In this document: in pieces, positions 1-64,000 of the stretch
Layout of the letters: every line of letters begins with the position of its first letter
Position numbering within the stretch: the first letter of the stretch is position 1
Origin: Salana multivorans
GTDB taxonomy: Bacteria; Actinomycetota; Actinomycetes; Actinomycetales; Beutenbergiaceae
Assembly (NCBI RefSeq): GCF_003751805.1
Contig: NZ_RKHQ01000001.1
Location: forward strand, 496,001 to 560,000
DNA length: 64,000 nucleotides
Direction of reading: 5' to 3'
Notes under the pieces: model-generated
What the model saw: only the letters and a program-made list of their open reading frames with translations
What the model was told of the DNA's origin: nothing
The model's database searches: none
Made by a program: the position numbers and the translations under genes

Positions 1-2
1 GC

Positions 3-101
3 TTGTTTGAAAGCGCGGGATTCACGGTAGCTGCCGAGACAGCATCGATGATCGAGGGCTTTCCTCGCGTACTCATGCGGAAAATGCTCGCACAGAACTA
101 A
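3..101 (+). CDS. GNAT-type acetyltransferase, C-terminal fragment (gene starts outside window)
   Basis: Open frame from the window edge giving 32 residues before a TAA stop. The tail reads LFESAGFTV followed by FPRVLMRKML, which resembles the last strands of GNAT N-acetyltransferases (a 'YE..GF' segment followed by a short beta strand ending the fold). The acetyl-CoA binding motif would lie upstream of the window, so the family call is only inference from the tail. The stop lies 20 bases before the end of the convergent serine hydrolase gene. Alternative: an unrelated protein whose end happens to look similar. Confidence 0.4.
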   Translation: MFESAGFTVAAETASMIEGFPRVLMRKMLAQN

Positions 102-120
102 AGAGATATCCCACTATCCG

Positions 121-993
121 TCAGGTGCGTAAGCGGTCTCGTACAAGTGCAGTGGCGGTTGTGTCTGCGCGTCCGGCCCTGTGTCCGAGTGTGTGCACGG
201 TGATGACTCGTGATCCGTCGTGCGAGATGCCGATGAATGCTCCGTGGTCGCGGTTATGGCCGTTGTGCCACCAGAGCAGGGGGTCGTCCATCCATCCCAG
301 GGGCTTCTTGCCGAGAGTGTGCCGGGCGACGGCCGTGGCGTATTGTTCGAGCGCGTCGAAGGTGCCGTGCACGCCGCCCGCGCCGATGAACGGGCCGGTG
401 TCTTTCCACTGTTGACGAACGCTGCCGGTCCAGGTGCGCAGCACTGGCACCCGGTCCGGGGGTGGGGTGATGGTGACTTCGGCGATCCGGAGCGGCGCGA
501 ACACTTCGTCGGTGGCGAGTGTCCACCAGTCACGCCCGGTGACAACTTCGAGTAACCGCGTGAGGACTGCGTATCCGAGGTTCGAGTAGTCGAACGATCC
601 CACGGTGCCGGTGTGCTGACCGGCAAGCGTGGGCAGCACCTCAGCGTCGAAGTATGCGGTGGTGTACTTCGCGTACGGGTCGCGCAGTTCCACGAGGTTA
701 GTGATGATCCCCTCTGGCAGCCTCGGCAGACCGGAGGTGTGCGTGACGAGCGAACGAACATCGACCGTTTCCGGGAGCTGTGACTCCGGCAGGTACTCGG
801 CGACGGGCGCAGAGAGATCGAGGGTCGCTGCCTGATCTAACTGCTCGGCGATTCGAGCGGTGACGGTCTTGGTGATCGACCCCCACTCGAGCATCGGGGC
901 ACCCTGATGCAGCCGCCCGAACTTCTCCGCGGTGACCGTTCCGCCGTCTCGGAGCCGGTACGCCACGCTCTTCTGACGCACCAACCAACTCAT
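121..993 (-). CDS. serine hydrolase of the beta-lactamase / class C penicillin-binding family
   Basis: About 290 residues. The nucleophile motif S-x-x-K is seen as GSITKT in the N-terminal third, and the second motif Y-x-N as DYSNLGY about 110 residues later. These are the catalytic Ser/Lys and Tyr of beta-lactamase-like esterases and DD-peptidases. No signal peptide is visible, so it is probably cytoplasmic or starts atypically; family members are often longer. The ATG at 993 is chosen because upstream frame extension only shadows the relaxase gene; the start is 10 bases after the relaxase stop, so the two are probably cotranscribed. Substrate unknown; it may be mobile-element cargo. Confidence 0.75.
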   Translation of the reverse strand: MSWLVRQKSVAYRLRDGGTVTAEKFGRLHQGAPMLEWGSITKTVTARIAEQLDQAATLDLSAPVAEYLPESQLPETVDVRSLVTHTSGLPRLPEGIITNLVELRDPYAKYTTAYFDAEVLPTLAGQHTGTVGSFDYSNLGYAVLTRLLEVVTGRDWWTLATDEVFAPLRIAEVTITPPPDRVPVLRTWTGSVRQQWKDTGPFIGAGGVHGTFDALEQYATAVARHTLGKKPLGWMDDPLLWWHNGHNRDHGAFIGISHDGSRVITVHTLGHRAGRADTTATALVRDRLRT

Positions 994-1003
994 GCCGCCA
1001 AGC

Positions 1004-4000
1004 CTATAGACCCCGACTGAAACCGCCCTGTTCCGGCGTACTCCTGCGCTGCTGGTCAAAAGCAGACCGACGTCGGCGTTCCTGCTCGACCTGCTCAGCC
1101 TGACGTGCCCTCTGCGCAGCACGGGTGCGCTCGATCCGTGCGACTGCCTCGGCAGGTGTCAGGGACCGCAACAACTCGGCTTCCTTTCTCGCCTGGTTCG
1201 CGGTCTTCGCGGCGCGTGCGGCTTCTTGCGCGGGGTTCGCGGTGAGGTACGCCTGTCGATTGCGGGCTACCGTGTCCACGCCGAAGACGCGCGCGACCGC
1301 CGTAAGCCTCGCTGCCCTTGCCTGTTCCGGCCTACTCAGCGACGCATCGCGTGCGGCCCGATGCTCCCGTTCAGCGTCAGCCAAGCCAGGATCGTTATCG
1401 ATCCTGGGCCGGGTAACTCGCTCGACCCAGCCGTCCACGCGGTCGTTCCATCTCGGGGATTCGCCCCACTCGTTCGTCAACTGCTCGCGAACATCGTTGA
1501 GTCGCGCGGTGGCGCGTTCGTGCTCTTCACGTGCGCGACGCTTCCCCAACCACGACGCCTCCCTCAGCTGCGATCCTGCTGCGCGCTCGGCAGCTTCACT
1601 CTGCTGCCACGCGGTAAACGCTGCTCTCGCGGATGAAACGAGCGGCGTGGTGATCTGCTCACGCATCTGTTCGACCCGCGCGCGGGCGGCTTGCTCGGTG
1701 GCCCGCGCCGTCTCGCGTCGCGCCATCTCACCAGCATTCAAGTTGGAGAGAGCCGCGCTGACTCGCTGCCAGCGTTCAGCCACCACCTGGGCACTGTCGG
1801 CGCGCTGCAACAGGGCAGCAATCTCATCGTTCACGAACTGAACGGGGCCGTCCACGATCATGCCGCGAACGGCGTCCTCGGCGGCGCGGGTGGCATGGGC
1901 GAGGCCTCGGTCTGCCGGGTCGCGTTCCAATGCCTCGATGAACTGTGCCCTGGCGTCGGCCATGTTCTCGGCGACGACGTGGAGCCGGTTTACCTCGCGG
2001 CCTCGGGTCATGCCGACGTAGACCCCGGCAGCGGTGGTCGCCTCCGACAGGATCGTGTGGGAGGCGGCGACGGTTGCGCCTTGGACGCCGTACGCGGTCG
2101 CCGCGTAGGACAGGTGCGCGTGCTCGCCCACATACTCGGGCGAAAGGGTGACTGTGCGGGGGTTCTTCCGGCCGCTGCCAACCTCGCGGGCATACACGGT
2201 GCCGTCGTCGGTGACCTGCTGGACGATCCACTGCTGCCGATTCGCAACCCCGAGCGCAGTGTCGTTTCTGCGGGTCTGGATCAGGTCACCGCCCCCGATG
2301 GCGAGACCGTCACTGCCGGTCGCCGTCACCTCGTCATCGACCTCACCCCGCTCAATCCGGCCGGTACGGATGCGCTCGTTCAACTCCGCCGCTTCGTCGT
2401 TCGTGGCGACCGTGATCGCTTCGCCGTCGTGGGCGTGCTCAGCGATGTGCTCGCGGGCTTGCTCATCATCAGCGTGCAGCGTCACGAGCCCCATCGCGGC
2501 GAGTTGGTCGAACACGTCGCCAGGGGTCTCGCGGTCGCGCATCGCCAGTGTGAGCGCCGCGTAGTCGGGATCGGTGAAGCGGTGCAGCTCGGTCATGTCG
2601 TAGCGGCGGCCCCTGATCTGCGCGGCCATGTCGAGCACCCCGCCCCGACCAACCGCGGGGAGCTGGGCGCGGTCGCCGACGAGTGCGACCGTCGTCCCCG
2701 CCTCGGCGGTCACAGCGAAGAGGGCGTGGGCGGTGTCCTGGTCGAGCATCCCGGCCTCATCCACGATCACCCGCTCACCCCGCGACAACACTGCATCCTT
2801 CGGCGGGCCGGTGTAGGTGCGCTTGCTCTCGGGATCGAGGTCGCCCACAGCGAGGCGTGTCCATACGCCGTCACGGTTCCACCGCCACCCGTGCGCATAC
2901 ACGAGCGCCGCAACACTGGTTGCGGGCACCCCGAGTTCTTCGTGCGCGACCTGCGCGGCGCGCAACGTCGGCGCGACCACCCGCGATGCCCTGCCATGCT
3001 CGGCGGCAACTTCGATAGCGGCGCGCAGCATGTTCGTCTTTCCACTGCCCGCCGCGCCCTCCACGATCACCAGCGCATCGGTCGAGGCCACCGCTGCTGC
3101 CGCGAGGGTCTGCCCTTCATCGAGTCCAGCCGTTCGCGCGGCTTCGGTCACGTCGGGGTGCTCTGGCTCACGGCGCTGTGTTGCGGCGGTGAGTTGGTCG
3201 CGTAGCGCGGTCTCAGCGGCAACCACGCTCAGGCTCGTCAGATGTGCGACATGCTCCGGCGTCGCCGAACCGGGCGGCAGGACAGAAAAGCAGTCCGAGG
3301 CGGCAAGCTCAGTCGCCACGGTGATGAACTCCCGCAACTCAGCGGGTGCGACTTGCACGCCTGCCTCGGTGGTGATGCGAGTGACATGCTCCTGGATCGT
3401 GTGCCGCGTCCACGCTGACGCACCCGCCGCACAGCGATCGAGCGCACGCGATGCAACCTCCTGCACGGATAGCTCATCTACTGCCACCGCAGGTTGCGCG
3501 GCACGGCGCTCAGACGTTGCGGGGTCGTATCCCGCGTCGCGGAGTTCCTGCACCCACCATTGCTCGTTCTTCAAGTCGGCGGGCTTCTTTCCTGGCCGCT
3601 GATACGTCCAGGCGATGCCCTGCAAACGCGCCGTCATCACCGGCCCCAGTTGCTCACCCGGATGCGCCTGCTCCCATTCGGCTTCGAGGCGTTCCAAGTT
3701 GCGCTTGATCTGCGCCGACCGCTTCGACATCACCCCGTTGAACGGCTGCAACTCGGACACCTCACCGGACGCCGGATCAAGTGTCAGGCCGTGCTCTGCG
3801 AGGGTCTGAGCGAGCTGCGGGTGCGCGGCGATCACCGCCGTGCCGAGGGCGCGGATCGCGCCTTGCTGCTTGAACAACGCCGCCGTGTCCAGTGCCCGCC
3901 ACTTCCCGGCGGCGAAGATGCGGGTGCCGATCTGCATGTGGATATGCCGGTGCGGATCACCCGCACGGGAGGTCTTGTGAGTGATGCCGACGACCTGCAT

Positions 4001-4456
4001 GTGTTCGATGGGTACGACCTCCCGCGCATTACGCGGGCCAACCCTCGTGACGGAATGCTGACCGAGCCAGCGGCGTATCTCGGTGAGGGCGTCTTGTTGG
4101 GCGGCGTCGAGGGCTTCGGAGACTTCGGGGTGGAGGGCGGCGGCGACCGACAGGGACTTGGGCGCGTTGATCGTCATTTCGGCGAACAACGGCGACCCCT
4201 TCGACCTCTCGCCCGCCTGGCGTGGAGTGCCCATCGACTCACCAGATTCGGGGTTGATCCAGTCCACCCAACCCTCATACTCGACCGCCGACAACGACCG
4301 GGCGGCGGTGACCTCGCCGCGCGCGTCGAGCACCGCGTACTCGGCTACGGTATCGTCTGCGCCGAGGTAGTAGTCGTCGGCACGGGAGCGGTCGGCCTCG
4401 ACGTACCGGCGCGCGGCGGCACCGTTGCCGCGGAAGAGGATCACCCCGCCCTTCAT
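1004..4456 (-). CDS. MobF/TrwC-type conjugative relaxase with fused SF1 helicase
   Basis: About 1150 residues; nicks plasmid or ICE DNA at oriT and unwinds the strand for conjugation. The N-terminal relaxase domain has a Tyr pair (residues 29-30), an APKSLSV motif (98-104) and the metal-binding histidine triad H169-H171-H173 preceded by H160. The helicase half has Walker A GAAGSGKT (467-474), Walker B VIVDEAGM (563-570) and a late 'YAATAYGVQG' motif typical of TraA/TraI/RecD-like helicases. The charged C-terminus looks coiled-coil. The ATG at 4456 is preceded by GGGAGG at 5-base spacing; a longer frame to 4525 lacks a better site. That Shine-Dalgarno sequence lies inside a perfect inverted repeat. 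Intact, unlike the TraA remnant at 13,005. Confidence 0.93.
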   Translation of the reverse strand: MKGGVILFRGNGAAARRYVEADRSRADDYYLGADDTVAEYAVLDARGEVTAARSLSAVEYEGWVDWINPESGESMGTPRQAGERSKGSPLFAEMTINAPKSLSVAAALHPEVSEALDAAQQDALTEIRRWLGQHSVTRVGPRNAREVVPIEHMQVVGITHKTSRAGDPHRHIHMQIGTRIFAAGKWRALDTAALFKQQGAIRALGTAVIAAHPQLAQTLAEHGLTLDPASGEVSELQPFNGVMSKRSAQIKRNLERLEAEWEQAHPGEQLGPVMTARLQGIAWTYQRPGKKPADLKNEQWWVQELRDAGYDPATSERRAAQPAVAVDELSVQEVASRALDRCAAGASAWTRHTIQEHVTRITTEAGVQVAPAELREFITVATELAASDCFSVLPPGSATPEHVAHLTSLSVVAAETALRDQLTAATQRREPEHPDVTEAARTAGLDEGQTLAAAAVASTDALVIVEGAAGSGKTNMLRAAIEVAAEHGRASRVVAPTLRAAQVAHEELGVPATSVAALVYAHGWRWNRDGVWTRLAVGDLDPESKRTYTGPPKDAVLSRGERVIVDEAGMLDQDTAHALFAVTAEAGTTVALVGDRAQLPAVGRGGVLDMAAQIRGRRYDMTELHRFTDPDYAALTLAMRDRETPGDVFDQLAAMGLVTLHADDEQAREHIAEHAHDGEAITVATNDEAAELNERIRTGRIERGEVDDEVTATGSDGLAIGGGDLIQTRRNDTALGVANRQQWIVQQVTDDGTVYAREVGSGRKNPRTVTLSPEYVGEHAHLSYAATAYGVQGATVAASHTILSEATTAAGVYVGMTRGREVNRLHVVAENMADARAQFIEALERDPADRGLAHATRAAEDAVRGMIVDGPVQFVNDEIAALLQRADSAQVVAERWQRVSAALSNLNAGEMARRETARATEQAARARVEQMREQITTPLVSSARAAFTAWQQSEAAERAAGSQLREASWLGKRRAREEHERATARLNDVREQLTNEWGESPRWNDRVDGWVERVTRPRIDNDPGLADAEREHRAARDASLSRPEQARAARLTAVARVFGVDTVARNRQAYLTANPAQEAARAAKTANQARKEAELLRSLTPAEAVARIERTRAAQRARQAEQVEQERRRRSAFDQQRRSTPEQGGFSRGL

Positions 4457-4461
4457 CTCGG

Positions 4462-4491
4462 CCTCCCTCATGAGTCGTCTCATGAGGGAGG
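4462..4491 (-). promoter_or_regulatory. 13-bp perfect inverted repeat covering the relaxase ribosome-binding site
   Basis: Arms 4462-4474 and 4479-4491 are exact reverse complements with a 4-base loop. On the minus strand the distal arm contains the GGGAGG Shine-Dalgarno of the relaxase, whose ATG is 5 bases further on. In RNA the hairpin would hide the ribosome-binding site; in DNA it could be a repressor operator or part of oriT. Seen directly; function inferred. Confidence 0.7.
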
Positions 4492-4695
4492 TGTGCGCCA
4501 CGGCCCCGCCGTGGCATACGTGCATAACCGTGAATGATTTGATGGGTCAGGATGCTGTGACGCTTCGGGAGCTCAGGGAGTTGTCGCTGTGGTGCTCATG
4601 GGTGAGATGGTCGGGGCGAGTTAGGGTAGAGAAGTAGCGGAGCCTGGATCGACTGCTGGGGTGGTCGGATGTCTGCAAATAGTAGGAGTTGAGGT
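4492..4695. other. intergenic region between divergent relaxase and response-regulator genes; candidate oriT/promoters
   Basis: About 200 bases without a gene. It holds a second short inverted repeat (4498-4504 with 4508-4514, 3-base loop) next to the 13-bp repeat. MobF elements often place oriT, with inverted repeats near nic, just upstream of the relaxase gene, so this is the first place to look for oriT; no nic consensus was recognised. It must also carry the promoter of the downstream regulator operon. Confidence 0.35.
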
Positions 4696-5382
4696 ATGCA
4701 GACAATTCTGCTTGTGGAAGACGACCGGGACATTGCTGATGGCCTCACGAAATTGTTCGAGTCAGCTGGTTTTGCTTCCATCCACGCTGCTACTCGGGCA
4801 GAGGCTCTAGAAGCGGTGACAGCGAGAGACTTCGATGTAGCTGTTGTCGATATCTCGTTGCCGGATGGTAACGGTTACTCGATTTGCACTGAGGTCAAAG
4901 CACATAAGGGTGTCCCAGTGATCTTTCTGACGGCTTCTGGAGACGAGGCCAGCGTGGTTACTGGTTTGAACATGGGAGCCGACGACTATGTTCAAAAGCC
5001 GTTTCGCCCCCGTGAGCTTCTCGCGCGTATTCATGCGACGCTGCGAAAGAACAGCCCTTCGCTTTCTCGGGTCGAGGTAAATGGCCTGGTGGCAGATCTT
5101 GCCAGTGGGACAGTGTCTAAGCGTGGACGGGATGTTGCGCTGTCGGCCCTCGAGTATCGACTGTTGCTGCTTTTTCTTACTAACCCGTCGAATGTGCTGA
5201 CGCGTTCACGTCTGCTCGACGAACTGTGGGATGCTGCCGGGGAGTTCGTCACTGACAACACGTTGTCGGTGTACATTAAACGGCTTCGTGACAAGATCGA
5301 AGATGATTCATCCAGGCCGACAATTATTTTGACCATTCGAGGGATCGGCTATCGTCTCGGCCGAAATCATGCTGAGAAATAG
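4696..5382 (+). CDS. OmpR/PhoB-family response regulator
   Basis: 228 residues. Receiver domain with acidic pocket E8-D9-D10, phospho-acceptor D52, T79 and K101 (in YVQKPF), followed by a winged-helix output domain ending in the typical TIRGIGYRL segment. The ATG is preceded by GGAG and GAGG. The stop overlaps the kinase start. Its position ahead of a kinase and an FtsX-type ABC transporter matches modules in which a regulator controls transporters that expel or sense cell-envelope antimicrobials. Base composition is clearly less GC-rich than the chromosomal two-component pair near 51,081. Confidence 0.93.
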   Translation: MQTILLVEDDRDIADGLTKLFESAGFASIHAATRAEALEAVTARDFDVAVVDISLPDGNGYSICTEVKAHKGVPVIFLTASGDEASVVTGLNMGADDYVQKPFRPRELLARIHATLRKNSPSLSRVEVNGLVADLASGTVSKRGRDVALSALEYRLLLLFLTNPSNVLTRSRLLDELWDAAGEFVTDNTLSVYIKRLRDKIEDDSSRPTIILTIRGIGYRLGRNHAEK

Positions 5383-6358
5383 AGAGGTTCGCGTGCCGGC
5401 CGTGCTCGCGGCCGCGGTGGCAGTCTGCGGAACGCTCGTTGCGTTTCTTCATGGGACTGCGGCGGGACTTGTCACGGGCGGCGTGTCGCTGGCGCTCTGC
5501 GCGATCTTATTTGTGCACATCCGGCTGAGATACGCGCGCATCGCGGAATTGACTCACCAGATCGATATCGCACTCCATCAGGGAACTGACTTTCGCTTCG
5601 ACAGTCTCGAAGAAGGGGAACTGTCTGTCCTTCAAAGCGAGATACACAAGCTCCTTCTCCGGGTTCAGGAACAGAATGCCGCGCTCAGACGCGAAAAGGA
5701 GCATCTTTCTGATTCTCTGGCAGATATTGCACATCAGCTACGCACCCCTCTCACTTCAGCCACGATTACGATGTCGCTCATCGCTGATCAAGGTGACCCA
5801 GAGGAGCGGAGGGCGCTCACGCGGCAGGCTGAAGACCTACTGAGCAGAATGGATTGGCTCCTCACCTCTCTGTTGAAGCTATCCCGGCTTGATGCTGGCG
5901 TTGTCAGCTTCCAAGACACCTCTGTCTATGTATCTGAGCTGATTGATGAGGCCATCCAGCCGCTGTTGGTCCTGTTGGATATCCGAGATGTGTCCTGGCA
6001 TGCCGATATCCCTGAGACTGCTTCGTTGCACGGTGATCCGAGGTGGATTGGCGAATCGATTCGTAATGTACTGAAGAATTGCATTGAGAGCGCTGGCGTC
6101 GGCGGCGTCATTGAAGTGGGCTGTGTAGAGACGCCTCTGTACACGGAGATCACGATTGCCGATAATGGCGACGGGATCGATCAAGCGGATCTTCCCCGCG
6201 TGTTCGAACGTTTCTACCAGAGCAAAGACAAACACAGCCGAGGGTATGGGATCGGGTTGGCTCTGAGCCGGACGATCATCACTCGTCAGGGCGGCTCGAT
6301 CGTTGTGCGGAATCGCCAGACCGGTGGTGCCGAGTTCGTGATTCGCTTCCCCAAGTGA
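5369..6358 (+). CDS. membrane sensor histidine kinase
   Basis: About 329 residues. Two close N-terminal transmembrane helices with almost no extracellular loop (residues ~10-50), a short linker, a HisKA domain with the phospho-accepting H122 in DIAHQLRTPL, and a HATPase domain with DNGDGI and GYGIGLAL boxes. The lack of a sensing loop is typical of kinases that receive their signal from a partner ABC transporter. The gene overlaps the regulator by 14 bases. A GTG at 5393 with AGAGAGG five bases upstream is an equally good or better start (321 residues). Confidence 0.92.
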   Translation: MLRNREVRVPAVLAAAVAVCGTLVAFLHGTAAGLVTGGVSLALCAILFVHIRLRYARIAELTHQIDIALHQGTDFRFDSLEEGELSVLQSEIHKLLLRVQEQNAALRREKEHLSDSLADIAHQLRTPLTSATITMSLIADQGDPEERRALTRQAEDLLSRMDWLLTSLLKLSRLDAGVVSFQDTSVYVSELIDEAIQPLLVLLDIRDVSWHADIPETASLHGDPRWIGESIRNVLKNCIESAGVGGVIEVGCVETPLYTEITIADNGDGIDQADLPRVFERFYQSKDKHSRGYGIGLALSRTIITRQGGSIVVRNRQTGGAEFVIRFPK

Positions 6359-6440
6359 CAGTTCTCTCACTTTGTCGTCACTCGTGTGCAAGACCTGCTC
6401 CTTATCGTGAGAACGATGGATAGGAATGGAGTTAGGTCGG

Positions 6441-7127
6441 ATGCACTTTCTGCGAGCTGAGAACCTCAGCAAGGTCTACGGCACTGGCGAGAGCCAGGTT
6501 GCCGCTGTAAACGATGTCTCACTGGATTTCACACAGGGAGAGTTCACCGCGATTATCGGAGCATCCGGATCTGGGAAGTCCACGCTCCTGCACATGATCG
6601 GCGGTGTCGATGTACCCACTTCGGGCAGAGTGCTCCTCAACGGGGTAGACGTGTACGCTCAAAGCCGCGAGAAGCTCGCCATTTTCCGGAGACGTCAGGT
6701 TGGTCTGATCTACCAGTTCCACAATCTGCTGCCCACCCTGAACGTGGTTGAGAACATCACCCTGCCAGTGTTGCTCGACAAACGGAAAGTCAACACGGAC
6801 AGGCTGAACACGTTACTGGAGATGCTGGGGCTCGAGAACCGTCAAAACCATCTTCCCAACCAGCTGTCAGGCGGTCAGCAGCAGCGCGTGTCCATCGGTC
6901 GAGCATTGATGAACGCTCCTGCCGTGATGCTGGCTGATGAACCGACGGGAAGCCTTGATAGCTCGAACGGGCAGGAGATCGTCAGACTCTTGAAGGAAAG
7001 CAACCGGGTGTTTGGGCAGACCCTGCTCCTGGTCACCCATGATGAGAGCATCGCGTTGCAGGCGGATCGGATCATCGGGATTTCCGATGGGAGAGTTGCG
7101 CGGGACGAGAGGATCTCCCGAACGTGA
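6441..7127 (+). CDS. ABC transporter ATP-binding protein, MacB/LolD/BceA-like
   Basis: About 228 residues. Walker A GASGSGKST (40-48), signature LSGGQQQR, Walker B VMLADEPTGSLDS and a switch histidine in LVTHD. These boxes match the ATPases that drive FtsX-type permeases. The ATG at 6441 is favoured by GGAG/TTAGG upstream; an in-frame ATG at 6426 adds five residues with a poorer site. The stop overlaps the permease start (ATPase ends 7127, permease GTG at 7124), implying translational coupling and a 1:1 complex. Confidence 0.93.
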   Translation: MHFLRAENLSKVYGTGESQVAAVNDVSLDFTQGEFTAIIGASGSGKSTLLHMIGGVDVPTSGRVLLNGVDVYAQSREKLAIFRRRQVGLIYQFHNLLPTLNVVENITLPVLLDKRKVNTDRLNTLLEMLGLENRQNHLPNQLSGGQQQRVSIGRALMNAPAVMLADEPTGSLDSSNGQEIVRLLKESNRVFGQTLLLVTHDESIALQADRIIGISDGRVARDERISRT

Positions 7128-9751
7128 GTATCCTCAACAAAGTCACGCTCGCCGGGATGCGTAAGAGCCCCGCACGCACGATCGTGACGATCGTTGGCAT
7201 AGTGCTCTCAACTGCAATGATCGCAGGCGTCGCGACGTTCGGTGCTTCTCTGCAGAACTATCTTGTCGAAAGCTCTCTTGCGAAGACCGGCAATTGGCAC
7301 GTGCAGTTCACGAACGTCGATGCGGCGGGTATCGATGCCCTGACCGCAGATCCCGAGGTTACTCACCTTTCAACTATTGACGAGGTCGGGTATGCGGCGC
7401 TCCCGGGGATCCGCAGCGAAGATAAGCCCTACGTGTTCATCGCCGGGCTCACTGAGGGCGCTGTAGACACCCTTCCGATCTCTGTGCTCTCAGGACGTCT
7501 CCCCGAACGAAGTGACGAGATCATCGTTCCTTCACACCTCGCAGCCAAAGGAGGCGTGCGGCTCCAGGTTGGCGACCAGGTGCCCCTTGCCGTTGGTGAA
7601 CGACACCTCGCAGACGTGACGCTCTCGCAGAACGACCCGTATTCTGCAGGCAAGGAGGGCGAGAACCCGGAGCAGTTCACGCCCACGATGCAGCGCATCT
7701 ACACGGTCGTCGGCACTATGGAACGGCCGGAGTTCGAGACGCAGACGGCCCCTGGTTACACGATATTAACGAAGGCAGATGCGGGAACGACGCCGACGCT
7801 CTCGACCGCCTTCGTGACGGTCGAGAGTCCCGCGAACGCAGGGTCCTGGGCCGAACAGTCAGGGATCGGATCGTCATACGTGCTGAACGAGGATGTTTTG
7901 CGCTTCCTCGGCGGGTCGGGCAGCGCCACCTTCAACCTGATCCTCTACACACTGGTGGGCATTGTCATCCTGATCATCATGATCGGGTCGGTGTTCCTCA
8001 TCTATAACTCGTTCAGCATTTCCACGAGCGAACGCACGAAACAGTTCGGCATCTTGTCGTCTGTGGGCGCCACCCCGCAGCAACTGCGCAACTCTGTGAT
8101 ATTCGAAGGATTGTGCCTCGCAGCGCTCGGCATCCCCATCGGGCTCATCATCGGTACCGGCGGTATCGCCGCCGTCCTCCCCGTCATCGAGAAGAACATG
8201 GGAACGCTCGCAGAGAACTCAGTGCCCCTCACGCTCTCCATCTCGATACCGGCTCTTATTGCAGCCGCGTTTGTCAGCCTGGTCACGATCCTCGTTTCGG
8301 CATATGTACCTGCGCGTAAGGCCGCGATCCGGCCAGTGATGGAAAGCTTGAGAGAAACCAACGAAGTACTCATCACGTCAGAGAAGGTGCGCACCTCGTC
8401 GTTCGCGGCTCGCCTCCTTGGTCTTGAAGGTGCGCTCGCGATGAAGAACTTCAAGAGAAATCGCCGCCGCTATCGGACCATCGTTCTCTCACTCGTACTC
8501 AGTGTTGTCCTATTCGCCGCCGGAACAGCCTTCGGTTCGACTTTGAAGCGTCTTGCGGATCTCATCACGATGGACTTCGATTATGACGTCTTGTTCGTGG
8601 CCGATAACCTCCCAGCGTTGGAAGCCGATCAAACCTTCGACACCCTCATGAGCGCCTTCGGGGTGACCGACGGCAGCTCTCAGACCGTACTCGACTACAC
8701 CGTCGAAGTAGGACCCGAAACCCTCTCCCCGGAATACCGTTCGGAACTCGGCGGCACGGAAATGGCGGAAACGGTCACGCTGCCGTTTCATTTCCAGTTC
8801 ATTGCAGACGATCAGTATGCAGCGTTCGCAGCGGAACAAGGCGTCGATACGGAACACCACACTGGGAGCCTCCCGGAAATGGTCGCGGTCGCGAAAGCCC
8901 AAATGCCGACCTCGGACACGGATGGGACCAACCAGAACACCTCGCTGGTCGACCTCTTCGGTGGCGCAGCCGAGCCACTCACCATCACACCAATTGCGCC
9001 AGACGGTGTACCGGTCGGTACACCTGCGGAGATCTCAGTTCGATTCGTCGACACGTACCCGGTCGACCCGCCGCCTGGGAAAGGGACTTTACCTGCCCCC
9101 ACGAACGTTGAAGGCGCAACTTCACCCTATGTGTTTATCGTGATCGCGCCCTCCTCGATGGAGGACGCCTTCACCGTTAGTGGAGTCGGGGAAACCGTTG
9201 CGATGGCCTTCCAATCCTCGACACCGTCCGAGACAACCAAGCAGATGGAAGCTCTCATCCAGTCGCTCGGAATTTCTTCCGACTACCAGCTACACAATGT
9301 CTACTCGATGGTCGAGCAATTTGAGAGCGTTACCTTCGTCGTTGAAGTATTCACCTATGGGTTCGTACTTCTGATAACGCTGATTGCGGTCGCGAACGTC
9401 TTCAACACCATTTCCACAAATATCAAGCTTCGGAAACGAGAGCTGGCCATGCTGAGATCCGTTGGCATGTCAGACGCACAACTCAACCGGATGATGGGCC
9501 TGGAAAGCGTGTTCTACGGGGCCCGTACTCTGGTCATCGGGATTCCGCTCACGATTCTTGTGACTTGGCTCATTCACTCAGGTCTTGCAACTGTCGAGAG
9601 CGTGGAGGGATTTGACTTCGTTTTCCCCTGGGCAAGTATCGCGATTAGCACCGCAGGCGTACTCCTTATCGTGTCGCTGACCATGGGTTTCTCGATTCGC
9701 AAACTCAAGAAAGAGAACATCATCAACGCTCTCCGCAGCGACAACCTATAG
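7124..9751 (+). CDS. FtsX-family ABC transporter permease (SalY/MacB-like)
   Basis: 875 residues. N-terminal helix after 'RKSPARTIVTIVGIVLS', a large extracytoplasmic region, a first FtsX-type three-helix block (~residues 280-400), a second extracytoplasmic domain (~460-720) and a second FtsX block at the C-terminus with 'KLRKRELAMLRSVGMS', a classic FtsX linker. Such permeases act in MacB-type extraction or sensing of lipoproteins, lantibiotics and bacitracin-like peptides. With the preceding regulator, kinase and ATPase it forms a four-gene module. Substrate cannot be read from sequence. Start is GTG within the ATPase end. Confidence 0.9.
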   Translation: MSILNKVTLAGMRKSPARTIVTIVGIVLSTAMIAGVATFGASLQNYLVESSLAKTGNWHVQFTNVDAAGIDALTADPEVTHLSTIDEVGYAALPGIRSEDKPYVFIAGLTEGAVDTLPISVLSGRLPERSDEIIVPSHLAAKGGVRLQVGDQVPLAVGERHLADVTLSQNDPYSAGKEGENPEQFTPTMQRIYTVVGTMERPEFETQTAPGYTILTKADAGTTPTLSTAFVTVESPANAGSWAEQSGIGSSYVLNEDVLRFLGGSGSATFNLILYTLVGIVILIIMIGSVFLIYNSFSISTSERTKQFGILSSVGATPQQLRNSVIFEGLCLAALGIPIGLIIGTGGIAAVLPVIEKNMGTLAENSVPLTLSISIPALIAAAFVSLVTILVSAYVPARKAAIRPVMESLRETNEVLITSEKVRTSSFAARLLGLEGALAMKNFKRNRRRYRTIVLSLVLSVVLFAAGTAFGSTLKRLADLITMDFDYDVLFVADNLPALEADQTFDTLMSAFGVTDGSSQTVLDYTVEVGPETLSPEYRSELGGTEMAETVTLPFHFQFIADDQYAAFAAEQGVDTEHHTGSLPEMVAVAKAQMPTSDTDGTNQNTSLVDLFGGAAEPLTITPIAPDGVPVGTPAEISVRFVDTYPVDPPPGKGTLPAPTNVEGATSPYVFIVIAPSSMEDAFTVSGVGETVAMAFQSSTPSETTKQMEALIQSLGISSDYQLHNVYSMVEQFESVTFVVEVFTYGFVLLITLIAVANVFNTISTNIKLRKRELAMLRSVGMSDAQLNRMMGLESVFYGARTLVIGIPLTILVTWLIHSGLATVESVEGFDFVFPWASIAISTAGVLLIVSLTMGFSIRKLKKENIINALRSDNL

Positions 9752-9758
9752 CACCATC

Positions 9759-9794
9759 TGGGCGGGGCGAATCCAACGCAACAGGCCCCGCCCA
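9759..9794 (+). terminator. stem-loop terminator after the ABC transporter operon
   Basis: 10-bp perfect GC-rich stem (9759-9768 with 9785-9794) and 16-base loop, eight bases after the permease stop. No long T run follows. Confidence 0.7.
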
Positions 9795-10174
9795 ATGGTC
9801 TATTGAAGTCGAGGCCCTGCATACGAGGGATTTCATCGCTGGCTGCTCCGTGAACGTGTAGTTGCAGCATGCGCGAATTCGGGTTCGCGAGTCCCTCAAA
9901 TCAGATGGTGCGGATTCGAGCAATGCGAGAACCCGAATCAAGGGGCCGGCAACACACGAACTTCGAGTGGGTTCTTGCTTCTTATGAAGACGCAAGCAAT
10001 CGATAACCCGTTGTGAGAACTCGACGCCCTGGATATCCCCTCGGCAAAGCTTCAATCTCCATTCCAAGTGAATCTCAAGACTTGAGGCCCACGACATACA
10101 CGGCTCAGGAACAGCTAGGCCATTTCCGGCTTGCATCGTGACCAGAAGTAGCGGGGAGATCACCCACTTTTGGT
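9795..10174. other. 380-base intergenic stretch without a supported gene
   Basis: Open frames here do not look like proteins. A 10-bp inverted repeat (ATTCGGGTTC at 9877-9886 and its complement at 9929-9938) separated by 42 bases is visible. The region should contain the promoter of the following gene. Nothing else is recognised. Confidence 0.4.
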
Positions 10175-10217
10175 CGTCCACGGCGCACCTCCCTTCTAGG
10201 AGGCGTCACCGTGGACG
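10175..10217 (+). promoter_or_regulatory. hairpin sequestering Shine-Dalgarno and GTG start of the 10,211 gene
   Basis: Two nested perfect stems: outer 9 bp (10175-10183 with 10209-10217) and inner CCTCC/GGAGG (10188-10192 with 10199-10203). The inner stem contains the AGGAGG ribosome-binding site and the outer stem contains the GTG start, so folded RNA would block translation. The relaxase gene of the same element has a similar arrangement. Confidence 0.65.
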
Positions 10218-11083
10218 AACACACCTCACCCGCCAGCAACCATGCTGCGGGGCAGGCTGGCTCGACCAGCGGCAGTTTCGAGAGCCCGGAAGGGCTACGC
10301 GCCCTGCTGATCCGATTACATGAGTCCGGGACTGGGGCATGGCGGAATGATCGTGAAGCGGCTGAGCTGATGCGGTTCACAGCGGCGAGATACAAGCAGT
10401 TGGCGCGCAAATACGGACTCGATGCCTGGGCGGTCGCTTCGGCGGCATTCGAGGTGATGCTTGCACCATCAACACGGAACGCGGGAAACCCATGGGCGGT
10501 CGTCACTCACGCGGTGCGGATCACGTGTCTCGCCGAGACTCGGGCCGCGGGGATGCTGACCTCGATCAGCAAGGTGCGCCACACATCCAGGATCGCGGGC
10601 TTCCACGACGCGATCCGGTTCGCCGAGCGAGAGCACCTGACCGACTACCACCCAGCCTTCGCCGTCGATCCCGCGACCGACGAAGACGACGACTCCGAAA
10701 ACGGTGACCGCGCCAAGGTCACCACGGCACTCTCGGACACCGTGGGATTGTTCCTCTCTGCGGGCTGGGATGTCGCGCTCGTCGTGGCGTGTGTTGAGCA
10801 TGCCACGTACCGGCTGGCTGATCTGCCATCGCGTGCTCGCGCGGTCGAGGTGTTGCGCCGTGACCGCGCCACCCCTGAACTGCTGGGCATCCCACCAAGA
10901 TCATGGACGGCACTGTTGCGGATCGTCCTTGGGAACCCTGATCGGAAGCACGCGGGCACCCCGACCGGCGAAGGCGTTCTGTTGCGGCTCCTCGACGGGG
11001 AACCTCTCGACTCGCTGCGCTGCGACACCGGCTTGCTGGCGGCGATCTGGGCCGCCAACCCGAACAAGTCGGATTCTCCCTGA
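10211..11083 (+). CDS. element-associated protein of unknown function
   Basis: 290 residues, soluble, no transmembrane segment. GTG start fixed by AGGAGG at 7-base spacing. A serine/alanine-rich N-terminus (1-40) precedes a helical domain (about 45-220) with an acidic stretch near residue 155, and a C-terminal helical segment. No catalytic motif is recognised. Its place between an element's cargo operon and its recombinase suggests a role in element maintenance, regulation or excision, but that is inference. A paired small gene follows 39 bases later. Confidence 0.7.
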   Translation: MDEHTSPASNHAAGQAGSTSGSFESPEGLRALLIRLHESGTGAWRNDREAAELMRFTAARYKQLARKYGLDAWAVASAAFEVMLAPSTRNAGNPWAVVTHAVRITCLAETRAAGMLTSISKVRHTSRIAGFHDAIRFAEREHLTDYHPAFAVDPATDEDDDSENGDRAKVTTALSDTVGLFLSAGWDVALVVACVEHATYRLADLPSRARAVEVLRRDRATPELLGIPPRSWTALLRIVLGNPDRKHAGTPTGEGVLLRLLDGEPLDSLRCDTGLLAAIWAANPNKSDSP

Positions 11084-11122
11084 GTCGCGACGGAGCGCGG
11101 GCGAGGCGTCGTACCTGTCAGT

Positions 11123-11356
11123 ATGAGCACCTCAACCACCACCGCTGCCATCTCCACCACCGCGACAGGCGCTACCGTCGCACCTTCTGTGGGTTCAACG
11201 CTCGGCGCGCGTCTGGCTGCGGCCTCGCGACGCGCGCAAGGCCTCGATCCTGAGGTACGCGACCTTTCGGTACTCGTCGCACTGCACGGGCTCTGTGCGG
11301 CCCCCAGGCCAAAGGGTCTTCCTGTGATCGAGGAGCGTGACGGCCCCGCCCCCTGA
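11123..11356 (+). CDS. small hypothetical protein
   Basis: 77 residues. Thr/Ser/Ala-rich N-terminus (about residues 1-35), then a short conserved-looking segment 'LDPEVRDLSVLVALHGLCAA'. No domain recognised. It follows the 290-residue unknown gene on the same strand, and converges on the recombinase gene. The ribosome-binding site is weak, so the start is uncertain. It could be a directionality or regulatory factor for the recombinase, but nothing in the sequence proves it. Confidence 0.5.
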   Translation: MSTSTTTAAISTTATGATVAPSVGSTLGARLAAASRRAQGLDPEVRDLSVLVALHGLCAAPRPKGLPVIEERDGPAP

Positions 11357-11406
11357 ACCGTCACGCCGGTCAAGCGTCGGGGCCATCCATGTTCTCCGTG
11401 CGCGGG

Positions 11407-12981
11407 TTATGCGCGCCAGACGAACTCGACCCGTCGTGCGAGCACTGCGGCGCGGTGAGCGTCGCGGCGATCATGGAACGCTTCGGTGCTCTCGTTGCGG
11501 CGCTTGGGCACAGCGGTCATCATGTCCGCCGGGTGCGCGTGCACGAGCACCGCTTGCAGGATCAGGCTCGTCGCCTGGTACTGCCACATGGGAGTGCGCC
11601 CCTCCCATTCCGCCGCAACCGTCGTAATGTCGATGCTCGGCCCGGCATGTTGCTCGGGCATCGTCGCCGCGTACTGGCGGCGCGTGGCGTCGATCCGTTC
11701 CGCGATTCTCGCGCGCTGTCGTACCCACATGGCCTTGTCGATTAGCCCGTCGTAGTAGTCGTCATCAAGCTGTGCCAAGCGTTCCCGATCCGCGTCGAGC
11801 GTCGCCGTCAGCCCAACCCGCGCAGCTAGACAGTTGTCGGAAGTTCGCCGGTTCTGAGGTTTGAGGGTGATCTGCTCGAACGTTGCGAGCACTGCTTCTT
11901 CCACGAGCCTCTCGATTTCAGCGGAGCGAATCGAACGAGTACACCCGCCCGGCGTCGGCTGTAAGCACTGATACACGCCGCCCCGATGAATCATCGACGT
12001 TCCACACAAAGAACAGCGGATCAGCCCCGAGAACGGATACATCCGCACAGCGGCACCGCTGCCCGGTTCATGGAAGTTCCGCGCCTTCTTCCGCGCGTCG
12101 AGCACATCGGAGACCTGCTGCCAGGTGTCCTCGTCCACCAGGCCAGGCCACGCCGCCTGCACCTGCATCCTCGACGTTCTCGCTCGGCTCCCGTCAGGGA
12201 GTACGGGCCGGTACTCGCGCACTCCTTTGTTGGAAGGGTTGCGCAGCACCATTTTGAGCGTCCGATCCGACCACATGCAGCCGTGAGTGGTGAGAATGCC
12301 GCGCTCGTTCCAGTCCTTCCGAATCCGATACAACGACTCACCGGCGAGCACCCGCTGGTACATCTCGACTACCAGCGGCCCCGTCACCGGATCAATCACG
12401 AGCGCGCCTGCCTCTGCCCGGTATCCGAACGGCACCCGGCCACCGTGCCACGCACCATCGATTGCCTGCTGCTTCGCCGCCCGAGCCACACGCCTGGCGG
12501 TGTCAGCGGATGACTTGTTCGCCATCGCGACCAGCACCCTGGCCATCGCCACATCAGAGTCCGTATCCAAACGGAGCGAGCCGGTCACGGAGCGGGCGGT
12601 GAACCCGCCGAGCACCTTCGCGTCGATGAGGTCTTCCAAGTCGCGCGGGTCGCGCACCGCTCGATCCAGGTCGTAGGCGATCATCACCTGCGCATCACCA
12701 GAGTCGAGGTGCGTCAGCATGGCGCGAAACTGCGGGCGGATCACTCGCCGCACCCGCTCGCCAGACGGCAACGTGATCGTGCGCTGCTTGAACGCCGACG
12801 TGTCATTCTCCCGGAACACCGCCGCGACTTCCCAGCCGTGGGCAGCGGCGTAGGCGCGACAGTCGGCCTCCTGCCGATCCACTCCGCGTTCGGTGCCCTC
12901 GGGGTCGTCACTGATCCTGACGTACACCACCGCCCGCAACGGCTCGACGCTCTGCTGTTCGTGGCCCATGCTTTGGCCCAC
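11407..12981 (-). CDS. large serine recombinase (integrase)
   Basis: 524 residues. N-terminal resolvase domain with catalytic S24 in VYVRISDD, followed by the 'YDLDRAVRDPRDLEDLID' helix and a 'GRVPFGYR' recombinase-domain entry (~181-188). A zinc ribbon follows with C323, C326, C339 and C347, then a coiled coil. This order is diagnostic for large serine integrases/transposases that join attP and attB without host factors. GTG at 12981 gives the full frame; ATG at 12969 is an alternative, with AGGAAGG upstream of both. It lies at the element edge beside a truncated traA gene, as expected for an integrase next to its attachment site. Confidence 0.93.
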   Translation of the reverse strand: MGQSMGHEQQSVEPLRAVVYVRISDDPEGTERGVDRQEADCRAYAAAHGWEVAAVFRENDTSAFKQRTITLPSGERVRRVIRPQFRAMLTHLDSGDAQVMIAYDLDRAVRDPRDLEDLIDAKVLGGFTARSVTGSLRLDTDSDVAMARVLVAMANKSSADTARRVARAAKQQAIDGAWHGGRVPFGYRAEAGALVIDPVTGPLVVEMYQRVLAGESLYRIRKDWNERGILTTHGCMWSDRTLKMVLRNPSNKGVREYRPVLPDGSRARTSRMQVQAAWPGLVDEDTWQQVSDVLDARKKARNFHEPGSGAAVRMYPFSGLIRCSLCGTSMIHRGGVYQCLQPTPGGCTRSIRSAEIERLVEEAVLATFEQITLKPQNRRTSDNCLAARVGLTATLDADRERLAQLDDDYYDGLIDKAMWVRQRARIAERIDATRRQYAATMPEQHAGPSIDITTVAAEWEGRTPMWQYQATSLILQAVLVHAHPADMMTAVPKRRNESTEAFHDRRDAHRAAVLARRVEFVWRA

Positions 12982-13019
12982 CTTCCTACTCTTGTGAGAG
13001 GTAGGTGTGTTTACAGAAC
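12982..13019. other. probable element-chromosome junction (att site)
   Basis: Between the recombinase start and the first residues of a broken TraA-like helicase frame. The helicase frame is closed by a TAG at 13002 and resumes with recognisable sequence (LGYAVTSYRAQG) from about 13020. The recombination core must lie in or next to this stretch; the exact crossover dinucleotide cannot be fixed without the other end of the element. Confidence 0.6.
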
Positions 13020-14015
13020 CTCGGCTACGCCGTCACCTCCTACCGGGCGCAGGGGATCACGACCGACACCGCGCACGTGCTGGTTGACGCTGCCATGACA
13101 CGGGAGAACCTGTACGTCGCCCTCACCCGCGGCCGCGAATCCAACATGGCCTATGTCGCGGTCGACAAGTTCGACGCCGCACACGAGGGGCCGCATCCTG
13201 GCGACCACACCGAAGCGACCGGCCGCAGCGTCCTATTCGGAGTCCTCCAACACGTCGGCGCCGAGCTGTCCGCACACGAGACCATCACCGCCGAGCAAGA
13301 CACCTGGGGATCGATCGCCCAGCTCGCCGCCGAGTACGAGACCATCGCCGCAGCCGCCCAACACGACCGCTGGGTCGCCCTCGTCCGGGCATGCGGGCTC
13401 AGCGACGACGCGATCGCCTCCGACGCCTTCGGGGCGCTCGCCGTCGAACTCCGACGCGCCGAGGCCAACCACCACGACATCGAGACCCTGTTGCCACGAC
13501 TGGTCCGAGCGCGCTGGTTCGTCGACGCCGACGACATCGCCACCGTCCTCCACCACCGCGTCGCCACAGCCACCGCCCGCCCCGCCGGCTCCGGCCGCGC
13601 CCGCAAGGCCCCGCGTCTCATCGTCGGGCTCATCCCCGAAGCCGCCGGCACCATGACCGCCGACATGCGCAGGGCGCTCACCGAACGACGCGGCCTCATC
13701 GAAGCCCGCGCCGACGCGATTCTCGATCAAGCCTTCAACGACAGCGAGAGCTGGACGACCGCTCTGGGCACGCCGCCCAAGGATGAGCGCGCCGCCGCGA
13801 CCTGGCGGCACCACGCCCGAACCGTGGCCGCCTACCGCGACCACTACAACATCACAGCGACCACCGCTCTCGGCGCCCCGGCTGAGAGCACCGCGCAGAA
13901 GATCGACGCCGCGCACGCCAGGACCGCGCTCGACAGGGCACGCAAGTCGTCCCACGACCGCGAGATACCGCCGGATCGCCCCGCAGGACGAGAGACGGTG
14001 GGCCGCGTGCTCTGA
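13005..14015 (+). pseudogene. 3' remnant of a TraA/MobF-type relaxase-helicase gene
   Basis: About 336 residues of the C-terminal end only. It opens with the last SF1 helicase motifs (GYAVTSYRAQG, then VALTRGRESN at about residue 35) and continues with the helical tail typical of actinobacterial TraA proteins. Walker A and B and the relaxase domain are absent. A stop codon sits just upstream. The break coincides with the recombinase edge, so the gene was most likely split by insertion of the neighbouring element; its 5' half should lie at the other end of that element. The apparent GTG start at 13005 is unlikely to be meaningful. Confidence 0.85.
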
Positions 14016-14191
14016 ACAGACCACCAGCATGGCCAGCGCCCGCACAGGCCACTACGTCAGAGACGTCGTAGAGTCGGCCGAGTCGATCGTAGCCACTAGT
14101 GTCCTGTACGACTTACCCAAGCAGTCGTCCGCCTCGAGCACCCGTCCAATAGGGTAGACCACGACACGCCCGTACGAGCAGGAGCACCCCT

Positions 14192-15361
14192 TTGGCCCGC
14201 GCAATCCACCCGTTCCCGGCACGCATGGCGCCCGAAGTGGCGCTCGCGGTCGTTGGGGGGTCGGCGCGCCCGATGCGGGTCCTGGATCCGATGTGTGGGT
14301 CTGGAACCGTGCTCAGCCTCGGTGTCCACCACGGGCACCAGGTCACAGGCTATGACCTTGACCCACTCGCCGTCCTTATGGCTCGCGTTGCTACTCAACC
14401 GGTCGACACCGATGCATTGGGCGGCCTTGCCAACGAGTGTCTGACGACGGCACGGCGCGCCCGCTCCACGGATGTTCGATGGTCCGACGACGAAACCCGG
14501 GAGTTCGCGCGCTACTGGTTTGGGGACTCACAGCGGACTCAGCTTGTTCGCTTGTCGCGCGCGGTGAACGATCTCGATGCCAGCCCGGAGCGTGACGCGC
14601 TCCAGGTCGGGCTCAGTAGGTTGGTCGTTACCAAGTCGCCCCGAGCGTCGTTGGCTGCGGACACCGCGCACAGCCGGCCGCATCGGGTCCTCGATGAGTC
14701 CGAGTACGACGTCTATGAAGGCTTCCGAGCTTCGGTTGCGGCAATGACATCAACGCTGGATGCCCGGGAGCTTGTGGGCAGGGCCAGCATCAGGCGCGGC
14801 GATGCTCGCGACAGGACACTCTTCGCCTCGACCAGTTTCGACTTGGTCGTGACGTCCCCTCCGTACCTCAACGCTATTGACTACCTGCGCGGCCACCGAA
14901 TGGCGCTGATCTGGCTTGGTCACACGTTGTCGGAGCTCCGGAGTATTCGAGGCACGTCCATCGGAGCGGAGGCGGCGCGCCAGGGGGACCCGACTGAGGA
15001 ACATGCCGACCTCGTTTCCAGGGTATTCAAGGACGCCCCGAAACATGACGAGCGCGTCCAGCGGCTTGTCCTCAGATATGCGCATGACATGCTTGAGCTG
15101 GCAGGGAACATCGGCCATTGTCTCGTTGTAGGCGGTCAGGTCGTTGTTGTCGTGGCCGACTCGGTGCTGAAGGGGAAACGCATCCCGACCGGCGAAATCG
15201 TCAGGACTGCACTTGCCGATAAGGGCCTGAAGGTCGAGTCGGTCCAGACTCGGGAGATTCCCGCGACGCTTCGCTATCTGCCAGTCTCTGGCGCGGGTGA
15301 CCAACTCTCGAAGCGGATGAAGAGTGAATATGTCATCACCGCGACGAAGGCCGCACTGTGA
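14192..15361 (+). CDS. DNA methyltransferase (TRM11/N4-N6 amino-methylase fold)
   Basis: 389 residues. SAM-binding motif DPMCGSGT at 32-39 and catalytic TSPPY at 221-225, i.e. an amino-methyltransferase of N6-adenine or N4-cytosine. The N-terminal 'IHPFPARMAP' resembles the 'HxxPARM' entry of solitary DNA methylases. No target-recognition domain is obvious beyond the central insert. TTG start supported by AGGAG about 7 bases upstream. Its stop overlaps the GTG of the ATPase gene, so the three genes 14,192-18,848 form a coupled operon. It may mark self DNA for the two downstream proteins. Base composition is lower in GC than the chromosome. Confidence 0.88.
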   Translation: MARAIHPFPARMAPEVALAVVGGSARPMRVLDPMCGSGTVLSLGVHHGHQVTGYDLDPLAVLMARVATQPVDTDALGGLANECLTTARRARSTDVRWSDDETREFARYWFGDSQRTQLVRLSRAVNDLDASPERDALQVGLSRLVVTKSPRASLAADTAHSRPHRVLDESEYDVYEGFRASVAAMTSTLDARELVGRASIRRGDARDRTLFASTSFDLVVTSPPYLNAIDYLRGHRMALIWLGHTLSELRSIRGTSIGAEAARQGDPTEEHADLVSRVFKDAPKHDERVQRLVLRYAHDMLELAGNIGHCLVVGGQVVVVVADSVLKGKRIPTGEIVRTALADKGLKVESVQTREIPATLRYLPVSGAGDQLSKRMKSEYVITATKAAL

Positions 15362-17559
15362 CGCCCGAGTCAACGACTTCTGTCCCGCTCCGGCCATACG
15401 CCCGCCTGCTGACGATGCTCGGCGAGCAACTGATCAAGAACGACCGCATTGCGCTGACGGAGTTGGTGAAGAACAGCTACGACGCCGATGCCACGAAGGT
15501 TGAGATCAGACTTGAGGGCTTCGGTCCCGATCTGGAGACGCTTCCAGGCTCCCACATCGCCGTGACTGACAACGGAACCGGCATGTCCGCGAACGTGGTG
15601 CGGGAGCACTGGTTGAACCCGGCTACGAACGTCAAGGCCGAAAAGAAGCGCAAGGGGGAATCCAGGACGGCTGGCGGCCGGGTGATCCAGGGCGAGAAGG
15701 GGATCGGCCGGTTTGCGATGTTCAAGCTGGGATCGTCAGTGGAACTGACAACTCGTTCCGAAAGCGAAAGCCTCGAAGTCTCTACGAAACTAGACATTGG
15801 CTTTCTTGACGACAGAGAAGGGCCGGACGACGAGCCCACCTTGACCTATCTGGACGAACTCCAGGCCTCAGTGACCGTTCGCCCACCGATCCGATTTACT
15901 GACGAATCGGAGATCGGCTCGCATGGAACCGAGTTGATCATTCGCTCACTTCGGAGCAGTTGGTCCTGGTCAAGTCTCGAGAATCTCCATCAGGATCTAC
16001 TGCGCCTCAGGCCCCTTCGGCAACTCTTGACCGGGGATTCGGGGACCGATCAGCGCGAGTTCGTGATCGATTACTTCGTCAACGGTGAAAGGCCCTCATC
16101 GCTCAAGGACCCAGACGAGCTTCTTGAGAACATCGCTCAGCACGCGGTGCTCAAGGTGATCGGAGAGTACGACTCCGCGTCCAACTCCTTTACATTGACA
16201 GTGAACGAAGAAGATCGCACCGTTGAGTTGACCTCAGAAGAGATCCGCGGACTAGAGCTATACAGGCGCGTCTCGAAGGAACGGAAAGCCCACCAGTTCA
16301 AATGTGGCGATTTCGCGTTCGAGTTGATGGTTTTCGATCTTCGTCCAAGCGCGGAAGCGGGATACCAACTCAACCCGGTTGACAAGGATCTCATCAAGAA
16401 CCATCGAATCTATCTGTACCGCGACGGCGTTCGTGTACTACCGTATGGCGATCCCGATGACGACTGGCTCCAACTAGATACTATCCGGGGAACTTTGGGG
16501 GCGAACCGGGTCTTGGGTAACGACCAGACGATCGGATTCGTGTATATCTCGCAAGAAGGGAATCCGGAACTTCGCGACAAGACCAACCGCGAGGGACTGA
16601 TCGATTCAGGAGATGCGTACAGGGACTTTCTCCACCTATTGCAACTCCTCATCAATTACTTACGAAAGGGCGACTTCGGTCGCTATCTGCAGGAGTCGCG
16701 CAAGAGATCAGACGCAGACAAGAATCGGGCGATCGGAGCCATCGACAAGCGAATTGAGGCTGTACGAGCGTCGATCAAGGACCTACCGGCAGCGAAGCGA
16801 GCCCTCGATGAGTTCGTTGATTCCTACGCGGTCGAGCGCGACTTCATGAAGGCTCGGGTTGAGCAGTCCGAGGATCTTGCTGGAGTCGGCCTGTCAGTCG
16901 AAACAGCCTCGCATGACGTGATCGCCGCGTCCAACCAGGCATACGCGGATGGAGTCCGCTTGGTCCAGCAGTTGAGCGCTGAACTGGGGCTTGGACATGA
17001 GATTACGATCCGAGCGAAAGCCTTGTCCGAGACGCTGTCTTTCATCGTCGCGCGGCTGCAGGATGTGCAAGGACTTTTCGTTTCTAGCAGGAGGCGCGCT
17101 AAATCGCTGGACGCTGCGCAGTACGTCCGAAAGATTCGTTCGATCTATTCGCGCACGCTCGCTGAAGCAGGAATTGAATTCGAGATCGTCGGGGACGAAC
17201 GTCTCAATTTTGTCGCCCACGAGCCGACTTTGCTACAAGTCTTCCTTAACTTGACGGATAACGCCGTGTACTGGTTGAGGGTTGGCGAGGTGGAGAAACC
17301 CCGGATCACGGTCACGATCCACGCTGCGGAAGGAGAAGTTGTCTTCACGGACAATGGTCCCGGTGTCGCTGTGCTGGACCTGCCATACATCTTTGAGCCG
17401 TTCTTCTCCGCAAAAGGCGATGAGGGTCGCGGCCTTGGTCTCTACATCTCTCGCCAGGTCGCTGCTCGCGATGGCCTTGAACTTGGCGTCCTGGAAGTCG
17501 CCGAGGCTGACCCCCGAGGACGCATCCCCGCCACATTTCGGCTGAGGGCTTCCAAATGA
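15358..17559 (+). CDS. dual GHKL protein: Hsp90/MORC-like ATPase fused to histidine kinase
   Basis: 733 residues. The N-terminal GHKL ATPase has E35 and N39 (ELVKNSYDAD), DNGTGM at 71-76 and GEKGIG at 112-117. A middle region (~200-450) is of unassigned fold. The C-terminal half is a histidine kinase: a candidate phospho-accepting H519 in ETASHDV, N box N631/N635, G1 box DNGPG (665-669), F box YIFEPFFSAK and G2 box GRGLGL (690-695). Two complete ATP sites in one chain are unusual. It overlaps both neighbours by 4 bases (GTGA and ATGA junctions). GHKL ATPases of this kind are known beside methylases in restriction-like systems; here the kinase half implies phosphotransfer to the next gene. Confidence 0.85.
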   Translation: MTPESTTSVPLRPYARLLTMLGEQLIKNDRIALTELVKNSYDADATKVEIRLEGFGPDLETLPGSHIAVTDNGTGMSANVVREHWLNPATNVKAEKKRKGESRTAGGRVIQGEKGIGRFAMFKLGSSVELTTRSESESLEVSTKLDIGFLDDREGPDDEPTLTYLDELQASVTVRPPIRFTDESEIGSHGTELIIRSLRSSWSWSSLENLHQDLLRLRPLRQLLTGDSGTDQREFVIDYFVNGERPSSLKDPDELLENIAQHAVLKVIGEYDSASNSFTLTVNEEDRTVELTSEEIRGLELYRRVSKERKAHQFKCGDFAFELMVFDLRPSAEAGYQLNPVDKDLIKNHRIYLYRDGVRVLPYGDPDDDWLQLDTIRGTLGANRVLGNDQTIGFVYISQEGNPELRDKTNREGLIDSGDAYRDFLHLLQLLINYLRKGDFGRYLQESRKRSDADKNRAIGAIDKRIEAVRASIKDLPAAKRALDEFVDSYAVERDFMKARVEQSEDLAGVGLSVETASHDVIAASNQAYADGVRLVQQLSAELGLGHEITIRAKALSETLSFIVARLQDVQGLFVSSRRRAKSLDAAQYVRKIRSIYSRTLAEAGIEFEIVGDERLNFVAHEPTLLQVFLNLTDNAVYWLRVGEVEKPRITVTIHAAEGEVVFTDNGPGVAVLDLPYIFEPFFSAKGDEGRGLGLYISRQVAARDGLELGVLEVAEADPRGRIPATFRLRASK

Positions 17560-18848
17560 CGATGACTGCTCTTGATGTGGTCCGAGGCGCCGCGGTCGTG
17601 ATCGACGATCGGATCGGCCAGGAAACCGACATCGATGACTTGCTAAAGCAACTCGATGATGAGGCAGTCCCCACGGTGAAGCTCAAGAAGCTTCCGCCTA
17701 CCGATGCGCTGGTTCATTGGAGACAGTTCGCCCTTATCGTCATGGATTGGGCGCTAACTGATGTCGATGACGACCCCGAGATCGAGATCCCCCGCGGAGT
17801 GCAGGTTCCGTCAACCCTGTCCCAGGAGGTTGTTGGCCGCAACATCAACTTCATTGGTGCACTCCTCGAACAGACCGCGTTACCAGTTTTCATCGCTACC
17901 AACGAGGCGCTTGATGAGGTGAGCACCGCCCTGCGTGACGCCTTCGAGGCGACGACCCCGACCTACGCGGAGCGGGTGCATGTCTTCAGCAAGAGCGAAC
18001 TCAAGCCGAATCTCTTCGAGACAATCGGCAGATGGATCTCATCCCGGCCGGCACTTCAGATTCTCAACGCTTGGCGCAGGGCGTATGTTGCGGCCGAGAT
18101 CGATGTGTTCCACCAGTTCTCGCGCGCGCAGCATGACTGGGTTGCTTCAGTTCAGAGAGCGGCGAAGGCGGATGAGACTGAGATCCCGGTCATGCTCCGT
18201 GACTTAATCGCGGCGAATGTCCTGAATCGGATTGGTCCGCTCGAAGTCGCTCTTGGAGATGTCGTTCTGGACGGCGCCCTCGATGATGCAACTGCACTTC
18301 GCCGCGTGCTGCACTACGGCGCCGTTGTGCCCGACAGTTCCTTGGCTCCTGCTGAGGTGAGCACTGGTGATTTGTTCGTACCCCAGGGAGCATCGGAGCC
18401 TTTTCGGGAGATCAGTATTCTTCTTACCCCTGAGTGTGATCTTACTTTGCGCGATGACAAGTGGCGGTTCACAACGTTGACAGCTATCCGCAATCCGCGC
18501 GAGTCGAAGCTATCGAAGAATCGAGTGGCAGAGGCGTGGAAGTTGTCGAGATCACGAGAGTGGTTCCTGACTGTGAACCTCTTGACTGAGGACTGCGCCG
18601 AGTACGATATCGCTGTGAATGAGTGGTCATCCGAGACCGTTGTGCCGACGAGGACGGATGACGATTTCGTCATTTGGCCCGGGCGCACACGAATTGGCCG
18701 GCTGCTCCCACCTTACTCAACCTTCCTCCAGCAGAGCTTCGCTTCCGTTGCTATCCGCAAGGGGATGCCTAGGCTGCCTGCCGACTTGTATGACCCGGCG
18801 GTCACCGTGACGCAGACGAGGGACACGTCGGCGGCGGACGCCGAGTAG
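17556..18848 (+). CDS. receiver-like protein with unassigned C-terminal domain
   Basis: 430 residues. The N-terminal ~150 residues keep the receiver-domain landmarks: D17-D18 acidic pair, candidate phospho-acceptor D64 (LIVMDWAL), T115 (PVFIAT) and K146 (VFSKSEL), with an insertion after D64. The rest (about 200-430) is not a known DNA-binding output domain; it contains 'STGDLFVPQG' and 'ISILLTPECDLTL' followed by many charged residues. ATG overlaps the kinase stop. Likely phosphorylated by the kinase half of the preceding gene and likely the effector or signalling component. No nuclease motif is evident. Confidence 0.75.
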   Translation: MTMTALDVVRGAAVVIDDRIGQETDIDDLLKQLDDEAVPTVKLKKLPPTDALVHWRQFALIVMDWALTDVDDDPEIEIPRGVQVPSTLSQEVVGRNINFIGALLEQTALPVFIATNEALDEVSTALRDAFEATTPTYAERVHVFSKSELKPNLFETIGRWISSRPALQILNAWRRAYVAAEIDVFHQFSRAQHDWVASVQRAAKADETEIPVMLRDLIAANVLNRIGPLEVALGDVVLDGALDDATALRRVLHYGAVVPDSSLAPAEVSTGDLFVPQGASEPFREISILLTPECDLTLRDDKWRFTTLTAIRNPRESKLSKNRVAEAWKLSRSREWFLTVNLLTEDCAEYDIAVNEWSSETVVPTRTDDDFVIWPGRTRIGRLLPPYSTFLQQSFASVAIRKGMPRLPADLYDPAVTVTQTRDTSAADAE

Positions 18849-19096
18849 GTCTGCCGGTCGTCTGCTCCGCGCGATATGGCCCGGGACTTTCCGGTGCCTC
18901 GTTGCTGCGGATGTCGTGCTGGGGCGTAGTGGTCTGGCGCACGGACGCTCGGGCCTTCCAAGTGTCGCTGCTCAGTCGTAGGCTGGTACACGAGGCAGCA
19001 TTCTCCTCCACAATGGCGCCCTCACGGGCAGGCCGGATTCGGCCACTCTCTGACGCACTGTCTCGCTTCAACATTCGTGTGATGAGAGGAAAGTCC

Positions 19097-19453
19097 ATGT
19101 TCCGACTGCTCTGGGCCGCCAGCGGCCACACCCGCTACTACCAGCGGCGCTACATGCCCACCAACGTCGTCCTCGACGCGATCCGTACCCGCCGCGGGTT
19201 GAAGTGGGGCGTGCCCACCATGTTGCTTGCCATCCCGTACCTGCTCGCCGCGAGCATCTGCACCAGCCTGATCGCAGACGGCGGCCCGGGCTGGCTCAGT
19301 CTGCTCGTGCTCCTGTTTGTGTGGAACTCACTCAAGTTCATCATCATGGGACCGATCAGCCTCGCGCACCTGACTCGTGCGCGCGTCCGCGAGGCCGTCG
19401 CAAGGCGCCGCGCGCCGATCATGCCGATGAGTCGGCCGAGGTCGGCGAGTTGA
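19097..19453 (+). CDS. small membrane protein of conjugative elements
   Basis: 118 residues with a basic N-terminus ending in 'YMPTNVVLDAIRTRRGLKW', two transmembrane helices (about 39-57 and 64-88) and a basic C-tail. The ATG at 19097 is preceded by GAGGAAAG. It resembles a small membrane protein often found in actinobacterial integrative elements and sometimes labelled 'sulfate permease' without evidence. It follows the methylase operon by 250 bases and belongs to the older mobile element. Function unknown. Confidence 0.6.
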   Translation: MFRLLWAASGHTRYYQRRYMPTNVVLDAIRTRRGLKWGVPTMLLAIPYLLAASICTSLIADGGPGWLSLLVLLFVWNSLKFIIMGPISLAHLTRARVREAVARRRAPIMPMSRPRSAS

Positions 19454-19500
19454 TGATCGGTGCCTCGCGATAGCAGCCAGCGCCTTCGACGGGCGTGCGG

Positions 19501-19884
19501 TCACCGCGCCGGCGACGCCGAGCGACTGCGCACCGTCCCTGCCGAGACATCGGATTGCGCACCGATCCGAGCCAATGACCAGCCACGATCCCGCAACGCG
19601 AACGCTTCCTCCTTCTGTGCGAGCGACAGACTGCGCCGTCGCATCGGGACGCCACGCCGATGCAGGTGCGCGCTCACAGTGCGGCGCTCGATGCCGAACT
19701 CGCCGGCCAGCTCGTACACGCTCTGACCGCTCAGGTAGCCGTTCACCAGCGCATCGACCGAGGCTGCGTCGAGCCGCTTCTGCGTCTGCCGAGTGCCCGC
19801 AACCGGGCCGGATGCGACAGATCCTGGCCCCTGCTCGGCCACCGAGGTTCCTGTGGACAGGCCGCTGATCAGGGACTTTGCCAC
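19501..19884 (-). CDS. HTH protein resembling the C-terminus of a resolvase
   Basis: 127 residues, two helix-turn-helix segments: one in '[18 protein letters not shown]' and one in '[18 protein letters not shown]'. This is what remains of serine-resolvase or transposase DNA-binding tails; no catalytic domain is present. It may be an excisionase-like or regulatory protein of the older mobile element, or a decaying recombinase. It marks the approximate right boundary of the low-GC region. Confidence 0.55.
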
Positions 19885-19924
19885 CGGGGGCAGGGTTGGA
19901 ACGTACTCTCGAGACTTCCACGGA

Positions 19925-19962
19925 AAGACCCTCTGACCTGAGCTCTCAGGTCAGAGGGTCTT
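19925..19962. terminator. 17-bp perfect hairpin
   Basis: Arms 19925-19941 and 19946-19962 with a 4-base loop. It precedes the HTH gene start on the minus strand and may terminate transcription coming from the lipoprotein gene side, or mark the element boundary. Confidence 0.6.
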
Positions 19963-20044
19963 CGTCGTCTCGGGCCATCCCCCAGCCCCCAGATACCGGC
20001 CACGCCCTTCGGCCCTGTCGACGCAGGCTGCGGAGCTCCGTTGG

Positions 20045-20085
20045 TGGGGTGGATCGGATCGTCAATGACGATCCGATCCACCCCA
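20045..20085. terminator. 20-bp perfect hairpin, related to one at 39,542
   Basis: Arms 20045-20064 and 20066-20085 with essentially no loop. Downstream of the lipoprotein gene (minus strand). Its inner 39 bases share ends and length with the hairpin at 39542-39580. Confidence 0.65.
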
Positions 20086-20129
20086 GCGACGGAGCCAGGG
20101 CGGGGGCGCCGGCCAGCCGCCGTCGAGCG

Positions 20130-21377
20130 CTACGGCCGCCCGCCGCCCATCTGCCCGCCGCCGGGCGCGCCGCCGCCCATCTGGCCACCGCCCATCATCT
20201 GGTTCGTCAGCTCCGTCACCCGCTCGCCGTTGACGGTGATGGTCCCGCCGGTGAGGCTGCCCGTCCCGTCGTAGTCGAACGCGGACTGGGCGGTGATGTC
20301 GAGCGTGCCGCCCGTGATCGCGAGGTCACCGTTGCTGTCGATGGCGTCGGTGTCGCCCTGGCCCATGACGATGGTGAGGCTGCCACCGTTGATCGTGACG
20401 CTCAGCCCGGTCGTGACGATCGCCGAGGACGACGCGTTGATGCCGTCGTCGGAGACGTTGAGCGAGATGTCGCCGTCGTCGATCACGATGACCGGCGCCT
20501 CGATCCCCTCGACGGACGCCACGATGTCGATGGTCCCGCCGGCGATCCGGATCTGCTGCTCGGCCTTGATCGCGTCGTCGCCGGACGTGATGGTGAGGTC
20601 ACCGCCGGTGATGGTGAGCTGTCCCGCGCCGAGGTCGGTGTCGTTGCTCGACTTCAGGCCGTCGCCCGCGGCGTCGATCGTGAGGGTGCCGCCCGCCACG
20701 GTGAGCGAGTCCTTGCCGCGGATGCCGTCGTCGACGCTCGTCACGGTGATCGTTCCCGCCGAGATCCACAGGTCGTCCTTGCCGACGATGCCGTCGGCGA
20801 AGCTCGCCGTGACCTCGAGCGACCCGGTCCCCGTGACGACCAGGTCGTCGGCGGAGTAGATCGCACCGTCGATCTCCTCGTCGGTGCGGGTGGCCGCGTC
20901 GGCGACGACGTTGGTCGTGCCGTCGGCCAGCTCGATCACCGTCGTCTCGGCGCTCGCGACCTCGATCGCGGCCCCGACGCCCGACGTGATCGTCGCGCCG
21001 TCGAGGACGATCCGGACGTAGCCGTCCGAGTCGACGGTCACCTGGCCGGTGGTCGTGCCGCTGAGGACGTACGTGCCGGCCTCGGTGATGGCGAGGCCGT
21101 CGTCCGTGAGCGTGACCTCGGTGGTCGGCAGCGTGGTCCAGTCGATGTCACCGCTCGGGTCGCTCGTGTCGGTGGCCGTGGTCGTCGTCGCGGCGGTGTC
21201 GGTCGTCTCCTCCGTCGCGTCCGCGGTCGCGGTCGTCTCGGACGACGCGGCCTCCGTCGACGCGGTCGTTCCGGCCTCGCTCGCGGCGCCGCCGGCCGCG
21301 GAGTCGGCGGCGGCGCACCCGGCCAGCAGCAGGGCGGGGGCTAGCAGTGCGGTGGCAATCAGGGTGGGGCGTCTCAT
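20130..21377 (-). CDS. secreted lipoprotein with DUF4353-type carbohydrate-binding beta-helix
   Basis: 415 residues. Signal peptide with lipobox LLAGC, then a Thr/Ala-rich linker (about 25-75) and a repetitive beta-helix in which 'DDGI', 'GGTLTI' and 'SSDDAIKA'-like turns recur. This matches the DUF4353 family, which includes a polygalacturonate-binding protein. The C-terminus is Gly/Met-rich (MMGGGQMGGG). Anchored outside the membrane; probably binds cell-wall or plant polysaccharide. ATG at 21377 chosen because it opens the signal peptide and follows GGACAC/AAGGA upstream. Two strong hairpins lie beyond its stop. Confidence 0.8.
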   Translation of the reverse strand: MRRPTLIATALLAPALLLAGCAAADSAAGGAASEAGTTASTEAASSETTATADATEETTDTAATTTTATDTSDPSGDIDWTTLPTTEVTLTDDGLAITEAGTYVLSGTTTGQVTVDSDGYVRIVLDGATITSGVGAAIEVASAETTVIELADGTTNVVADAATRTDEEIDGAIYSADDLVVTGTGSLEVTASFADGIVGKDDLWISAGTITVTSVDDGIRGKDSLTVAGGTLTIDAAGDGLKSSNDTDLGAGQLTITGGDLTITSGDDAIKAEQQIRIAGGTIDIVASVEGIEAPVIVIDDGDISLNVSDDGINASSSAIVTTGLSVTINGGSLTIVMGQGDTDAIDSNGDLAITGGTLDITAQSAFDYDGTGSLTGGTITVNGERVTELTNQMMGGGQMGGGAPGGGQMGGGRP

Positions 21378-21555
21378 CGTGGTGTCCTTCCTCGGCGCCT
21401 GTGGCCTCGTGTCGTGGGACCACTCCACCCCGGGGCTCTGTGAGCCTCCTGTGCCGCTCGTGTGCCACCTGCATGAGTCGGTCGCCGGGCCGAACCGGGA
21501 TAATCGTCTCCGCGCTCGACCGGTCCGGCGGGCGCGCGAGACGGAGGACACCGGC

Positions 21556-22458
21556 ATGTGGCTGCTCTACGCCTCGGGGGCCGCCGTGTTCGCCGGGCTC
21601 ACCGCGATCCTCGCCAAGGCCGGCATCCGGCGCACCTCCTCCAACCTCGCCACGGCGATCCGCACCATCGTCGTCCTCGCGTGCGCCGTCGGCATGGTCG
21701 CCATCGTCGGCTCGGCCGGGACGCTGGGCGACCTGAGCGGCCGCACCCTCACCTTCCTCGTCCTGTCGGGCCTGGCGACGGGCGCGTCATGGCTCTGCTT
21801 CTTCCGCGCGCTCCAGCTCGGCGAGGTGACGCGCGTCGCCGTCGTCGACAAGTCGGGCATCGTCCTCACCGTCCTGTTCGCGATCACCCTGCTCGGCGAG
21901 ACCGACCACCTCGCGTTCCGGCTCGTCGGCGTCGCGCTGATCGCCGCCGGGACGTGGCTGATGATCGAGCGGGCGGCGGCGCCGGCCCCGGTCGCGGCGG
22001 ACGACGACGCCACCCGCCCCGCCGTGCCGACCCGCCCCCGACGGGCCTGGCTCGGGTACGCCGCCGGCTCGGCGGTCTTCGCCGCACTCACGGCGATCCT
22101 CGGCAAGGTCGGCATCGAGGACGTCGACTCCTCGCTCGGGACGGCCATCCGGACCGTCGTCGTGCTCGTCATGGTGTGGGTGGTGGTCGGGCTGACCGGC
22201 GAGGGCCGGCAGATCCGCGCCATTCCGCGGCGCGACCTGCTGTTCATCGCCCTGTCCGGCGCCGCGACCGGCGCGTCCTGGCTCTGCTACTGGCGGGCCA
22301 TGCAGGAGGGCCCCGCGAGCCTTGTCGCACCGGTCGACCGGCTCAGCATCCTCGTCACCGCCGCGCTGGCGTGGCTGCTGTTCGGCGAGCGCCTGACGCG
22401 GCGCGCGCTGGCCGGCCTGGCCGTCGTGGTCGCGGGGACCCTCGTCATGCTCCTGTAG
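21556..22458 (+). CDS. EamA/DMT-family transporter
   Basis: 300 residues, about ten transmembrane helices in two homologous halves: 'AAVFAGLTAILAKAGI..' at the N-terminus is echoed by 'SAVFAALTAILGKVGI..' after residue 165. This internal duplication is the EamA signature. A polar linker of about 30 residues (145-170) joins the halves. ATG set by GGAGG 8 bases upstream. Exports or imports a small metabolite; substrate unknown. Followed by the phospho-sugar mutase gene on the same strand. Confidence 0.85.
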   Translation: MWLLYASGAAVFAGLTAILAKAGIRRTSSNLATAIRTIVVLACAVGMVAIVGSAGTLGDLSGRTLTFLVLSGLATGASWLCFFRALQLGEVTRVAVVDKSGIVLTVLFAITLLGETDHLAFRLVGVALIAAGTWLMIERAAAPAPVAADDDATRPAVPTRPRRAWLGYAAGSAVFAALTAILGKVGIEDVDSSLGTAIRTVVVLVMVWVVVGLTGEGRQIRAIPRRDLLFIALSGAATGASWLCYWRAMQEGPASLVAPVDRLSILVTAALAWLLFGERLTRRALAGLAVVVAGTLVMLL

Positions 22459-22574
22459 CGCGACCCTGTCGGCCTCGACGCGAGGGCCATCGCGTGCTGT
22501 CCCGGGACCCTCGGCAGGCTCGCGGGCCGCGCCCGTCCTCTACCGTTGGAGCCCAGGACCAGCGAAGGAGCGTC

Positions 22575-24350
22575 ATGAACCACACCGACCTCGTCGCCCG
22601 CGCCCGCGACTGGGCCGCGCACGATCCCGACCCCCGCACCCGGGCCGAGCTGCTCGCGCTCGTCGCGCTCGCCGAGACCGGCGACACCGCCGGTGATGCC
22701 GACGACGCGACGAGCGCCATCGGCGGGGAGCGATCGGCGCAGGACGCCCTCGCCGAGCTGGCGTCGCGATTCAGCGGACCGCTGCAGTTCGGCACGGCCG
22801 GGCTGCGCGGCGCGGTCGCGGCCGGCGAGTCGCGGATGAACGTCGCCGTCGTCGTCCGCGCGACGGCGGGACTCGCGCGCTACCTGCTCGACACCGTCGG
22901 GCCGGGCGCCCGCGTCGTCATCGGCTGCGACGCGCGCCACGGGTCCAGCGAGTTCATGGACGCCGCGGCCGAGGTGCTCGCGGCGAGCGGTGCCGAGGTC
23001 CGCACGCTGCCGAAGCGACTCCCGACACCCGTCACCGCCTATGCCGTCCGCGCCCTCGACTGCGACGCGGGCGTCATGATCACCGCCTCGCACAACCCGC
23101 CGGCCGACAACGGCTACAAGGTCTACCTCGGCGGCCGCCTCACCGACGAGGACGGGCGCGGGGTCCAGATCGTCCCGCCGGCCGACGCCGACATCGCCGC
23201 CCGCATCGCGGCGGCACCGCCGGCCGACGAGGTCCCGCGCTCGCGCGAGGGCATCGTCCCGACCGGCGACGGCGTCGTGCGCGACTACGTCGCCCGCGCC
23301 GGGTCGCTGCGCGGACGGGGCGAGGACGCGGCAGCCGACTCGGGCGACTCGGGTGACTTCGGCGGCTCCGGCGTGCGGATCGTCCTCACGCCGATGCACG
23401 GTGTCGGCGGCGAGACGGCGGAGCGCGCGCTGCACGAGGCCGGCTTCCCCGACGTCCACCTCGTCCCCAAGCAGGCCGACCCGGATCCCAACTTCCCGAC
23501 GGTCTCCTTCCCCAACCCGGAGGAGCCGGGCGCCATCGACCTGTCGATCGAGCTCGCCGAGGAGCTCGACGCGACCGTCGTCGTCGCGCTCGACCCGGAC
23601 GCCGACCGCTGCTCCGTCGCGATCCCGCTGCGGGACGGCGGCTGGCGTCAGCTCACCGGCGACGAGATCGGCGCGATCCTCGGCGAGCAGGCGGCGGCCG
23701 ACCCGGCCCGGTCGGGCGGCACGCTCGCCTGCTCGGTCGTCTCCAGCCGGCTGCTCGGGCGGATCGCAGCGGGGCACGGGCTCCGGAGCGCCGCCACGCT
23801 CACCGGGTTCAAGTGGATCGCCCGCACCCCGGACATCCGGTTCGGGTACGAGGAGGCGATCGGCTACTGCACCGACCCCGAGGCGGTGCACGACAAGGAC
23901 GGCGTCACCGCGGCCGTCCGGGTGGCGACGCTCGCCGACGACCTCGCCGCACAGGGCAGGACGATCGAGGACCTGCTCGACGACCTCGCGCGCCGGCACG
24001 GCCTGTACGCGACGGCGCAGCTCAGCTTCCGGGTGGCCGACGTCTCGCTCATCGCCGACGGCATGGCGCGGCTGCGGGCGAACGGCATCGACTCGCTCGC
24101 GGGGTCGCCCGTCGTCGAGACGCGAGACCTGGCGCAGGGCAGCGCCGACCTGCCGCCGACGGACGGGCTGATGTACGTGACGGCGGCCGACGACCGGGTC
24201 ATCGCGCGCCCCTCCGGCACCGAGCCGAAGCTCAAGTGCTACCTCGAGGTGGTGCTGCCGGTCGGTGATGACGGCGTGATCCCGCGAGCCGCGGCGGCCG
24301 AGCGGCTGACGCGGATCAAGGCGGACATGACGGCGGCGCTCGGGTTCTGA
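22575..24350 (+). CDS. phospho-sugar mutase (phosphoglucomutase/phosphomannomutase)
   Basis: 591 residues. Active-site phosphoserine S172 in TASHNP, metal-binding DPDADR at 340-345 and phosphate-binding RPSGTEPKLK from 545. Interconverts hexose-1- and hexose-6-phosphates for glycogen and cell-wall sugar supply. The length and two insertions (e.g. acidic/glycine-rich 250-265) fit the long actinobacterial PMM/PGM type rather than GlmM. ATG preceded by AAGGAG. Exact sugar preference cannot be read. A pullulanase later in the window could feed the same pool. Confidence 0.92.
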   Translation: MNHTDLVARARDWAAHDPDPRTRAELLALVALAETGDTAGDADDATSAIGGERSAQDALAELASRFSGPLQFGTAGLRGAVAAGESRMNVAVVVRATAGLARYLLDTVGPGARVVIGCDARHGSSEFMDAAAEVLAASGAEVRTLPKRLPTPVTAYAVRALDCDAGVMITASHNPPADNGYKVYLGGRLTDEDGRGVQIVPPADADIAARIAAAPPADEVPRSREGIVPTGDGVVRDYVARAGSLRGRGEDAAADSGDSGDFGGSGVRIVLTPMHGVGGETAERALHEAGFPDVHLVPKQADPDPNFPTVSFPNPEEPGAIDLSIELAEELDATVVVALDPDADRCSVAIPLRDGGWRQLTGDEIGAILGEQAAADPARSGGTLACSVVSSRLLGRIAAGHGLRSAATLTGFKWIARTPDIRFGYEEAIGYCTDPEAVHDKDGVTAAVRVATLADDLAAQGRTIEDLLDDLARRHGLYATAQLSFRVADVSLIADGMARLRANGIDSLAGSPVVETRDLAQGSADLPPTDGLMYVTAADDRVIARPSGTEPKLKCYLEVVLPVGDDGVIPRAAAAERLTRIKADMTAALGF

Positions 24351-24369
24351 CCCGGGCGGCCCCGTCCGG

Positions 24370-24416
24370 CGTCGGAGTGACGCCTCCGGCGACGGGACCG
24401 GAACGTCACCCCGACG
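24370..24416. terminator. bidirectional stem-loop between convergent genes
   Basis: 13-base arms (24370-24382, 24404-24416) with one mismatch, located between the mutase stop and the end of the convergent sepX-like gene. Confidence 0.55.
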
Positions 24417-24461
24417 GCCAGGGGCGACGACCCGACTGCGGGCGCACCGGCCCCGCGGACC

Positions 24462-25436
24462 TCAGACCGCGCGGCGGCGGGCCAGCACGGCGTTGAGGTC
24501 GATGCTCGGCACGTCGGTCGCCGACGTCTCCTCGACCTCGGCGACGACGACGCCGGCGTCGTCGGACGACGCGATCTCGACCGCGGACGGCTCGGCCGTC
24601 ACCTCGGTCTCGCGGCGCGGCGCGGCGGCCTTGAGCGTGTAGGTCGGCACGGGGACGGGGACGGGCGTCCAGGTCCCGGCGGCGTCCGCCTCCGGAGCCT
24701 GCTCGGCCACGGCCTCGACGTCCTCGGCCACCGAGGCGACGTCGAGCGGCATCTCACCCGTGTCCCAGCGCAGGCCGGACCGGGCGTCGACGCCCTCCGG
24801 GGCCGCACCGGTCGCGGTGAGGTGCGCCCGGAGCTGCGACGGCGAGTAGGACGGGCCGGACGGCGTCGCGGCACGCGGCGCACGCAGGCTCTCGGGGACC
24901 TGCGACCACTCCGCCCGCTCCGCCTGCGCCGCGCGGACGCCAAGGTAGAGCGTCGCGCCGAGGACCACGGTCGGGAAGAGCGCGAGGTACCACTGGAAGC
25001 TCGCCACGGCAACGGCGACCCACGCGATCACGGTGACCCCGAGCACGACGAGCGTGAGGACGAGGCGCCGACGGGCGGCCGCGGCCTGCTCGGCACGTCG
25101 AGCCGCCAGGGCGGCCCGGACGGCGGCGACGCGGCGCGCCTCGGCGGCGGTGCGGCGCTCTGCCATGCCAGCGGGTCGGTTCACGGCCTGCTCCTCACGT
25201 CGTTCGGCGATCTGGTGTGGCGCGGACCGGATCGTCGACCGGACCAGTGCCTCGGTGGAGGCCCCGCCGCTCACCGGGGTCGACCTGCGTTCCACGACCC
25301 GCAGCCGCGTCGAGAACCGGTCGGGGACGCGCGCGTCCCCGACGGCCTGACGCCGCCGGACGAGTGCCGGAACGAGGTACCCCAGCAGCAGCGCGGCCAC
25401 CGCCGCGACGACGAAGCCGGCGGGACTCACGCTCAC
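24462..25436 (-). CDS. sepX: divisome membrane protein of the SepX/GlpR type
   Basis: About 324 residues. One N-terminal transmembrane helix (AGFVVAAVAALLLGYLVPALV) followed by 'DRFSTRLRVVERR', a basic cytoplasmic segment rich in Arg/Ala, then two adjacent helices (about 125-175) and a long cytosolic tail. This layout, and the neighbouring RimJ-like acetyltransferase and 5-formyl-THF cyclo-ligase, match the actinobacterial gene for the gephyrin-like-protein receptor SepX/GlpR that acts at the division septum. The usual galU and glp/moeA genes are not between them here. Start is GTG at 25436 or 25430; neither has a strong ribosome-binding site. Confidence 0.65.
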   Translation of the reverse strand: MSVSPAGFVVAAVAALLLGYLVPALVRRRQAVGDARVPDRFSTRLRVVERRSTPVSGGASTEALVRSTIRSAPHQIAERREEQAVNRPAGMAERRTAAEARRVAAVRAALAARRAEQAAAARRRLVLTLVVLGVTVIAWVAVAVASFQWYLALFPTVVLGATLYLGVRAAQAERAEWSQVPESLRAPRAATPSGPSYSPSQLRAHLTATGAAPEGVDARSGLRWDTGEMPLDVASVAEDVEAVAEQAPEADAAGTWTPVPVPVPTYTLKAAAPRRETEVTAEPSAVEIASSDDAGVVVAEVEETSATDVPSIDLNAVLARRRAV

Positions 25437-25607
25437 ACCGACGACGGTAGGGCGCGGGTGCGAGGCGTCACCGCAGGTGGCCGGGCGTGTCGCCCGATTG
25501 GCCCGGCGGCGACGGGGACGGAGCCGGCCGGTCCAGCGTCGATCTTCCGCCGATCTCACGTCGGCCGGGGCGGCCCGGGAGCGCCGAGAGCGACCTCCGG
25601 GGGACTC

Positions 25608-26267
25608 TCACGACCCGGGGATCTCCCTCGGCTCGGGGGCCGCGGGGACTGCGGCTGCGGCTGCGGCTGCGGCTGCGGCTGCGGCCAGGTTGGCCTCGAG
25701 CCGCTCGACCATCGTGCCGGTGACCTCCTCGGCCGTGATGGCGAAGGTCCGGTGGTCGGCCCAGTGCCCCTGGATGTGCAGGTAGGCCTTGCGCACGCCC
25801 TCGTCGCGCAGCCCGAGCTTCGCCACGACCCGCAGGCTCGCCGCGTTCTCCGGGCGGATGTTGATCTCGACGCGGTGCAGGCCGAGCGTGCCGAAGCAGT
25901 CGTCGACGGCGAGCGCGACCGCCCGCGGCGTGATCCCCCGGCCCGCGACGTCCCGCGAGATCCAGTACCCGATCGCGGCCGAGCTGAGCGATCCGCGGGT
26001 GATGCCGGTGACGGTGACCTGCCCGACCAGCCGCCCCTCCAGCCAGACCGCCCACGGTCGCGACTGCCCGGCCCGCGCCGCGCGGTTGCTCTCGCGGATC
26101 CACTGGCCGAAGGTCATGGCCGGTCGGCCCTCGGTGGGCGGGACGGTCGCCTCCCACGGCTGCAACCACGCGGCGTTGCGACGGCGCAGCTCGTTCCACT
26201 CCCGGAAGTCACGGCGGCGCAGGGGCCTCAGCTCGAGGCGCCCGTCCGTGATGCGCGTTGGCCACAT
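25608..26267 (-). CDS. RimJ/RimL-type GNAT N-acetyltransferase
   Basis: 219 residues. GNAT features: 'LELRPLRRRDF' first strand, 'GQVTVTGI', and the acetyl-CoA loop region 'ISRDVAGRGITPRAV', then 'GLHRVEINIRPENAASLRV' typical of RimJ/RimL. Likely acetylates protein N-termini. The C-terminus carries a run of alanines encoded by six CTGCGG hexamers, unusual for the family. ATG at 26267; the longer open frame upstream is antisense shadow of the folate gene. Divergent from the folate gene at 26350. Confidence 0.85.
   Translation of the reverse strand: MWPTRITDGRLELRPLRRRDFREWNELRRRNAAWLQPWEATVPPTEGRPAMTFGQWIRESNRAARAGQSRPWAVWLEGRLVGQVTVTGITRGSLSSAAIGYWISRDVAGRGITPRAVALAVDDCFGTLGLHRVEINIRPENAASLRVVAKLGLRDEGVRKAYLHIQGHWADHRTFAITAEEVTGTMVERLEANLAAAAAAAAAAAAVPAAPEPREIPGS
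25649..25684. repeat. six tandem CTGCGG hexamers
   Basis: Perfect six-copy hexanucleotide repeat near the 3' end of the GNAT gene, encoding alanines. Copy changes would alter tail length without a frameshift. Confidence 0.95.
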
Positions 26268-26349
26268 TGCCCCGAGGGTAGTGCGCGAGGACCGGGACAC
26301 GCTCGGCACGCCCGGGCCAGCCGCCGCGCGGGTGTGACACAGTGGAGGG

Positions 26350-27024
26350 GTGACAGGCAGCGACGCCGACGCGGCCCCGGCAGCGGGCCCCCCGGCCCCA
26401 GCACGCGGACCGCTCATCGACGACCTGGACGAGCTCGAGGATCTCAAGGACGAGCTGCGACGCGCGGCCCGGAAGAGGCGCAGCGGCCGCGACGCCCGCT
26501 TCCGCGAGGAGGCGGCCGAACGCATCGCGCTCCAGGTCGCCGAGCTGGTCGACGAGCTCGAGCTGGGTCCGGGCGACACCGTCGCCGCGTACGTCTCCCG
26601 CCCGGTCGAGCCGGGCACCCTCCCGACGCTGGAGCTGCTGCGCGAGCGCTCGCTGCGCGTGCTCGTGCCCGTGCTCGGCCAGGCGCTGACGCGGGACTGG
26701 GGCGAGTTCACCGGCGTCGGCGACCTCGACCATCGGGCTCCCGGCCGGCCGATGGAGCCGCCGGAGGCTGCCGGTGACTGCTCGCTGCTGCGCGAGGCGC
26801 GACTCGTGCTCGTGCCGGCGCTGCGGATCGACGAGGCGGGCTACCGCCTCGGCCAGGGCGGCGGCTGGTACGACCGCGCGCTCCAGCACGCGCGCGACGT
26901 CTCCGCGATCGTCGGGATCGTGTACGACGACGAGGTCGCCGACACCCCGCTCCCCCGCGGCGATCACGACCTGCCCGTCGGCAGCGTCCTGACGCCGACG
27001 CGACGGTGGCGCATCGGCGCCTGA
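26350..27024 (+). CDS. 5-formyltetrahydrofolate cyclo-ligase
   Basis: 224 residues; converts 5-formyl-THF to 5,10-methenyl-THF using ATP. The C-terminal 'GYRLGQGGGWYDRAL' is the family hallmark nucleotide/substrate loop, and 'LRRAARKRRS' near residue 40 is the basic N-terminal helix. The first ~30 residues are extra and acidic/Ala-rich. GTG at 26350 is the only available start after an upstream stop, with GGAGG unusually close. Divergent from the RimJ-like gene, an arrangement seen in many actinobacteria. Confidence 0.88.
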   Translation: MTGSDADAAPAAGPPAPARGPLIDDLDELEDLKDELRRAARKRRSGRDARFREEAAERIALQVAELVDELELGPGDTVAAYVSRPVEPGTLPTLELLRERSLRVLVPVLGQALTRDWGEFTGVGDLDHRAPGRPMEPPEAAGDCSLLREARLVLVPALRIDEAGYRLGQGGGWYDRALQHARDVSAIVGIVYDDEVADTPLPRGDHDLPVGSVLTPTRRWRIGA

Positions 27025-27176
27025 GGCGCGCGGCCGCTCGGGCGTGAGCCGGCGCTGGCGCGAACCGGAGCTGGTACGGCCCCCGACCTCTCATGTCTGC
27101 CCTCCGGGCCGCGGCAGGTCGCCACGCGCGGGAGGCGTGTAGCGTTGCCGTGCCCATCGACGTCGTCAGGAGCACG

Positions 27177-27509
27177 ATGCCCACCTACGCCTACCGCGGT
27201 ACCGAGTGCGGCCATGAGTTCGAGACCTACCAGTCCTTCAGCGACGACCCGCTCGTCGAGTGCCTCGAGTGCGGCGGCCCCGTGCGCCGGGTGATCTCCG
27301 GGGTCGGCGTCACGTTCAAGGGCTCGGGGTTCTACCGCACGGACTCGCGCGCCGAGGGCACGAAGGCCGGGAAGGGCAAGGGCACGGGCGGGTCGGACTC
27401 GGCCTCGTCGACGACGCCCGCGCCCGCGGCGAGCACGTCGTCGTCGAGCACGTCGCCGGCCTCGTCGAGCGCGTCGGCCGGCTCGACGTCCGGGTCGGCC
27501 GGCTCCTAG
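27177..27509 (+). CDS. FmdB-family zinc ribbon protein with one cysteine missing
   Basis: 110 residues. MPTYAYRGTECGHEFETYQSF.. then CLECGG and 'GVTFKGSGFYRTDSR', the standard FmdB core. The family normally has CxxC twice; here C11, C29 and C32 are present but residue 8 is Gly (GGT) where Cys (TGT/TGC) is expected, so one zinc ligand is lost. The C-terminal 45 residues are a Ser/Thr/Ala/Gly-rich disordered tail. ATG preceded by AGGAG. Role of the family is poorly known. Confidence 0.85.
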   Translation: MPTYAYRGTECGHEFETYQSFSDDPLVECLECGGPVRRVISGVGVTFKGSGFYRTDSRAEGTKAGKGKGTGGSDSASSTTPAPAASTSSSSTSPASSSASAGSTSGSAGS

Positions 27510-27619
27510 CGCTCTCCCGGCTGCGGGCCGGCTGTCCACAGCGAGGCGAGGCGTCCCCCGCCCCGCCGTCGTCCCCACCCCCCGAGCGCGATCCGCCGAG
27601 GCCCTCCTACGGTCACGGC

Positions 27620-28279
27620 ATGGACACACCGACGCCCGACCGAGCCGCCGCCGCACGGCGGCGCTCCCGCGGCATGCGCTCGCTGTGGTGGCGCTACCGG
27701 CCCCTCCTCGTCGGCGGGCTGACGTTCTGGCTCGTGCTCGCGGCCCTTCCGCTCGCCCGACCCTCGACGGCGACGGTGCCCGTCGTGGTCGCCACCCGGG
27801 ACCTCGCGGCGGGGACCGTGCTCGCTCCGGGGGACGTCACGCTCTGGGAGCTTCCCCGCGGCCACGCCCCGCCCTCGGCGCTGGCCGGGACGGGCGACGC
27901 GGTCGGGCACCAGCTCCGGCACGCGGTGGCCGCTGGCGTCGCGGTCGTCCCGCTCGCGCTCGCGGACGGCGGCTGGGGTCTCGCACACGATGAGAGCGCC
28001 GTCCCCGTCCGCCTGGCGGACCCGCTCGTCGCCGCGCTGCTCGAGGCCGGCGACCGCGTCGAGCTGGTCCGGGCGGACGGCGAGGCGACCGCCTCCCTCA
28101 CCGCCGACGCGCGCATCCTCGCCATCGTCGACGACGTGGCCGGTGGAGGCCTGCTGGGCAGCGGCACGCCCGGCTCGCCCCTCCTCCTTGTCGCGGTCCC
28201 GGAGGGCAGGGCTACGCTCGTGCTTGATGCGAGCGCCCGTGGCACACTCACCGCTGCGCTCGCGCCCGCCCACCTGTAG
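27620..28279 (+). CDS. CpaB/RcpC-like SAF-domain protein
   Basis: 219 residues. One N-terminal transmembrane helix (about 30-50), then a SAF domain 'VPVVVATRDLAAGTVLAPGDVTLWELP' and a second, weaker beta domain. CpaB/RcpC proteins act in Flp/Tad pilus assembly at the cell envelope, but no other tad genes are in the window, so its role may be different. ATG at 27620. Followed after 63 bases by mscL. Confidence 0.75.
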   Translation: MDTPTPDRAAAARRRSRGMRSLWWRYRPLLVGGLTFWLVLAALPLARPSTATVPVVVATRDLAAGTVLAPGDVTLWELPRGHAPPSALAGTGDAVGHQLRHAVAAGVAVVPLALADGGWGLAHDESAVPVRLADPLVAALLEAGDRVELVRADGEATASLTADARILAIVDDVAGGGLLGSGTPGSPLLLVAVPEGRATLVLDASARGTLTAALAPAHL

Positions 28280-28342
28280 TGCGCGCCGGCCATGCGCACG
28301 GCAGGCCGCCTCACCCACCACCGACGCAGGGAGCCAGACCCC

Positions 28343-28777
28343 ATGTCCACCACCAACGCCCTCCAGAAGACCGGCGGAGTCCTCAACGGTTTCAAGGAGT
28401 TCATCTCACGCGGCAACGCGGTCGACCTCGCCGTCGGCGTCGTCATCGGCGCGGCGTTCGGCGCCGTCATCGACTCCATCGTCACCTCCATCCTGGAGCC
28501 GCTGATCGCGGCGATCTTCGGCAAGCCCGACCTCACCGGGATCTGGACCTGGAACCTCAACGGTGCGGCGATCCAGCCGTTCGCCGTCGTGACGGCCCTC
28601 ATCAACTTCCTCCTCGTGGCCGCCGCCATCTACTTCCTCGTGGTCATGCCGCTCAACGCCCTGGCGGCGAAGCGCGCCAAGACGGAGGAGGAGCCAGCTC
28701 CGGAGGAGAAGTCCCAGGAGTCCATCCTGCTCACCGAGATCCGCGACCTCCTGGCCTCCCAGAAGCCGCAGGTCTGA
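28343..28777 (+). CDS. mscL: large-conductance mechanosensitive channel MscL
   Basis: 144 residues. Short amphipathic N-terminus (GFKEFISRGNAVDLAVGVVIGAAFGAVI), first pore helix, periplasmic loop, second helix (INFLLVAAAIYFLVVMPLNAL) and a charged cytoplasmic helix ending 'LLTEIRDLLA', all as in MscL. Releases solutes upon hypo-osmotic shock. ATG 28343 is preceded by GGGAG; longer frame not needed. A strong hairpin follows 10 bases after the stop. Confidence 0.96.
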   Translation: MSTTNALQKTGGVLNGFKEFISRGNAVDLAVGVVIGAAFGAVIDSIVTSILEPLIAAIFGKPDLTGIWTWNLNGAAIQPFAVVTALINFLLVAAAIYFLVVMPLNALAAKRAKTEEEPAPEEKSQESILLTEIRDLLASQKPQV

Positions 28778-28787
28778 ACGCACCGAC

Positions 28788-28841
28788 GCCGAACGAGCGA
28801 GGCCCGGTCCCCTGTCGGGGGCCGGGCCTCGCTCGTTCGGC
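28788..28841. terminator. 20-bp perfect bidirectional terminator hairpin
   Basis: Arms 28788-28807 and 28822-28841, loop 14, between mscL and the convergent giant gene. Confidence 0.8.
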
Positions 28842-28895
28842 TCGATCGCTCGGGCGGTCACCGCGTCGCGGCGGCCGCGGTCGGGCGGATGCGCT

Positions 28896-31800
28896 CTACC
28901 AGTGCGGCGGACGCTCGCGGAGGATGCGGTCGTCGTCGTCCCCGCGGCGATCGCCCCACGCCCCGTCGGTGTCCTCCCACGCGCGGTCGGGCAGCACCGA
29001 GTCGCCGAGCGTCGGCTGCACGACCCCCTCGCCGGACTCGCGCGCCCGCTCGGCCTCGCTCGCCTCCGCGTTCCCGTCCTCGTCGTCGGTCCGCCCCGAC
29101 TCGTCGGCCGACTCCTCGTTCCCGGCGCCACCCGGGCTCCGGTCGGTCACGTCCTCGTCGGGGGTCGCCCGGGGTGACTCGGGGTCCCCGTCCTCGGCGT
29201 CCTCGGCGTCCCCGGAACCAGCGTCGCCGCCGACACCCTCGGTGCTGCCTTCGACGCCGGCCTCGGCCGCCACGTCGTCGTCGGCCTCGGTGTCGCCACC
29301 GTCCGACTCGTCGGCCGCCATGCCGGCCTCGGCCTCACGCTCGGCCTCGGCGTCACGCTCCCCCTCGGCGAGCCCACGCTCGTTCAGCGGGATGACGTCC
29401 GTCGGCGGCTCCGGGTCCTCCCGGCCGGGGTCGGCCGCACCGTCGTCCGCGGCCGGCGTCGCCGCCAGGTCGAACCTCGTCTCCTCGTTCGCGGCCACGA
29501 TCTCGGCGGCCGTCGCTGCCAGCGGCAGCTCGCGCGTCTCGACGTCGTCGAGGACGATCCGGCCGCTGCCGTCGGACTCCGCACCCTCGGGGCGCTCGGG
29601 CGCCAGCACGCGCTGGGCCACCTCGGTCAGGACCTCCTCGGCGCGCGGCGCGCCCGGGGGAAGCCCGAGCTCTCGCGCGAGCTCCCCGGCCAGCTCCGGC
29701 ACGTCGCGGACGACACCGTCGCTGCCGACCCACCGGGCCAGCGCCTCCAGCTCGCGGGCCGAGTACGCCCCCATCGGGAGCCCGGCGAACACGTCGGGTC
29801 GCTCGCCCTCCCGGGCATGGGCGCCGTTGACCGCGACGAGGTCGTCGGCCGCGGTTCCCTCGGCGTCGTCGTCCACCATCGGCGGCGCGACGACCGACGT
29901 CTCCGGCTGCGGCAGCGCGCGCACGCGCGCCGACACGGCGTCGAGCACGGCCTGGGCCGCGGCCTCCGGGTCGAGGAACACGTCGAGCGAGGACAGCACG
30001 AGCACGTCCCACCCCCGACGCTCGAGCCGCTCCCGCCAGTACCGGTCGCGCATCCGCAGGTTGGTCGTCGCGACGTACTCGGGCGTGTCCGTGAGGATCG
30101 CCACGCCGTAGGTCCCCGGCAGCGACGGGTGCCCGACCGCGAGCGGGATCCGCACGCCGTCCGGCGGCCCGTAGCTCGCCGCCACCTCGAGCCCCATCCG
30201 CCAGAGCCGGTCGGCCAGGTCCACGAGCAGGGGGTCGGGTGAGCCCTCGCGGCTGGAGCTGGACGCGATGCCGCCCTCGGCCGCGAAGGCCAGGAGGTCG
30301 GCGAGCATCGTGGAGCCCGGCGAGCGGAGCCGCTGCGCGTCGAGGTCGGTCGGCGCGAGCGGGCTCGTCACGACGAGCCGCGTGCGGCAGGCCTCCAGCG
30401 CGTCGACCAGCAGCGACACCCCGCGCGGCGAGCTGACCGCGCCGAACTGGTGGATCACCCGCCCGTGCGGCGTCTTCCCGTACCCGACCGCCAGGATGAT
30501 CGCGTCCCGACGCATGCCGGCGGCCTGCTCGACGTCGACGACGACGAACGGCTCGAGCCGCGCCGGGTCGAGGGCGTCCGCGATCGCGCGGGCATCGCTC
30601 ACGGCGTGCGCGACGGCGTCCCGGATGCGCGCGGCGTGGCGCGGGTTGAGCGCGATGACGGCGAGCGACTCCTCGGGCCGGGCCAGCGCGTGGTCGATCA
30701 CGAGGTCGACCACGTGCTCGACCTCGTCCGGCACGCTCTCGACGACGCCGCCGTGCACGGCGAGCGCGCGACCCTCGACGACGTCGAGCCGGATGGTCGA
30801 CGGGCCGGGGACGGACGGGATCGCGACGAGCGCGTCCGCGTAGCCGTGCTTCTCCAGGAACGCGGCGAGCGAGGAGTCCCGGTCGGTGCGCGAGCCGTCG
30901 AGCTGCACGTGCGGCAGCACCTCGGCCAGGCGCGCGACGGCGCCCGTCCCGCCGCGACGCACGTCGCCGACCACGACGACCTGGCGCGCCCGGCCGATCG
31001 CCGCGACGACCTGCTCCAGCGCGAGGTTCTGGATCGAGTCGAGGACGAGGAGGTCGATCGTCGCGGCGCCGTCGGCGTCGGGGCGCGGCAGCACCTGCGG
31101 GACGAGCATCGGCGGGACGCTCCACGCCGGGACGACGGTGCGACCGACGGCCCCGTAGGACTCCGCGAGCGAGCGCAGGTCGAGCTGCTCGACGCCCCGG
31201 CGTGCCCGGTCGGCGGCCTTGAACAGCTCGCGCGCCTGGGTCTTGTCCGCCACGGCGACCGACCGCAGCCGCGACGCCGTCGCCAGCGCGACGGGCGGCA
31301 CGAGGCTGTCCACCTGCGCGAGGTCGAGCTCGCGCAGCCGGTCGACCTCGTCCGCGAAGCTCGTGGCGCCGCGGACGGCCGGAACGGTCTGGATGATGTG
31401 CTCGAGCACGCTCGACCACCACGCGAGGTCCAGCTCGCTCGTCACGGCCTCGAGCGGCACGCGCCGGGCGGCGAGGTCGTCGAGCAGGTCGCCGAGGCCG
31501 AGGTCCTCCAGCCGCGCGATGGCGTCGGTGCGCTCGGGCAGGGCGCGGGAGATGCTCTCGTCCTCGGTGAGGCTGAGCAGATGGTCGCCGAGCCGGTCGA
31601 GGTCGACGTGGTCCAGCGGGACGGTGCCGTCGCCGATGGTCGAGCGCAGCGGGCCGTCGAGCTCCGCGACGGCCGCGACGACCTCGTCGGTCACGGCGAT
31701 GAGCTCGGACATCTCCTCGGGCAGCCTCGGCCAGCCACCGGCGGTGCAGTGCTGCCGCCAGATCTCGCGCTCCTCCTGGACGGCGACCAGCTCGGCGTGC

Positions 31801-33794
31801 AGGTCCGTCACGTGGCGCCCGGGGCGCAGGAGGTCCTTGGCCTGCTTGCGCAGGCGACGGCGGACGGCCTGCGGAAGCACCTCGTGCGACTCGCGGGACG
31901 CGCGGGGAGCGGTCGCCGCGACGAGGTCGGCGGCCGACCGCTCGAAGATCGCGGGCTGGAACACGTCGAGGGCGGCGCGGATGCCCTCGAGCATCCGGAG
32001 CTGCTCCACCCAGACCGCGAGGGTCTCGGCCGGTTCGAGGCCGGTCTGCGCGGCGGCCACGGCCATCCGCTGGCGCAGCAGCGGGAGGGTCCGGGCGCCG
32101 AGCCGCTGGACGCGCTCGACCGTCGAGCGCGCCTCCTCACCGTCGGCGAGCGCGACGCCGTACCAGGGGCTGTCGCTGCGGCGGAGCTGGAACGTGCCGA
32201 GCGTCGCGGCCTTCGCCAGCTCGCCGCGCGCGTTCTCCAGGCCGCGTCCGGCGAGCCGCTTGATCGTCGTCGGCGACAGCCGCACCTGGGTGCGCGGGGC
32301 CGGGCGACGCAGCGTGATCTCCGCGAGCGCCTGCATGGCGTCGGCGGCCGAGACCCCGAACTCCGGCTGCTCCGTGTGCCAGGCCCTGACGCGGGCCGTG
32401 AGCGTGCCGCGCAGCCGCGAGAGCTCGGTGCGCATCGTCTGGATGCCGGCCGCGTCGATGTCGGGCAGGCTCGCGCCGAGCCGGTCGGTGATGAGCGCGC
32501 CGACCTCGCGGCCCTGCCCGGCGCCGGCCGCGGCGTCGAGCGCCATGCCGTCGAGCCCGAGCTCGATGAGCCGGGCGACGAGCGACTCCGCCGCGCGCCG
32601 CGTGCCCGCGAGGTGCACGATCGTGCGGCCGGACGCGGCGGCGTCCGCCACGACCGCGGCGACGGTCTCGGTCGTCGCGGTACCCGGGGGCGCGTCGACG
32701 ACGACGTCGATCCCGCTCGCCACGACGTCGAGCACGTGCTGCTGGCTCGCGTCGAGGTCGCCGACGCCGCGCTCCGTGCCGGGCTCGCGGTCCGCGCGCA
32801 CGATCGGCGGGAGCTGGACGTCGAACGACGTGCGCGCCTCGGGGTCCCCGGCGAGCGCCGCGACGAGGCGGTGCCGCTCGAGCCAGCCGCCCGTGAGGTC
32901 GTCGGCGAGGATCTGGCCCGGGTGGGCGAACGAGCCGACGACGATCCGCTCGGTCACCTCGACCTCGGCCAGGCGCGTGCGAGCTGCGGCGAGCACCCCG
33001 TCGAGGGTCTCGCGCAGGTCGGAGGAGGCGCCGAGGACGGGGGCGACGATCGGGTCGACGTCGACACCGGCCCGCACGAGCGCGTGCTCGAGCACCGGGT
33101 TGAGCGCGGCCCGGCCGAGGAGCTGCAGGACGGGGCCCTGCTCGTCCTCGTTCAGCGCGACGGGGCGCAGGAACACGGGCGCGGGGCCGAACGGGCCGGT
33201 CGGGGCGGCCTGGCCGCCCCCGGCCGCGACTCCCCCGGACGTCCGCGGGCTCGCGCCGGAATCGGTCGCCTCGCCGCCGTCGGGTGCGTCACGATCGTCG
33301 GCCGCCTCGGCCGCGTCGCCCGACCAGCTCACGATGCCGAGCGCCGCCGTCGTGGCCGCGACGCCGTACCTCTGCGAGTGCTCGCCGGCCTGCGCGATGA
33401 CCGCGCGAGCCCGACGCCGCGCCGCCGCGAGCGCGCTGGGCTCCCGGACGAGGAGCGAGAGCGGCGTCGGCTTGCCCGCGAGGAGCTGGGCCATGCCGCC
33501 GGGGTGCGCCGCCGAGAGGTCGAGCGTGGCGTCGGCGAACGTGTCGATGTCGCGCAGCGCGGACTCGCCGCCGAGGGAGGACAGGGACTCGCGCCACCCG
33601 CGCACGGCGCGGGCGAGGCGGTCCTCGGGGCGGTCAGGGCGTGGGGTGGGCGCGGCGGAGCCGTGGTTCCCGGCGGGCGCGACGCTGGCCTCGGCCTCGA
33701 CGTCCGTCCCGATCTCGCCGGCGTCGTCCGCGCGCGCAGGGGACTGCGCGGGGGCGACGTCGGTCTCGTGCCCGTCATCGACAGCCACGTGCAC
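28896..33794 (-). CDS. giant degenerate SF1-helicase-like protein
   Basis: 1632 residues. The layout recalls the AAA_11/AAA_12 SF1 helicase family with a C-terminal Vsr-like (MTES_1575-type) nuclease domain, but key motifs are altered. The Walker A region reads APPGTATTE (368-376), with Thr374 at the expected Lys. Walker B reads LDSIQN instead of DEAxQ. The nuclease-like region 'LAVGHPSLPGTYGVAILTD' through 'RRGWDVLVLSSLDVFLDPE' (about 1240-1310) lacks the usual acidic pair. The last ~200 residues are acidic and repetitive, likely disordered. The frame is intact over 4.9 kb, so it is expressed rather than decaying. Probably a non-catalytic scaffold or DNA-binding protein. Role unknown. Confidence 0.75.
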   Translation of the reverse strand: MHVAVDDGHETDVAPAQSPARADDAGEIGTDVEAEASVAPAGNHGSAAPTPRPDRPEDRLARAVRGWRESLSSLGGESALRDIDTFADATLDLSAAHPGGMAQLLAGKPTPLSLLVREPSALAAARRRARAVIAQAGEHSQRYGVAATTAALGIVSWSGDAAEAADDRDAPDGGEATDSGASPRTSGGVAAGGGQAAPTGPFGPAPVFLRPVALNEDEQGPVLQLLGRAALNPVLEHALVRAGVDVDPIVAPVLGASSDLRETLDGVLAAARTRLAEVEVTERIVVGSFAHPGQILADDLTGGWLERHRLVAALAGDPEARTSFDVQLPPIVRADREPGTERGVGDLDASQQHVLDVVASGIDVVVDAPPGTATTETVAAVVADAAASGRTIVHLAGTRRAAESLVARLIELGLDGMALDAAAGAGQGREVGALITDRLGASLPDIDAAGIQTMRTELSRLRGTLTARVRAWHTEQPEFGVSAADAMQALAEITLRRPAPRTQVRLSPTTIKRLAGRGLENARGELAKAATLGTFQLRRSDSPWYGVALADGEEARSTVERVQRLGARTLPLLRQRMAVAAAQTGLEPAETLAVWVEQLRMLEGIRAALDVFQPAIFERSAADLVAATAPRASRESHEVLPQAVRRRLRKQAKDLLRPGRHVTDLHAELVAVQEEREIWRQHCTAGGWPRLPEEMSELIAVTDEVVAAVAELDGPLRSTIGDGTVPLDHVDLDRLGDHLLSLTEDESISRALPERTDAIARLEDLGLGDLLDDLAARRVPLEAVTSELDLAWWSSVLEHIIQTVPAVRGATSFADEVDRLRELDLAQVDSLVPPVALATASRLRSVAVADKTQARELFKAADRARRGVEQLDLRSLAESYGAVGRTVVPAWSVPPMLVPQVLPRPDADGAATIDLLVLDSIQNLALEQVVAAIGRARQVVVVGDVRRGGTGAVARLAEVLPHVQLDGSRTDRDSSLAAFLEKHGYADALVAIPSVPGPSTIRLDVVEGRALAVHGGVVESVPDEVEHVVDLVIDHALARPEESLAVIALNPRHAARIRDAVAHAVSDARAIADALDPARLEPFVVVDVEQAAGMRRDAIILAVGYGKTPHGRVIHQFGAVSSPRGVSLLVDALEACRTRLVVTSPLAPTDLDAQRLRSPGSTMLADLLAFAAEGGIASSSSREGSPDPLLVDLADRLWRMGLEVAASYGPPDGVRIPLAVGHPSLPGTYGVAILTDTPEYVATTNLRMRDRYWRERLERRGWDVLVLSSLDVFLDPEAAAQAVLDAVSARVRALPQPETSVVAPPMVDDDAEGTAADDLVAVNGAHAREGERPDVFAGLPMGAYSARELEALARWVGSDGVVRDVPELAGELARELGLPPGAPRAEEVLTEVAQRVLAPERPEGAESDGSGRIVLDDVETRELPLAATAAEIVAANEETRFDLAATPAADDGAADPGREDPEPPTDVIPLNERGLAEGERDAEAEREAEAGMAADESDGGDTEADDDVAAEAGVEGSTEGVGGDAGSGDAEDAEDGDPESPRATPDEDVTDRSPGGAGNEESADESGRTDDEDGNAEASEAERARESGEGVVQPTLGDSVLPDRAWEDTDGAWGDRRGDDDDRILRERPPHW

Positions 33795-33911
33795 CTCCGC
33801 TCCTCGACACTGGCAGGCTAACGGCCGCGCGGCCGGGAAGGCGGGCGTGACTCACCCTGCGGGGCGATCCGTTCGGCTCGTCGGGGCGCCCGGGCCGGCC
33901 CGCGGGTCGCC

Positions 33912-34889
33912 TCACCCGTCCAGGGCGTCCGAGGCCGCGGTGAGGTCGGCGAGCTCGCGCTCGCCCAGCACGAGCGCGAAGCTCGCGGTGAGCGCCTCGA
34001 GCTGCTCGACGCTGCGCGCGCTCGCGATCGGGGCGCCGACGCCCGGTTGCTCGCGCAGCCAGGCCAGGGCGACCGCGGCGACGGGGACACCGGCGTCCGC
34101 CGCGATCCCGTCGAGCACGGCAAGCAGGCGGTGGGCGCCCGGCCGCGCGAGGTACCCGGCCGCGGTGGCGGAGCGCGGGGAGTCCGCGTCCTCGGCGCCG
34201 AGCCGGTACTTGCCCGTGAGGAAGCCGGCCGCGAGCGAGTGGAACGGGAGCTCGACGACGCCGAGGTCGAGCAGCGTCGGGACGAGCGTCGTCTCCAGCC
34301 CGCGCTCGACGAGGCTGTACCGGTCCTGGGAGTACGCGGGCGCCGGCAGCCCGGCGTCGTGCGCCGCCCCGACGACGGCGCGCAGCCGGTCGGCCGGGAA
34401 GTTCGACAGGCCGAGGGCGCGGACGCGACCGTCGATGACGGTGCCGGCGAGGGTCGCGGCGATGACGTCCGGGTCGAGCGCCGGGTCGTCCTCGTGGGCG
34501 TAGTAGAGGTCGATGCTGTCGGTGCGCAGTCGCCTCAGCGACGCGGTGAGCGCCCGCTCCACCACGCTCGGGGCCAGGCCGCGCAGGTCCGGGTGCTTGG
34601 CGACCTTGGTGCACAGGACGACCTCGTCCCGGGCGCCGTTGGCCGCGAGCCACTCCCCGATGATCGACTCGGACTCCCCGCCGACGTGGCCCGGCACCCA
34701 GGACGAGTAGGCGTCGGCGGTGTCGATCGCCCGTCCGCCGGCCGCGACGAACGCGTCGAGGACCGCGAAGCTGGCGGCGCGGTCGGCGGTCCAGCCGAAC
34801 ACGTTCCCGCCGAGCACGAGCCTGCCGAGGTCGCCGAGCGGGGCTGCGGGGGTCGCGGTCGGGTCCGTCGCGGTGGGCACGTGCGTCAT
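33912..34889 (-). CDS. aldo/keto reductase
   Basis: 325 residues. NADPH-dependent TIM-barrel reductase: catalytic tetrad visible as Asp and Tyr in AIDTADAYSSW (Y about 61), Lys in LCTKVAKH and His in YYAHEDD. 'VRALGLSNFPADRL' is the standard family loop. The cofactor-binding 'PIASARSVEQLEAL' is near the C-terminus. Substrate not predictable. ATG at 34889, 70 bases upstream of tRNA-Arg on the same strand. Confidence 0.92.
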   Translation of the reverse strand: MTHVPTATDPTATPAAPLGDLGRLVLGGNVFGWTADRAASFAVLDAFVAAGGRAIDTADAYSSWVPGHVGGESESIIGEWLAANGARDEVVLCTKVAKHPDLRGLAPSVVERALTASLRRLRTDSIDLYYAHEDDPALDPDVIAATLAGTVIDGRVRALGLSNFPADRLRAVVGAAHDAGLPAPAYSQDRYSLVERGLETTLVPTLLDLGVVELPFHSLAAGFLTGKYRLGAEDADSPRSATAAGYLARPGAHRLLAVLDGIAADAGVPVAAVALAWLREQPGVGAPIASARSVEQLEALTASFALVLGERELADLTAASDALDG

Positions 34890-34959
34890 CGATCAGCTCC
34901 GGGGTGGGGGTCGGTGCGTCGTCGAGCGGCGGCCGAGACCTGCCGCGTCGATGGTCGAG

Positions 34960-35032
34960 TGCCCCCGGCGCGAATCGAACGCGCGACCTACCGCTTAGGA
35001 GGCGGTTGCTCTATCCCCTGAGCTACGAGGGC
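34960..35032 (-). tRNA. tRNA-Arg, anticodon CCU
   Basis: 73 bases fold as a tRNA: acceptor stem GCCCTCG/CGGGGGC (one G-U), D arm with AGCTCAGGGGATAGAGC, anticodon stem-loop with loop CTCCTAA, and T arm with GTTCGATTC. Anticodon CCT reads AGG. The terminal CCA is not encoded. No integrase gene is adjacent, so it does not appear to serve as an att site. Confidence 0.96.
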
Positions 35033-35103
35033 GGGCCCGGTCGAGTCTAGTCCCGATGCGTCGCGGGCCGGGACGGTCAGGGCGCGGGCCGCGCTCCGCG
35101 GCC

Positions 35104-36051
35104 TCAGCCCTCCCAGGGGAAGGTGCCGGGGACGGAGCCCTCCTCGCGCTGGATCCGCGCGGGCACGACGAGCACGGGGCACGCGGCGTGGTGGAGCACG
35201 GACTGGCTCGTCGAGCCGAGCAGCATGCCGGCGAAGCCGCCGCGGCCGCGCGAGCCGACCACGACGAGGTCGACCGCCGTCGAGAACTCGATGAGCAGCG
35301 CGGCGCCCGACCCGTCGAGCACCCTCGAGGTGATCGCGAGGTCGTGGCCGGACGCGGCGCGCACCTCCTCGACCACCACCTTGAGGCCGGCCTCGACGTC
35401 GGCCAGGAGCTGCGCGCGGTCGACGTTCGCGGGCAGCCAGGGCAGCACGCCCGAGCCGGTCGCGAGCGGAACGCCCCCGACGACGACCAGCTCCGCGTCC
35501 CACAGCACGGCCTCCTCGATCGCCGCGGCGAGCGCGATGCGGGCCGACGGCGAGCCGTCGACGCCGACGACGATCCGGCGCGGCGCCGTCACCGGGGTGC
35601 GCTGGGCGTCGTCCCTCCCCTTGACGGGGACGACGACGACCGGGCAGTGCGCGTGCGCCGGGACCGCCGTCGAGACCGTGCCGAGCAGTCGGTCCGTGAA
35701 CCCCCCGCCGCCGCGGGTCCCGATGACGACGAGCCCCGCCTCGGAGGTGGCGTCGATGAGCGCTCCGGCCGGGTCACCCGTCTCCAGCCGGCCGGTCACC
35801 TCGACGCCGCGGTCGCTCACCTGCGCGACGGCCTCGTCGAGGGCGGCCTGGGCGCTGGCGCGGATCGCGGTGTCGTCGAGGGCCGCGTAGCCGCCGTCGA
35901 GGGATGCCGCCGTGAACGACGGCAGGGAGTAGGAGCAGATGACATCGAGCCCCCAGCCCCGCCGGGCGGCCTCCTGGAGCGCCCACTCGAGAGCGACCTC
36001 GCTCGATGCCGAGCCGTCGACCCCGACCGCAACCCGTGTCGCGTGTGTCAT
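35104..36051 (-). CDS. tandem universal stress protein (two USP domains)
   Basis: 315 residues. Two Usp domains, each starting with 'VAVGVDGS'/'IVVGVDGSPSA' and each ending with the ATP-binding G-2x-G-9x-G-S/T loop: 'GTRGGGGFTDRLLGTVS' and 'GSRGRGGFAGMLLGSTS'. Cytoplasmic stress or dormancy ATP sensor common in actinobacteria. ATG at 36051 has GGAGGT 8 bases upstream; a longer frame lacks this. Confidence 0.93.
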   Translation of the reverse strand: MTHATRVAVGVDGSASSEVALEWALQEAARRGWGLDVICSYSLPSFTAASLDGGYAALDDTAIRASAQAALDEAVAQVSDRGVEVTGRLETGDPAGALIDATSEAGLVVIGTRGGGGFTDRLLGTVSTAVPAHAHCPVVVVPVKGRDDAQRTPVTAPRRIVVGVDGSPSARIALAAAIEEAVLWDAELVVVGGVPLATGSGVLPWLPANVDRAQLLADVEAGLKVVVEEVRAASGHDLAITSRVLDGSGAALLIEFSTAVDLVVVGSRGRGGFAGMLLGSTSQSVLHHAACPVLVVPARIQREEGSVPGTFPWEG

Positions 36052-36240
36052 CCGAACCACCTCCGCGTGCCTGGCCAGCAGTTCCCGGAGTGCGGTGAGG
36101 AGCACAGCTCCCGTTTACCCTCCGGTGACCTCGACCTTAACCCGTGCGGACCCCGAGCGGGAGTGGAAGCGCGGTCCTCGACCCGGTCCGAGGGACGCGC
36201 GACCGGCGCCACGCCCGCCGACGTACCCGCGGACGGGAGG

Positions 36241-36279
36241 ACGAAGGGCCCCGGACCGTGATGGTCCGGGGCCCTTCGT
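36241..36279. terminator. 17-bp perfect hairpin terminator
   Basis: Arms 36241-36257 and 36263-36279 with a 5-base loop; located after the NlpC/P60 gene stop (minus strand). Confidence 0.8.
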
Positions 36280-36294
36280 AGAGGAACGGTGCGG

Positions 36295-37086
36295 TCAGAG
36301 AACGCGGATGAAGACCGGGTTGCTCATGTAGACCGGTCCGGCGGCGAGCGGCGTGCTCGGGTTGCGGGCCGCGATGTGCTGGCCGTCGCCGAGGTAGATG
36401 CCGACGTGGCCGGGGGCCCAGATGAGGTCGCCGGCGCGGGCCTCGGAGGCCGACACGACGTAGCCGGCGTTGCGCTGCGCGCCCGACGTGCGGGGCAGGC
36501 TGATGCCGAACTGGCCGTAGACGTACTGGGTGAAGCCGGAGCAGTCGAACCCGCCCGGGCTCGCGCCGCCCGACACGTACGGCGTGCCGATGTACTTGTA
36601 CGCCTCGGCGACGATGGCGGCCGCGAGGTCGCCGTCGATGACGGGGGCCGGAGCGTAGGACTCCTCGGTCGCACCCTCGCTGCCGCCACCGGTCGCGACG
36701 GCGGTGGCCGCCGTCCGGGTGCGGGAGGTCACGGTGCGCACGACGGGCGGCGGGGGCGGCGGCGCCTCGGCCGTCACGGTCGCGGCGGTCAGCGCGAGGG
36801 AAGCCTCGGCGTCGGCCGTGATCCGCGACTGCGTCCCCGCGCGGGCGATGCCCTCGGCATCGAGCTGCGTCGCCTTGAGGCTGGGGGTTCCGATCGAGTC
36901 GCCACCCGGAGCCGCGTGGGCCGCGGCGGCACCGGCGAGCACGAGGCCCGAGGATGCGACGACGGCGGCGGCACCACGGCCGAGGCCGGTGGGGATCGAG
37001 GAGGTGAGGGACGATGCGAGATCGTCGAGCGCCGTCTGAGGACGGCCAGCGGCGCGATGACGTCCGCGCTGGATCACCTGGGTCAA
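36295..37086 (-). CDS. secreted NlpC/P60 peptidoglycan hydrolase
   Basis: 263 residues. Basic N-terminus, hydrophobic signal segment (AAAVVASSGLVLAGAAAAHAA), a Pro/Thr linker (PPPPPP) and a C-terminal NlpC/P60 domain with catalytic C182 in GGFDCSGFTQYVY, His in GHVGIYLGDGQH and a further His. Cuts peptide stems of the cell wall, as in RipA/resuscitation-type hydrolases. TTG at 37086 is chosen because GGAGG lies six bases upstream; an ATG four bases upstream of the TTG is out of frame and opens only a Met-Thr-stop codon set. A c-di-AMP riboswitch precedes it. Confidence 0.88.
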   Translation of the reverse strand: MTQVIQRGRHRAAGRPQTALDDLASSLTSSIPTGLGRGAAAVVASSGLVLAGAAAAHAAPGGDSIGTPSLKATQLDAEGIARAGTQSRITADAEASLALTAATVTAEAPPPPPPVVRTVTSRTRTAATAVATGGGSEGATEESYAPAPVIDGDLAAAIVAEAYKYIGTPYVSGGASPGGFDCSGFTQYVYGQFGISLPRTSGAQRNAGYVVSASEARAGDLIWAPGHVGIYLGDGQHIAARNPSTPLAAGPVYMSNPVFIRVL

Positions 37087-37099
37087 GTCATTCCTCCGA

Positions 37100-37240
37100 A
37101 ACGCCTGCGAGGTGAGCTGTCGGGTTCGGGCTGGAGACTGCCCGGCCGCTCGCCTCGCAGCGAGTGGCTTCACCCCAAGGAGCCGGCGAACCGGACTCCG
37201 GAGAACCTGGGTCCCCCGTCCCTACCTGTACATCCGGCCC
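37100..37240 (-). promoter_or_regulatory. c-di-AMP (ydaO/yuaA) riboswitch
   Basis: On the minus strand the leader has the conserved blocks of this riboswitch: GGGGGACCCA near its 5' side, CTTGGGGTGAAGCC in the middle, and CCCGACAGCTCACCTCGCAGG close to the 3' end, immediately before the NlpC/P60 ribosome-binding site. ydaO riboswitches in actinobacteria usually precede cell-wall hydrolases, and c-di-AMP normally turns them off. The 5' boundary is approximate and may extend to about 37310. Confidence 0.8.
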
Positions 37241-37439
37241 CGGGCGCGGTGGTAGGGCTCGGCGCTACCGCGTGGGACGCCTCCGGGTGCCGGAGACAGG
37301 ACGAGGTTACCGGACCGTTCGGAGAAATGTCACGTTTCGGTCACGGTCTTGTCGAGTGGCGTGCGACACGCCCCGCGACACGCCGAAAGGAGGGCACGCG
37401 AGGGCGCCGGGGAGGGGCGACGACTCCCGCGACGACGCG

Positions 37440-37505
37440 CGGGTCGCCGCCTCCGGTTCCCCGTCGACGATCGGCCGCCGACGGGGAACCGGAGGCGGCG
37501 ACCCG
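37440..37505. terminator. 27-bp perfect hairpin terminator
   Basis: Arms 37440-37466 and 37479-37505, 12-base loop, directly after the dtxR/ideR stop on the minus strand. The longest perfect stem in the window. Confidence 0.85.
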
Positions 37506-37510
37506 ACGCG

Positions 37511-39470
<1,960 letters not shown>

Positions 39471-39528
39471 CCGCGCCCCCGGCGCGGAGCTCGCCCAGCC
39501 CCCTGCGTAGCCCGTCCCACCGCGTACC

Positions 39529-39593
39529 CCCGTCCGATATCGGGGTGGATCAGATCGCGAAACGCGACGCGATCCACCCCAACATCGGACGGG
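39529..39593. terminator. long imperfect hairpin between convergent serC and MFS genes
   Basis: Outer arms CCCGTCCGAT/ATCGGACGGG (39529-39538, 39584-39593) enclose a 39-base inner hairpin (39542-39580) that shares its GGGGTGGATC...GATCCACCCC ends and exact length with the hairpin at 20046-20084. Confidence 0.7.
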
Positions 39594-39605
39594 AGCCGAG
39601 CGCGG

Positions 39606-40913
39606 TCAGGCGACCTCCTGGGCCGCCTCGTCGACGCGCGCGCGGTCGGCCGCGCTGGTGACCTGGAACCGCTGCGTGCGCCGCGCGGCTCCGGGGACGT
39701 AGTGGAGCTCGACGTCCCAGCGTCGCCGCGCCCACGCCATCCCGACCGCGGCGATGACGACGGTGGCGATCCCGCCCGCGCCGATGCTCCAGCGCGGCCC
39801 CAGCGTCTCCCCGATCCAGCCCACGACGGGCGAGCCGATCGGCGTCGAGCCGAGCAGGACCATGAGGTAGAACGCCATGACCCGGCCGCGCATCTCGGGC
39901 GCCGTCGAGGTCTGCATGTACGTGTTGGCCGATGTCAGCATCGTGAGCGTGAAGAACCCGACCGGGATCGTCGCGACGGCGTACGTCCAGTAGGTCGGCG
40001 CCATCGCCATGAGGCAGCTCGTCACGCCGAACAGCAGCGACGCCACGAGGATCCGACGCACCCGCGGCTTGCCGAGCCGCGCCGTCAGGAGCGCGCCGGC
40101 CAGGGAGCCGATGGCCATGATCGAGCCGAGGATGCCGTAGTCGGCCGCACCCTGGCCGAACTCCGAACGGGCCATCATCGCCGAGGTCATCTGGAAGTTG
40201 AGGCCGAACGCGCTCGCGACGCCGATGACGACGAGGATCAGCATGAGGTCGCTGCGCCGCCGCAGGTAGGCGAACCCCTCGCGGAGCTGCCCCTTCGCCC
40301 GCTCGGCGTGCGGGACCGGCACGAGGTCGGAGGTCCGCATCGCCAGCAGCGCGATGATCGTGAACACGAACGAGACCGCGTTGATGACGAAGACCCAGCC
40401 GGCACCGAACGCGGCGATCGCGAGCCCCGAGACCGCCGGGCCGATGAGGCGCGCGGCGTTGAACGAGGCGCTGTTGAGGGCGACGGCGTTGGGGAGCGTC
40501 TCGTTCGGCACGAGCTCGGCGACGAAGGTCTGCCGGACGGGGTTGTCGAGCGCGGACACCACGCCGAGCCCCAGCGCGAACAGCCACACGTGCCACAGGG
40601 TCGCCTCGCCGAGCAGCACCAGCAGACCGAGCCCCAGCGCCAGCAGCCCCATGAGCGCCTGCGTCAGCATGAGCAGCCCGCGCCGCGGCAGGCGGTCGGC
40701 CAGCAGCCCGGCGTACGGCCCGAGCAGCAGCGCGGGGAGGAACTGGAGCGCCGTCACGGTCCCGATCGCGATCCCCGACTCGGCCGAGAGGTCCGTGTAG
40801 ACCAGCCAGTCCTGGGCGATGCGCTGCATCCACGTGCCGACGTTGGCGACGAGCGCACCGGCGAACCAGAGTCGGTAGGCCCGGTGGTTGAGGGAGGCGA
40901 ACATCGTGGTCAC
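39606..40913 (-). CDS. MFS transporter, DHA3/EntS-like
   Basis: 435 residues, twelve transmembrane helices. 'NHRAYRLWFAGALVANVGTWMQRIAQDWLV' and 'DNPVRQTFVAELVPNETLPNAVALN' are typical of the EntS-like efflux branch of the major facilitator family. Likely a drug or siderophore exporter. GTG start at 40913 overlaps the MarR stop; ATG at 40904 is also possible. The pair MarR-MFS suggests inducible efflux. Confidence 0.9.
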   Translation of the reverse strand: MTTMFASLNHRAYRLWFAGALVANVGTWMQRIAQDWLVYTDLSAESGIAIGTVTALQFLPALLLGPYAGLLADRLPRRGLLMLTQALMGLLALGLGLLVLLGEATLWHVWLFALGLGVVSALDNPVRQTFVAELVPNETLPNAVALNSASFNAARLIGPAVSGLAIAAFGAGWVFVINAVSFVFTIIALLAMRTSDLVPVPHAERAKGQLREGFAYLRRRSDLMLILVVIGVASAFGLNFQMTSAMMARSEFGQGAADYGILGSIMAIGSLAGALLTARLGKPRVRRILVASLLFGVTSCLMAMAPTYWTYAVATIPVGFFTLTMLTSANTYMQTSTAPEMRGRVMAFYLMVLLGSTPIGSPVVGWIGETLGPRWSIGAGGIATVVIAAVGMAWARRRWDVELHYVPGAARRTQRFQVTSAADRARVDEAAQEVA

Positions 40914-41344
40914 TGGGTGGCGATCCTCCTGAGGATGTCGGCGGCGCGCCCGAGGGCCTCGAGCTCGTCCGGCTCGAGGTCGTCCAGGCGCATGGCGAGC
41001 CAGGCGTCACGGCGGCGGCGGGTCGCATGGAGCGCCTCGCGTCCGGCGTCGGTGATGGCGACGACGACGGCGCGGCCGTCGGTCGGGTGGGCCGCCCGCT
41101 CGACCAGGCCGTCCTCCGTGAGGCAGGAGATCGTGCGGGTCATCGACGGGGCCGAGACGCACTCCCGCGCGGCGAGGTCGGACGGGGTGCCCGGGCCCTG
41201 ACCCTCGAGGTGGGCGAGGACCGAGTACTGGCCCTCGGTGAGGTTGGCGGTCCGCTCGTTGCGCAGCCGCCGGGACGTCATGAGCACGCCGCGACGCAGC
41301 CGGGAGGCCAGGTCGGCGAGGGCGTCGGGCGGTTCTGCTGGCAC
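40910..41344 (-). CDS. MarR-family transcriptional regulator
   Basis: 144 residues. Winged HTH with 'LTEGQYSVLAHLEGQGPGTPSDLAARECVSAPSMTRTISCL' and wing 'ERAAHPTDGRAVVVAIT', the MarR signature. Its TGA overlaps the MFS GTG start (GTGA), so both are cotranslated. A short palindrome 20 bases upstream of the start is a likely operator. GTG start. Confidence 0.93.
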   Translation of the reverse strand: MPAEPPDALADLASRLRRGVLMTSRRLRNERTANLTEGQYSVLAHLEGQGPGTPSDLAARECVSAPSMTRTISCLTEDGLVERAAHPTDGRAVVVAITDAGREALHATRRRRDAWLAMRLDDLEPDELEALGRAADILRRIATQ

Positions 41345-41363
41345 GCCCGCAGTCTACACCAAT

Positions 41364-41382
41364 TAGTTAGCACAAGTAACTA
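41364..41382. promoter_or_regulatory. candidate MarR operator
   Basis: Inverted repeat TAGTTA-7-TAACTA in an AT-rich patch upstream of the MarR start, unusual in this GC-rich DNA. Likely autoregulatory site. Confidence 0.55.
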
Positions 41383-41503
41383 TCGACCCGGACGGACGGG
41401 ATCCGCGGTCGCGCCACGGTTCGGTCCGGGGTGGGCCTGGGTGCCCGGGCAGGGCAAGACGATCGTCGCGCCGCTCGCCCGATGCCGGGCGGCGCCCCGT
41501 CGA

Positions 41504-42343
41504 CTACTGCGCGTGGACCTCGAGCTCGAACTCGTCGACGACCGGCGCGGGGTCCGGCCAGTCGCCGCCACCGCTCGGGGCGTCGGTCTCGGAGTGGGCG
41601 CCGCAGCCGTGGTCGAACGCGACGACGCGGCCGTCGTCCGGCGACCACGCGTTGACGCAGACCCCGAACATCGACCCGAGGTAGCCCCCGAGCGGGACGA
41701 GGAACCCGCAGGTCTGGCAGTCCTCCGACGACGCGCGCGCTCCCGGGGAGTCGGCACCGCGGCCCTGGTCGAGCCACCGCTGGGCCGCCGCGTTGAGCGT
41801 CGCCCGCGTGGGGACGCGCTCCCGCTCCAGCCCGAGCTCGACGATCGCCACGTGGTCGGTCGCGACGGCGAGCTCGTCCTCGCCGTTCGAGCGCCGGTAG
41901 CCGGTCTCGAGGCGCTCGTCCGTCGCGTCGAACGGCAGCACGTCGGTCGCGCCGAGGTCGCCGGGCGCGAGGCGGTCGGCCCACGGCACCCAGGCCGGCG
42001 CAAGCAGCGCCCCGTCGCCGGGGAGCAGCGTCACCTCGCAGACGGTCACGTTCTTGGAGCGCGCGATCCGCGAGACGGTCACGGTCCAGCGCCAGCCGCG
42101 GTAGCCCTGCGCCGTCGTGGCGAAGTAGTGGCTGCCGAGCCGCTCGCCCTCCTGGAGGTAGCCGAGGTGCTCGCCGACGTCGCCCATCCCGGAGGTCTCC
42201 AGCGCGGCCTCGCGGGCCAGCTCGACCGCGTCCGCGAGCACGGCGTCCCTGCGGACCGTCGCCGGAGCGGCCGCGGGGGCCGGGCTCTCCACGACCTCCT
42301 GGCCCTCGTCGACGGAGATGCCGCCGGGCTCGCCCTCGCCCAT
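41504..42343 (-). CDS. DUF3027 family protein
   Basis: 279 residues, no signal peptide. C-terminal region with CQTCGFLVPLGGYLGSMFGVCVN and a late CGAH: four Cys/His possible zinc ligands. 'GWRWTVTVSRIARSKNVTVCEVTLLPGDGALLAPAWVPW' is the DUF3027 core. The family has no assigned role but is typically adjacent to a cold-shock gene, as here: its ATG overlaps the cold-shock stop by one base (TGATG). Confidence 0.85.
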   Translation of the reverse strand: MGEGEPGGISVDEGQEVVESPAPAAAPATVRRDAVLADAVELAREAALETSGMGDVGEHLGYLQEGERLGSHYFATTAQGYRGWRWTVTVSRIARSKNVTVCEVTLLPGDGALLAPAWVPWADRLAPGDLGATDVLPFDATDERLETGYRRSNGEDELAVATDHVAIVELGLERERVPTRATLNAAAQRWLDQGRGADSPGARASSEDCQTCGFLVPLGGYLGSMFGVCVNAWSPDDGRVVAFDHGCGAHSETDAPSGGGDWPDPAPVVDEFELEVHAQ

Positions 42344-42726
42344 CAGGCGTCCAGCTCGTCGGCGATCACGCGCATGGCCTTGGCCAGCCGCGCGGAGAAG
42401 TCACGCTCGGGGTAGCGCCCCTTGCGCAGCGAGCCCGACGCGCGGTCGAGCAGCTTGATGAGGTCCTCGACCACCGGGACCATCTCCTCGGGGTCGCGGC
42501 GCTGGGCGCGCACGACTGACGGGGCCGGGTCGAGGATCGTCACGGACAGCGCCTGCGGCCCCTTGCGACCGTCGGCGACGCCGTAGTCCACCCGCGTCCC
42601 GGGCTTGGGCGCGGTGACGTCCTCGGGCAGCGCGGTGGCGTGCAGGAACACCTGCGAGCCGTCGTCGCCGGCGATGAAGCCGAAACCACGCTCGGTGTCG
42701 AAGAACTTGATCTTGCCAGTGGGCAC
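42343..42726 (-). CDS. cold-shock-domain protein with C-terminal extension
   Basis: 127 residues. The first 65 residues are a cold-shock OB fold with RNP1-like GFGFIAGDD and RNP2-like VFLHATAL, binding single-stranded RNA/DNA. The remaining 60 form a charged helical extension absent in classical CspA proteins and typical of the actinobacterial gene paired with DUF3027. Confidence 0.92.
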   Translation of the reverse strand: MPTGKIKFFDTERGFGFIAGDDGSQVFLHATALPEDVTAPKPGTRVDYGVADGRKGPQALSVTILDPAPSVVRAQRRDPEEMVPVVEDLIKLLDRASGSLRKGRYPERDFSARLAKAMRVIADELDA

Positions 42727-42825
42727 GGCGAGTCCGTCTCTGATGAGGCGTCAGGGGCCTCATCATTCTACCGGCCCCGCACCGTGGCACGAGTCCGTCC
42801 CCGCGGGCCGACTAGCCTGGTGAGA

Positions 42826-44814
42826 ATGGTTCCGCCTCAGCGCGTCCCGCAGCTCGCGACCTGGTCGGATGCCCAGCTCGCCGACCTCCTGCGCCTGCGC
42901 CCCGACCTCGCCGCGCCCCTGCCCGGCTCGCTCGCCACGCTGGCCGAGCGGGCCAGCACGTCCCGCTCGCTCACGCTCGCGCTGCACGCCCTCGACACCC
43001 CGCGGCTGGCGCTCCTGGCGTCGCTCGCGGACGGCGCGACCGGGGCGAGCGACGCCGCGACGTCACCCGCGTCGATCGCCGACCTCGCCGCGCGCGGCCT
43101 CGTCGTCCCCGACGAGGACGCGCCCGCCGGCTGGTCCCCCGCGCGCGGACTGCCCGAGACGCTCGCGACGCTGCGCGCCCAGGACGGCACCCTGCTCGAC
43201 CCGGCGCAGGCGACTCCCCCGCTAGCCGACGCGCCAGCGCTGGCCGAGTCCGTGGTCGACGCGGAGGCGGCCCGCGCCGCGACGACGCTGCTGCGCCGGC
43301 TCACCGCGCTGGCCGACCTGTGGACGCAGCAGCCCGGTGTCACGGTGCGCACGGGCGGCGTCGCCGTGCGCGAGGTGCGTCGCGTCGCCCGCGCGCTCGA
43401 CCTCGACGAGGCCGACGTCGTCCGGCTCGTCGAGCTGGCCGGGATCGGCGGTGAGGTCGGCCTGCGCGAGCACGGCGACGACCGCGCGTGGGCGCCGCTC
43501 GCACCGTCCGAGGTGGGCGCCTCCCGGGAGGGGGCGACCGGCGTCGACCGGCTCGCGGGGACGCGACGGCCGGACGAGGACGCGGACGACGACGCGGACG
43601 ACCTGCGCTGGGCGCGGGTGGTGCTCGCGTGGTGGTGGAGCGACCGGGCACCGGCGCTGGCGGGGACGGTGGCGCCCGACGGATCGCGCCGGGCGCCCCT
43701 CGGCGACGGGCTCGACCGGGCCTGGGCCCGGCGGCTGCGGCGACGCGTCCTCGAGGCGCTCGCGGCGTGGCCCGCCGGGGCCGCCCCCGACGCCGAGGCG
43801 GTCCGCGCCCACCTGGCCTGGCACAGCCCGCTGCTGCCCCCGCCGCTCGGGACGGTCCGGGCGGTGCTCGCGGAGGCGGCGATGCTGGGCCTCACCGGGG
43901 CCGGGTCGCTGGCGCCGACGGGGCGCGCGCTGCTCGCGGACCCGGACGGGCCGGAGCTCGCGACCGCGCTGCGCGGCCTGCTGCCGGCCAGCGTCGACCG
44001 AGTCCTGCTCCAGGGCGACCTCACGGCGGTCGTCCCGGGACGCCCGGCTCCCGCCGTCGCGCGCCTCCTGCGGCTGGCCACCGAGATCGAGTCGACGGGC
44101 GACGCGGTGACGGCCCGGTTCACCCCGGCATCGCTGGAGCGCGCGGTCGCGAGCGGTGTCACCGCGCGCGAGCTCCTCGCGGACCTCGCCGACCTCAGCC
44201 TCACCCCCGTGCCGCAGGCGCTGGAGTATGCGGTGCGCGACGCGGAGCGCCGCCAGGGCGGTCTGCGCGCCGGACCGGCGTCGAGCTACCTGCGGGCCGA
44301 GGACCCGGTGGCCCTGCTCGGACTGGTCGAGGCCGACGAGCTGGGGCTCCTGCTGCTCGCGCCGACCGTCGCGGTCTCCACCCTGCCGGCCGCGCACCTG
44401 GCCACGCTGCTCGGGGGCATGGGGCGGCCCGTGGTCGTCGAGGGTCCGGGCGGCCAGGTGCTCGACCTGCACCGTCCCCCGCCGGCGCGGCAGCCGCGCT
44501 GGCTAGCGCCGGGACGCGGCGCGGGAACGGCGGTCGGGCAGCGGGACACGACGGCTCTCGTGGCGGCGCTCCGGGAGAGCGAGGAGCTCATCGCGGCGCG
44601 GGGCGACGCGGCCGACGTCGCCGGGGCGCTGCGCGCCGCCGTCGCGGGTCGGCAGGAGGTCGAGATCGAGATCGTCGCGTCCGACGGCGCTCGATCGCGC
44701 CGGCTGGTGCGCCCGCTGCGACTGAGCGGCGGCAGCCTCGTCGCCCGCGACCTCACGCGGGAGGCCGACGTCACGGTGGCGCTGCACCGGGTCGCGAGCG
44801 TCGACCAGCGCTGA
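42826..44814 (+). CDS. helicase-associated-domain protein (XPB partner)
   Basis: 662 residues. No Walker motifs; a series of winged-helix-like and helical segments, and a C-terminal beta domain of the 'helicase C-terminal domain 3' type (about 480-660, e.g. 'VALHRVASVDQR' end). The next gene, 80 bases on, is an XPB helicase, and this pairing is conserved in actinobacteria, suggesting a complex for DNA repair. ATG at 42826; the frame reaching further upstream is antisense to the cold-shock gene. Confidence 0.8.
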   Translation: MVPPQRVPQLATWSDAQLADLLRLRPDLAAPLPGSLATLAERASTSRSLTLALHALDTPRLALLASLADGATGASDAATSPASIADLAARGLVVPDEDAPAGWSPARGLPETLATLRAQDGTLLDPAQATPPLADAPALAESVVDAEAARAATTLLRRLTALADLWTQQPGVTVRTGGVAVREVRRVARALDLDEADVVRLVELAGIGGEVGLREHGDDRAWAPLAPSEVGASREGATGVDRLAGTRRPDEDADDDADDLRWARVVLAWWWSDRAPALAGTVAPDGSRRAPLGDGLDRAWARRLRRRVLEALAAWPAGAAPDAEAVRAHLAWHSPLLPPPLGTVRAVLAEAAMLGLTGAGSLAPTGRALLADPDGPELATALRGLLPASVDRVLLQGDLTAVVPGRPAPAVARLLRLATEIESTGDAVTARFTPASLERAVASGVTARELLADLADLSLTPVPQALEYAVRDAERRQGGLRAGPASSYLRAEDPVALLGLVEADELGLLLLAPTVAVSTLPAAHLATLLGGMGRPVVVEGPGGQVLDLHRPPPARQPRWLAPGRGAGTAVGQRDTTALVAALRESEELIAARGDAADVAGALRAAVAGRQEVEIEIVASDGARSRRLVRPLRLSGGSLVARDLTREADVTVALHRVASVDQR

Positions 44815-44894
44815 GGCCTGGCCGACCCATCGGGTCTGGGCCCGAGGCACTGGGCCGACGCACTGGGGCCGACGCACTGGGGGAAGATGGAGGG

Positions 44895-46592
44895 ATGCCC
44901 TCCGTCCCTCCCCCGACCGGCGGCCCGCTCATCGTCCAGTCGGACAAGACGCTCCTGCTCGAGGTCGACCACGAGCTGGCCGGCGACGCCCGGCGCGCGA
45001 TCGCACCGTTCGCCGAGCTCGAGCGCGCCCCCGAGCACGTCCACACCTACCGGCTGACGCCGCTCGGCCTGTGGAACGCGCGCGCCGCCGGGCACGACGC
45101 CGAGCAGGTCGTCGACGCCCTCGTGCGGTACTCCCGCTACCCGGTGCCGCACGCGCTCCTCGTCGACGTCGCGGAGACGATGTCCCGCTACGGCCGGCTC
45201 CAGCTCCTGAGCGACCCGGCGCACGGCCTCGTCCTGCACGCGCTCGACCGCGCCGTCCTCGAGGAGGTGCTGCGGTCCAGGCGCACGGCCGGACTGCTCG
45301 GGGAACGGCTCGACGAGACCAGCGTCGTCGTCCACCCCTCCCAGCGCGGCCACCTCAAGCAGGTGCTCCTCAAGCTCGGCTGGCCGGCCGAGGACCTCGC
45401 GGGCTACGTCGACGGCGAGGCCCACCCGATCGACCTCGACCTGTCCGGCGGGCCGGCGGCGGACGGCACGCCGGGTCGTCCCTGGGCCCTGCGCCCGTAC
45501 CAGTCGCAGGCCGTCGAGACGTTCTGGCACGGCGGCTCCGGCGTCGTCGTCCTGCCCTGCGGAGCCGGCAAGACGATCGTCGGCGCGGCGGCGATGGCCC
45601 AGGCGAGCGCGACGACGCTCATCCTCGTCACGAACACCGTCTCGGCGCGGCAGTGGCGCGACGAGCTGATCCGCCGCACGACGCTCACGCCCGAGGAGAT
45701 CGGCGAGTACTCCGGGCAGCGCAAGGAGATCAAGCCGGTCACGATCGCGACCTACCAGGTGCTCACGACGAGGCGGAAGGGCGCCTACCCGCACCTGGAG
45801 CTGCTCGACGCGAAGGACTGGGGGCTCATCGTCTACGACGAGGTGCACCTCCTGCCCGCGCCGATCTTCCGCATGACGGCCGACCTGCAGGCGCGGCGGC
45901 GGCTCGGGCTGACCGCGACGCTCGTGCGGGAGGACGGCCGCGAGGACGAGGTGTTCTCGCTCATCGGGCCCAAGCGCTACGACGCGCCGTGGAAGGACAT
46001 CGAGGCGCAGGGCTGGATCGCGCCCGCGCGGTGCGTCGAGGTGCGGCTCACGCTGCCCGAGCCGATGCGGATGGTCTACGCCACCGCCGAGCCGGAGGAC
46101 CGCTACCGGCTCGCGGCGACCGCGCCGGGCAAGATCGACGCGGTGCGCGCGCTGCTCGAGCGGCACGCGGGCGAGCAGACGCTCGTCATCGGGCAGTACC
46201 TCGACCAGCTCGACGAGCTCGCCGCCTCCCTCGACGCGCCGCTCATCACGGGCTCGACCACGGTCCGCGAGCGCCAGCGCCTGTTCGACGCGTTCCGCGC
46301 CGGGGAGGTCCGCACGCTCGTGGTCTCGAAGGTCGCGAACTTCTCCGTCGACCTGCCGGAGGCGACGGTCGCCATCCAGGTGTCGGGCGCGTTCGGGTCG
46401 CGCCAGGAGGAGGCGCAGCGGCTCGGCCGGCTGCTGCGACCGAAGGAGGACGGGCGCTCCGCGTGGTTCTACGCGGTGGTCGTGCGCGACACGGTCGACG
46501 CCGACTTCGCCGCCCACCGCCAGCGGTTCCTCGCGGAGCAGGGGTACTCCTACACGATCGTCGACGCCGAGGACCTCGCGGAGCTGGAGTAG
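44895..46592 (+). CDS. DNA repair helicase XPB
   Basis: 565 residues. SF2 helicase with Walker A CGAGKT (K226), DEVH box at 315-318, 'GLTATLVREDGRE' and a C-terminal 'RLGRLLRPKE' motif VI. The N-terminal 170 residues are the damage-recognition-like domain. This matches the archaeal/actinobacterial XPB-type 3'-5' helicase. Three copies of a GCACTGGG(G)CCGAC-like unit lie just upstream (about 44,847-44,880). GGAGGG abuts the ATG, an atypically short spacing. Confidence 0.95.
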   Translation: MPSVPPPTGGPLIVQSDKTLLLEVDHELAGDARRAIAPFAELERAPEHVHTYRLTPLGLWNARAAGHDAEQVVDALVRYSRYPVPHALLVDVAETMSRYGRLQLLSDPAHGLVLHALDRAVLEEVLRSRRTAGLLGERLDETSVVVHPSQRGHLKQVLLKLGWPAEDLAGYVDGEAHPIDLDLSGGPAADGTPGRPWALRPYQSQAVETFWHGGSGVVVLPCGAGKTIVGAAAMAQASATTLILVTNTVSARQWRDELIRRTTLTPEEIGEYSGQRKEIKPVTIATYQVLTTRRKGAYPHLELLDAKDWGLIVYDEVHLLPAPIFRMTADLQARRRLGLTATLVREDGREDEVFSLIGPKRYDAPWKDIEAQGWIAPARCVEVRLTLPEPMRMVYATAEPEDRYRLAATAPGKIDAVRALLERHAGEQTLVIGQYLDQLDELAASLDAPLITGSTTVRERQRLFDAFRAGEVRTLVVSKVANFSVDLPEATVAIQVSGAFGSRQEEAQRLGRLLRPKEDGRSAWFYAVVVRDTVDADFAAHRQRFLAEQGYSYTIVDAEDLAELE

Positions 46593-46670
46593 CGCCGGCC
46601 GCCGTCGCCGCCTGTGGACGGCCGAGCCGGAGTCGTTGCCAATGTCGGTGACGGGAGGAAGGATCGGGAC

Positions 46671-48746
46671 ATGCACGGATCCCCGACGCACGTCCTCCCG
46701 CCCGGCCACCTCACCGCCCCGACGCGGTCGCGAGCCCTCGCGCTCGCGCTCCTGACGGGGCTGCTGGCCGTCGTGCTCGCGGGCGCCGGCCTGCTGCTCC
46801 TCGCGCCGCAGGCGCGTGCCGACGCCCCGATGTTCGTCCCGGAGCCCCTCACCGACCTCACGTCGGCGCAGGTCCTGGAGAACGGCCGGTCCGACGCCGA
46901 GACCGCGATCTCGGACCTGCAGGCCGAGGGGCGGTACCGGCTGTGGGCCGTGTACGTCGACTCGTTCGACGGCACCTCCGGGTACGAGTGGGCCGAGCAG
47001 AGCGCGGAGATGTCGTCGCTGTCGACGTCGGACGTGCTCGTCGCCGTGGCCGTCGACGACCGGGCGTACGGCCTCTGGGCCGGCAACGACGTGTCCGACG
47101 GGCTGTACGACCGGGTCGAGGACCGCGTGATCGAGGCCCTGTCCGCGGCGGCCGACGACGGCGCCCCGTGGTCGGGCGCGGTCGTCGCCGCGGCGGACAC
47201 GCTCTCGGGCGGCGACGGCTCGGGTGCGGCCGGCTGGGTCGTCGTCGGCGTGCTCGGTGCCGGCGCCGCCGGCGTCGGCGCCTGGGCCTACTCGCGGCGC
47301 AAGAAGGGCGCCGGGGCTGCGGGCGCCCAGGACCCGAACGCCCTGCCGACGGACGAGCTGGTCGCCCGGTCCGGGACGGCCCTCGTCGCGATCGACGACG
47401 AGCTGCGCAGCTTCGAGGAGGACCTCGGGTTCGCCGAGGCCCAGTTCGGCAGCGACGCGACGGGGACGTTCGCGCAGGTGCTGGCCGACGCCAAGGCGCG
47501 GGTCTCGCACGCGTTCGCGCAGCGCAAGCAGCTCGACCAGGCGACGCAGGAGCCCCAGCGGCGCGCGCTCGCGATCGAGATCCTCACGACGTGCGACCAC
47601 GTCTCGGCCGCGCTGCGGGAGCAGTCGGAGGCGTTCGAGGCGCTGCGCCGGGAGCAGGCCGACGCCCCGCAGCACCTGCAGCAGCTCCTCCAGCAGGCCG
47701 ACGAGGTCGCGGGACGGGTGGCCCCGGCGCGCTCGACGCTCGACATGCTCGGCGTCCAGTACCCGCCGAGCGCCCTCGCCACCGTGAGCGGCAACCCGGA
47801 CCAGGCCGCGCGCCTCGTCGACGGGGCGCGCGGCGCGCTCGCCACGGCGCAGCAGGAGCTCACGGCCCAGAACGCGAGCGGCGCGGTGTCCCAGCTCCGG
47901 GTCGCGGAGAACGCGCTCGGCCAGGCACGCGACCTGCTCGGCGCCGTCGACCGCGCCAAGGACGACCTCGCGGCGGCCGGTCCCAAGCTCCAGGCCGCCG
48001 TCGCGTCGATCACGAGCGACTTCGCCGACGCCAGCCGGCTCGCACCGTCGGACCCGGCCGTCACGACGCTCGTCACGGCCGGCCAGGCGGCCGTCGCCCA
48101 GGCGCAGACCGCGATGACGCCGCAGGGGGACCCGCTCGGGGCGCTGGCCGCGCTCGGCGGCGCGGAGACGGCGCTCGACGCCGCGCTCGCGCCCTACCGG
48201 GAGCAGGCCGAGGTCCTCCAGCGGGCCAAGGCGCAGCTCGCCAACCGCTCGGCGCAGCTCGACTCCACCATCCGCGGGGTCAACGACTACATCACCTCCC
48301 GCCGCGGCGCCGTCGGGCCGACCGCCCGCACCGAGCTCGCCGAGGGCATCCGGCTCTACACGCTGTCCCAGCAGATCGCCGCGACCGACCCGGCCCAGGC
48401 GCTCGAGACGCTGCGGCAGGCGGAGGTGCACGTCGGCCGAGCCCGCATGCTCGCTGAGCAGGACGTGAGCACGTGGCAGAGCGGTCAGGGCGGCTACGGG
48501 GGCGGGGGCGGCGGCGTGGACGTCGGCTCGCTCATCCTCGGCGGCCTCCTCGCCGGCGGCGGACGGCGCAGCTCCTGGGGCGGCGGCTCGTCGTGGGGTG
48601 GCGGCTCCTCCTGGGGCGGGTCGAGCGGATCCCGCGGCGGGTCGCGCGGCGGCAGCTCCCGAGGCGGTTTCGGCGGCGGCTCCCGCAGCTCCGGCGGCGG
48701 CTCGCGCGGCGGGTCGAGCGGACGCAGCCGCGGCGGCCGGTTCTAG
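46671..48746 (+). CDS. TPM-domain membrane protein with Gly/Ser/Arg tail
   Basis: 691 residues. N-terminal signal/anchor helix, extracytoplasmic TPM (YgcG-like) domain (about 55-180), a second transmembrane helix (about 185-205), a long coiled-coil cytoplasmic region (~230-600) and a C-terminal low-complexity tail of SWGGG and SRGG units. The family is linked to membrane maintenance and secretion stress. It precedes pspA on the same strand by 89 bases, which fits a membrane-stress role. ATG preceded by GGGAGGAAGG. Confidence 0.85.
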   Translation: MHGSPTHVLPPGHLTAPTRSRALALALLTGLLAVVLAGAGLLLLAPQARADAPMFVPEPLTDLTSAQVLENGRSDAETAISDLQAEGRYRLWAVYVDSFDGTSGYEWAEQSAEMSSLSTSDVLVAVAVDDRAYGLWAGNDVSDGLYDRVEDRVIEALSAAADDGAPWSGAVVAAADTLSGGDGSGAAGWVVVGVLGAGAAGVGAWAYSRRKKGAGAAGAQDPNALPTDELVARSGTALVAIDDELRSFEEDLGFAEAQFGSDATGTFAQVLADAKARVSHAFAQRKQLDQATQEPQRRALAIEILTTCDHVSAALREQSEAFEALRREQADAPQHLQQLLQQADEVAGRVAPARSTLDMLGVQYPPSALATVSGNPDQAARLVDGARGALATAQQELTAQNASGAVSQLRVAENALGQARDLLGAVDRAKDDLAAAGPKLQAAVASITSDFADASRLAPSDPAVTTLVTAGQAAVAQAQTAMTPQGDPLGALAALGGAETALDAALAPYREQAEVLQRAKAQLANRSAQLDSTIRGVNDYITSRRGAVGPTARTELAEGIRLYTLSQQIAATDPAQALETLRQAEVHVGRARMLAEQDVSTWQSGQGGYGGGGGGVDVGSLILGGLLAGGGRRSSWGGGSSWGGGSSWGGSSGSRGGSRGGSSRGGFGGGSRSSGGGSRGGSSGRSRGGRF

Positions 48747-48835
48747 GACCGGTCAGGACGACAGATCCCGGCGACGACGCCGTCGTCGCCGCACACTCCC
48801 ACTCCGCACCCGCGGGGGACAGAAAGGTGAAGCAC

Positions 48836-49603
48836 ATGGCAGAGAAGCAGACGATCCTCGGCCGCATCGGCCAGCTCGCGCGGGCGAACATCAACGCGCT
48901 GCTGGACCGGGCCGAGGACCCGGAGAAGATGCTCAACCAGCTCATCCGGGACTACACGAACAACATCGTCGAGGCCGAGAACGCGATCGCCCAGACGATC
49001 GGCAACGTGCGCCTCGCGCAGGCCGACCTCGAGTCGGACCGCGCCGCCGTCCAGGAGTGGGGCGCGAAGGCCGCGGCCGCCGCGGCGACCGCCCAGCGCA
49101 AGGCCGCCGACGGCGACACCACCGAGGCCGCCCGGTTCGAGAACCTCGCGAAGGTCGCGCTCGGCAAGCAGCTCCAGTACGAGCGCGAGGTCGCCTCGGC
49201 TGAGCCGCTCGTCGCCAGCCAGGCGGACACGGCCGAGAAGCTCAAGGCCGGCCTCGCCGGGATGAAGGACAAGCTCTCCCAGCTCCAGTCGAAGCGCGAC
49301 GAGCTGGTCGCCCGCGCCAAGGCCGCGCAGGCCCAGCGACAGGTCCAGGAGTCGATCGGCTCGATCAACGTGCTCGACCCGACCTCGGAGATCTCCCGCT
49401 GGGAGGACTCGGTGCGTCGCGAGGAGGCCCACGCGGCCGGCCAGGCCGAGCTGGCGGCGTCCAGCTTCGAGTCGCAGTTCGAGGCGCTCGAGGCCGAGGG
49501 CGACAAGACGGAGATCGAGCTGCGCCTCGAGGCCCTGAAGTCGGGCAACCCGGCCGGGGGCGTCCTCCCGCCGGCCCGCACGTACGACGAGCTCGAGAGC
49601 TGA
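48836..49603 (+). CDS. pspA: PspA/IM30 phage-shock / membrane-repair protein
   Basis: 255 residues, almost entirely alpha-helical coiled coil. 'ANINALLDRAEDPEKMLNQLIRDYTNNIVEAE' is the PspA signature near the N-terminus. Forms ESCRT-III-like assemblies on damaged membranes. ATG at 48836 follows GAAAGGTGAAGC. The following stem-loop is consistent with end of transcription here. Confidence 0.93.
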   Translation: MAEKQTILGRIGQLARANINALLDRAEDPEKMLNQLIRDYTNNIVEAENAIAQTIGNVRLAQADLESDRAAVQEWGAKAAAAAATAQRKAADGDTTEAARFENLAKVALGKQLQYEREVASAEPLVASQADTAEKLKAGLAGMKDKLSQLQSKRDELVARAKAAQAQRQVQESIGSINVLDPTSEISRWEDSVRREEAHAAGQAELAASSFESQFEALEAEGDKTEIELRLEALKSGNPAGGVLPPARTYDELES

Positions 49604-49620
49604 GCCGACCCGGTCCGGGA

Positions 49621-49660
49621 GCCGGACCCGGCGCGCCCCACCAGGCGTGCCGGGTCCGGC
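49621..49660. terminator. 12-bp perfect hairpin terminator after pspA
   Basis: Arms 49621-49632 and 49649-49660, followed by TTCGTCGTTC. The remaining bases to the next gene (49,661-49,869) show nothing recognisable. Confidence 0.7.
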
Positions 49661-49869
49661 TTCGTCGTTCCGCCGGGTGAAGGGGGCCGCGGGGCGGGCG
49701 GTTGCGGCGAGGCGGGCGGAGGCCGTGGGGAGCGAGGGTCCGGGCCACGGTCCGTGAGCTGGCCGCGCCCGAGCCGGAGCGCTGCGATCGGATGCTCCGC
49801 TTCGGCCGGATCCGACGCGGCGAGGCCGGGCCCCTGCGCGTCAACGGTCGCGCGCCGTAGGGTGGCGGC

Positions 49870-50436
49870 ATGGAGCAGCCAGGACGCCGTACGTACCTCC
49901 TCGTCGACGGCGAGAACATCGACGCAACGCTCGGCATGAGCGTCCTCGGACGCCGCCCCAACCCGGAGGAGCGTCCGCGCTGGGAGCGCGTCGCGACCTT
50001 CGCCGAGCAGCTGTGGCACCAGCCCGTCACGGCGCTGTTCTTCCTCAACGCCTCGTCCGGGCAGATGCCGATGGGCTTCGTCCAGGCGCTCCTCGCCCTC
50101 GGCTACCACCCGATCCCGCTGTCGGGTCAGGCCCACGAAAAGGTCGTCGACATGGGTATCCAGCGCACGCTGGAGGCCCTCGTCGACCGTCCCGGTGACG
50201 TCCTCCTCGCGAGCCACGACGGCGACTTCCTCCCGCAGGTCGAGGCGCTGCTCGACGGGCCGCACCGCGTCGGTCTCCTCGCGTTCCGCGAGTTCGCGAA
50301 CGCCCAGTTCACCGAGCTGACGGAGCAGGGCCTCACGATCCACGACCTCGAGGACGACCTCGGCGCCTTCACCGCGCCGCTGCCGCGGGTCCGGATCATC
50401 CCGATCGACGTGTTCGACCCGACGCGCTACCTCTGA
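49870..50436 (+). CDS. NYN-domain protein (PIN-like nuclease fold)
   Basis: 188 residues. 'TYLLVDGENIDA' (D13, N16) and 'SHDGDFLPQ' are the acidic residues of the NYN/PIN RNase fold, with a hydrophobic core typical of LabA/DUF88 proteins. Likely a metal-dependent RNase; substrate unknown. Expressed alone; a tandem repeat array starts 58 bases beyond its stop. Confidence 0.85.
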   Translation: MEQPGRRTYLLVDGENIDATLGMSVLGRRPNPEERPRWERVATFAEQLWHQPVTALFFLNASSGQMPMGFVQALLALGYHPIPLSGQAHEKVVDMGIQRTLEALVDRPGDVLLASHDGDFLPQVEALLDGPHRVGLLAFREFANAQFTELTEQGLTIHDLEDDLGAFTAPLPRVRIIPIDVFDPTRYL

Positions 50437-50493
50437 CGGTCCGCGGTCGCCGACGCCGCGACCCGTCGGCGGCCGCCACCCCGGGACCGCCGT

Positions 50494-50990
50494 GTCCACC
50501 CTGGCGCCGGATCGCCGCCCCCACCCGGTCGCTCCGTGGCCACCGCGATGGCCGTGGCCACCCCCGGACCGCCTCACCCCGGACACCCGGCCCACGCGTG
50601 ACCACGGCAAACCAGCCGGCCATGGCCACGGCGGCCATCCAGCCGTGGCCACCCCGGCACCGGATCGCCGATTCCATCCGGTCGCTCCGTGGCCACCGCG
50701 ACTGCCGTGACCACCCCCGGACCGCCTCACCCCGGAGACCCGCCCCACACGTGGCCACGGCGAACCAGCCGGCCATGGCCACCGCCGTGGCCACCCTGGC
50801 GCCGGATCGCCGCCCCCACCCGGTCGCTCCGTGGCCACCGCGATGGCCGTGACCACCCCCGGACCGCCTCACCCCGGGGACCCGGCCCACGCGTGGCCAC
50901 GGCGAACCAGCCGGCCACGGCCACCGCCGAGGCCACCCCGGCACCGGATCACCGATTCCACCCGGTCGCTCCGTGGCCACGGTGGTTCCG
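50494..50990. repeat. tandem array of 142-153 bp units, about 3.5 copies
   Basis: Units begin near 50494, 50647, 50789 and 50931 (steps 153, 142, 142). Each has GGATCNCCG, CGGTCGCTCCGTGGCCAC, CCCCCGGACCGCCTCACC, and CGAACCAGCCGGCCA-like blocks. The 8-base palindrome GTGGCCAC recurs within each unit. Units 1 and 3 are more alike than 1 and 2, suggesting duplication of a two-unit block. Unit length is not a multiple of three, so this is not protein-coding repetition. The rest of the 50,437-51,080 gap has no gene. Confidence 0.9.
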
Positions 50991-51080
50991 GTGGCCACGC
51001 GCGAGCCCTCACACCCGCCCCCGCGCGGCCACCCAGGAGACACCCAGGAACCTTCCAGCGTCGCGGTGCAGGATGGACCG

Positions 51081-51821
51081 GTGAGCACCCTGGGGCAGCC
51101 GCGGTCCGACGAGCGCGAGGCACGGATCGCCGTCGTCGACGACGAGCGCAACATCCGCGAGCTTCTCGAGGCGTCCCTGCGGTTCGCGGGCTTCGAGGTC
51201 GTGAGCGCCGCCACCGGGCAGGAGGCGATCGTCACCCTGCTCAACGAGCGGGTCGACCTCGTCGTGCTCGACGTCATGCTCCCCGACCTCGACGGCTTCG
51301 AGGTCACCCGCCGCCTGCGCGAGCGCGGCATCACCACGCCGGTCCTCTTCCTCACGGCGCGCGACGACGTCCCGTCGACCGTCACCGGCCTCACGGTCGG
51401 CGGCGACGACTACGTGACGAAGCCGTTCAGCCTCGAGGAGCTGGTCGCCCGCATCCGCGCGGTGCTGCGTCGGACCGCGAGCGCCAAGGCCGCCTCCGCC
51501 GTCCTGCGCTACGCCGACCTCGAGATCGACTCCGACGCCCACGAGGTGCGGCGCGCCGGGCGGATCATCGAGCTGTCGCCCACCGAGTTCGAGCTGCTGC
51601 GCTACCTCACCGCCAACGCGGGCCGCGTGCTCTCGCGCCAGCAGATCCTCGACCACGTGTGGGACTACGACTGGCGCGGCGAGCCGACCATCGTCGAGTC
51701 CTACATCTCCTACCTGCGGCGCAAGATCGACCAGCCGTCCCCCGACGGGTCCGGAAGCGACAAGCCGGTTCCGCTCATCCACACCAAGCGCGGGCTCGGC
51801 TACGTGCTCAAGACCCCGTGA
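51081..51821 (+). CDS. OmpR-family response regulator (chromosomal)
   Basis: 246 residues. D20-D21, phospho-acceptor D64, T92 and K114 in the receiver; C-terminal winged helix with 'DYDWRGEPTIVESYISYLRRKID' and 'LIHTKRGLGYVLKTP'. GTG start at 51081; its TGA overlaps the kinase GTG. Immediately upstream is the tandem repeat array, which therefore forms its promoter region and could be a binding array. Resembles TcrX/TrcR-type actinobacterial regulators. Confidence 0.93.
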   Translation: MSTLGQPRSDEREARIAVVDDERNIRELLEASLRFAGFEVVSAATGQEAIVTLLNERVDLVVLDVMLPDLDGFEVTRRLRERGITTPVLFLTARDDVPSTVTGLTVGGDDYVTKPFSLEELVARIRAVLRRTASAKAASAVLRYADLEIDSDAHEVRRAGRIIELSPTEFELLRYLTANAGRVLSRQQILDHVWDYDWRGEPTIVESYISYLRRKIDQPSPDGSGSDKPVPLIHTKRGLGYVLKTP

Positions 51822-53401
51822 CCGAGCCCCGCGCCGGCGCGACGGGCGAGCCCGCCAGCGACCCGACCGACCCGCGACCCCGGGCGGACACCACGTCGCG
51901 GGCCGGGGCGACGAGTGCCTGGCGGCGTGAGCCGCTGCGCGTCCGCCTGGTCGTGCTGTTCGTCGCGCTCCTGCTCATCGCGATCGGGGCGCTCAGCACG
52001 CTCGCGCTCACGATGCTGCGCTCGACGCTGCTCACCGCCGTCGACGAACAGCTCGACAAGGCCGCGCAGTCGCTCGTGTGGGAGTCGATCAACGCGCAGA
52101 CCGCCAACAACCCGCTCATCCCGGCGGAGTACGCCGTCATCATCGCCGACGTCGACGGCAACGTCGTGCACCGCTACTCCACCGCCGCGACGTACCCGCG
52201 GCTGGGGTCCCTGGACCTCGACGCCGTGGTGGCCCGCGGGTCCGACCCCTTCACGGTGCGCTCGCAGGACGGGACCGGCACGTGGCGGGTGACGGTGCGG
52301 ACGGCCGAGGGGCAGAGCGGCACCGTCGAGGGCACGGCCGCCATCGCGCTGCCGCTCGACACGGTCAACGCGACGGTCCGCTGGATGGGCGGCGCGCTCA
52401 TGGCCGTCGGCGGCGGCGTGCTGCTGGCGGCGGCCGCGCTCACCTACGGCGTCGTGCGCCAGAGCCTGCGTCCGCTGCGCCGGATCGAGACGACCGCGGC
52501 GCAGATCGCGGACGGGGACCTCTCCCAGCGCGTCGAGGAGCTTCCCCCGAGCACGGAGGTCGGCTCGCTCGCCCGGTCGCTCAACACGATGCTCGCCGAC
52601 CTCGAGGCGGCGTTCGAGGCCCGCCGCGCGGGCGAGGAGCGACTCCAGCGCTTCGTCGGCGACGCCTCGCACGAGCTGCGCACCCCGCTCGCCGCCATCC
52701 GCGGCTACACCGAGCTGTACCGGCTCGGCGGCGTCCCGACCGAGAACGTGCCGGAGGTCCTCGGCCGGATCGAGGAGTCGGCGGGCCGGATGTCGGCCCT
52801 CGTCGCCGACCTCCTCGCCCTCACGCGGCTCGACCAGTCGGCGCCGCTGGCCCCCGAGGCGGTCGCCGTTGGCGCGCTGCTCGACTCCCTCGCCCTGGAC
52901 GCGCGCGCCCTCGACCCCGCGCGGGAGGTGACGGTCGACGTCACGGGGCGGCCCACCACGTCGGGCGCGCCCGACGACGAGACCGGTCGCGACGGCGGGC
53001 CCGACGCCGGCGTCGTGCCGTCGACCGACGCGGGGCCCGGTGCCGAGCTCGCGCTCCGGGCCGATCCGGGAGTGCTCCGCCAGATCCTCACGAACCTCGT
53101 CGGCAACGCCGTCGCCTACACCCCGTCGGGCTCACCGATCGAGCTCGTGGCGACCACGGAGGACCCCGACGTCGTCGTCATCGACGTCCGTGACCACGGT
53201 CCCGGCATTCCCGCCGACGATCGCGAGCGCGTGTTCGAACGGTTCGCCCGGCTCGACGCGGGGCGCTCACGGGACGAGGGCGGCTCCGGGCTCGGGCTCG
53301 CCATCGCGCGCGACGCCGCGCGGGTGCTGGGCGGCGACGTCGTGTGCGTCGAGACGCCGGGCGGCGGCGCGACGATGCGGGTCACGCTCCCCCGCGCCTG
53401 A
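51818..53401 (+). CDS. sensor histidine kinase
   Basis: 527 residues. TM1 (about 44-65), an extracellular sensing loop of about 130 residues (66-195), TM2, HAMP, HisKA with H285 in GDASHELRTPL, and HATPase ending with 'GSGLGLAIARDAARVLGG'. A disordered acidic insert (about 380-410, 'GAPDDETGRDGGPDAG') interrupts the ATPase domain. GTGA overlap with the regulator. Signal unknown. Confidence 0.92.
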   Translation: MTEPRAGATGEPASDPTDPRPRADTTSRAGATSAWRREPLRVRLVVLFVALLLIAIGALSTLALTMLRSTLLTAVDEQLDKAAQSLVWESINAQTANNPLIPAEYAVIIADVDGNVVHRYSTAATYPRLGSLDLDAVVARGSDPFTVRSQDGTGTWRVTVRTAEGQSGTVEGTAAIALPLDTVNATVRWMGGALMAVGGGVLLAAAALTYGVVRQSLRPLRRIETTAAQIADGDLSQRVEELPPSTEVGSLARSLNTMLADLEAAFEARRAGEERLQRFVGDASHELRTPLAAIRGYTELYRLGGVPTENVPEVLGRIEESAGRMSALVADLLALTRLDQSAPLAPEAVAVGALLDSLALDARALDPAREVTVDVTGRPTTSGAPDDETGRDGGPDAGVVPSTDAGPGAELALRADPGVLRQILTNLVGNAVAYTPSGSPIELVATTEDPDVVVIDVRDHGPGIPADDRERVFERFARLDAGRSRDEGGSGLGLAIARDAARVLGGDVVCVETPGGGATMRVTLPRA

Positions 53402-53523
53402 CCGCCGAGGCCGCGGCCACCGCGGACGATCCTCCCGACGAGGCTGGCGTATCATCGCCAACGTTTGCGCGCGCTGGTCCGACCCGGACCGGTGCCGACT
53501 CCGATGGACTGGACTGTTCGACC

Positions 53524-54603
53524 ATGGGCATGACCGAGGCACCCCAGTGGCTCGTCCCCTCATTCGTGCGAAGCGCCAAGGCGATCGGGGCGACGGCCGG
53601 CACCGAGGAGATCGAGGCGGTGGCCAACGCCCTCGTGGCGAGCTGGCGCAGCCCCGACCGGTTCCACCACGCGCTGCGGCACCTCGTCGACGTGCTCGCG
53701 AGCATCGACCAGCTCGCGGAGGAGACCCACGACCCCGACGTCGTCCGGATCGCCGCCTGGTACCACGGCGCCGAGTTCTCCGCCGAGCGTCGCACGGCCT
53801 TCGCGCACAAGGGCGGCGAGGACCCCGTCCGCGGGGCCGACCGGGCCCGCGAGGAGCTGCCACGGCTCGGGGTGCCCGAGGAGACGGTGACACGGGTCGC
53901 CGAGCTCCAGGAGCAGATGCACCGGCACTCCGCCGCGCCCCGGGACCTCGACGCGCAGGCGCTGTGCGACGCCGACCTGTCCGGCCTGGCCGCCGAGCCG
54001 CAGCGCTACGCCGAGTACCGGCGCAACATCCGCGCCGAGTACGCGCACATCGACCCGGCCGCATACCTCGAGGCCCGCATCACCATCCTGCGCAAGCTCG
54101 CCTCCCGCTCGCGCATCTTCACCAGCCCGATGGCCCAGGACTGGGAGGAGCCCGCGCGGCAGAACCTCGCCGCGGAGCTGGAGCTGCTCGAGGGCGAGCT
54201 GGTCGACCTGGAGGAGGCCGAGCACGCCGAGAGCGAGCGGCTCGCCGCCGAGTCGGGCGGGGACGCGGAGCGCGGTGACGCGGTCGCGGGCGACGACGCG
54301 GGCGACGAGGACGCGATGAACGTCGGCGCAGCCGACGGCGACGCGGCGCACGTCCGCGCCACGGGCGGGGAGGGCGGGACGGCGTCCGGTCCGCTCGCCC
54401 CCGAGGCTCGCGGCTCGGGTCGCGACTCCGGACCGGTGACGCCGGACGAGCACCAGGTCGTCCGGCGCAGCATCCGGGAGATCCCCGCGGACCGGCGCGA
54501 CGCCGGTGGTCGCGAGGGTCGAGGGCTGTCCACCGACGAGCCGGATGTCGACGAGGGCTACTCCACGCTCAACCGCATCCCGCGGTTCCGCGGCCGCCCC
54601 TAG
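53524..54603 (+). CDS. HD-phosphohydrolase-like protein with lost HD motif
   Basis: 359 residues. Residues 1-240 align by eye with the C-terminal part of the 57,889 gene: 'FHHALRHLVDVLASIDQLA', 'IAAWYHGAEF', 'LCDADLSGLAAEPQRYAEYRRNIRAEYAHIDP'. In predicted metal-dependent HD hydrolases (COG4339-like) the second motif should be WFHDAVY; here D is replaced by G (YHGAEF), so activity is doubtful. Residues 240-359 are an acidic, low-complexity tail. ATG at 53524; ATG 53530 also possible. Confidence 0.65.
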   Translation: MGMTEAPQWLVPSFVRSAKAIGATAGTEEIEAVANALVASWRSPDRFHHALRHLVDVLASIDQLAEETHDPDVVRIAAWYHGAEFSAERRTAFAHKGGEDPVRGADRAREELPRLGVPEETVTRVAELQEQMHRHSAAPRDLDAQALCDADLSGLAAEPQRYAEYRRNIRAEYAHIDPAAYLEARITILRKLASRSRIFTSPMAQDWEEPARQNLAAELELLEGELVDLEEAEHAESERLAAESGGDAERGDAVAGDDAGDEDAMNVGAADGDAAHVRATGGEGGTASGPLAPEARGSGRDSGPVTPDEHQVVRRSIREIPADRRDAGGREGRGLSTDEPDVDEGYSTLNRIPRFRGRP

Positions 54604-54660
54604 CGTCTGGTGCTCCACGACCCGTCCGGGCCGCGGAGCACGAGTCGAGAGGGACCACCC

Positions 54661-54954
54661 ATGACGCAGTACCGAGTCGACGCCGAGGCCGTGGCGGGCG
54701 CCGCGGCCGCCACGAGGGCCTCCGGCCAGGTCATCGCCTCCGAGGTGCAGGCGATGATGAACCACCTCACCACGCTCGAGTCGTCCTGGCAGGGCTCGGC
54801 CGCCACGCAGCTCGGGCTGCTCGCCCAGCAGTGGCGGACCACGCAGACGCAGGTCGAGTCGAGCCTCACGGCGATCGGGGTCGCGCTGGACTCCGCCGCA
54901 CGCCGGTACACCGACACCGAGGACGCCGCGACACGGCTCTTCATCCCGGTCTAG
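54661..54954 (+). CDS. WXG100 family (ESAT-6-like) protein
   Basis: 97 residues, two-helix hairpin with W43-Q44-G45 at the turn (SSWQGSA) and 'RYTDTEDAATRLF' C-terminal Y-x-x-x-D/E-type tail. This is a substrate of type VII secretion in actinobacteria. No ESX ATPase or membrane genes are within the window. ATG preceded by GAGAGGG. Confidence 0.92.
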   Translation: MTQYRVDAEAVAGAAAATRASGQVIASEVQAMMNHLTTLESSWQGSAATQLGLLAQQWRTTQTQVESSLTAIGVALDSAARRYTDTEDAATRLFIPV

Positions 54955-54964
54955 CCGGCGGCCC

Positions 54965-55027
54965 CGCGACGCGGGCTGCACCCGGCGGGCTCGCGACGCG
55001 GGCTGCACCCGGCGGGCTCGCGACGCG
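54965..55027. repeat. two and a third copies of a 27-base tandem repeat
   Basis: Unit CGCGACGCGGGCTGCACCC plus CGGCGGGCT at 54965-54991 and 54992-55018, then a partial copy. Ten bases after the WXG100 stop. No gene is confidently present from 54,955 to 55,173. Confidence 0.9.
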
Positions 55028-55173
55028 TCGGTGTCATGCCGGAGCAGCGAGCGTCCCGCGCACGGCGTCCTCGCCGTCTCCGGGACGGCCACCTCGTCCG
55101 CACCTCGGTGGTCCGCCGGGCCCTCCCCTGGACGTCCGCCTCGAGCTCAGCGCGTTGGGGGTCTCGGGGGCGG

Positions 55174-55359
55174 TCACGCAGCGCCCGAGGACGATCGATC
55201 CCACGGCCAGCCGAGCCGCGACGGCGGCCCGGCGGACCCGACGCACGGCACGTCCGCCTGTCCTCCGTCGTCGGGCGAAGCCGGTGACCGGCAGGATCGC
55301 GGCGTTGACGCCGGAGCGAGCGTCGCCACCGCTGAGGATCTCGTCGCCATTGCCGTCAC
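55174..55359 (-). CDS. possible small protein coupled to the upstream gene (uncertain)
   Basis: 61 residues starting at a GTG that overlaps the TGA of the 55,356 gene (GTGA), typical of coupled genes. The sequence (Ser/Pro/Ala-rich) matches nothing recognised. A competing frame on the same strand (from about 55,034) has better third-position GC but no start codon near the junction, so a frameshift or decayed gene is possible. Confidence 0.25.
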   Translation of the reverse strand: MTAMATRSSAVATLAPASTPRSCRSPASPDDGGQADVPCVGSAGPPSRLGWPWDRSSSGAA

Positions 55360-55694
55360 GACGGCCCCGGCCGCAGCGACCAGTCGCCCACCGGGAGCAG
55401 CGCGAGGAGCGCCGCCTCCTGCTCCGCGTCCACCTCCGCGTAGGCGTCCGCCGAGACCTCCACGGTCTCCGCATGCGCCAGCGCGTCGCTCCGGCGACCG
55501 GTCAGCGCATCGATCCACGCCGAGACGAACGCCCGGGCGGCCGAGCCCACCCGATGCCCGAGGCCGCCCACTCCGTCCTCGACGTCGAGCAGCACCGCGC
55601 GGGCCGACCTCAGCCCCTCGGCCTGGGCGGTCCAGTCGGACACCGCACGGCGTAACGCGTCGATCCACACCCGCGAAACCTCACCAGACCCCAT
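55356..55694 (-). CDS. small helical protein near WXG100 gene
   Basis: 112 residues, helical, with 'WIDALRRAVSDWTAQAEGL' at the N-terminus and 'ARAFVSAWIDALTGR' in the middle. Resembles the small helical cargo/chaperone proteins encoded beside WXG100 genes, but no YxxxD motif is evident. Opposite strand to the WXG100 gene. ATG at 55694 preferred over GTG 55700 because AGGGG sits 5-6 bases upstream. Confidence 0.6.
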   Translation of the reverse strand: MGSGEVSRVWIDALRRAVSDWTAQAEGLRSARAVLLDVEDGVGGLGHRVGSAARAFVSAWIDALTGRRSDALAHAETVEVSADAYAEVDAEQEAALLALLPVGDWSLRPGPS

Positions 55695-55832
55695 GAGCAC
55701 CCCTGAACCATCCGAAACCGACTCCCCGCGATGCTACTCACAGGTAGCAGTCGAGGGTCAAGTCCGGGCGCTCGGTCCGCCGGCGGCGCCCACGATGGCG
55801 GCCGTCCCGCGGTGCGCCGGTAGCCTCGGACG

Positions 55833-57287
55833 GTGACCGACCTCCACCGCCCTCACCTGCACGCACGTCCCCGAACGGGCTGGATCAACGACCCGAACGG
55901 CATCGGCTTCTGGGACGGTCGGTGGCACGTCATGTGCCAGCACAACCCGAGCTCCCCGGTGTGGGGCGACATCACCTGGGCACACCTGTCCTCGACCGAC
56001 CTCGTGCACTGGCGGGAGGAGCCGATCGCGCTGCACAAGCGCCCCGGGACGATCGACGGGAACGGCGCGTGGTCGGGGGTCGCGCTCAGCGTCGGAGCCT
56101 CGGGTGGACCGGCCCCGGCCGGTCGGCCGCCGCTCGTCTACACCGCCGTGCCCGAGGCGGGGACGGGGTCGGCCCGGGTCGCCGTCGCCGAGCCCGTGGC
56201 CGACGACGCGAGCGCCTGGCGCCAGCCGGACGCCGGCGTCACACCGCCCGCGCTCGAGGACGTCCGCGACGTTCGCGACCCCTACCTGTTCGAGTGGCAG
56301 GGGCGACGGCTCGCGATCCAGGGCGCCGGGACGGACGACGGCACGCCGCTCGTGCTGCTCTACGACGCGAGCGACCTCGACGAGTGGCGCTACCTCGGCC
56401 GGCTGCTCACCGGCGACGACCCTCTCGCGGCCGAGCTGGCGGCATCGCTCCTGTGGGAGTGCCCGCAGCTCGTCCGGTTCGGCGAGACGTGGGTGCTCGT
56501 CCTCGCCCTCTGGGACGACCGCCCGCCCGGCTGCGAGCACTTCGGCCCGCAGCGCGTCGCGTGGCTCGCGGGGACGCTCACGGCCGAGGGCGCCGACAGC
56601 CCCGACGGCCTCCGCTTCGTGCCCAGCACCGGCGGCCCCTACGACACGGGGACGTGCGCCTACGCCCCGCAGCTCGTCACGACCGAGTCCGGCGAGGTGC
56701 TCGCCTGGACCTGGGTCTGGGAGGGGACGCGCAGCGACGGCGTCCCAGACGGACGTGACTGGGCCGGCCTGCTCGCGCTCCCCCGCGTCCTCGAGCTCGG
56801 CCCGACGGGCCTCACGAGCCGCCTCGCGCCGCCGGTCCTCGACGTGTTCGGCCGCCGGGAGCCCGTCGCGACCGGGGACGCCTGGACGGCGCCGTCCGAT
56901 CGGGCCTGGCTGCTGGACGCCGGCGCCACCGGGACGAGCGCCGCCGACGCCGACGCCTCCCGCGTCACGATCGACGTCGTCGACGACACCGGCGCGGCGG
57001 TCGAGCCCGCGCTGACGCCGCTCGCCGCGACGGCTCCGTCGACTCCCGCGGCCCCCGCGCGTCCCGTCCTCGACCTCGCGGGCGCCCGGGTCGGGGTGCT
57101 CGGTGACGCCTCGGTCCTCGAGGCGTTCGTCGACGGGCAGGCCCACACGGTCCGCGTGTACCTCCGACCGGGTGAGCTGCTGCGGGTCCGGGTCACCGGC
57201 GCGGGCGACGCGACCGTCGCCGTCACCGACGAGACCGGCTACGAGACCGGCTACGAGTCCGGCTACGAGAACGGGCGCGGAGCGTGA
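55833..57287 (+). CDS. glycoside hydrolase family 32 (levanase/sucrase)
   Basis: 484 residues. Family 32 catalytic triad is visible: nucleophile D20 in WINDPNG, transition-state stabiliser D149 in RDPYLF, and acid/base E209 in WECPQL. Hydrolyses sucrose or fructans. No signal peptide, so cytoplasmic. The C-terminal beta-sandwich ends with a curious repeat GYETGYESGYENG. GTG start. Its stop overlaps the NUDIX GTG (GTGA). Confidence 0.93.
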   Translation: MTDLHRPHLHARPRTGWINDPNGIGFWDGRWHVMCQHNPSSPVWGDITWAHLSSTDLVHWREEPIALHKRPGTIDGNGAWSGVALSVGASGGPAPAGRPPLVYTAVPEAGTGSARVAVAEPVADDASAWRQPDAGVTPPALEDVRDVRDPYLFEWQGRRLAIQGAGTDDGTPLVLLYDASDLDEWRYLGRLLTGDDPLAAELAASLLWECPQLVRFGETWVLVLALWDDRPPGCEHFGPQRVAWLAGTLTAEGADSPDGLRFVPSTGGPYDTGTCAYAPQLVTTESGEVLAWTWVWEGTRSDGVPDGRDWAGLLALPRVLELGPTGLTSRLAPPVLDVFGRREPVATGDAWTAPSDRAWLLDAGATGTSAADADASRVTIDVVDDTGAAVEPALTPLAATAPSTPAAPARPVLDLAGARVGVLGDASVLEAFVDGQAHTVRVYLRPGELLRVRVTGAGDATVAVTDETGYETGYESGYENGRGA

Positions 57288-57877
57288 CGACGCCCGCGGC
57301 CCCGGTGCCGTCGCCCGGGCTGCACGCGGCGTCCGTCGAGGAGCTGGCCTCCTGGGAGCCGCCGACGCACGACCAGGCGAGCCTTCGCCAGGCCTACCTC
57401 GCCTTCCTGCTCGCCGGACCCGATGGCCTGTGGCGCGCCAACGCGCCGGGACACCTCACGGCGTCGGGCCTCGTCCTCGACGCGACCCGCCGGTTCGTCC
57501 TGCTCGTCCTGCACCCGCGGGCTGGACGGTGGCTGCCGCCCGGCGGCCACCTCGAGCCGGGCGACGACTCGCTCGCCGCGGCGGCGCTGCGCGAGGTCAC
57601 GGAGGAGACCGGGCTGGTCGGGGCCCGCGTCGACGCCACCCCGCTCCTTCTCGACGCGCACCCGTTCACGTGCGCGCTCGGGATCCCGACGCGCCACCTG
57701 GACGTCGGCTACGTCGTCCGCGCGGCGGGGACGCCGGACGGCCTCCCGCCCACGCCGGTGTGCAGCGACGAGTCGCTCGACGTGCGCTGGTGGCCCGTCG
57801 ACGCCCTGCCCGAGCCGACGACGCCGCGGCTGGCCGTCGAGGTCGCGGCGGCGCTCGCCGTCCCGGCCGGCCGCTAG
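57284..57877 (+). CDS. NUDIX hydrolase
   Basis: 197 residues. Nudix box GGHLEPGDDSLAAAALREVTEETGLVG is complete, including REVTEE. Hydrolyses a nucleoside diphosphate-linked compound; substrate unknown. Coupled to GH32 by a GTGA overlap and followed 11 bases later by the DUF4031/HD gene. Confidence 0.92.
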   Translation: MTTPAAPVPSPGLHAASVEELASWEPPTHDQASLRQAYLAFLLAGPDGLWRANAPGHLTASGLVLDATRRFVLLVLHPRAGRWLPPGGHLEPGDDSLAAAALREVTEETGLVGARVDATPLLLDAHPFTCALGIPTRHLDVGYVVRAAGTPDGLPPTPVCSDESLDVRWWPVDALPEPTTPRLAVEVAAALAVPAGR

Positions 57878-57888
57878 CCGGTCGCGCC

Positions 57889-58806
57889 GTGGCCGTCCTC
57901 GTCGATCCCGCCCGGTGGCCGGCCCACGGGACGCTGTGGTCGCACCTGGTCTCGGACTCCTCGCTGGGCGAGCTGCACGCCTTCGCCCATCGTGCGGGCG
58001 TGCCGGCCCGCGGCTTCGACCAGGACCACTACGACGTCCCCGCGACCCGGGTCGACGACCTCGCGGCGCTGGGCGCCGAGCGCGTCGGCGGGCACGAGCT
58101 CATCACGCGGCTGCGGGCCTCGGGTCTGCGCCGCCCGCCGCGGCTGCGCGCGGCTGAGCGCGCTCGCCTCCTCCTGCGGTGGCGGGAGGCGGCCGGGCCG
58201 AGGCAGGAGACGCTCGCCGCCGCGGGCGTCGACCTCCTCGCGCGGTGGTCCCAGCGCGGCCGGCTGCACCACGACGCCCGGCACCTGTCGGAGGTGCTGG
58301 ACGCCATCGACCTGCTCGCCGACGCGGAGACCGCGCCGGCCGCCGACCTGCGGGTCGCGCGGCTCGGCGCGTGGTTCCACGACGCCGTCCACGCCTCGGG
58401 GCTCGGTCGCGACGAGCCGCACCCCGACCCCGCCGGCTCCGACGAGGCGGCGTCGGCCGACCTCGCGCTCCGCCTCCTCGCGGACGACCCGGATGCCGGA
58501 CGGGTGGCCGGCGTCGTCCTGATGACCGCGACCCACGACCCAGCCGCCGACGACGACGCGGCCCTGCTCCTGTCCGACGCCGACCTGGCGGTGCTCGGCG
58601 CGAGCCCCCAGCGGTACGCGGACTACGCGGCGGCGATCCGCCAGGAGTACGCCCACGTGCCCGACGCGGTGTTCCGCCCCGGACGCGCGGCGATCCTCGA
58701 GGCGCTCCTGGACGGTGAGCTCTACGGCACCGCCACCGCCCGCCACCGCTGGGACGCCGCGGCCAGGGCCAACCTGGAGGCCGAGGTCGCCGCCCTGCGC
58801 GCCTGA
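57889..58806 (+). CDS. DUF4031 + HD phosphohydrolase fusion
   Basis: 305 residues. An N-terminal DUF4031 module (AVLVDPARWPAHGTLWSHLVSDSSLGELHAFA, 2-85) is fused to a predicted HD metal-dependent phosphohydrolase: 'GRLHHDARHLSEVLDAIDLL', 'LGAWFHDAVHASG', 'SDADLAVLGASPQRYADYAAAIRQEYAHVPD'. The metal-binding H and HD pair are intact, unlike the paralogue at 53,524. GTG start after TAG of NUDIX gene. The GH32-NUDIX-HD order suggests a metabolite repair operon. Confidence 0.85.
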   Translation: MAVLVDPARWPAHGTLWSHLVSDSSLGELHAFAHRAGVPARGFDQDHYDVPATRVDDLAALGAERVGGHELITRLRASGLRRPPRLRAAERARLLLRWREAAGPRQETLAAAGVDLLARWSQRGRLHHDARHLSEVLDAIDLLADAETAPAADLRVARLGAWFHDAVHASGLGRDEPHPDPAGSDEAASADLALRLLADDPDAGRVAGVVLMTATHDPAADDDAALLLSDADLAVLGASPQRYADYAAAIRQEYAHVPDAVFRPGRAAILEALLDGELYGTATARHRWDAAARANLEAEVAALRA

Positions 58807-58891
58807 CGCGGCCGGACCCGGCGGGTGGACGCCGGCCGGCGTCCCGGACACGTTCCCGGTGTAGCGTCCCGATCACCCGTGGAGGAACACG

Positions 58892-59554
58892 ATGCGCGCC
58901 ACCCTTGACGACCTGCTCGTCAGCGCCGACCCCGCCCGACCCGCCCTCGACGACCCCGCGGTCCACGCGGCCCTCGCCGACCTCGTCGCCGACACCGCGG
59001 CCGTCGAGCCGCTCCCCCTCGGCACCCGGCGCCGGATGCCCGTCCGCCGGTGGGCGGTCCCCGTCGCGGCCGGGGTGCTCACCCTCGGCGCCACCGCCGC
59101 GGCGGCCGAGGGCGTGTTCGACCTGTTCTCCGCCGACTCCCCCATCCACCTCTCCACGACGCACGAGCTGGCCGGCGGCACCGGCGGGTGCGGCCTCTTC
59201 GTCAACGTGCTGCCGGCGGACGGCGAGGCCCGCACCGACGCGTCCGGCGTCACGATCCAGTCGGGTTCGCCGGAGACGTTCGACCAGGCCGAGTACGACG
59301 CCGTCGCGGACTTCATGGCCACCCACGACTGGGACGCGGAGCTCGCGGGCGTCGAGTGGGAGAACACGACCTACGACGAGGTGCCGGGCGGTGGCGTGGA
59401 GGAGTCGGGCACGGTCGACCTCGACGGCGTCCAGGCGAAGATCACCGCCGCGCTCGAGCGCGAGGGGCTGAACGCCGGGGGCTCGGCCGACCTCGTGACG
59501 GCCGTCTCCTGCGGGGTCTCGTCCGACGGCTCCCAGCCGTGGAGCGGTTCGTGA
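58892..59554 (+). CDS. candidate membrane anti-sigma-like protein
   Basis: 220 residues. Cytoplasmic N-terminus of about 50, one transmembrane helix (WAVPVAAGVLTLGATAAAA) and an extracytoplasmic domain. It is followed by an ECF sigma gene at a GTGA overlap, so it may be its anti-sigma factor, but it has no zinc (HxxxCxxC) motif and the gene order (sigma second) is opposite to the usual. Could instead be an unrelated envelope protein. Confidence 0.5.
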   Translation: MRATLDDLLVSADPARPALDDPAVHAALADLVADTAAVEPLPLGTRRRMPVRRWAVPVAAGVLTLGATAAAAEGVFDLFSADSPIHLSTTHELAGGTGGCGLFVNVLPADGEARTDASGVTIQSGSPETFDQAEYDAVADFMATHDWDAELAGVEWENTTYDEVPGGGVEESGTVDLDGVQAKITAALEREGLNAGGSADLVTAVSCGVSSDGSQPWSGS

Positions 59555-60132
59555 CCGCGGACGTCGTCGTGCTCGAGTCGCACCGGGAGCTCAGGCCGAC
59601 ACGGGTCGGGGGCGACGAGACCGTCGTCGCCGACCGCGTCGAGGCCGCGCTTCGCGCCAGCTCCTCCGACCTGCTCGGCTACCTGCTGCGGCGGACGGAC
59701 CGGGACGACGCGCCCGACGTGCTCTCGGAGGTGTTCGTCACGGTCTGGCGCCGACGCGACGTCGTGCCGGAGGACCCGACGCGTGCGCGGATGTGGCTGT
59801 TCGGCGTCGCGCGCCGCACGCTGGCGAACCACCGGCGCTCGCGCTCGCGCGCCTCGGCGCTGACGGAGCGACTCCAGACGGCTCTCACCGACGCGCTGCC
59901 GGCGCTGCGGGAGGCGGGCTTCCCCGGGAGCGAGTCGGGCGAGCGGGCACGCGAGGTCCGCGCGGCCGTCCAGGCGCTGCCGCCGCGCCAGCGTGAGCTC
60001 GTGGCGCTCGTGCACTGGGACGGGTTCTCGCTCACGGAGGCCGCCGAGATCGCCGGCATCAGGGCCTCGACCGCCCGCTCGCACTACGCCCGGGCCCGCG
60101 AGCGCCTGGCCGAGCTGCTCGCCGCGAGCTGA
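59551..60132 (+). CDS. ECF-type RNA polymerase sigma factor
   Basis: 193 residues. Region 2 'LLGYLLRRTDRDDAPDVLSEVFVTVWRR' and 'ARMWLFGVARRTLANHRR', region 4 'ALPPRQRELVALVHWDGFSLTEAAEIAGIRASTARSHYARARERLAELL'. GTG start overlaps the upstream stop. Directs transcription of an unknown regulon in response to envelope signals if the neighbour is its anti-sigma factor. Confidence 0.92.
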   Translation: MTADVVVLESHRELRPTRVGGDETVVADRVEAALRASSSDLLGYLLRRTDRDDAPDVLSEVFVTVWRRRDVVPEDPTRARMWLFGVARRTLANHRRSRSRASALTERLQTALTDALPALREAGFPGSESGERAREVRAAVQALPPRQRELVALVHWDGFSLTEAAEIAGIRASTARSHYARARERLAELLAAS

Positions 60133-60157
60133 TCTCCGCTGCGACCCATCCCACCGA

Positions 60158-60211
60158 CGACGACGGGGTGACCTCCAGGCTCGTGGGAGCCCGGGAGTCA
60201 CCCCGTCGTCG
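60158..60211. terminator. 15-bp perfect hairpin terminator
   Basis: Arms 60158-60172 and 60197-60211, 24-base loop, between the sigma gene and the convergent DUF4190 gene. Confidence 0.7.
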
Positions 60212-60228
60212 GAGGCGAGGACGCCGGC

Positions 60229-60696
60229 TCAGGTGAGCATCTGCGTCGAGAGCGCGCCGAGGATGAAACCGATGATCGTCCCGGCGACCGCGACGCCGAG
60301 CGCGATCCGCGACGTCTTCTCGTTCCGCTTGACGGCGAGCGAGGCGAACACGATGGCGAGGACGCCGAAGACGATCGGGACGAACAGCGTGGCGATCGCA
60401 CCGAAGACGTAGCCGAGGACGGTCCGCCAGGTCATCGGCTGGACGCCCTGCGGGCCCTGCGCGTACGGGCTCGCGGCGTAGGGGTCCGTGTAGCCGGGCG
60501 CGGCCGGGGCACCGGGGACGTCGGTCGTCTGGCCGTACTGGGGCGGCGCGACGGGTGAGCCGTAGGGCGGCTGGACGGGCTGCGCGGAGGGCGCGGGCTG
60601 GCCGTACTCGGCCGGCGTGCCGTCGTAGGGCGAGGGCACCGGCGGGGTCTGGGGCGTCTGGGGGTCGTTGCCGCCCGGCTGCTGCGGGTAGGTCAT
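60229..60696 (-). CDS. DUF4190 membrane protein
   Basis: 155 residues. Pro/Gln/Tyr-rich cytoplasmic N-terminus (1-85) followed by two transmembrane helices (about 92-117 and 129-150) with 'VPIVFGVLAIVFASLAVKRNEKTSRIALGVAVAGTIIGFILG', the DUF4190 signature. Common in actinobacteria, role unknown. The short gap to 60,833 holds no gene. Confidence 0.88.
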   Translation of the reverse strand: MTYPQQPGGNDPQTPQTPPVPSPYDGTPAEYGQPAPSAQPVQPPYGSPVAPPQYGQTTDVPGAPAAPGYTDPYAASPYAQGPQGVQPMTWRTVLGYVFGAIATLFVPIVFGVLAIVFASLAVKRNEKTSRIALGVAVAGTIIGFILGALSTQMLT

Positions 60697-60833
60697 CGTG
60701 GCATTCCTTATGTTGCGGCTGACGTGAACCGTACAGGGTAGCGTCTCACGCCGCCGCGGGCGGACGGTGCCACATCATGGTCGGTCCGACGCCCCGGCGG
60801 CGCACCCCGGCGGCGCACCCCGCGCGTCGGCGA

Positions 60834-63575
60834 TCAGGCGCGGGGCTCCACGAGCACCGCGCAGCCGAGCGGCGGCACGCGCAGCACCCCGGTGGCGAGG
60901 TACCACTCCGGCAGCTCCTCCCCCGCGCTCGCGGCCCACTCCGCCAGCGCCGGCGCCGCGCGCAGCACCCGGCCCCGCATCCGCGGGACCGACACCCGCG
61001 TCTCGCGATCGGACCCGTTGAGCACGACGAGCGCGGCGCCGTGCCGCGGGTCGACGGCAGCCGCCGCGGCGGCCTGGTGCTCCGCAAGCCCGACCGTGTC
61101 GACGAGCACCGCGACGACGTCGGTCCGCTCGCCCTCGGGGAAGTCGACGGCGGCCTCGATCAGCTCGGCCGAACCGAGCCGGAGCAGCGGCACGTCCCGC
61201 CGGGTCCTGGCGACCGCGAACGCCGCCTCGCGCGCCGCCCGGATCATCGAGGCGCTCGGCCGCAGGCGCGGCTCGGCGAGCAGCGGACGCAGCAGGTCCC
61301 ACTCCGCGACGTTGCGCCACGCCGGCGGCAGCCCGCTGCCGAACGCCGAGGTCTCGCCCGTCCAGTCGACGCGGTTGAACCAGTCGCCGGAGTCGTAGGA
61401 GTCGTGGTCGAGCGACTTGCTCCGCAGCAGCTCGCTGCCGGCGTGCCAGAATCCCGGCGTCTGGCTCCACGCGACCGCGGCGAGACCGAGCGTGTTGACG
61501 CGGACCCGCTCGCGCGGGCCCGTCAGGACCGGCAGCTTGAGCACGGCCAGGTCGTAGAACGTCTCGTTGTCGTGCGCGTCGACGTAGGTCACGACCTCGT
61601 CCGGGGAGTCCGCGTAGCCGGCCGCGCCGTCGCCGTAGGGGATCTCGTCGCCGCGCACGACGCCGCCCCCGGCCACGGGGATGCGCACCGAGCGCAGGTT
61701 GCCCGCGAGCCCCAGCCGCAGCAGCGCCGCCGCCCGCCGCCGCAGCTCCGCGACCGCCGGGCCAGCCGGGCGGTCGCGACCGCCCGGATCGCCGCCCGCG
61801 CCCTCACCGTCATGGACCGCGAACCCGAGTCCCGTCGCGAACCCCGGCTCCCGCAGCGTCGAGCGCTCCGACGGGGTGCCGCCGTCGACGGCGTCGCGCA
61901 GCCGGTCGGAGAACGTCGCGATCCCCGTGCCGCCCAGGTTGCCCTGGCGCGCCTGGACGAACCGCGCGTCGTCCGCGACCTCGCCGAAGCTCCAGCCCTC
62001 GCCGTAGAGCAGGATGCCCGGGCCGTCGACCCCGTCCTCCTCGAGGCTCAGCCCGTCGAGCGCGTGCCGGACCGCCAGCAGGTTCTCCCGCGAGTGGTGG
62101 CCCATGAGGTCGAACCGGAACCCGTCGACGCGGTAGGCGCGCGCCCAGTGGACCACCGCGTCGACCATCCAGCGCTGCGCCATCGCCCGCTCGGTCGCGA
62201 CGTTGGGGCAGCAGGTCGAGGTCTCGACCTCCCCGGTCGGCGACAGCCGGGCGTAGTAGCCCGGCACGACCCGGCACAGCACGGACGTCGGGTCCTGCCC
62301 GCAGGAGTGCGTGTGGTTGTAGACCTGGTCGAGCACGACGGCCAGCCCCGTCGCGTGCAGCGCGCCGACCATCTCCCGGACCTCCGCCACGCGCGCCGCG
62401 CCGTGCGGGTCCACCGCGTAGCTGCCCTCGGGCGCGAAGACGTGGAACGGGTCGTAGCCCCAGTTGAACGTGCGGGCGATCGCGTTGGCCTCGCCGACCA
62501 GGAGCTGCTGCTCCTCACCCGCGCGGTCCAGACCCGCGAGCACGGCGGGATCGGCGACGGCCTGCGCCGCCGGCCACCGGCTGCGGTCCTCCTCGATGGT
62601 CGCGATGTCGAAGACGGGCAGCAGGTGGACGGTGGTGACGCCGGCCTCCGCGAGCGCGCGCAGGTGCCGCGTGCCCGGGATGTCGCGCGTGAACGCGCGG
62701 TACGTCCCCCGCTCGGCCGGGTCGAGGCCGTCGGCGTCGCGGGACAGGTCCCGCACGTGCAGCTCGGTGACGAGGTGGTCGACCGACCGCGCCGGCCGCG
62801 GTGCCGGGGTCCGTCGCCAGGTCTCGGGCGCCAGGTCCGGGTCGGCGAGGTCGACGACGACGCCGGCCGTCGATCCGGTCGTGAGCGCGAACGAGTACGG
62901 GTCGGTCACGTGGTTGACCTCGACGCGACCGGTCGACGGCGCGTACACCTCGACGAGCCACCGGTACGCGGCGCCGACGACGAGCCCGGCAGCGCCGGCG
63001 TCGCCGCCCCCGCTGCCGCCGACGGCCCAGACTCCGGTCGCCTCGTCCCGCGCGGCGGGCAGCACCGCCCCCGGGCGCACCGTCCCGTGCTCCGGCTCGA
63101 CCACCTCGAGCAGCTCCAGCCCGACGTCGAACGCCGTCGGCGCCCACAGCCGCGCGGTCACCGCGCCGTCCGCCGCCACCGTGGCGCCCAGCGGCGCCGA
63201 GGTGACCGCCTCGGGGTAGAGCGCGTCGAGCAGCTCGCCGAGCTGGACACCGGTCACCCGGCGCGCACCGGCGTCGCCGGTCGCCGCCGCACCGGTCGCC
63301 CCGTCGTGATCGACGACGACGACACGTCCGCGCACCGCCTCCCGGGCCCGGTCGGCGCTCATCGGCGCGGACCAGGCGACCCAGCCGGCCTCGCGCAGGT
63401 AGCGCGGCACCTGAGCGTCGCGCGCGGTGTCCCGGGTCAGCTCGACCGGCCCGACGGCGGCGGGCAGCAGCGCGGCCCGTTCCGGCCAGGACGACGGCAG
63501 GGCCAGCAGGTCCGGCCGCAGCCAGTGCGCGAGGAGGTCGGCTGGGCGGTCGGACGCGTGCGGCCGGTCGGGCAA
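60834..63575 (-). CDS. pulA: pullulanase-type debranching enzyme (GH13)
   Basis: About 913 residues. Cleaves alpha-1,6 branches of glycogen or pullulan. GH13 motifs in order: 'VVLDQVYNHTHS', 'YRVDGFRFDLMGHH' (nucleophile Asp; about 62,100-62,135), 'LLYGEGWSFGE' (acid/base Glu) and 'VTYVDAHDNETFYDL' (Asp). Beta-sandwich domains flank the barrel. No signal peptide, so cytoplasmic. TTG at 63575 is preferred because AAGGAG lies five bases upstream; the longer frame to 63623 begins among non-coding-looking sequence. Confidence 0.9.
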   Translation of the reverse strand: MPDRPHASDRPADLLAHWLRPDLLALPSSWPERAALLPAAVGPVELTRDTARDAQVPRYLREAGWVAWSAPMSADRAREAVRGRVVVVDHDGATGAAATGDAGARRVTGVQLGELLDALYPEAVTSAPLGATVAADGAVTARLWAPTAFDVGLELLEVVEPEHGTVRPGAVLPAARDEATGVWAVGGSGGGDAGAAGLVVGAAYRWLVEVYAPSTGRVEVNHVTDPYSFALTTGSTAGVVVDLADPDLAPETWRRTPAPRPARSVDHLVTELHVRDLSRDADGLDPAERGTYRAFTRDIPGTRHLRALAEAGVTTVHLLPVFDIATIEEDRSRWPAAQAVADPAVLAGLDRAGEEQQLLVGEANAIARTFNWGYDPFHVFAPEGSYAVDPHGAARVAEVREMVGALHATGLAVVLDQVYNHTHSCGQDPTSVLCRVVPGYYARLSPTGEVETSTCCPNVATERAMAQRWMVDAVVHWARAYRVDGFRFDLMGHHSRENLLAVRHALDGLSLEEDGVDGPGILLYGEGWSFGEVADDARFVQARQGNLGGTGIATFSDRLRDAVDGGTPSERSTLREPGFATGLGFAVHDGEGAGGDPGGRDRPAGPAVAELRRRAAALLRLGLAGNLRSVRIPVAGGGVVRGDEIPYGDGAAGYADSPDEVVTYVDAHDNETFYDLAVLKLPVLTGPRERVRVNTLGLAAVAWSQTPGFWHAGSELLRSKSLDHDSYDSGDWFNRVDWTGETSAFGSGLPPAWRNVAEWDLLRPLLAEPRLRPSASMIRAAREAAFAVARTRRDVPLLRLGSAELIEAAVDFPEGERTDVVAVLVDTVGLAEHQAAAAAAVDPRHGAALVVLNGSDRETRVSVPRMRGRVLRAAPALAEWAASAGEELPEWYLATGVLRVPPLGCAVLVEPRA

Positions 63576-63616
63576 GGTCACTCCTTCGTCGAGGCCCGGG
63601 CTCGGGCCGTCGGCAG

Positions 63617-63657
63617 CACGCACCGCCGGGCGGGACGGACCCGCCCGGCGGTGCGTG
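63617..63657. terminator. 18-bp perfect hairpin terminator
   Basis: Arms 63617-63634 and 63640-63657 with a 5-base loop, between the end of the wall-anchored protein gene and the pullulanase start (both minus strand). Confidence 0.85.
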
Positions 63658-63692
63658 CCGTGCTGGTGCGCCGGGGTGTCCGGCGCCCCGGA

Positions 63693-64000
63693 TCAGCCCA
63701 GGGCGCGACGCCGCCGGACGAGCAGGGCACCGGCCCCGAGGAGCAGCGCGGCCACCCCGAGCAGCCCGAGCGTGACGCCGGTCGTCGGGATGCCGCCCGG
63801 TCCGCCCGGAGCACCGGGCGCCGCCGTGCCGCCGCCGGTCGACCCGGTCGACCCACCCGTCGGGGCGGTCGAGCCGTCCGTCGGACCGCCGGTCGGGCCC
63901 GAGGACCCGTCGGTCGGACCGCCGGTCGGGCCGGATGACCCGTCCGTCGGCGGTGTCGACGGCTCGCTCGGCGTCGGCGACGGCTCGGTCTCGTCGGCCT
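63693..64000 (-). CDS. LPXTG-like cell-wall-anchored protein, C-terminal fragment
   Basis: 102 residues visible; the gene continues outside the window. A Pro/Thr/Ser/Gly stalk with repeated 'GPTGGPTDGSS' units leads to IPTTG (variant of LPXTG), a hydrophobic helix (VTLGLLGVAALLLGAGALLV) and RRRRALG. This is a sortase sorting signal, with Ile at the Leu position. Lies upstream of pulA on the same strand; the missing part might be an extracellular glycan-active enzyme, but that cannot be told. Confidence 0.85.
   Translation of the reverse strand, partial: ADETEPSPTPSEPSTPPTDGSSGPTGGPTDGSSGPTGGPTDGSTAPTGGSTGSTGGGTAAPGAPGGPGGIPTTGVTLGLLGVAALLLGAGALLVRRRRALG

Follow-up and report, generated by a model that had tools for sequence, protein, structure and literature searches.

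The start of a gene at position 10,211 (here called geneX) of the 64,000-nucleotide stretch of Salana multivorans DNA that was analysed (the window) lies in a hairpin of the mRNA leader that probably acts in cis to lock translation. The 5′ arm of this hairpin, CACCTCC, would mimic the anti-Shine-Dalgarno (anti-SD) sequence of 16S rRNA and pair with geneX's own SD, and with the SD engaged in this way ribosomes would load poorly. The same architecture appears to recur at several starts of actinobacterial conjugative or mobilizable elements, namely those of geneX, of MobF relaxases and of a serine recombinase (Table 1). Locks of this kind are known, and within the literature searched this is apparently an undescribed variant for such elements. 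The reading draws on the sequence, on the pairing predicted for it, on the conserved SD stem and on covariation seen in the relaxase stem and in the hairpin next to the SD stem; from these we infer repression, regulation and coupling.

Table 1. Positions in the window of the putative locks and of the genes that they precede
Feature	Position	Strand	Basis
Outer stem, 5′ arm TCGTCCACGG, window-specific	10174..10183	+	Folding and leader alignment
Inner stem, 5′ arm CCTCC, anti-SD mimic in conserved CACCTCC context	10188..10192	+	Alignment
Inner stem, 3′ arm GGAGG, the SD core	10199..10203	+	Folding, alignment
Outer stem, 3′ arm CCGTGGACGA, holding the start codon GTG (10211-10213)	10209..10218	+	Folding
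geneX, 290 aa, no informative family match	10211..11083	+	ORF, profile and homology searches
MobF/TrwC relaxase gene, from an SD-preceded internal start	1004..4456	-	ORF, profile match
Relaxase SD hairpin CACACCTCCCTCATGAG ACGA CTCATGAGGGAGG, 13-bp stem 4462-4491	4462..4495	-	Folding, covariation
Conserved ATGNACGN(A/T)T element with a small hairpin, 5′ of the relaxase SD stem	4496..4525	-	Leader alignment
Serine recombinase with Resolvase, Recombinase and Zn-ribbon domains, SD-preceded start 12969	11407..12981	-	Profile match
Serine-recombinase leader hairpin CACCTACCTCTCACAAGAGTAGGAAGGTG, ahead of start 12969	12979..13007	-	Leader scan

RESULTS

The geneX start is predicted to be paired in two nested stems

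The initial annotation had described nested stems over both the SD and the GTG of this gene, and these were recovered by folding. The outer stem comprises 10 bp and the inner one 5 bp closed by the loop CTTCTA, with a predicted pairing probability of at least 0.996 for every base of GGAGG and of 1.0 for the GTG. The minimum free energy of positions 10165-10230 was -30.9 kcal/mol, compared with -16.05 (sd 2.66) for shuffled sequences (z = -5.58), none of the 200 shuffles being as stable. Segments of 46 nt folding equally well or better numbered 414 among 42,636 (158 clusters, on both strands of the GC-rich window). Since equal stability is this common in the window, conservation and position must carry the case.

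Genes of the chromosome served as a control from the same genome, taking SDs with a match of at least 5/6 and an uninterrupted Watson-Crick stem on the SD. A stem of at least 6 bp was found in 4 of 153 genes and one of at least 5 bp in 15 of 153, so that by length alone the 5-bp inner stem is a 10% event. Under the same rule all 10 close-clade geneX leaders had at least 5 bp, and 7 of the 10 at least 6 bp (window, 5 bp). A GC-rich hairpin that happens to cover the geneX start would fit the roughly 1% of equally stable segments and the frequency of 5-bp stems on chromosomal SDs; given that the SD stem is conserved in homologues, as detailed below, we find such a coincidence hardly credible.

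Rfam covariance models gave no match at the leader (12 loci at E ≤ 1; the window at the gathering cut-off), and no intrinsic terminator was found in 9740-10300. Elsewhere in the window, a c-di-AMP riboswitch (ydaO/yuaA leader) was detected at 37087-37256 on the minus strand (RF00379, E = 3.2e-11).

The SD stem is conserved and the outer stem is private to the window

We have scored distinct geneX leaders with a strict rule, that is, at least 5 Watson-Crick pairs on the SD and an arm containing ACCT or CCTCC. The stem was found in 12/12 leaders at a protein identity of at least 60% (window included), in 27/49 at 40-60% and in 2/24 below 40%, the rule being failed by 22 and 22 leaders of the latter two classes, respectively. 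Some of the misses carry a weaker form of the stem (L048, L050, L051, L073, L038 and L042), and L053, L054 and L074, as judged by eye, have no hairpin leader at all. In the close-clade alignment (A2, 13 leaders including the window), CACCTCC and GGAGG are invariant and the predicted SD pairing is at least 0.97 in 13/13, with a start-codon pairing that ranges from 0.17 to 1.0.

The outer, GTG-holding stem is absent from the other 12 leaders of this alignment. Its sequence TCCACGG is unique to the window in A2, where in the other leaders GGTGG or AGTGG stands opposite CCACC or TCACC; with this different 5′ partner, the window has kept a long stem that now also takes in the start codon. Thus, of the two stems whose conservation was in question, the inner one holds among near relatives and fades with distance, and the outer one is a private change. 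As judged from folding models and alignments, geneX has a genuine SD-locking stem that is conserved and that, in the window alone, extends over the start codon.

The mean predicted SD pairing was 0.85 in 49 motif-selected leaders versus 0.60 in 167 further SD-bearing genes of these loci, and it exceeded 0.8 in 32/49 versus 42/167, the other genes including some locked starts. These 49 distinct leaders were retained after leaving out 39 named geneX loci, among them L063 (the window locus in a second copy) and L052 and L059 (motif at an unpicked start); six loci were skipped in the survey, where the match had no N-terminus or no start.

The geometry of the hairpin is flexible. The spacing from CACCT to its partner is 10 nt in most geneX leaders, 12 in L031 and 15 in L039 and L040, and the close-clade SD stem has an asymmetric CA bulge and G-U pairs. 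Variable spacing, bulge and G-U pairs together are more natural for an RNA than for a DNA dyad of fixed geometry.

Covariation is found next to the SD stem of far leaders and in the relaxase stem

Covariation had been named in the initial annotation as a check on the stems, and its outcome was divided. In the close clade, the SD stem showed double compensatory changes in 0/12 pairs. For the far relatives we have used alignment A3, with 30 of the 36 far leaders (distinct and of equal arm spacing), selected for the SD stem (P2) and with no criterion on P1, a hairpin just 5′ of it. P2 was 90% paired and mostly invariant, with a double change in 1/9 pairs. As both the close-clade stem and P2 are nearly devoid of double changes, their conservation could have another cause.

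P1, with 8 pairs and 60% of the cells paired, showed double changes in 7/8 pairs; in the window, folding gave just a 3-bp hairpin upstream of the SD stem. For P1 and P2 together, 48 cells carried double changes versus 28.7 (sd 3.3) in shuffles (0/500), and the covariation score was 0.240 versus 0.137 (sd 0.013; 0/500), the best slid version of the structure reaching 0.136. Two of five measures did not stand out from the shuffles, namely the number of pairs with a double change (207/500) and that of further pair types (70/500). The shuffle controls ignore phylogeny, and the scored P1/P2 structure was named after single folds had shown both hairpins. RNAalifold on the 30 selected leaders returned another, weak register with no double change.

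In the relaxase leaders, covariation of the SD stem was 0.218 versus 0.118 (sd 0.019) in shuffles (0/500; best slid version, 0.142). Double changes affected 4/13 pairs (27/500 shuffles), and further pair types were matched in 257/500. This alignment (A6) contains 12 leaders, the window included, L188 and L190 having been dropped for wrong coordinates and length, respectively.

Far leaders have a start upstream of the putative lock

The far leaders have an ATG or GTG 10-30 codons 5′ of the arm, and its frame crosses the SD stem in 30/36, compared with 9 and 24 for the other two frames, a modest bias given the 24 of one of them. Of these 30 frames, 28 are in frame with geneX and 2 end at a TGA overlapping the geneX ATG; a GGTGA precedes the leader start in 22/30 (by eye). 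As read from sequence, this is the layout of a translational attenuator, with a putative leader ORF that has its own start and runs through the lock. Ribosomes from the upstream start would then probably run through the hairpin and melt it.

In erm and cat translational attenuators a leader ORF lies upstream of the locked SD, whereas the window's clade has no in-frame leader start (0/13; 2 and 9 of 13 in the other two frames, with weak SD). Opening of the lock in this clade would therefore need another trigger, unless another frame serves. The trigger could be an RNA or protein acting in trans, ribosomes translating a different frame, or transcription that begins within the 5′ arm. The additional outer stem of the window, which buries the GTG too, would tighten the lock.

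The same frames bear on whether arm and SD are kept because they encode additional N-terminal residues of geneX (..RT-C/S-L-S/P-G-G-A..TM). In 42/49 leaders the arm's ACC is indeed in register with geneX. However, the close clade, where the stem is strictest, is the one devoid of in-frame starts; the amino acid of the third codon varies (C, S, Y, F) although the first base of that codon stays T (by eye), and GGA GGT is retained where high-GC codon use would predict other codons. We consider a coding origin very unlikely.

An alternative explanation is protection from read-through transcription. IS10 and IS50 are protected from impinging transcription, with a hairpin on the SD of the mobility gene, a feature in which the present leaders resemble them. 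Transcripts from outside would carry the 5′ arm and be locked, and a native promoter inside the hairpin would yield unlocked mRNA, as would suit an integrated element with variable upstream cargo. Removing the 5′ arm lowered the predicted SD pairing in 13/13 close-clade leaders (from 0.97-1.0 to 0.23-0.83) and freed the window's start (0.12). Yet the drop was smallest of the 13 in the window itself (1.0 to 0.83), a scan for promoters of the sigma-70-like type in 9740-10300 gave none (chance expectation, 0.3), and in the far relatives the leader start is located 5′ of the hairpin. This explanation appears to us distinctly unlikely.

Relaxase and serine-recombinase starts carry similar stems

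The initial annotation had also referred to a hairpin at the relaxase start of the same element, and this hairpin proved to be real, the window leader (4456-4525) folding with a z of -5.85 around its 13-bp stem. Upstream of it, the ATGNACGN(A/T)T...CYACC/GGTAG element is kept in 24/28 distinct relaxase leaders (loci L187-L210), even where the SD stem is lacking, in a survey whose uninterrupted-stem rule undercounts stems with one mismatch. In nine relatives the element forms a short ORF of the type M-x-x-C-Y-x-x-stop. From its sequence it may be a leader ORF, or a hairpin or oriT-like function may explain it equally well.

Similar leaders, CACCTACCTC...GAGTAGGAAGGTG, precede the serine recombinase in five loci (window, L012, L013, L014 and L019), those of L020 and L021 falling short of the strict stem. 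The scan that found these stems gave 70 hits in 430 kb versus 25 in 442 kb, figures that are indicative only, as hits were not deduplicated per gene. Beside the window's serine recombinase, positions 13005-14015 (plus strand) hold a fragment similar to the C-terminal helicase region of a further MobF relaxase.

SD stems of the CACCT...AGGTG type occur at the serine-recombinase start of these five loci and also at MobF relaxases of a second type. Among 32 loci of these relaxases (including two near-identical pairs, L014/L168 and L181/L184), a GC(N)CACCT-type arm was present in 26 by a permissive pattern and a strict SD stem in 12. In six (L164, L173, L174, L176 and the near-identical L181 and L184), a CACCT or TACCT arm lies near the start with no partner SD, as judged by eye. 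This persistence suggests some role beyond SD pairing, or relics. A palindrome of the type TTGTCAACC..GGTTGACA occurs ~25-45 nt upstream of the GCTCACCT arm in the relaxase leaders L165, L166, L170 and L014/L168, and is a possible operator.

As relaxase leaders that lack a good SD still keep the GCNCACCT-type arm, an element acting at the DNA level stays a live alternative: GCNCACCT and the neighbouring hairpin would be an operator or an oriT/nic-like MobF site, the SD pairing being incidental. The excess of arms over strict stems (26 versus 12 of 32), the six loci just named and the retention of ATGNACGN(A/T)T upstream of window-type relaxases, also where no SD stem exists, all point this way. 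So does the hairpin directly 5′ of GCNCACCT, which recalls the oriT layouts of MobF plasmids. Against it, the motif precedes genes of different function on one element, its spacing is variable, and it has G-U pairs and an asymmetric bulge. Moreover, in some relaxase leaders a change at the third base of GCNCACCT is accompanied by one in the far arm (by eye), giving GCTCACCTG/CAGGTGAG in L163 and L171 and GCACACCTT/AAGGAGGTGTGC in L122. On balance we judge a DNA-level element unlikely and keep the translational lock as the preferred reading.

geneX belongs to mobile elements and has no named family

No Pfam or NCBIfam family matched geneX at E ≤ 0.1, no Pfam family matched 56 aligned homologues at E ≤ 0.01, and searches against PHROGs, NCBIfam and PDB sequences gave scattered weak matches only. 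The AF2 model (pLDDT 84, pTM 0.48) superimposed over residues ~18-117 on sigma region 2 (3.2 Å over ~90 residues, Z 6.5-6.6), a level common for helical models, and the best Foldseek hit of the model had an E of 0.18. A sigma-70 identity, hinted at by the fold lists, found no profile support in Pfam or in hhalign (probability of 0.3% in a comparison with 9 ECF sigmas that the genome encodes), and we retain it as a weak hint only.

Homologues of geneX were found in actinobacterial mobile elements: in 7/99 relatives, in 19/394 genomes of the class and in 36/396 of the order (own genome counted in each), and in 9/47 and 25/221 genomes of two families, all of these samples being overlapping ones. 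Database records placed homologues on one plasmid and on no phage. We have inspected 12 close-clade loci of named genomes (66-90% identity, flanks of up to 5 kb). A window-type relaxase (at least 75% identity) was present in 8 and a window-type serine recombinase (at least 70%) in 8; three more had a different serine recombinase (~30% identity). Between relaxase and geneX their DNA is unlike that of the window, with no blastn match covering 4,533-10,181. At 4696-9751 relatives carry other DNA; the genes of the window there are, judging by sequence, a putative response regulator, sensor kinase, ABC ATPase and large permease-like set.

Distant homologues of geneX belong to conjugative elements that carry ParB_N-like, ArdC-like, DUF2637 and Prim-Pol genes (family searches covered L104, L116, L118 and L123). 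In these four loci the ORF after geneX resembles ParB_N, above the curated cut-off in L116 only, and overlaps the geneX ORF; the geneX stop lies within ATGA or GTGA in 41/73 loci. In the window, a 77-aa ORF without family takes the place of the ParB-like gene. The geneX sequence is interrupted in L022 (3393-5465, pieces ~1.3 kb apart) and L023 (4995-8579, ~2.7 kb).

DISCUSSION

The closest parallel that we have found is in the gonococcal genetic island, where excerpts of the report describe RNA switches on parAB and traH, two on one T4SS element, with control proved by mutants and a parB start that overlaps the parA stop (PMC8716806). The leaders studied here resemble them in the predicted occlusion of SD and start and, in the far relatives, possibly in a tandem arrangement of stem-loops and in a link to partition genes of a T4SS element; the natural trigger of the gonococcal switches is given in those excerpts as not established (PMC8716806). 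The likeness is one of kind: those switches act on parA and traH of Neisseria (PMC8716806), whereas the present lock is predicted from sequence, on geneX, relaxase and recombinase. In the 5′-UTR of the ISPpu9 transposase, as far as the excerpted report goes, the RBS of a mobility gene is likewise probably folded in the mRNA leader and weaker structure raises translation, but there an antisense sRNA helps the opening (PMC8450116). Hairpins directly on the SD are also predicted to control translation in Actinobacteria, for the ileS T-box and for riboswitches, according to excerpts of a survey (PMC1262725). Those leaders have sensor domains (PMC1262725), whereas the geneX leader had no Rfam match. 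Within the terms used and among the records listed, our literature search gave no report of such leaders on genes of actinobacterial ICEs.

The initial annotation had also suggested a shared post-transcriptional control of the two locked starts. This gains support from the covariation of the relaxase SD stem and from the similar stems of five serine-recombinase leaders and of MobF relaxases of the second type; a single regulator acting on all of them would be a conjecture. A broader proposal, which we put forward as tentative and rather doubtful, is that in actinobacterial conjugative elements P1, the GCNCACCT arm and the SD stem form an undescribed class of SD-locking leaders that serve geneX-parB, MobF relaxase and recombinase genes and respond to one common signal. 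That signal could be, for example, ribosome traffic on the leader ORF or an element-encoded RNA-binding factor. If so, the whole element would be silent at translation and its genes would be released together.

To our knowledge, how actinobacterial ICEs and mobilizable elements stay quiet and switch on their transfer is poorly known. The locks on geneX, relaxase and recombinase suggest that such elements restrain key genes at the level of translation. A conserved lock that can be found from sequence, on the relaxase, the recombinase and the gene before a parB-like gene, would offer a direct handle on element switching. The lock motif could be used for finding such elements, and it may give a clue to the function of the unnamed geneX protein family.
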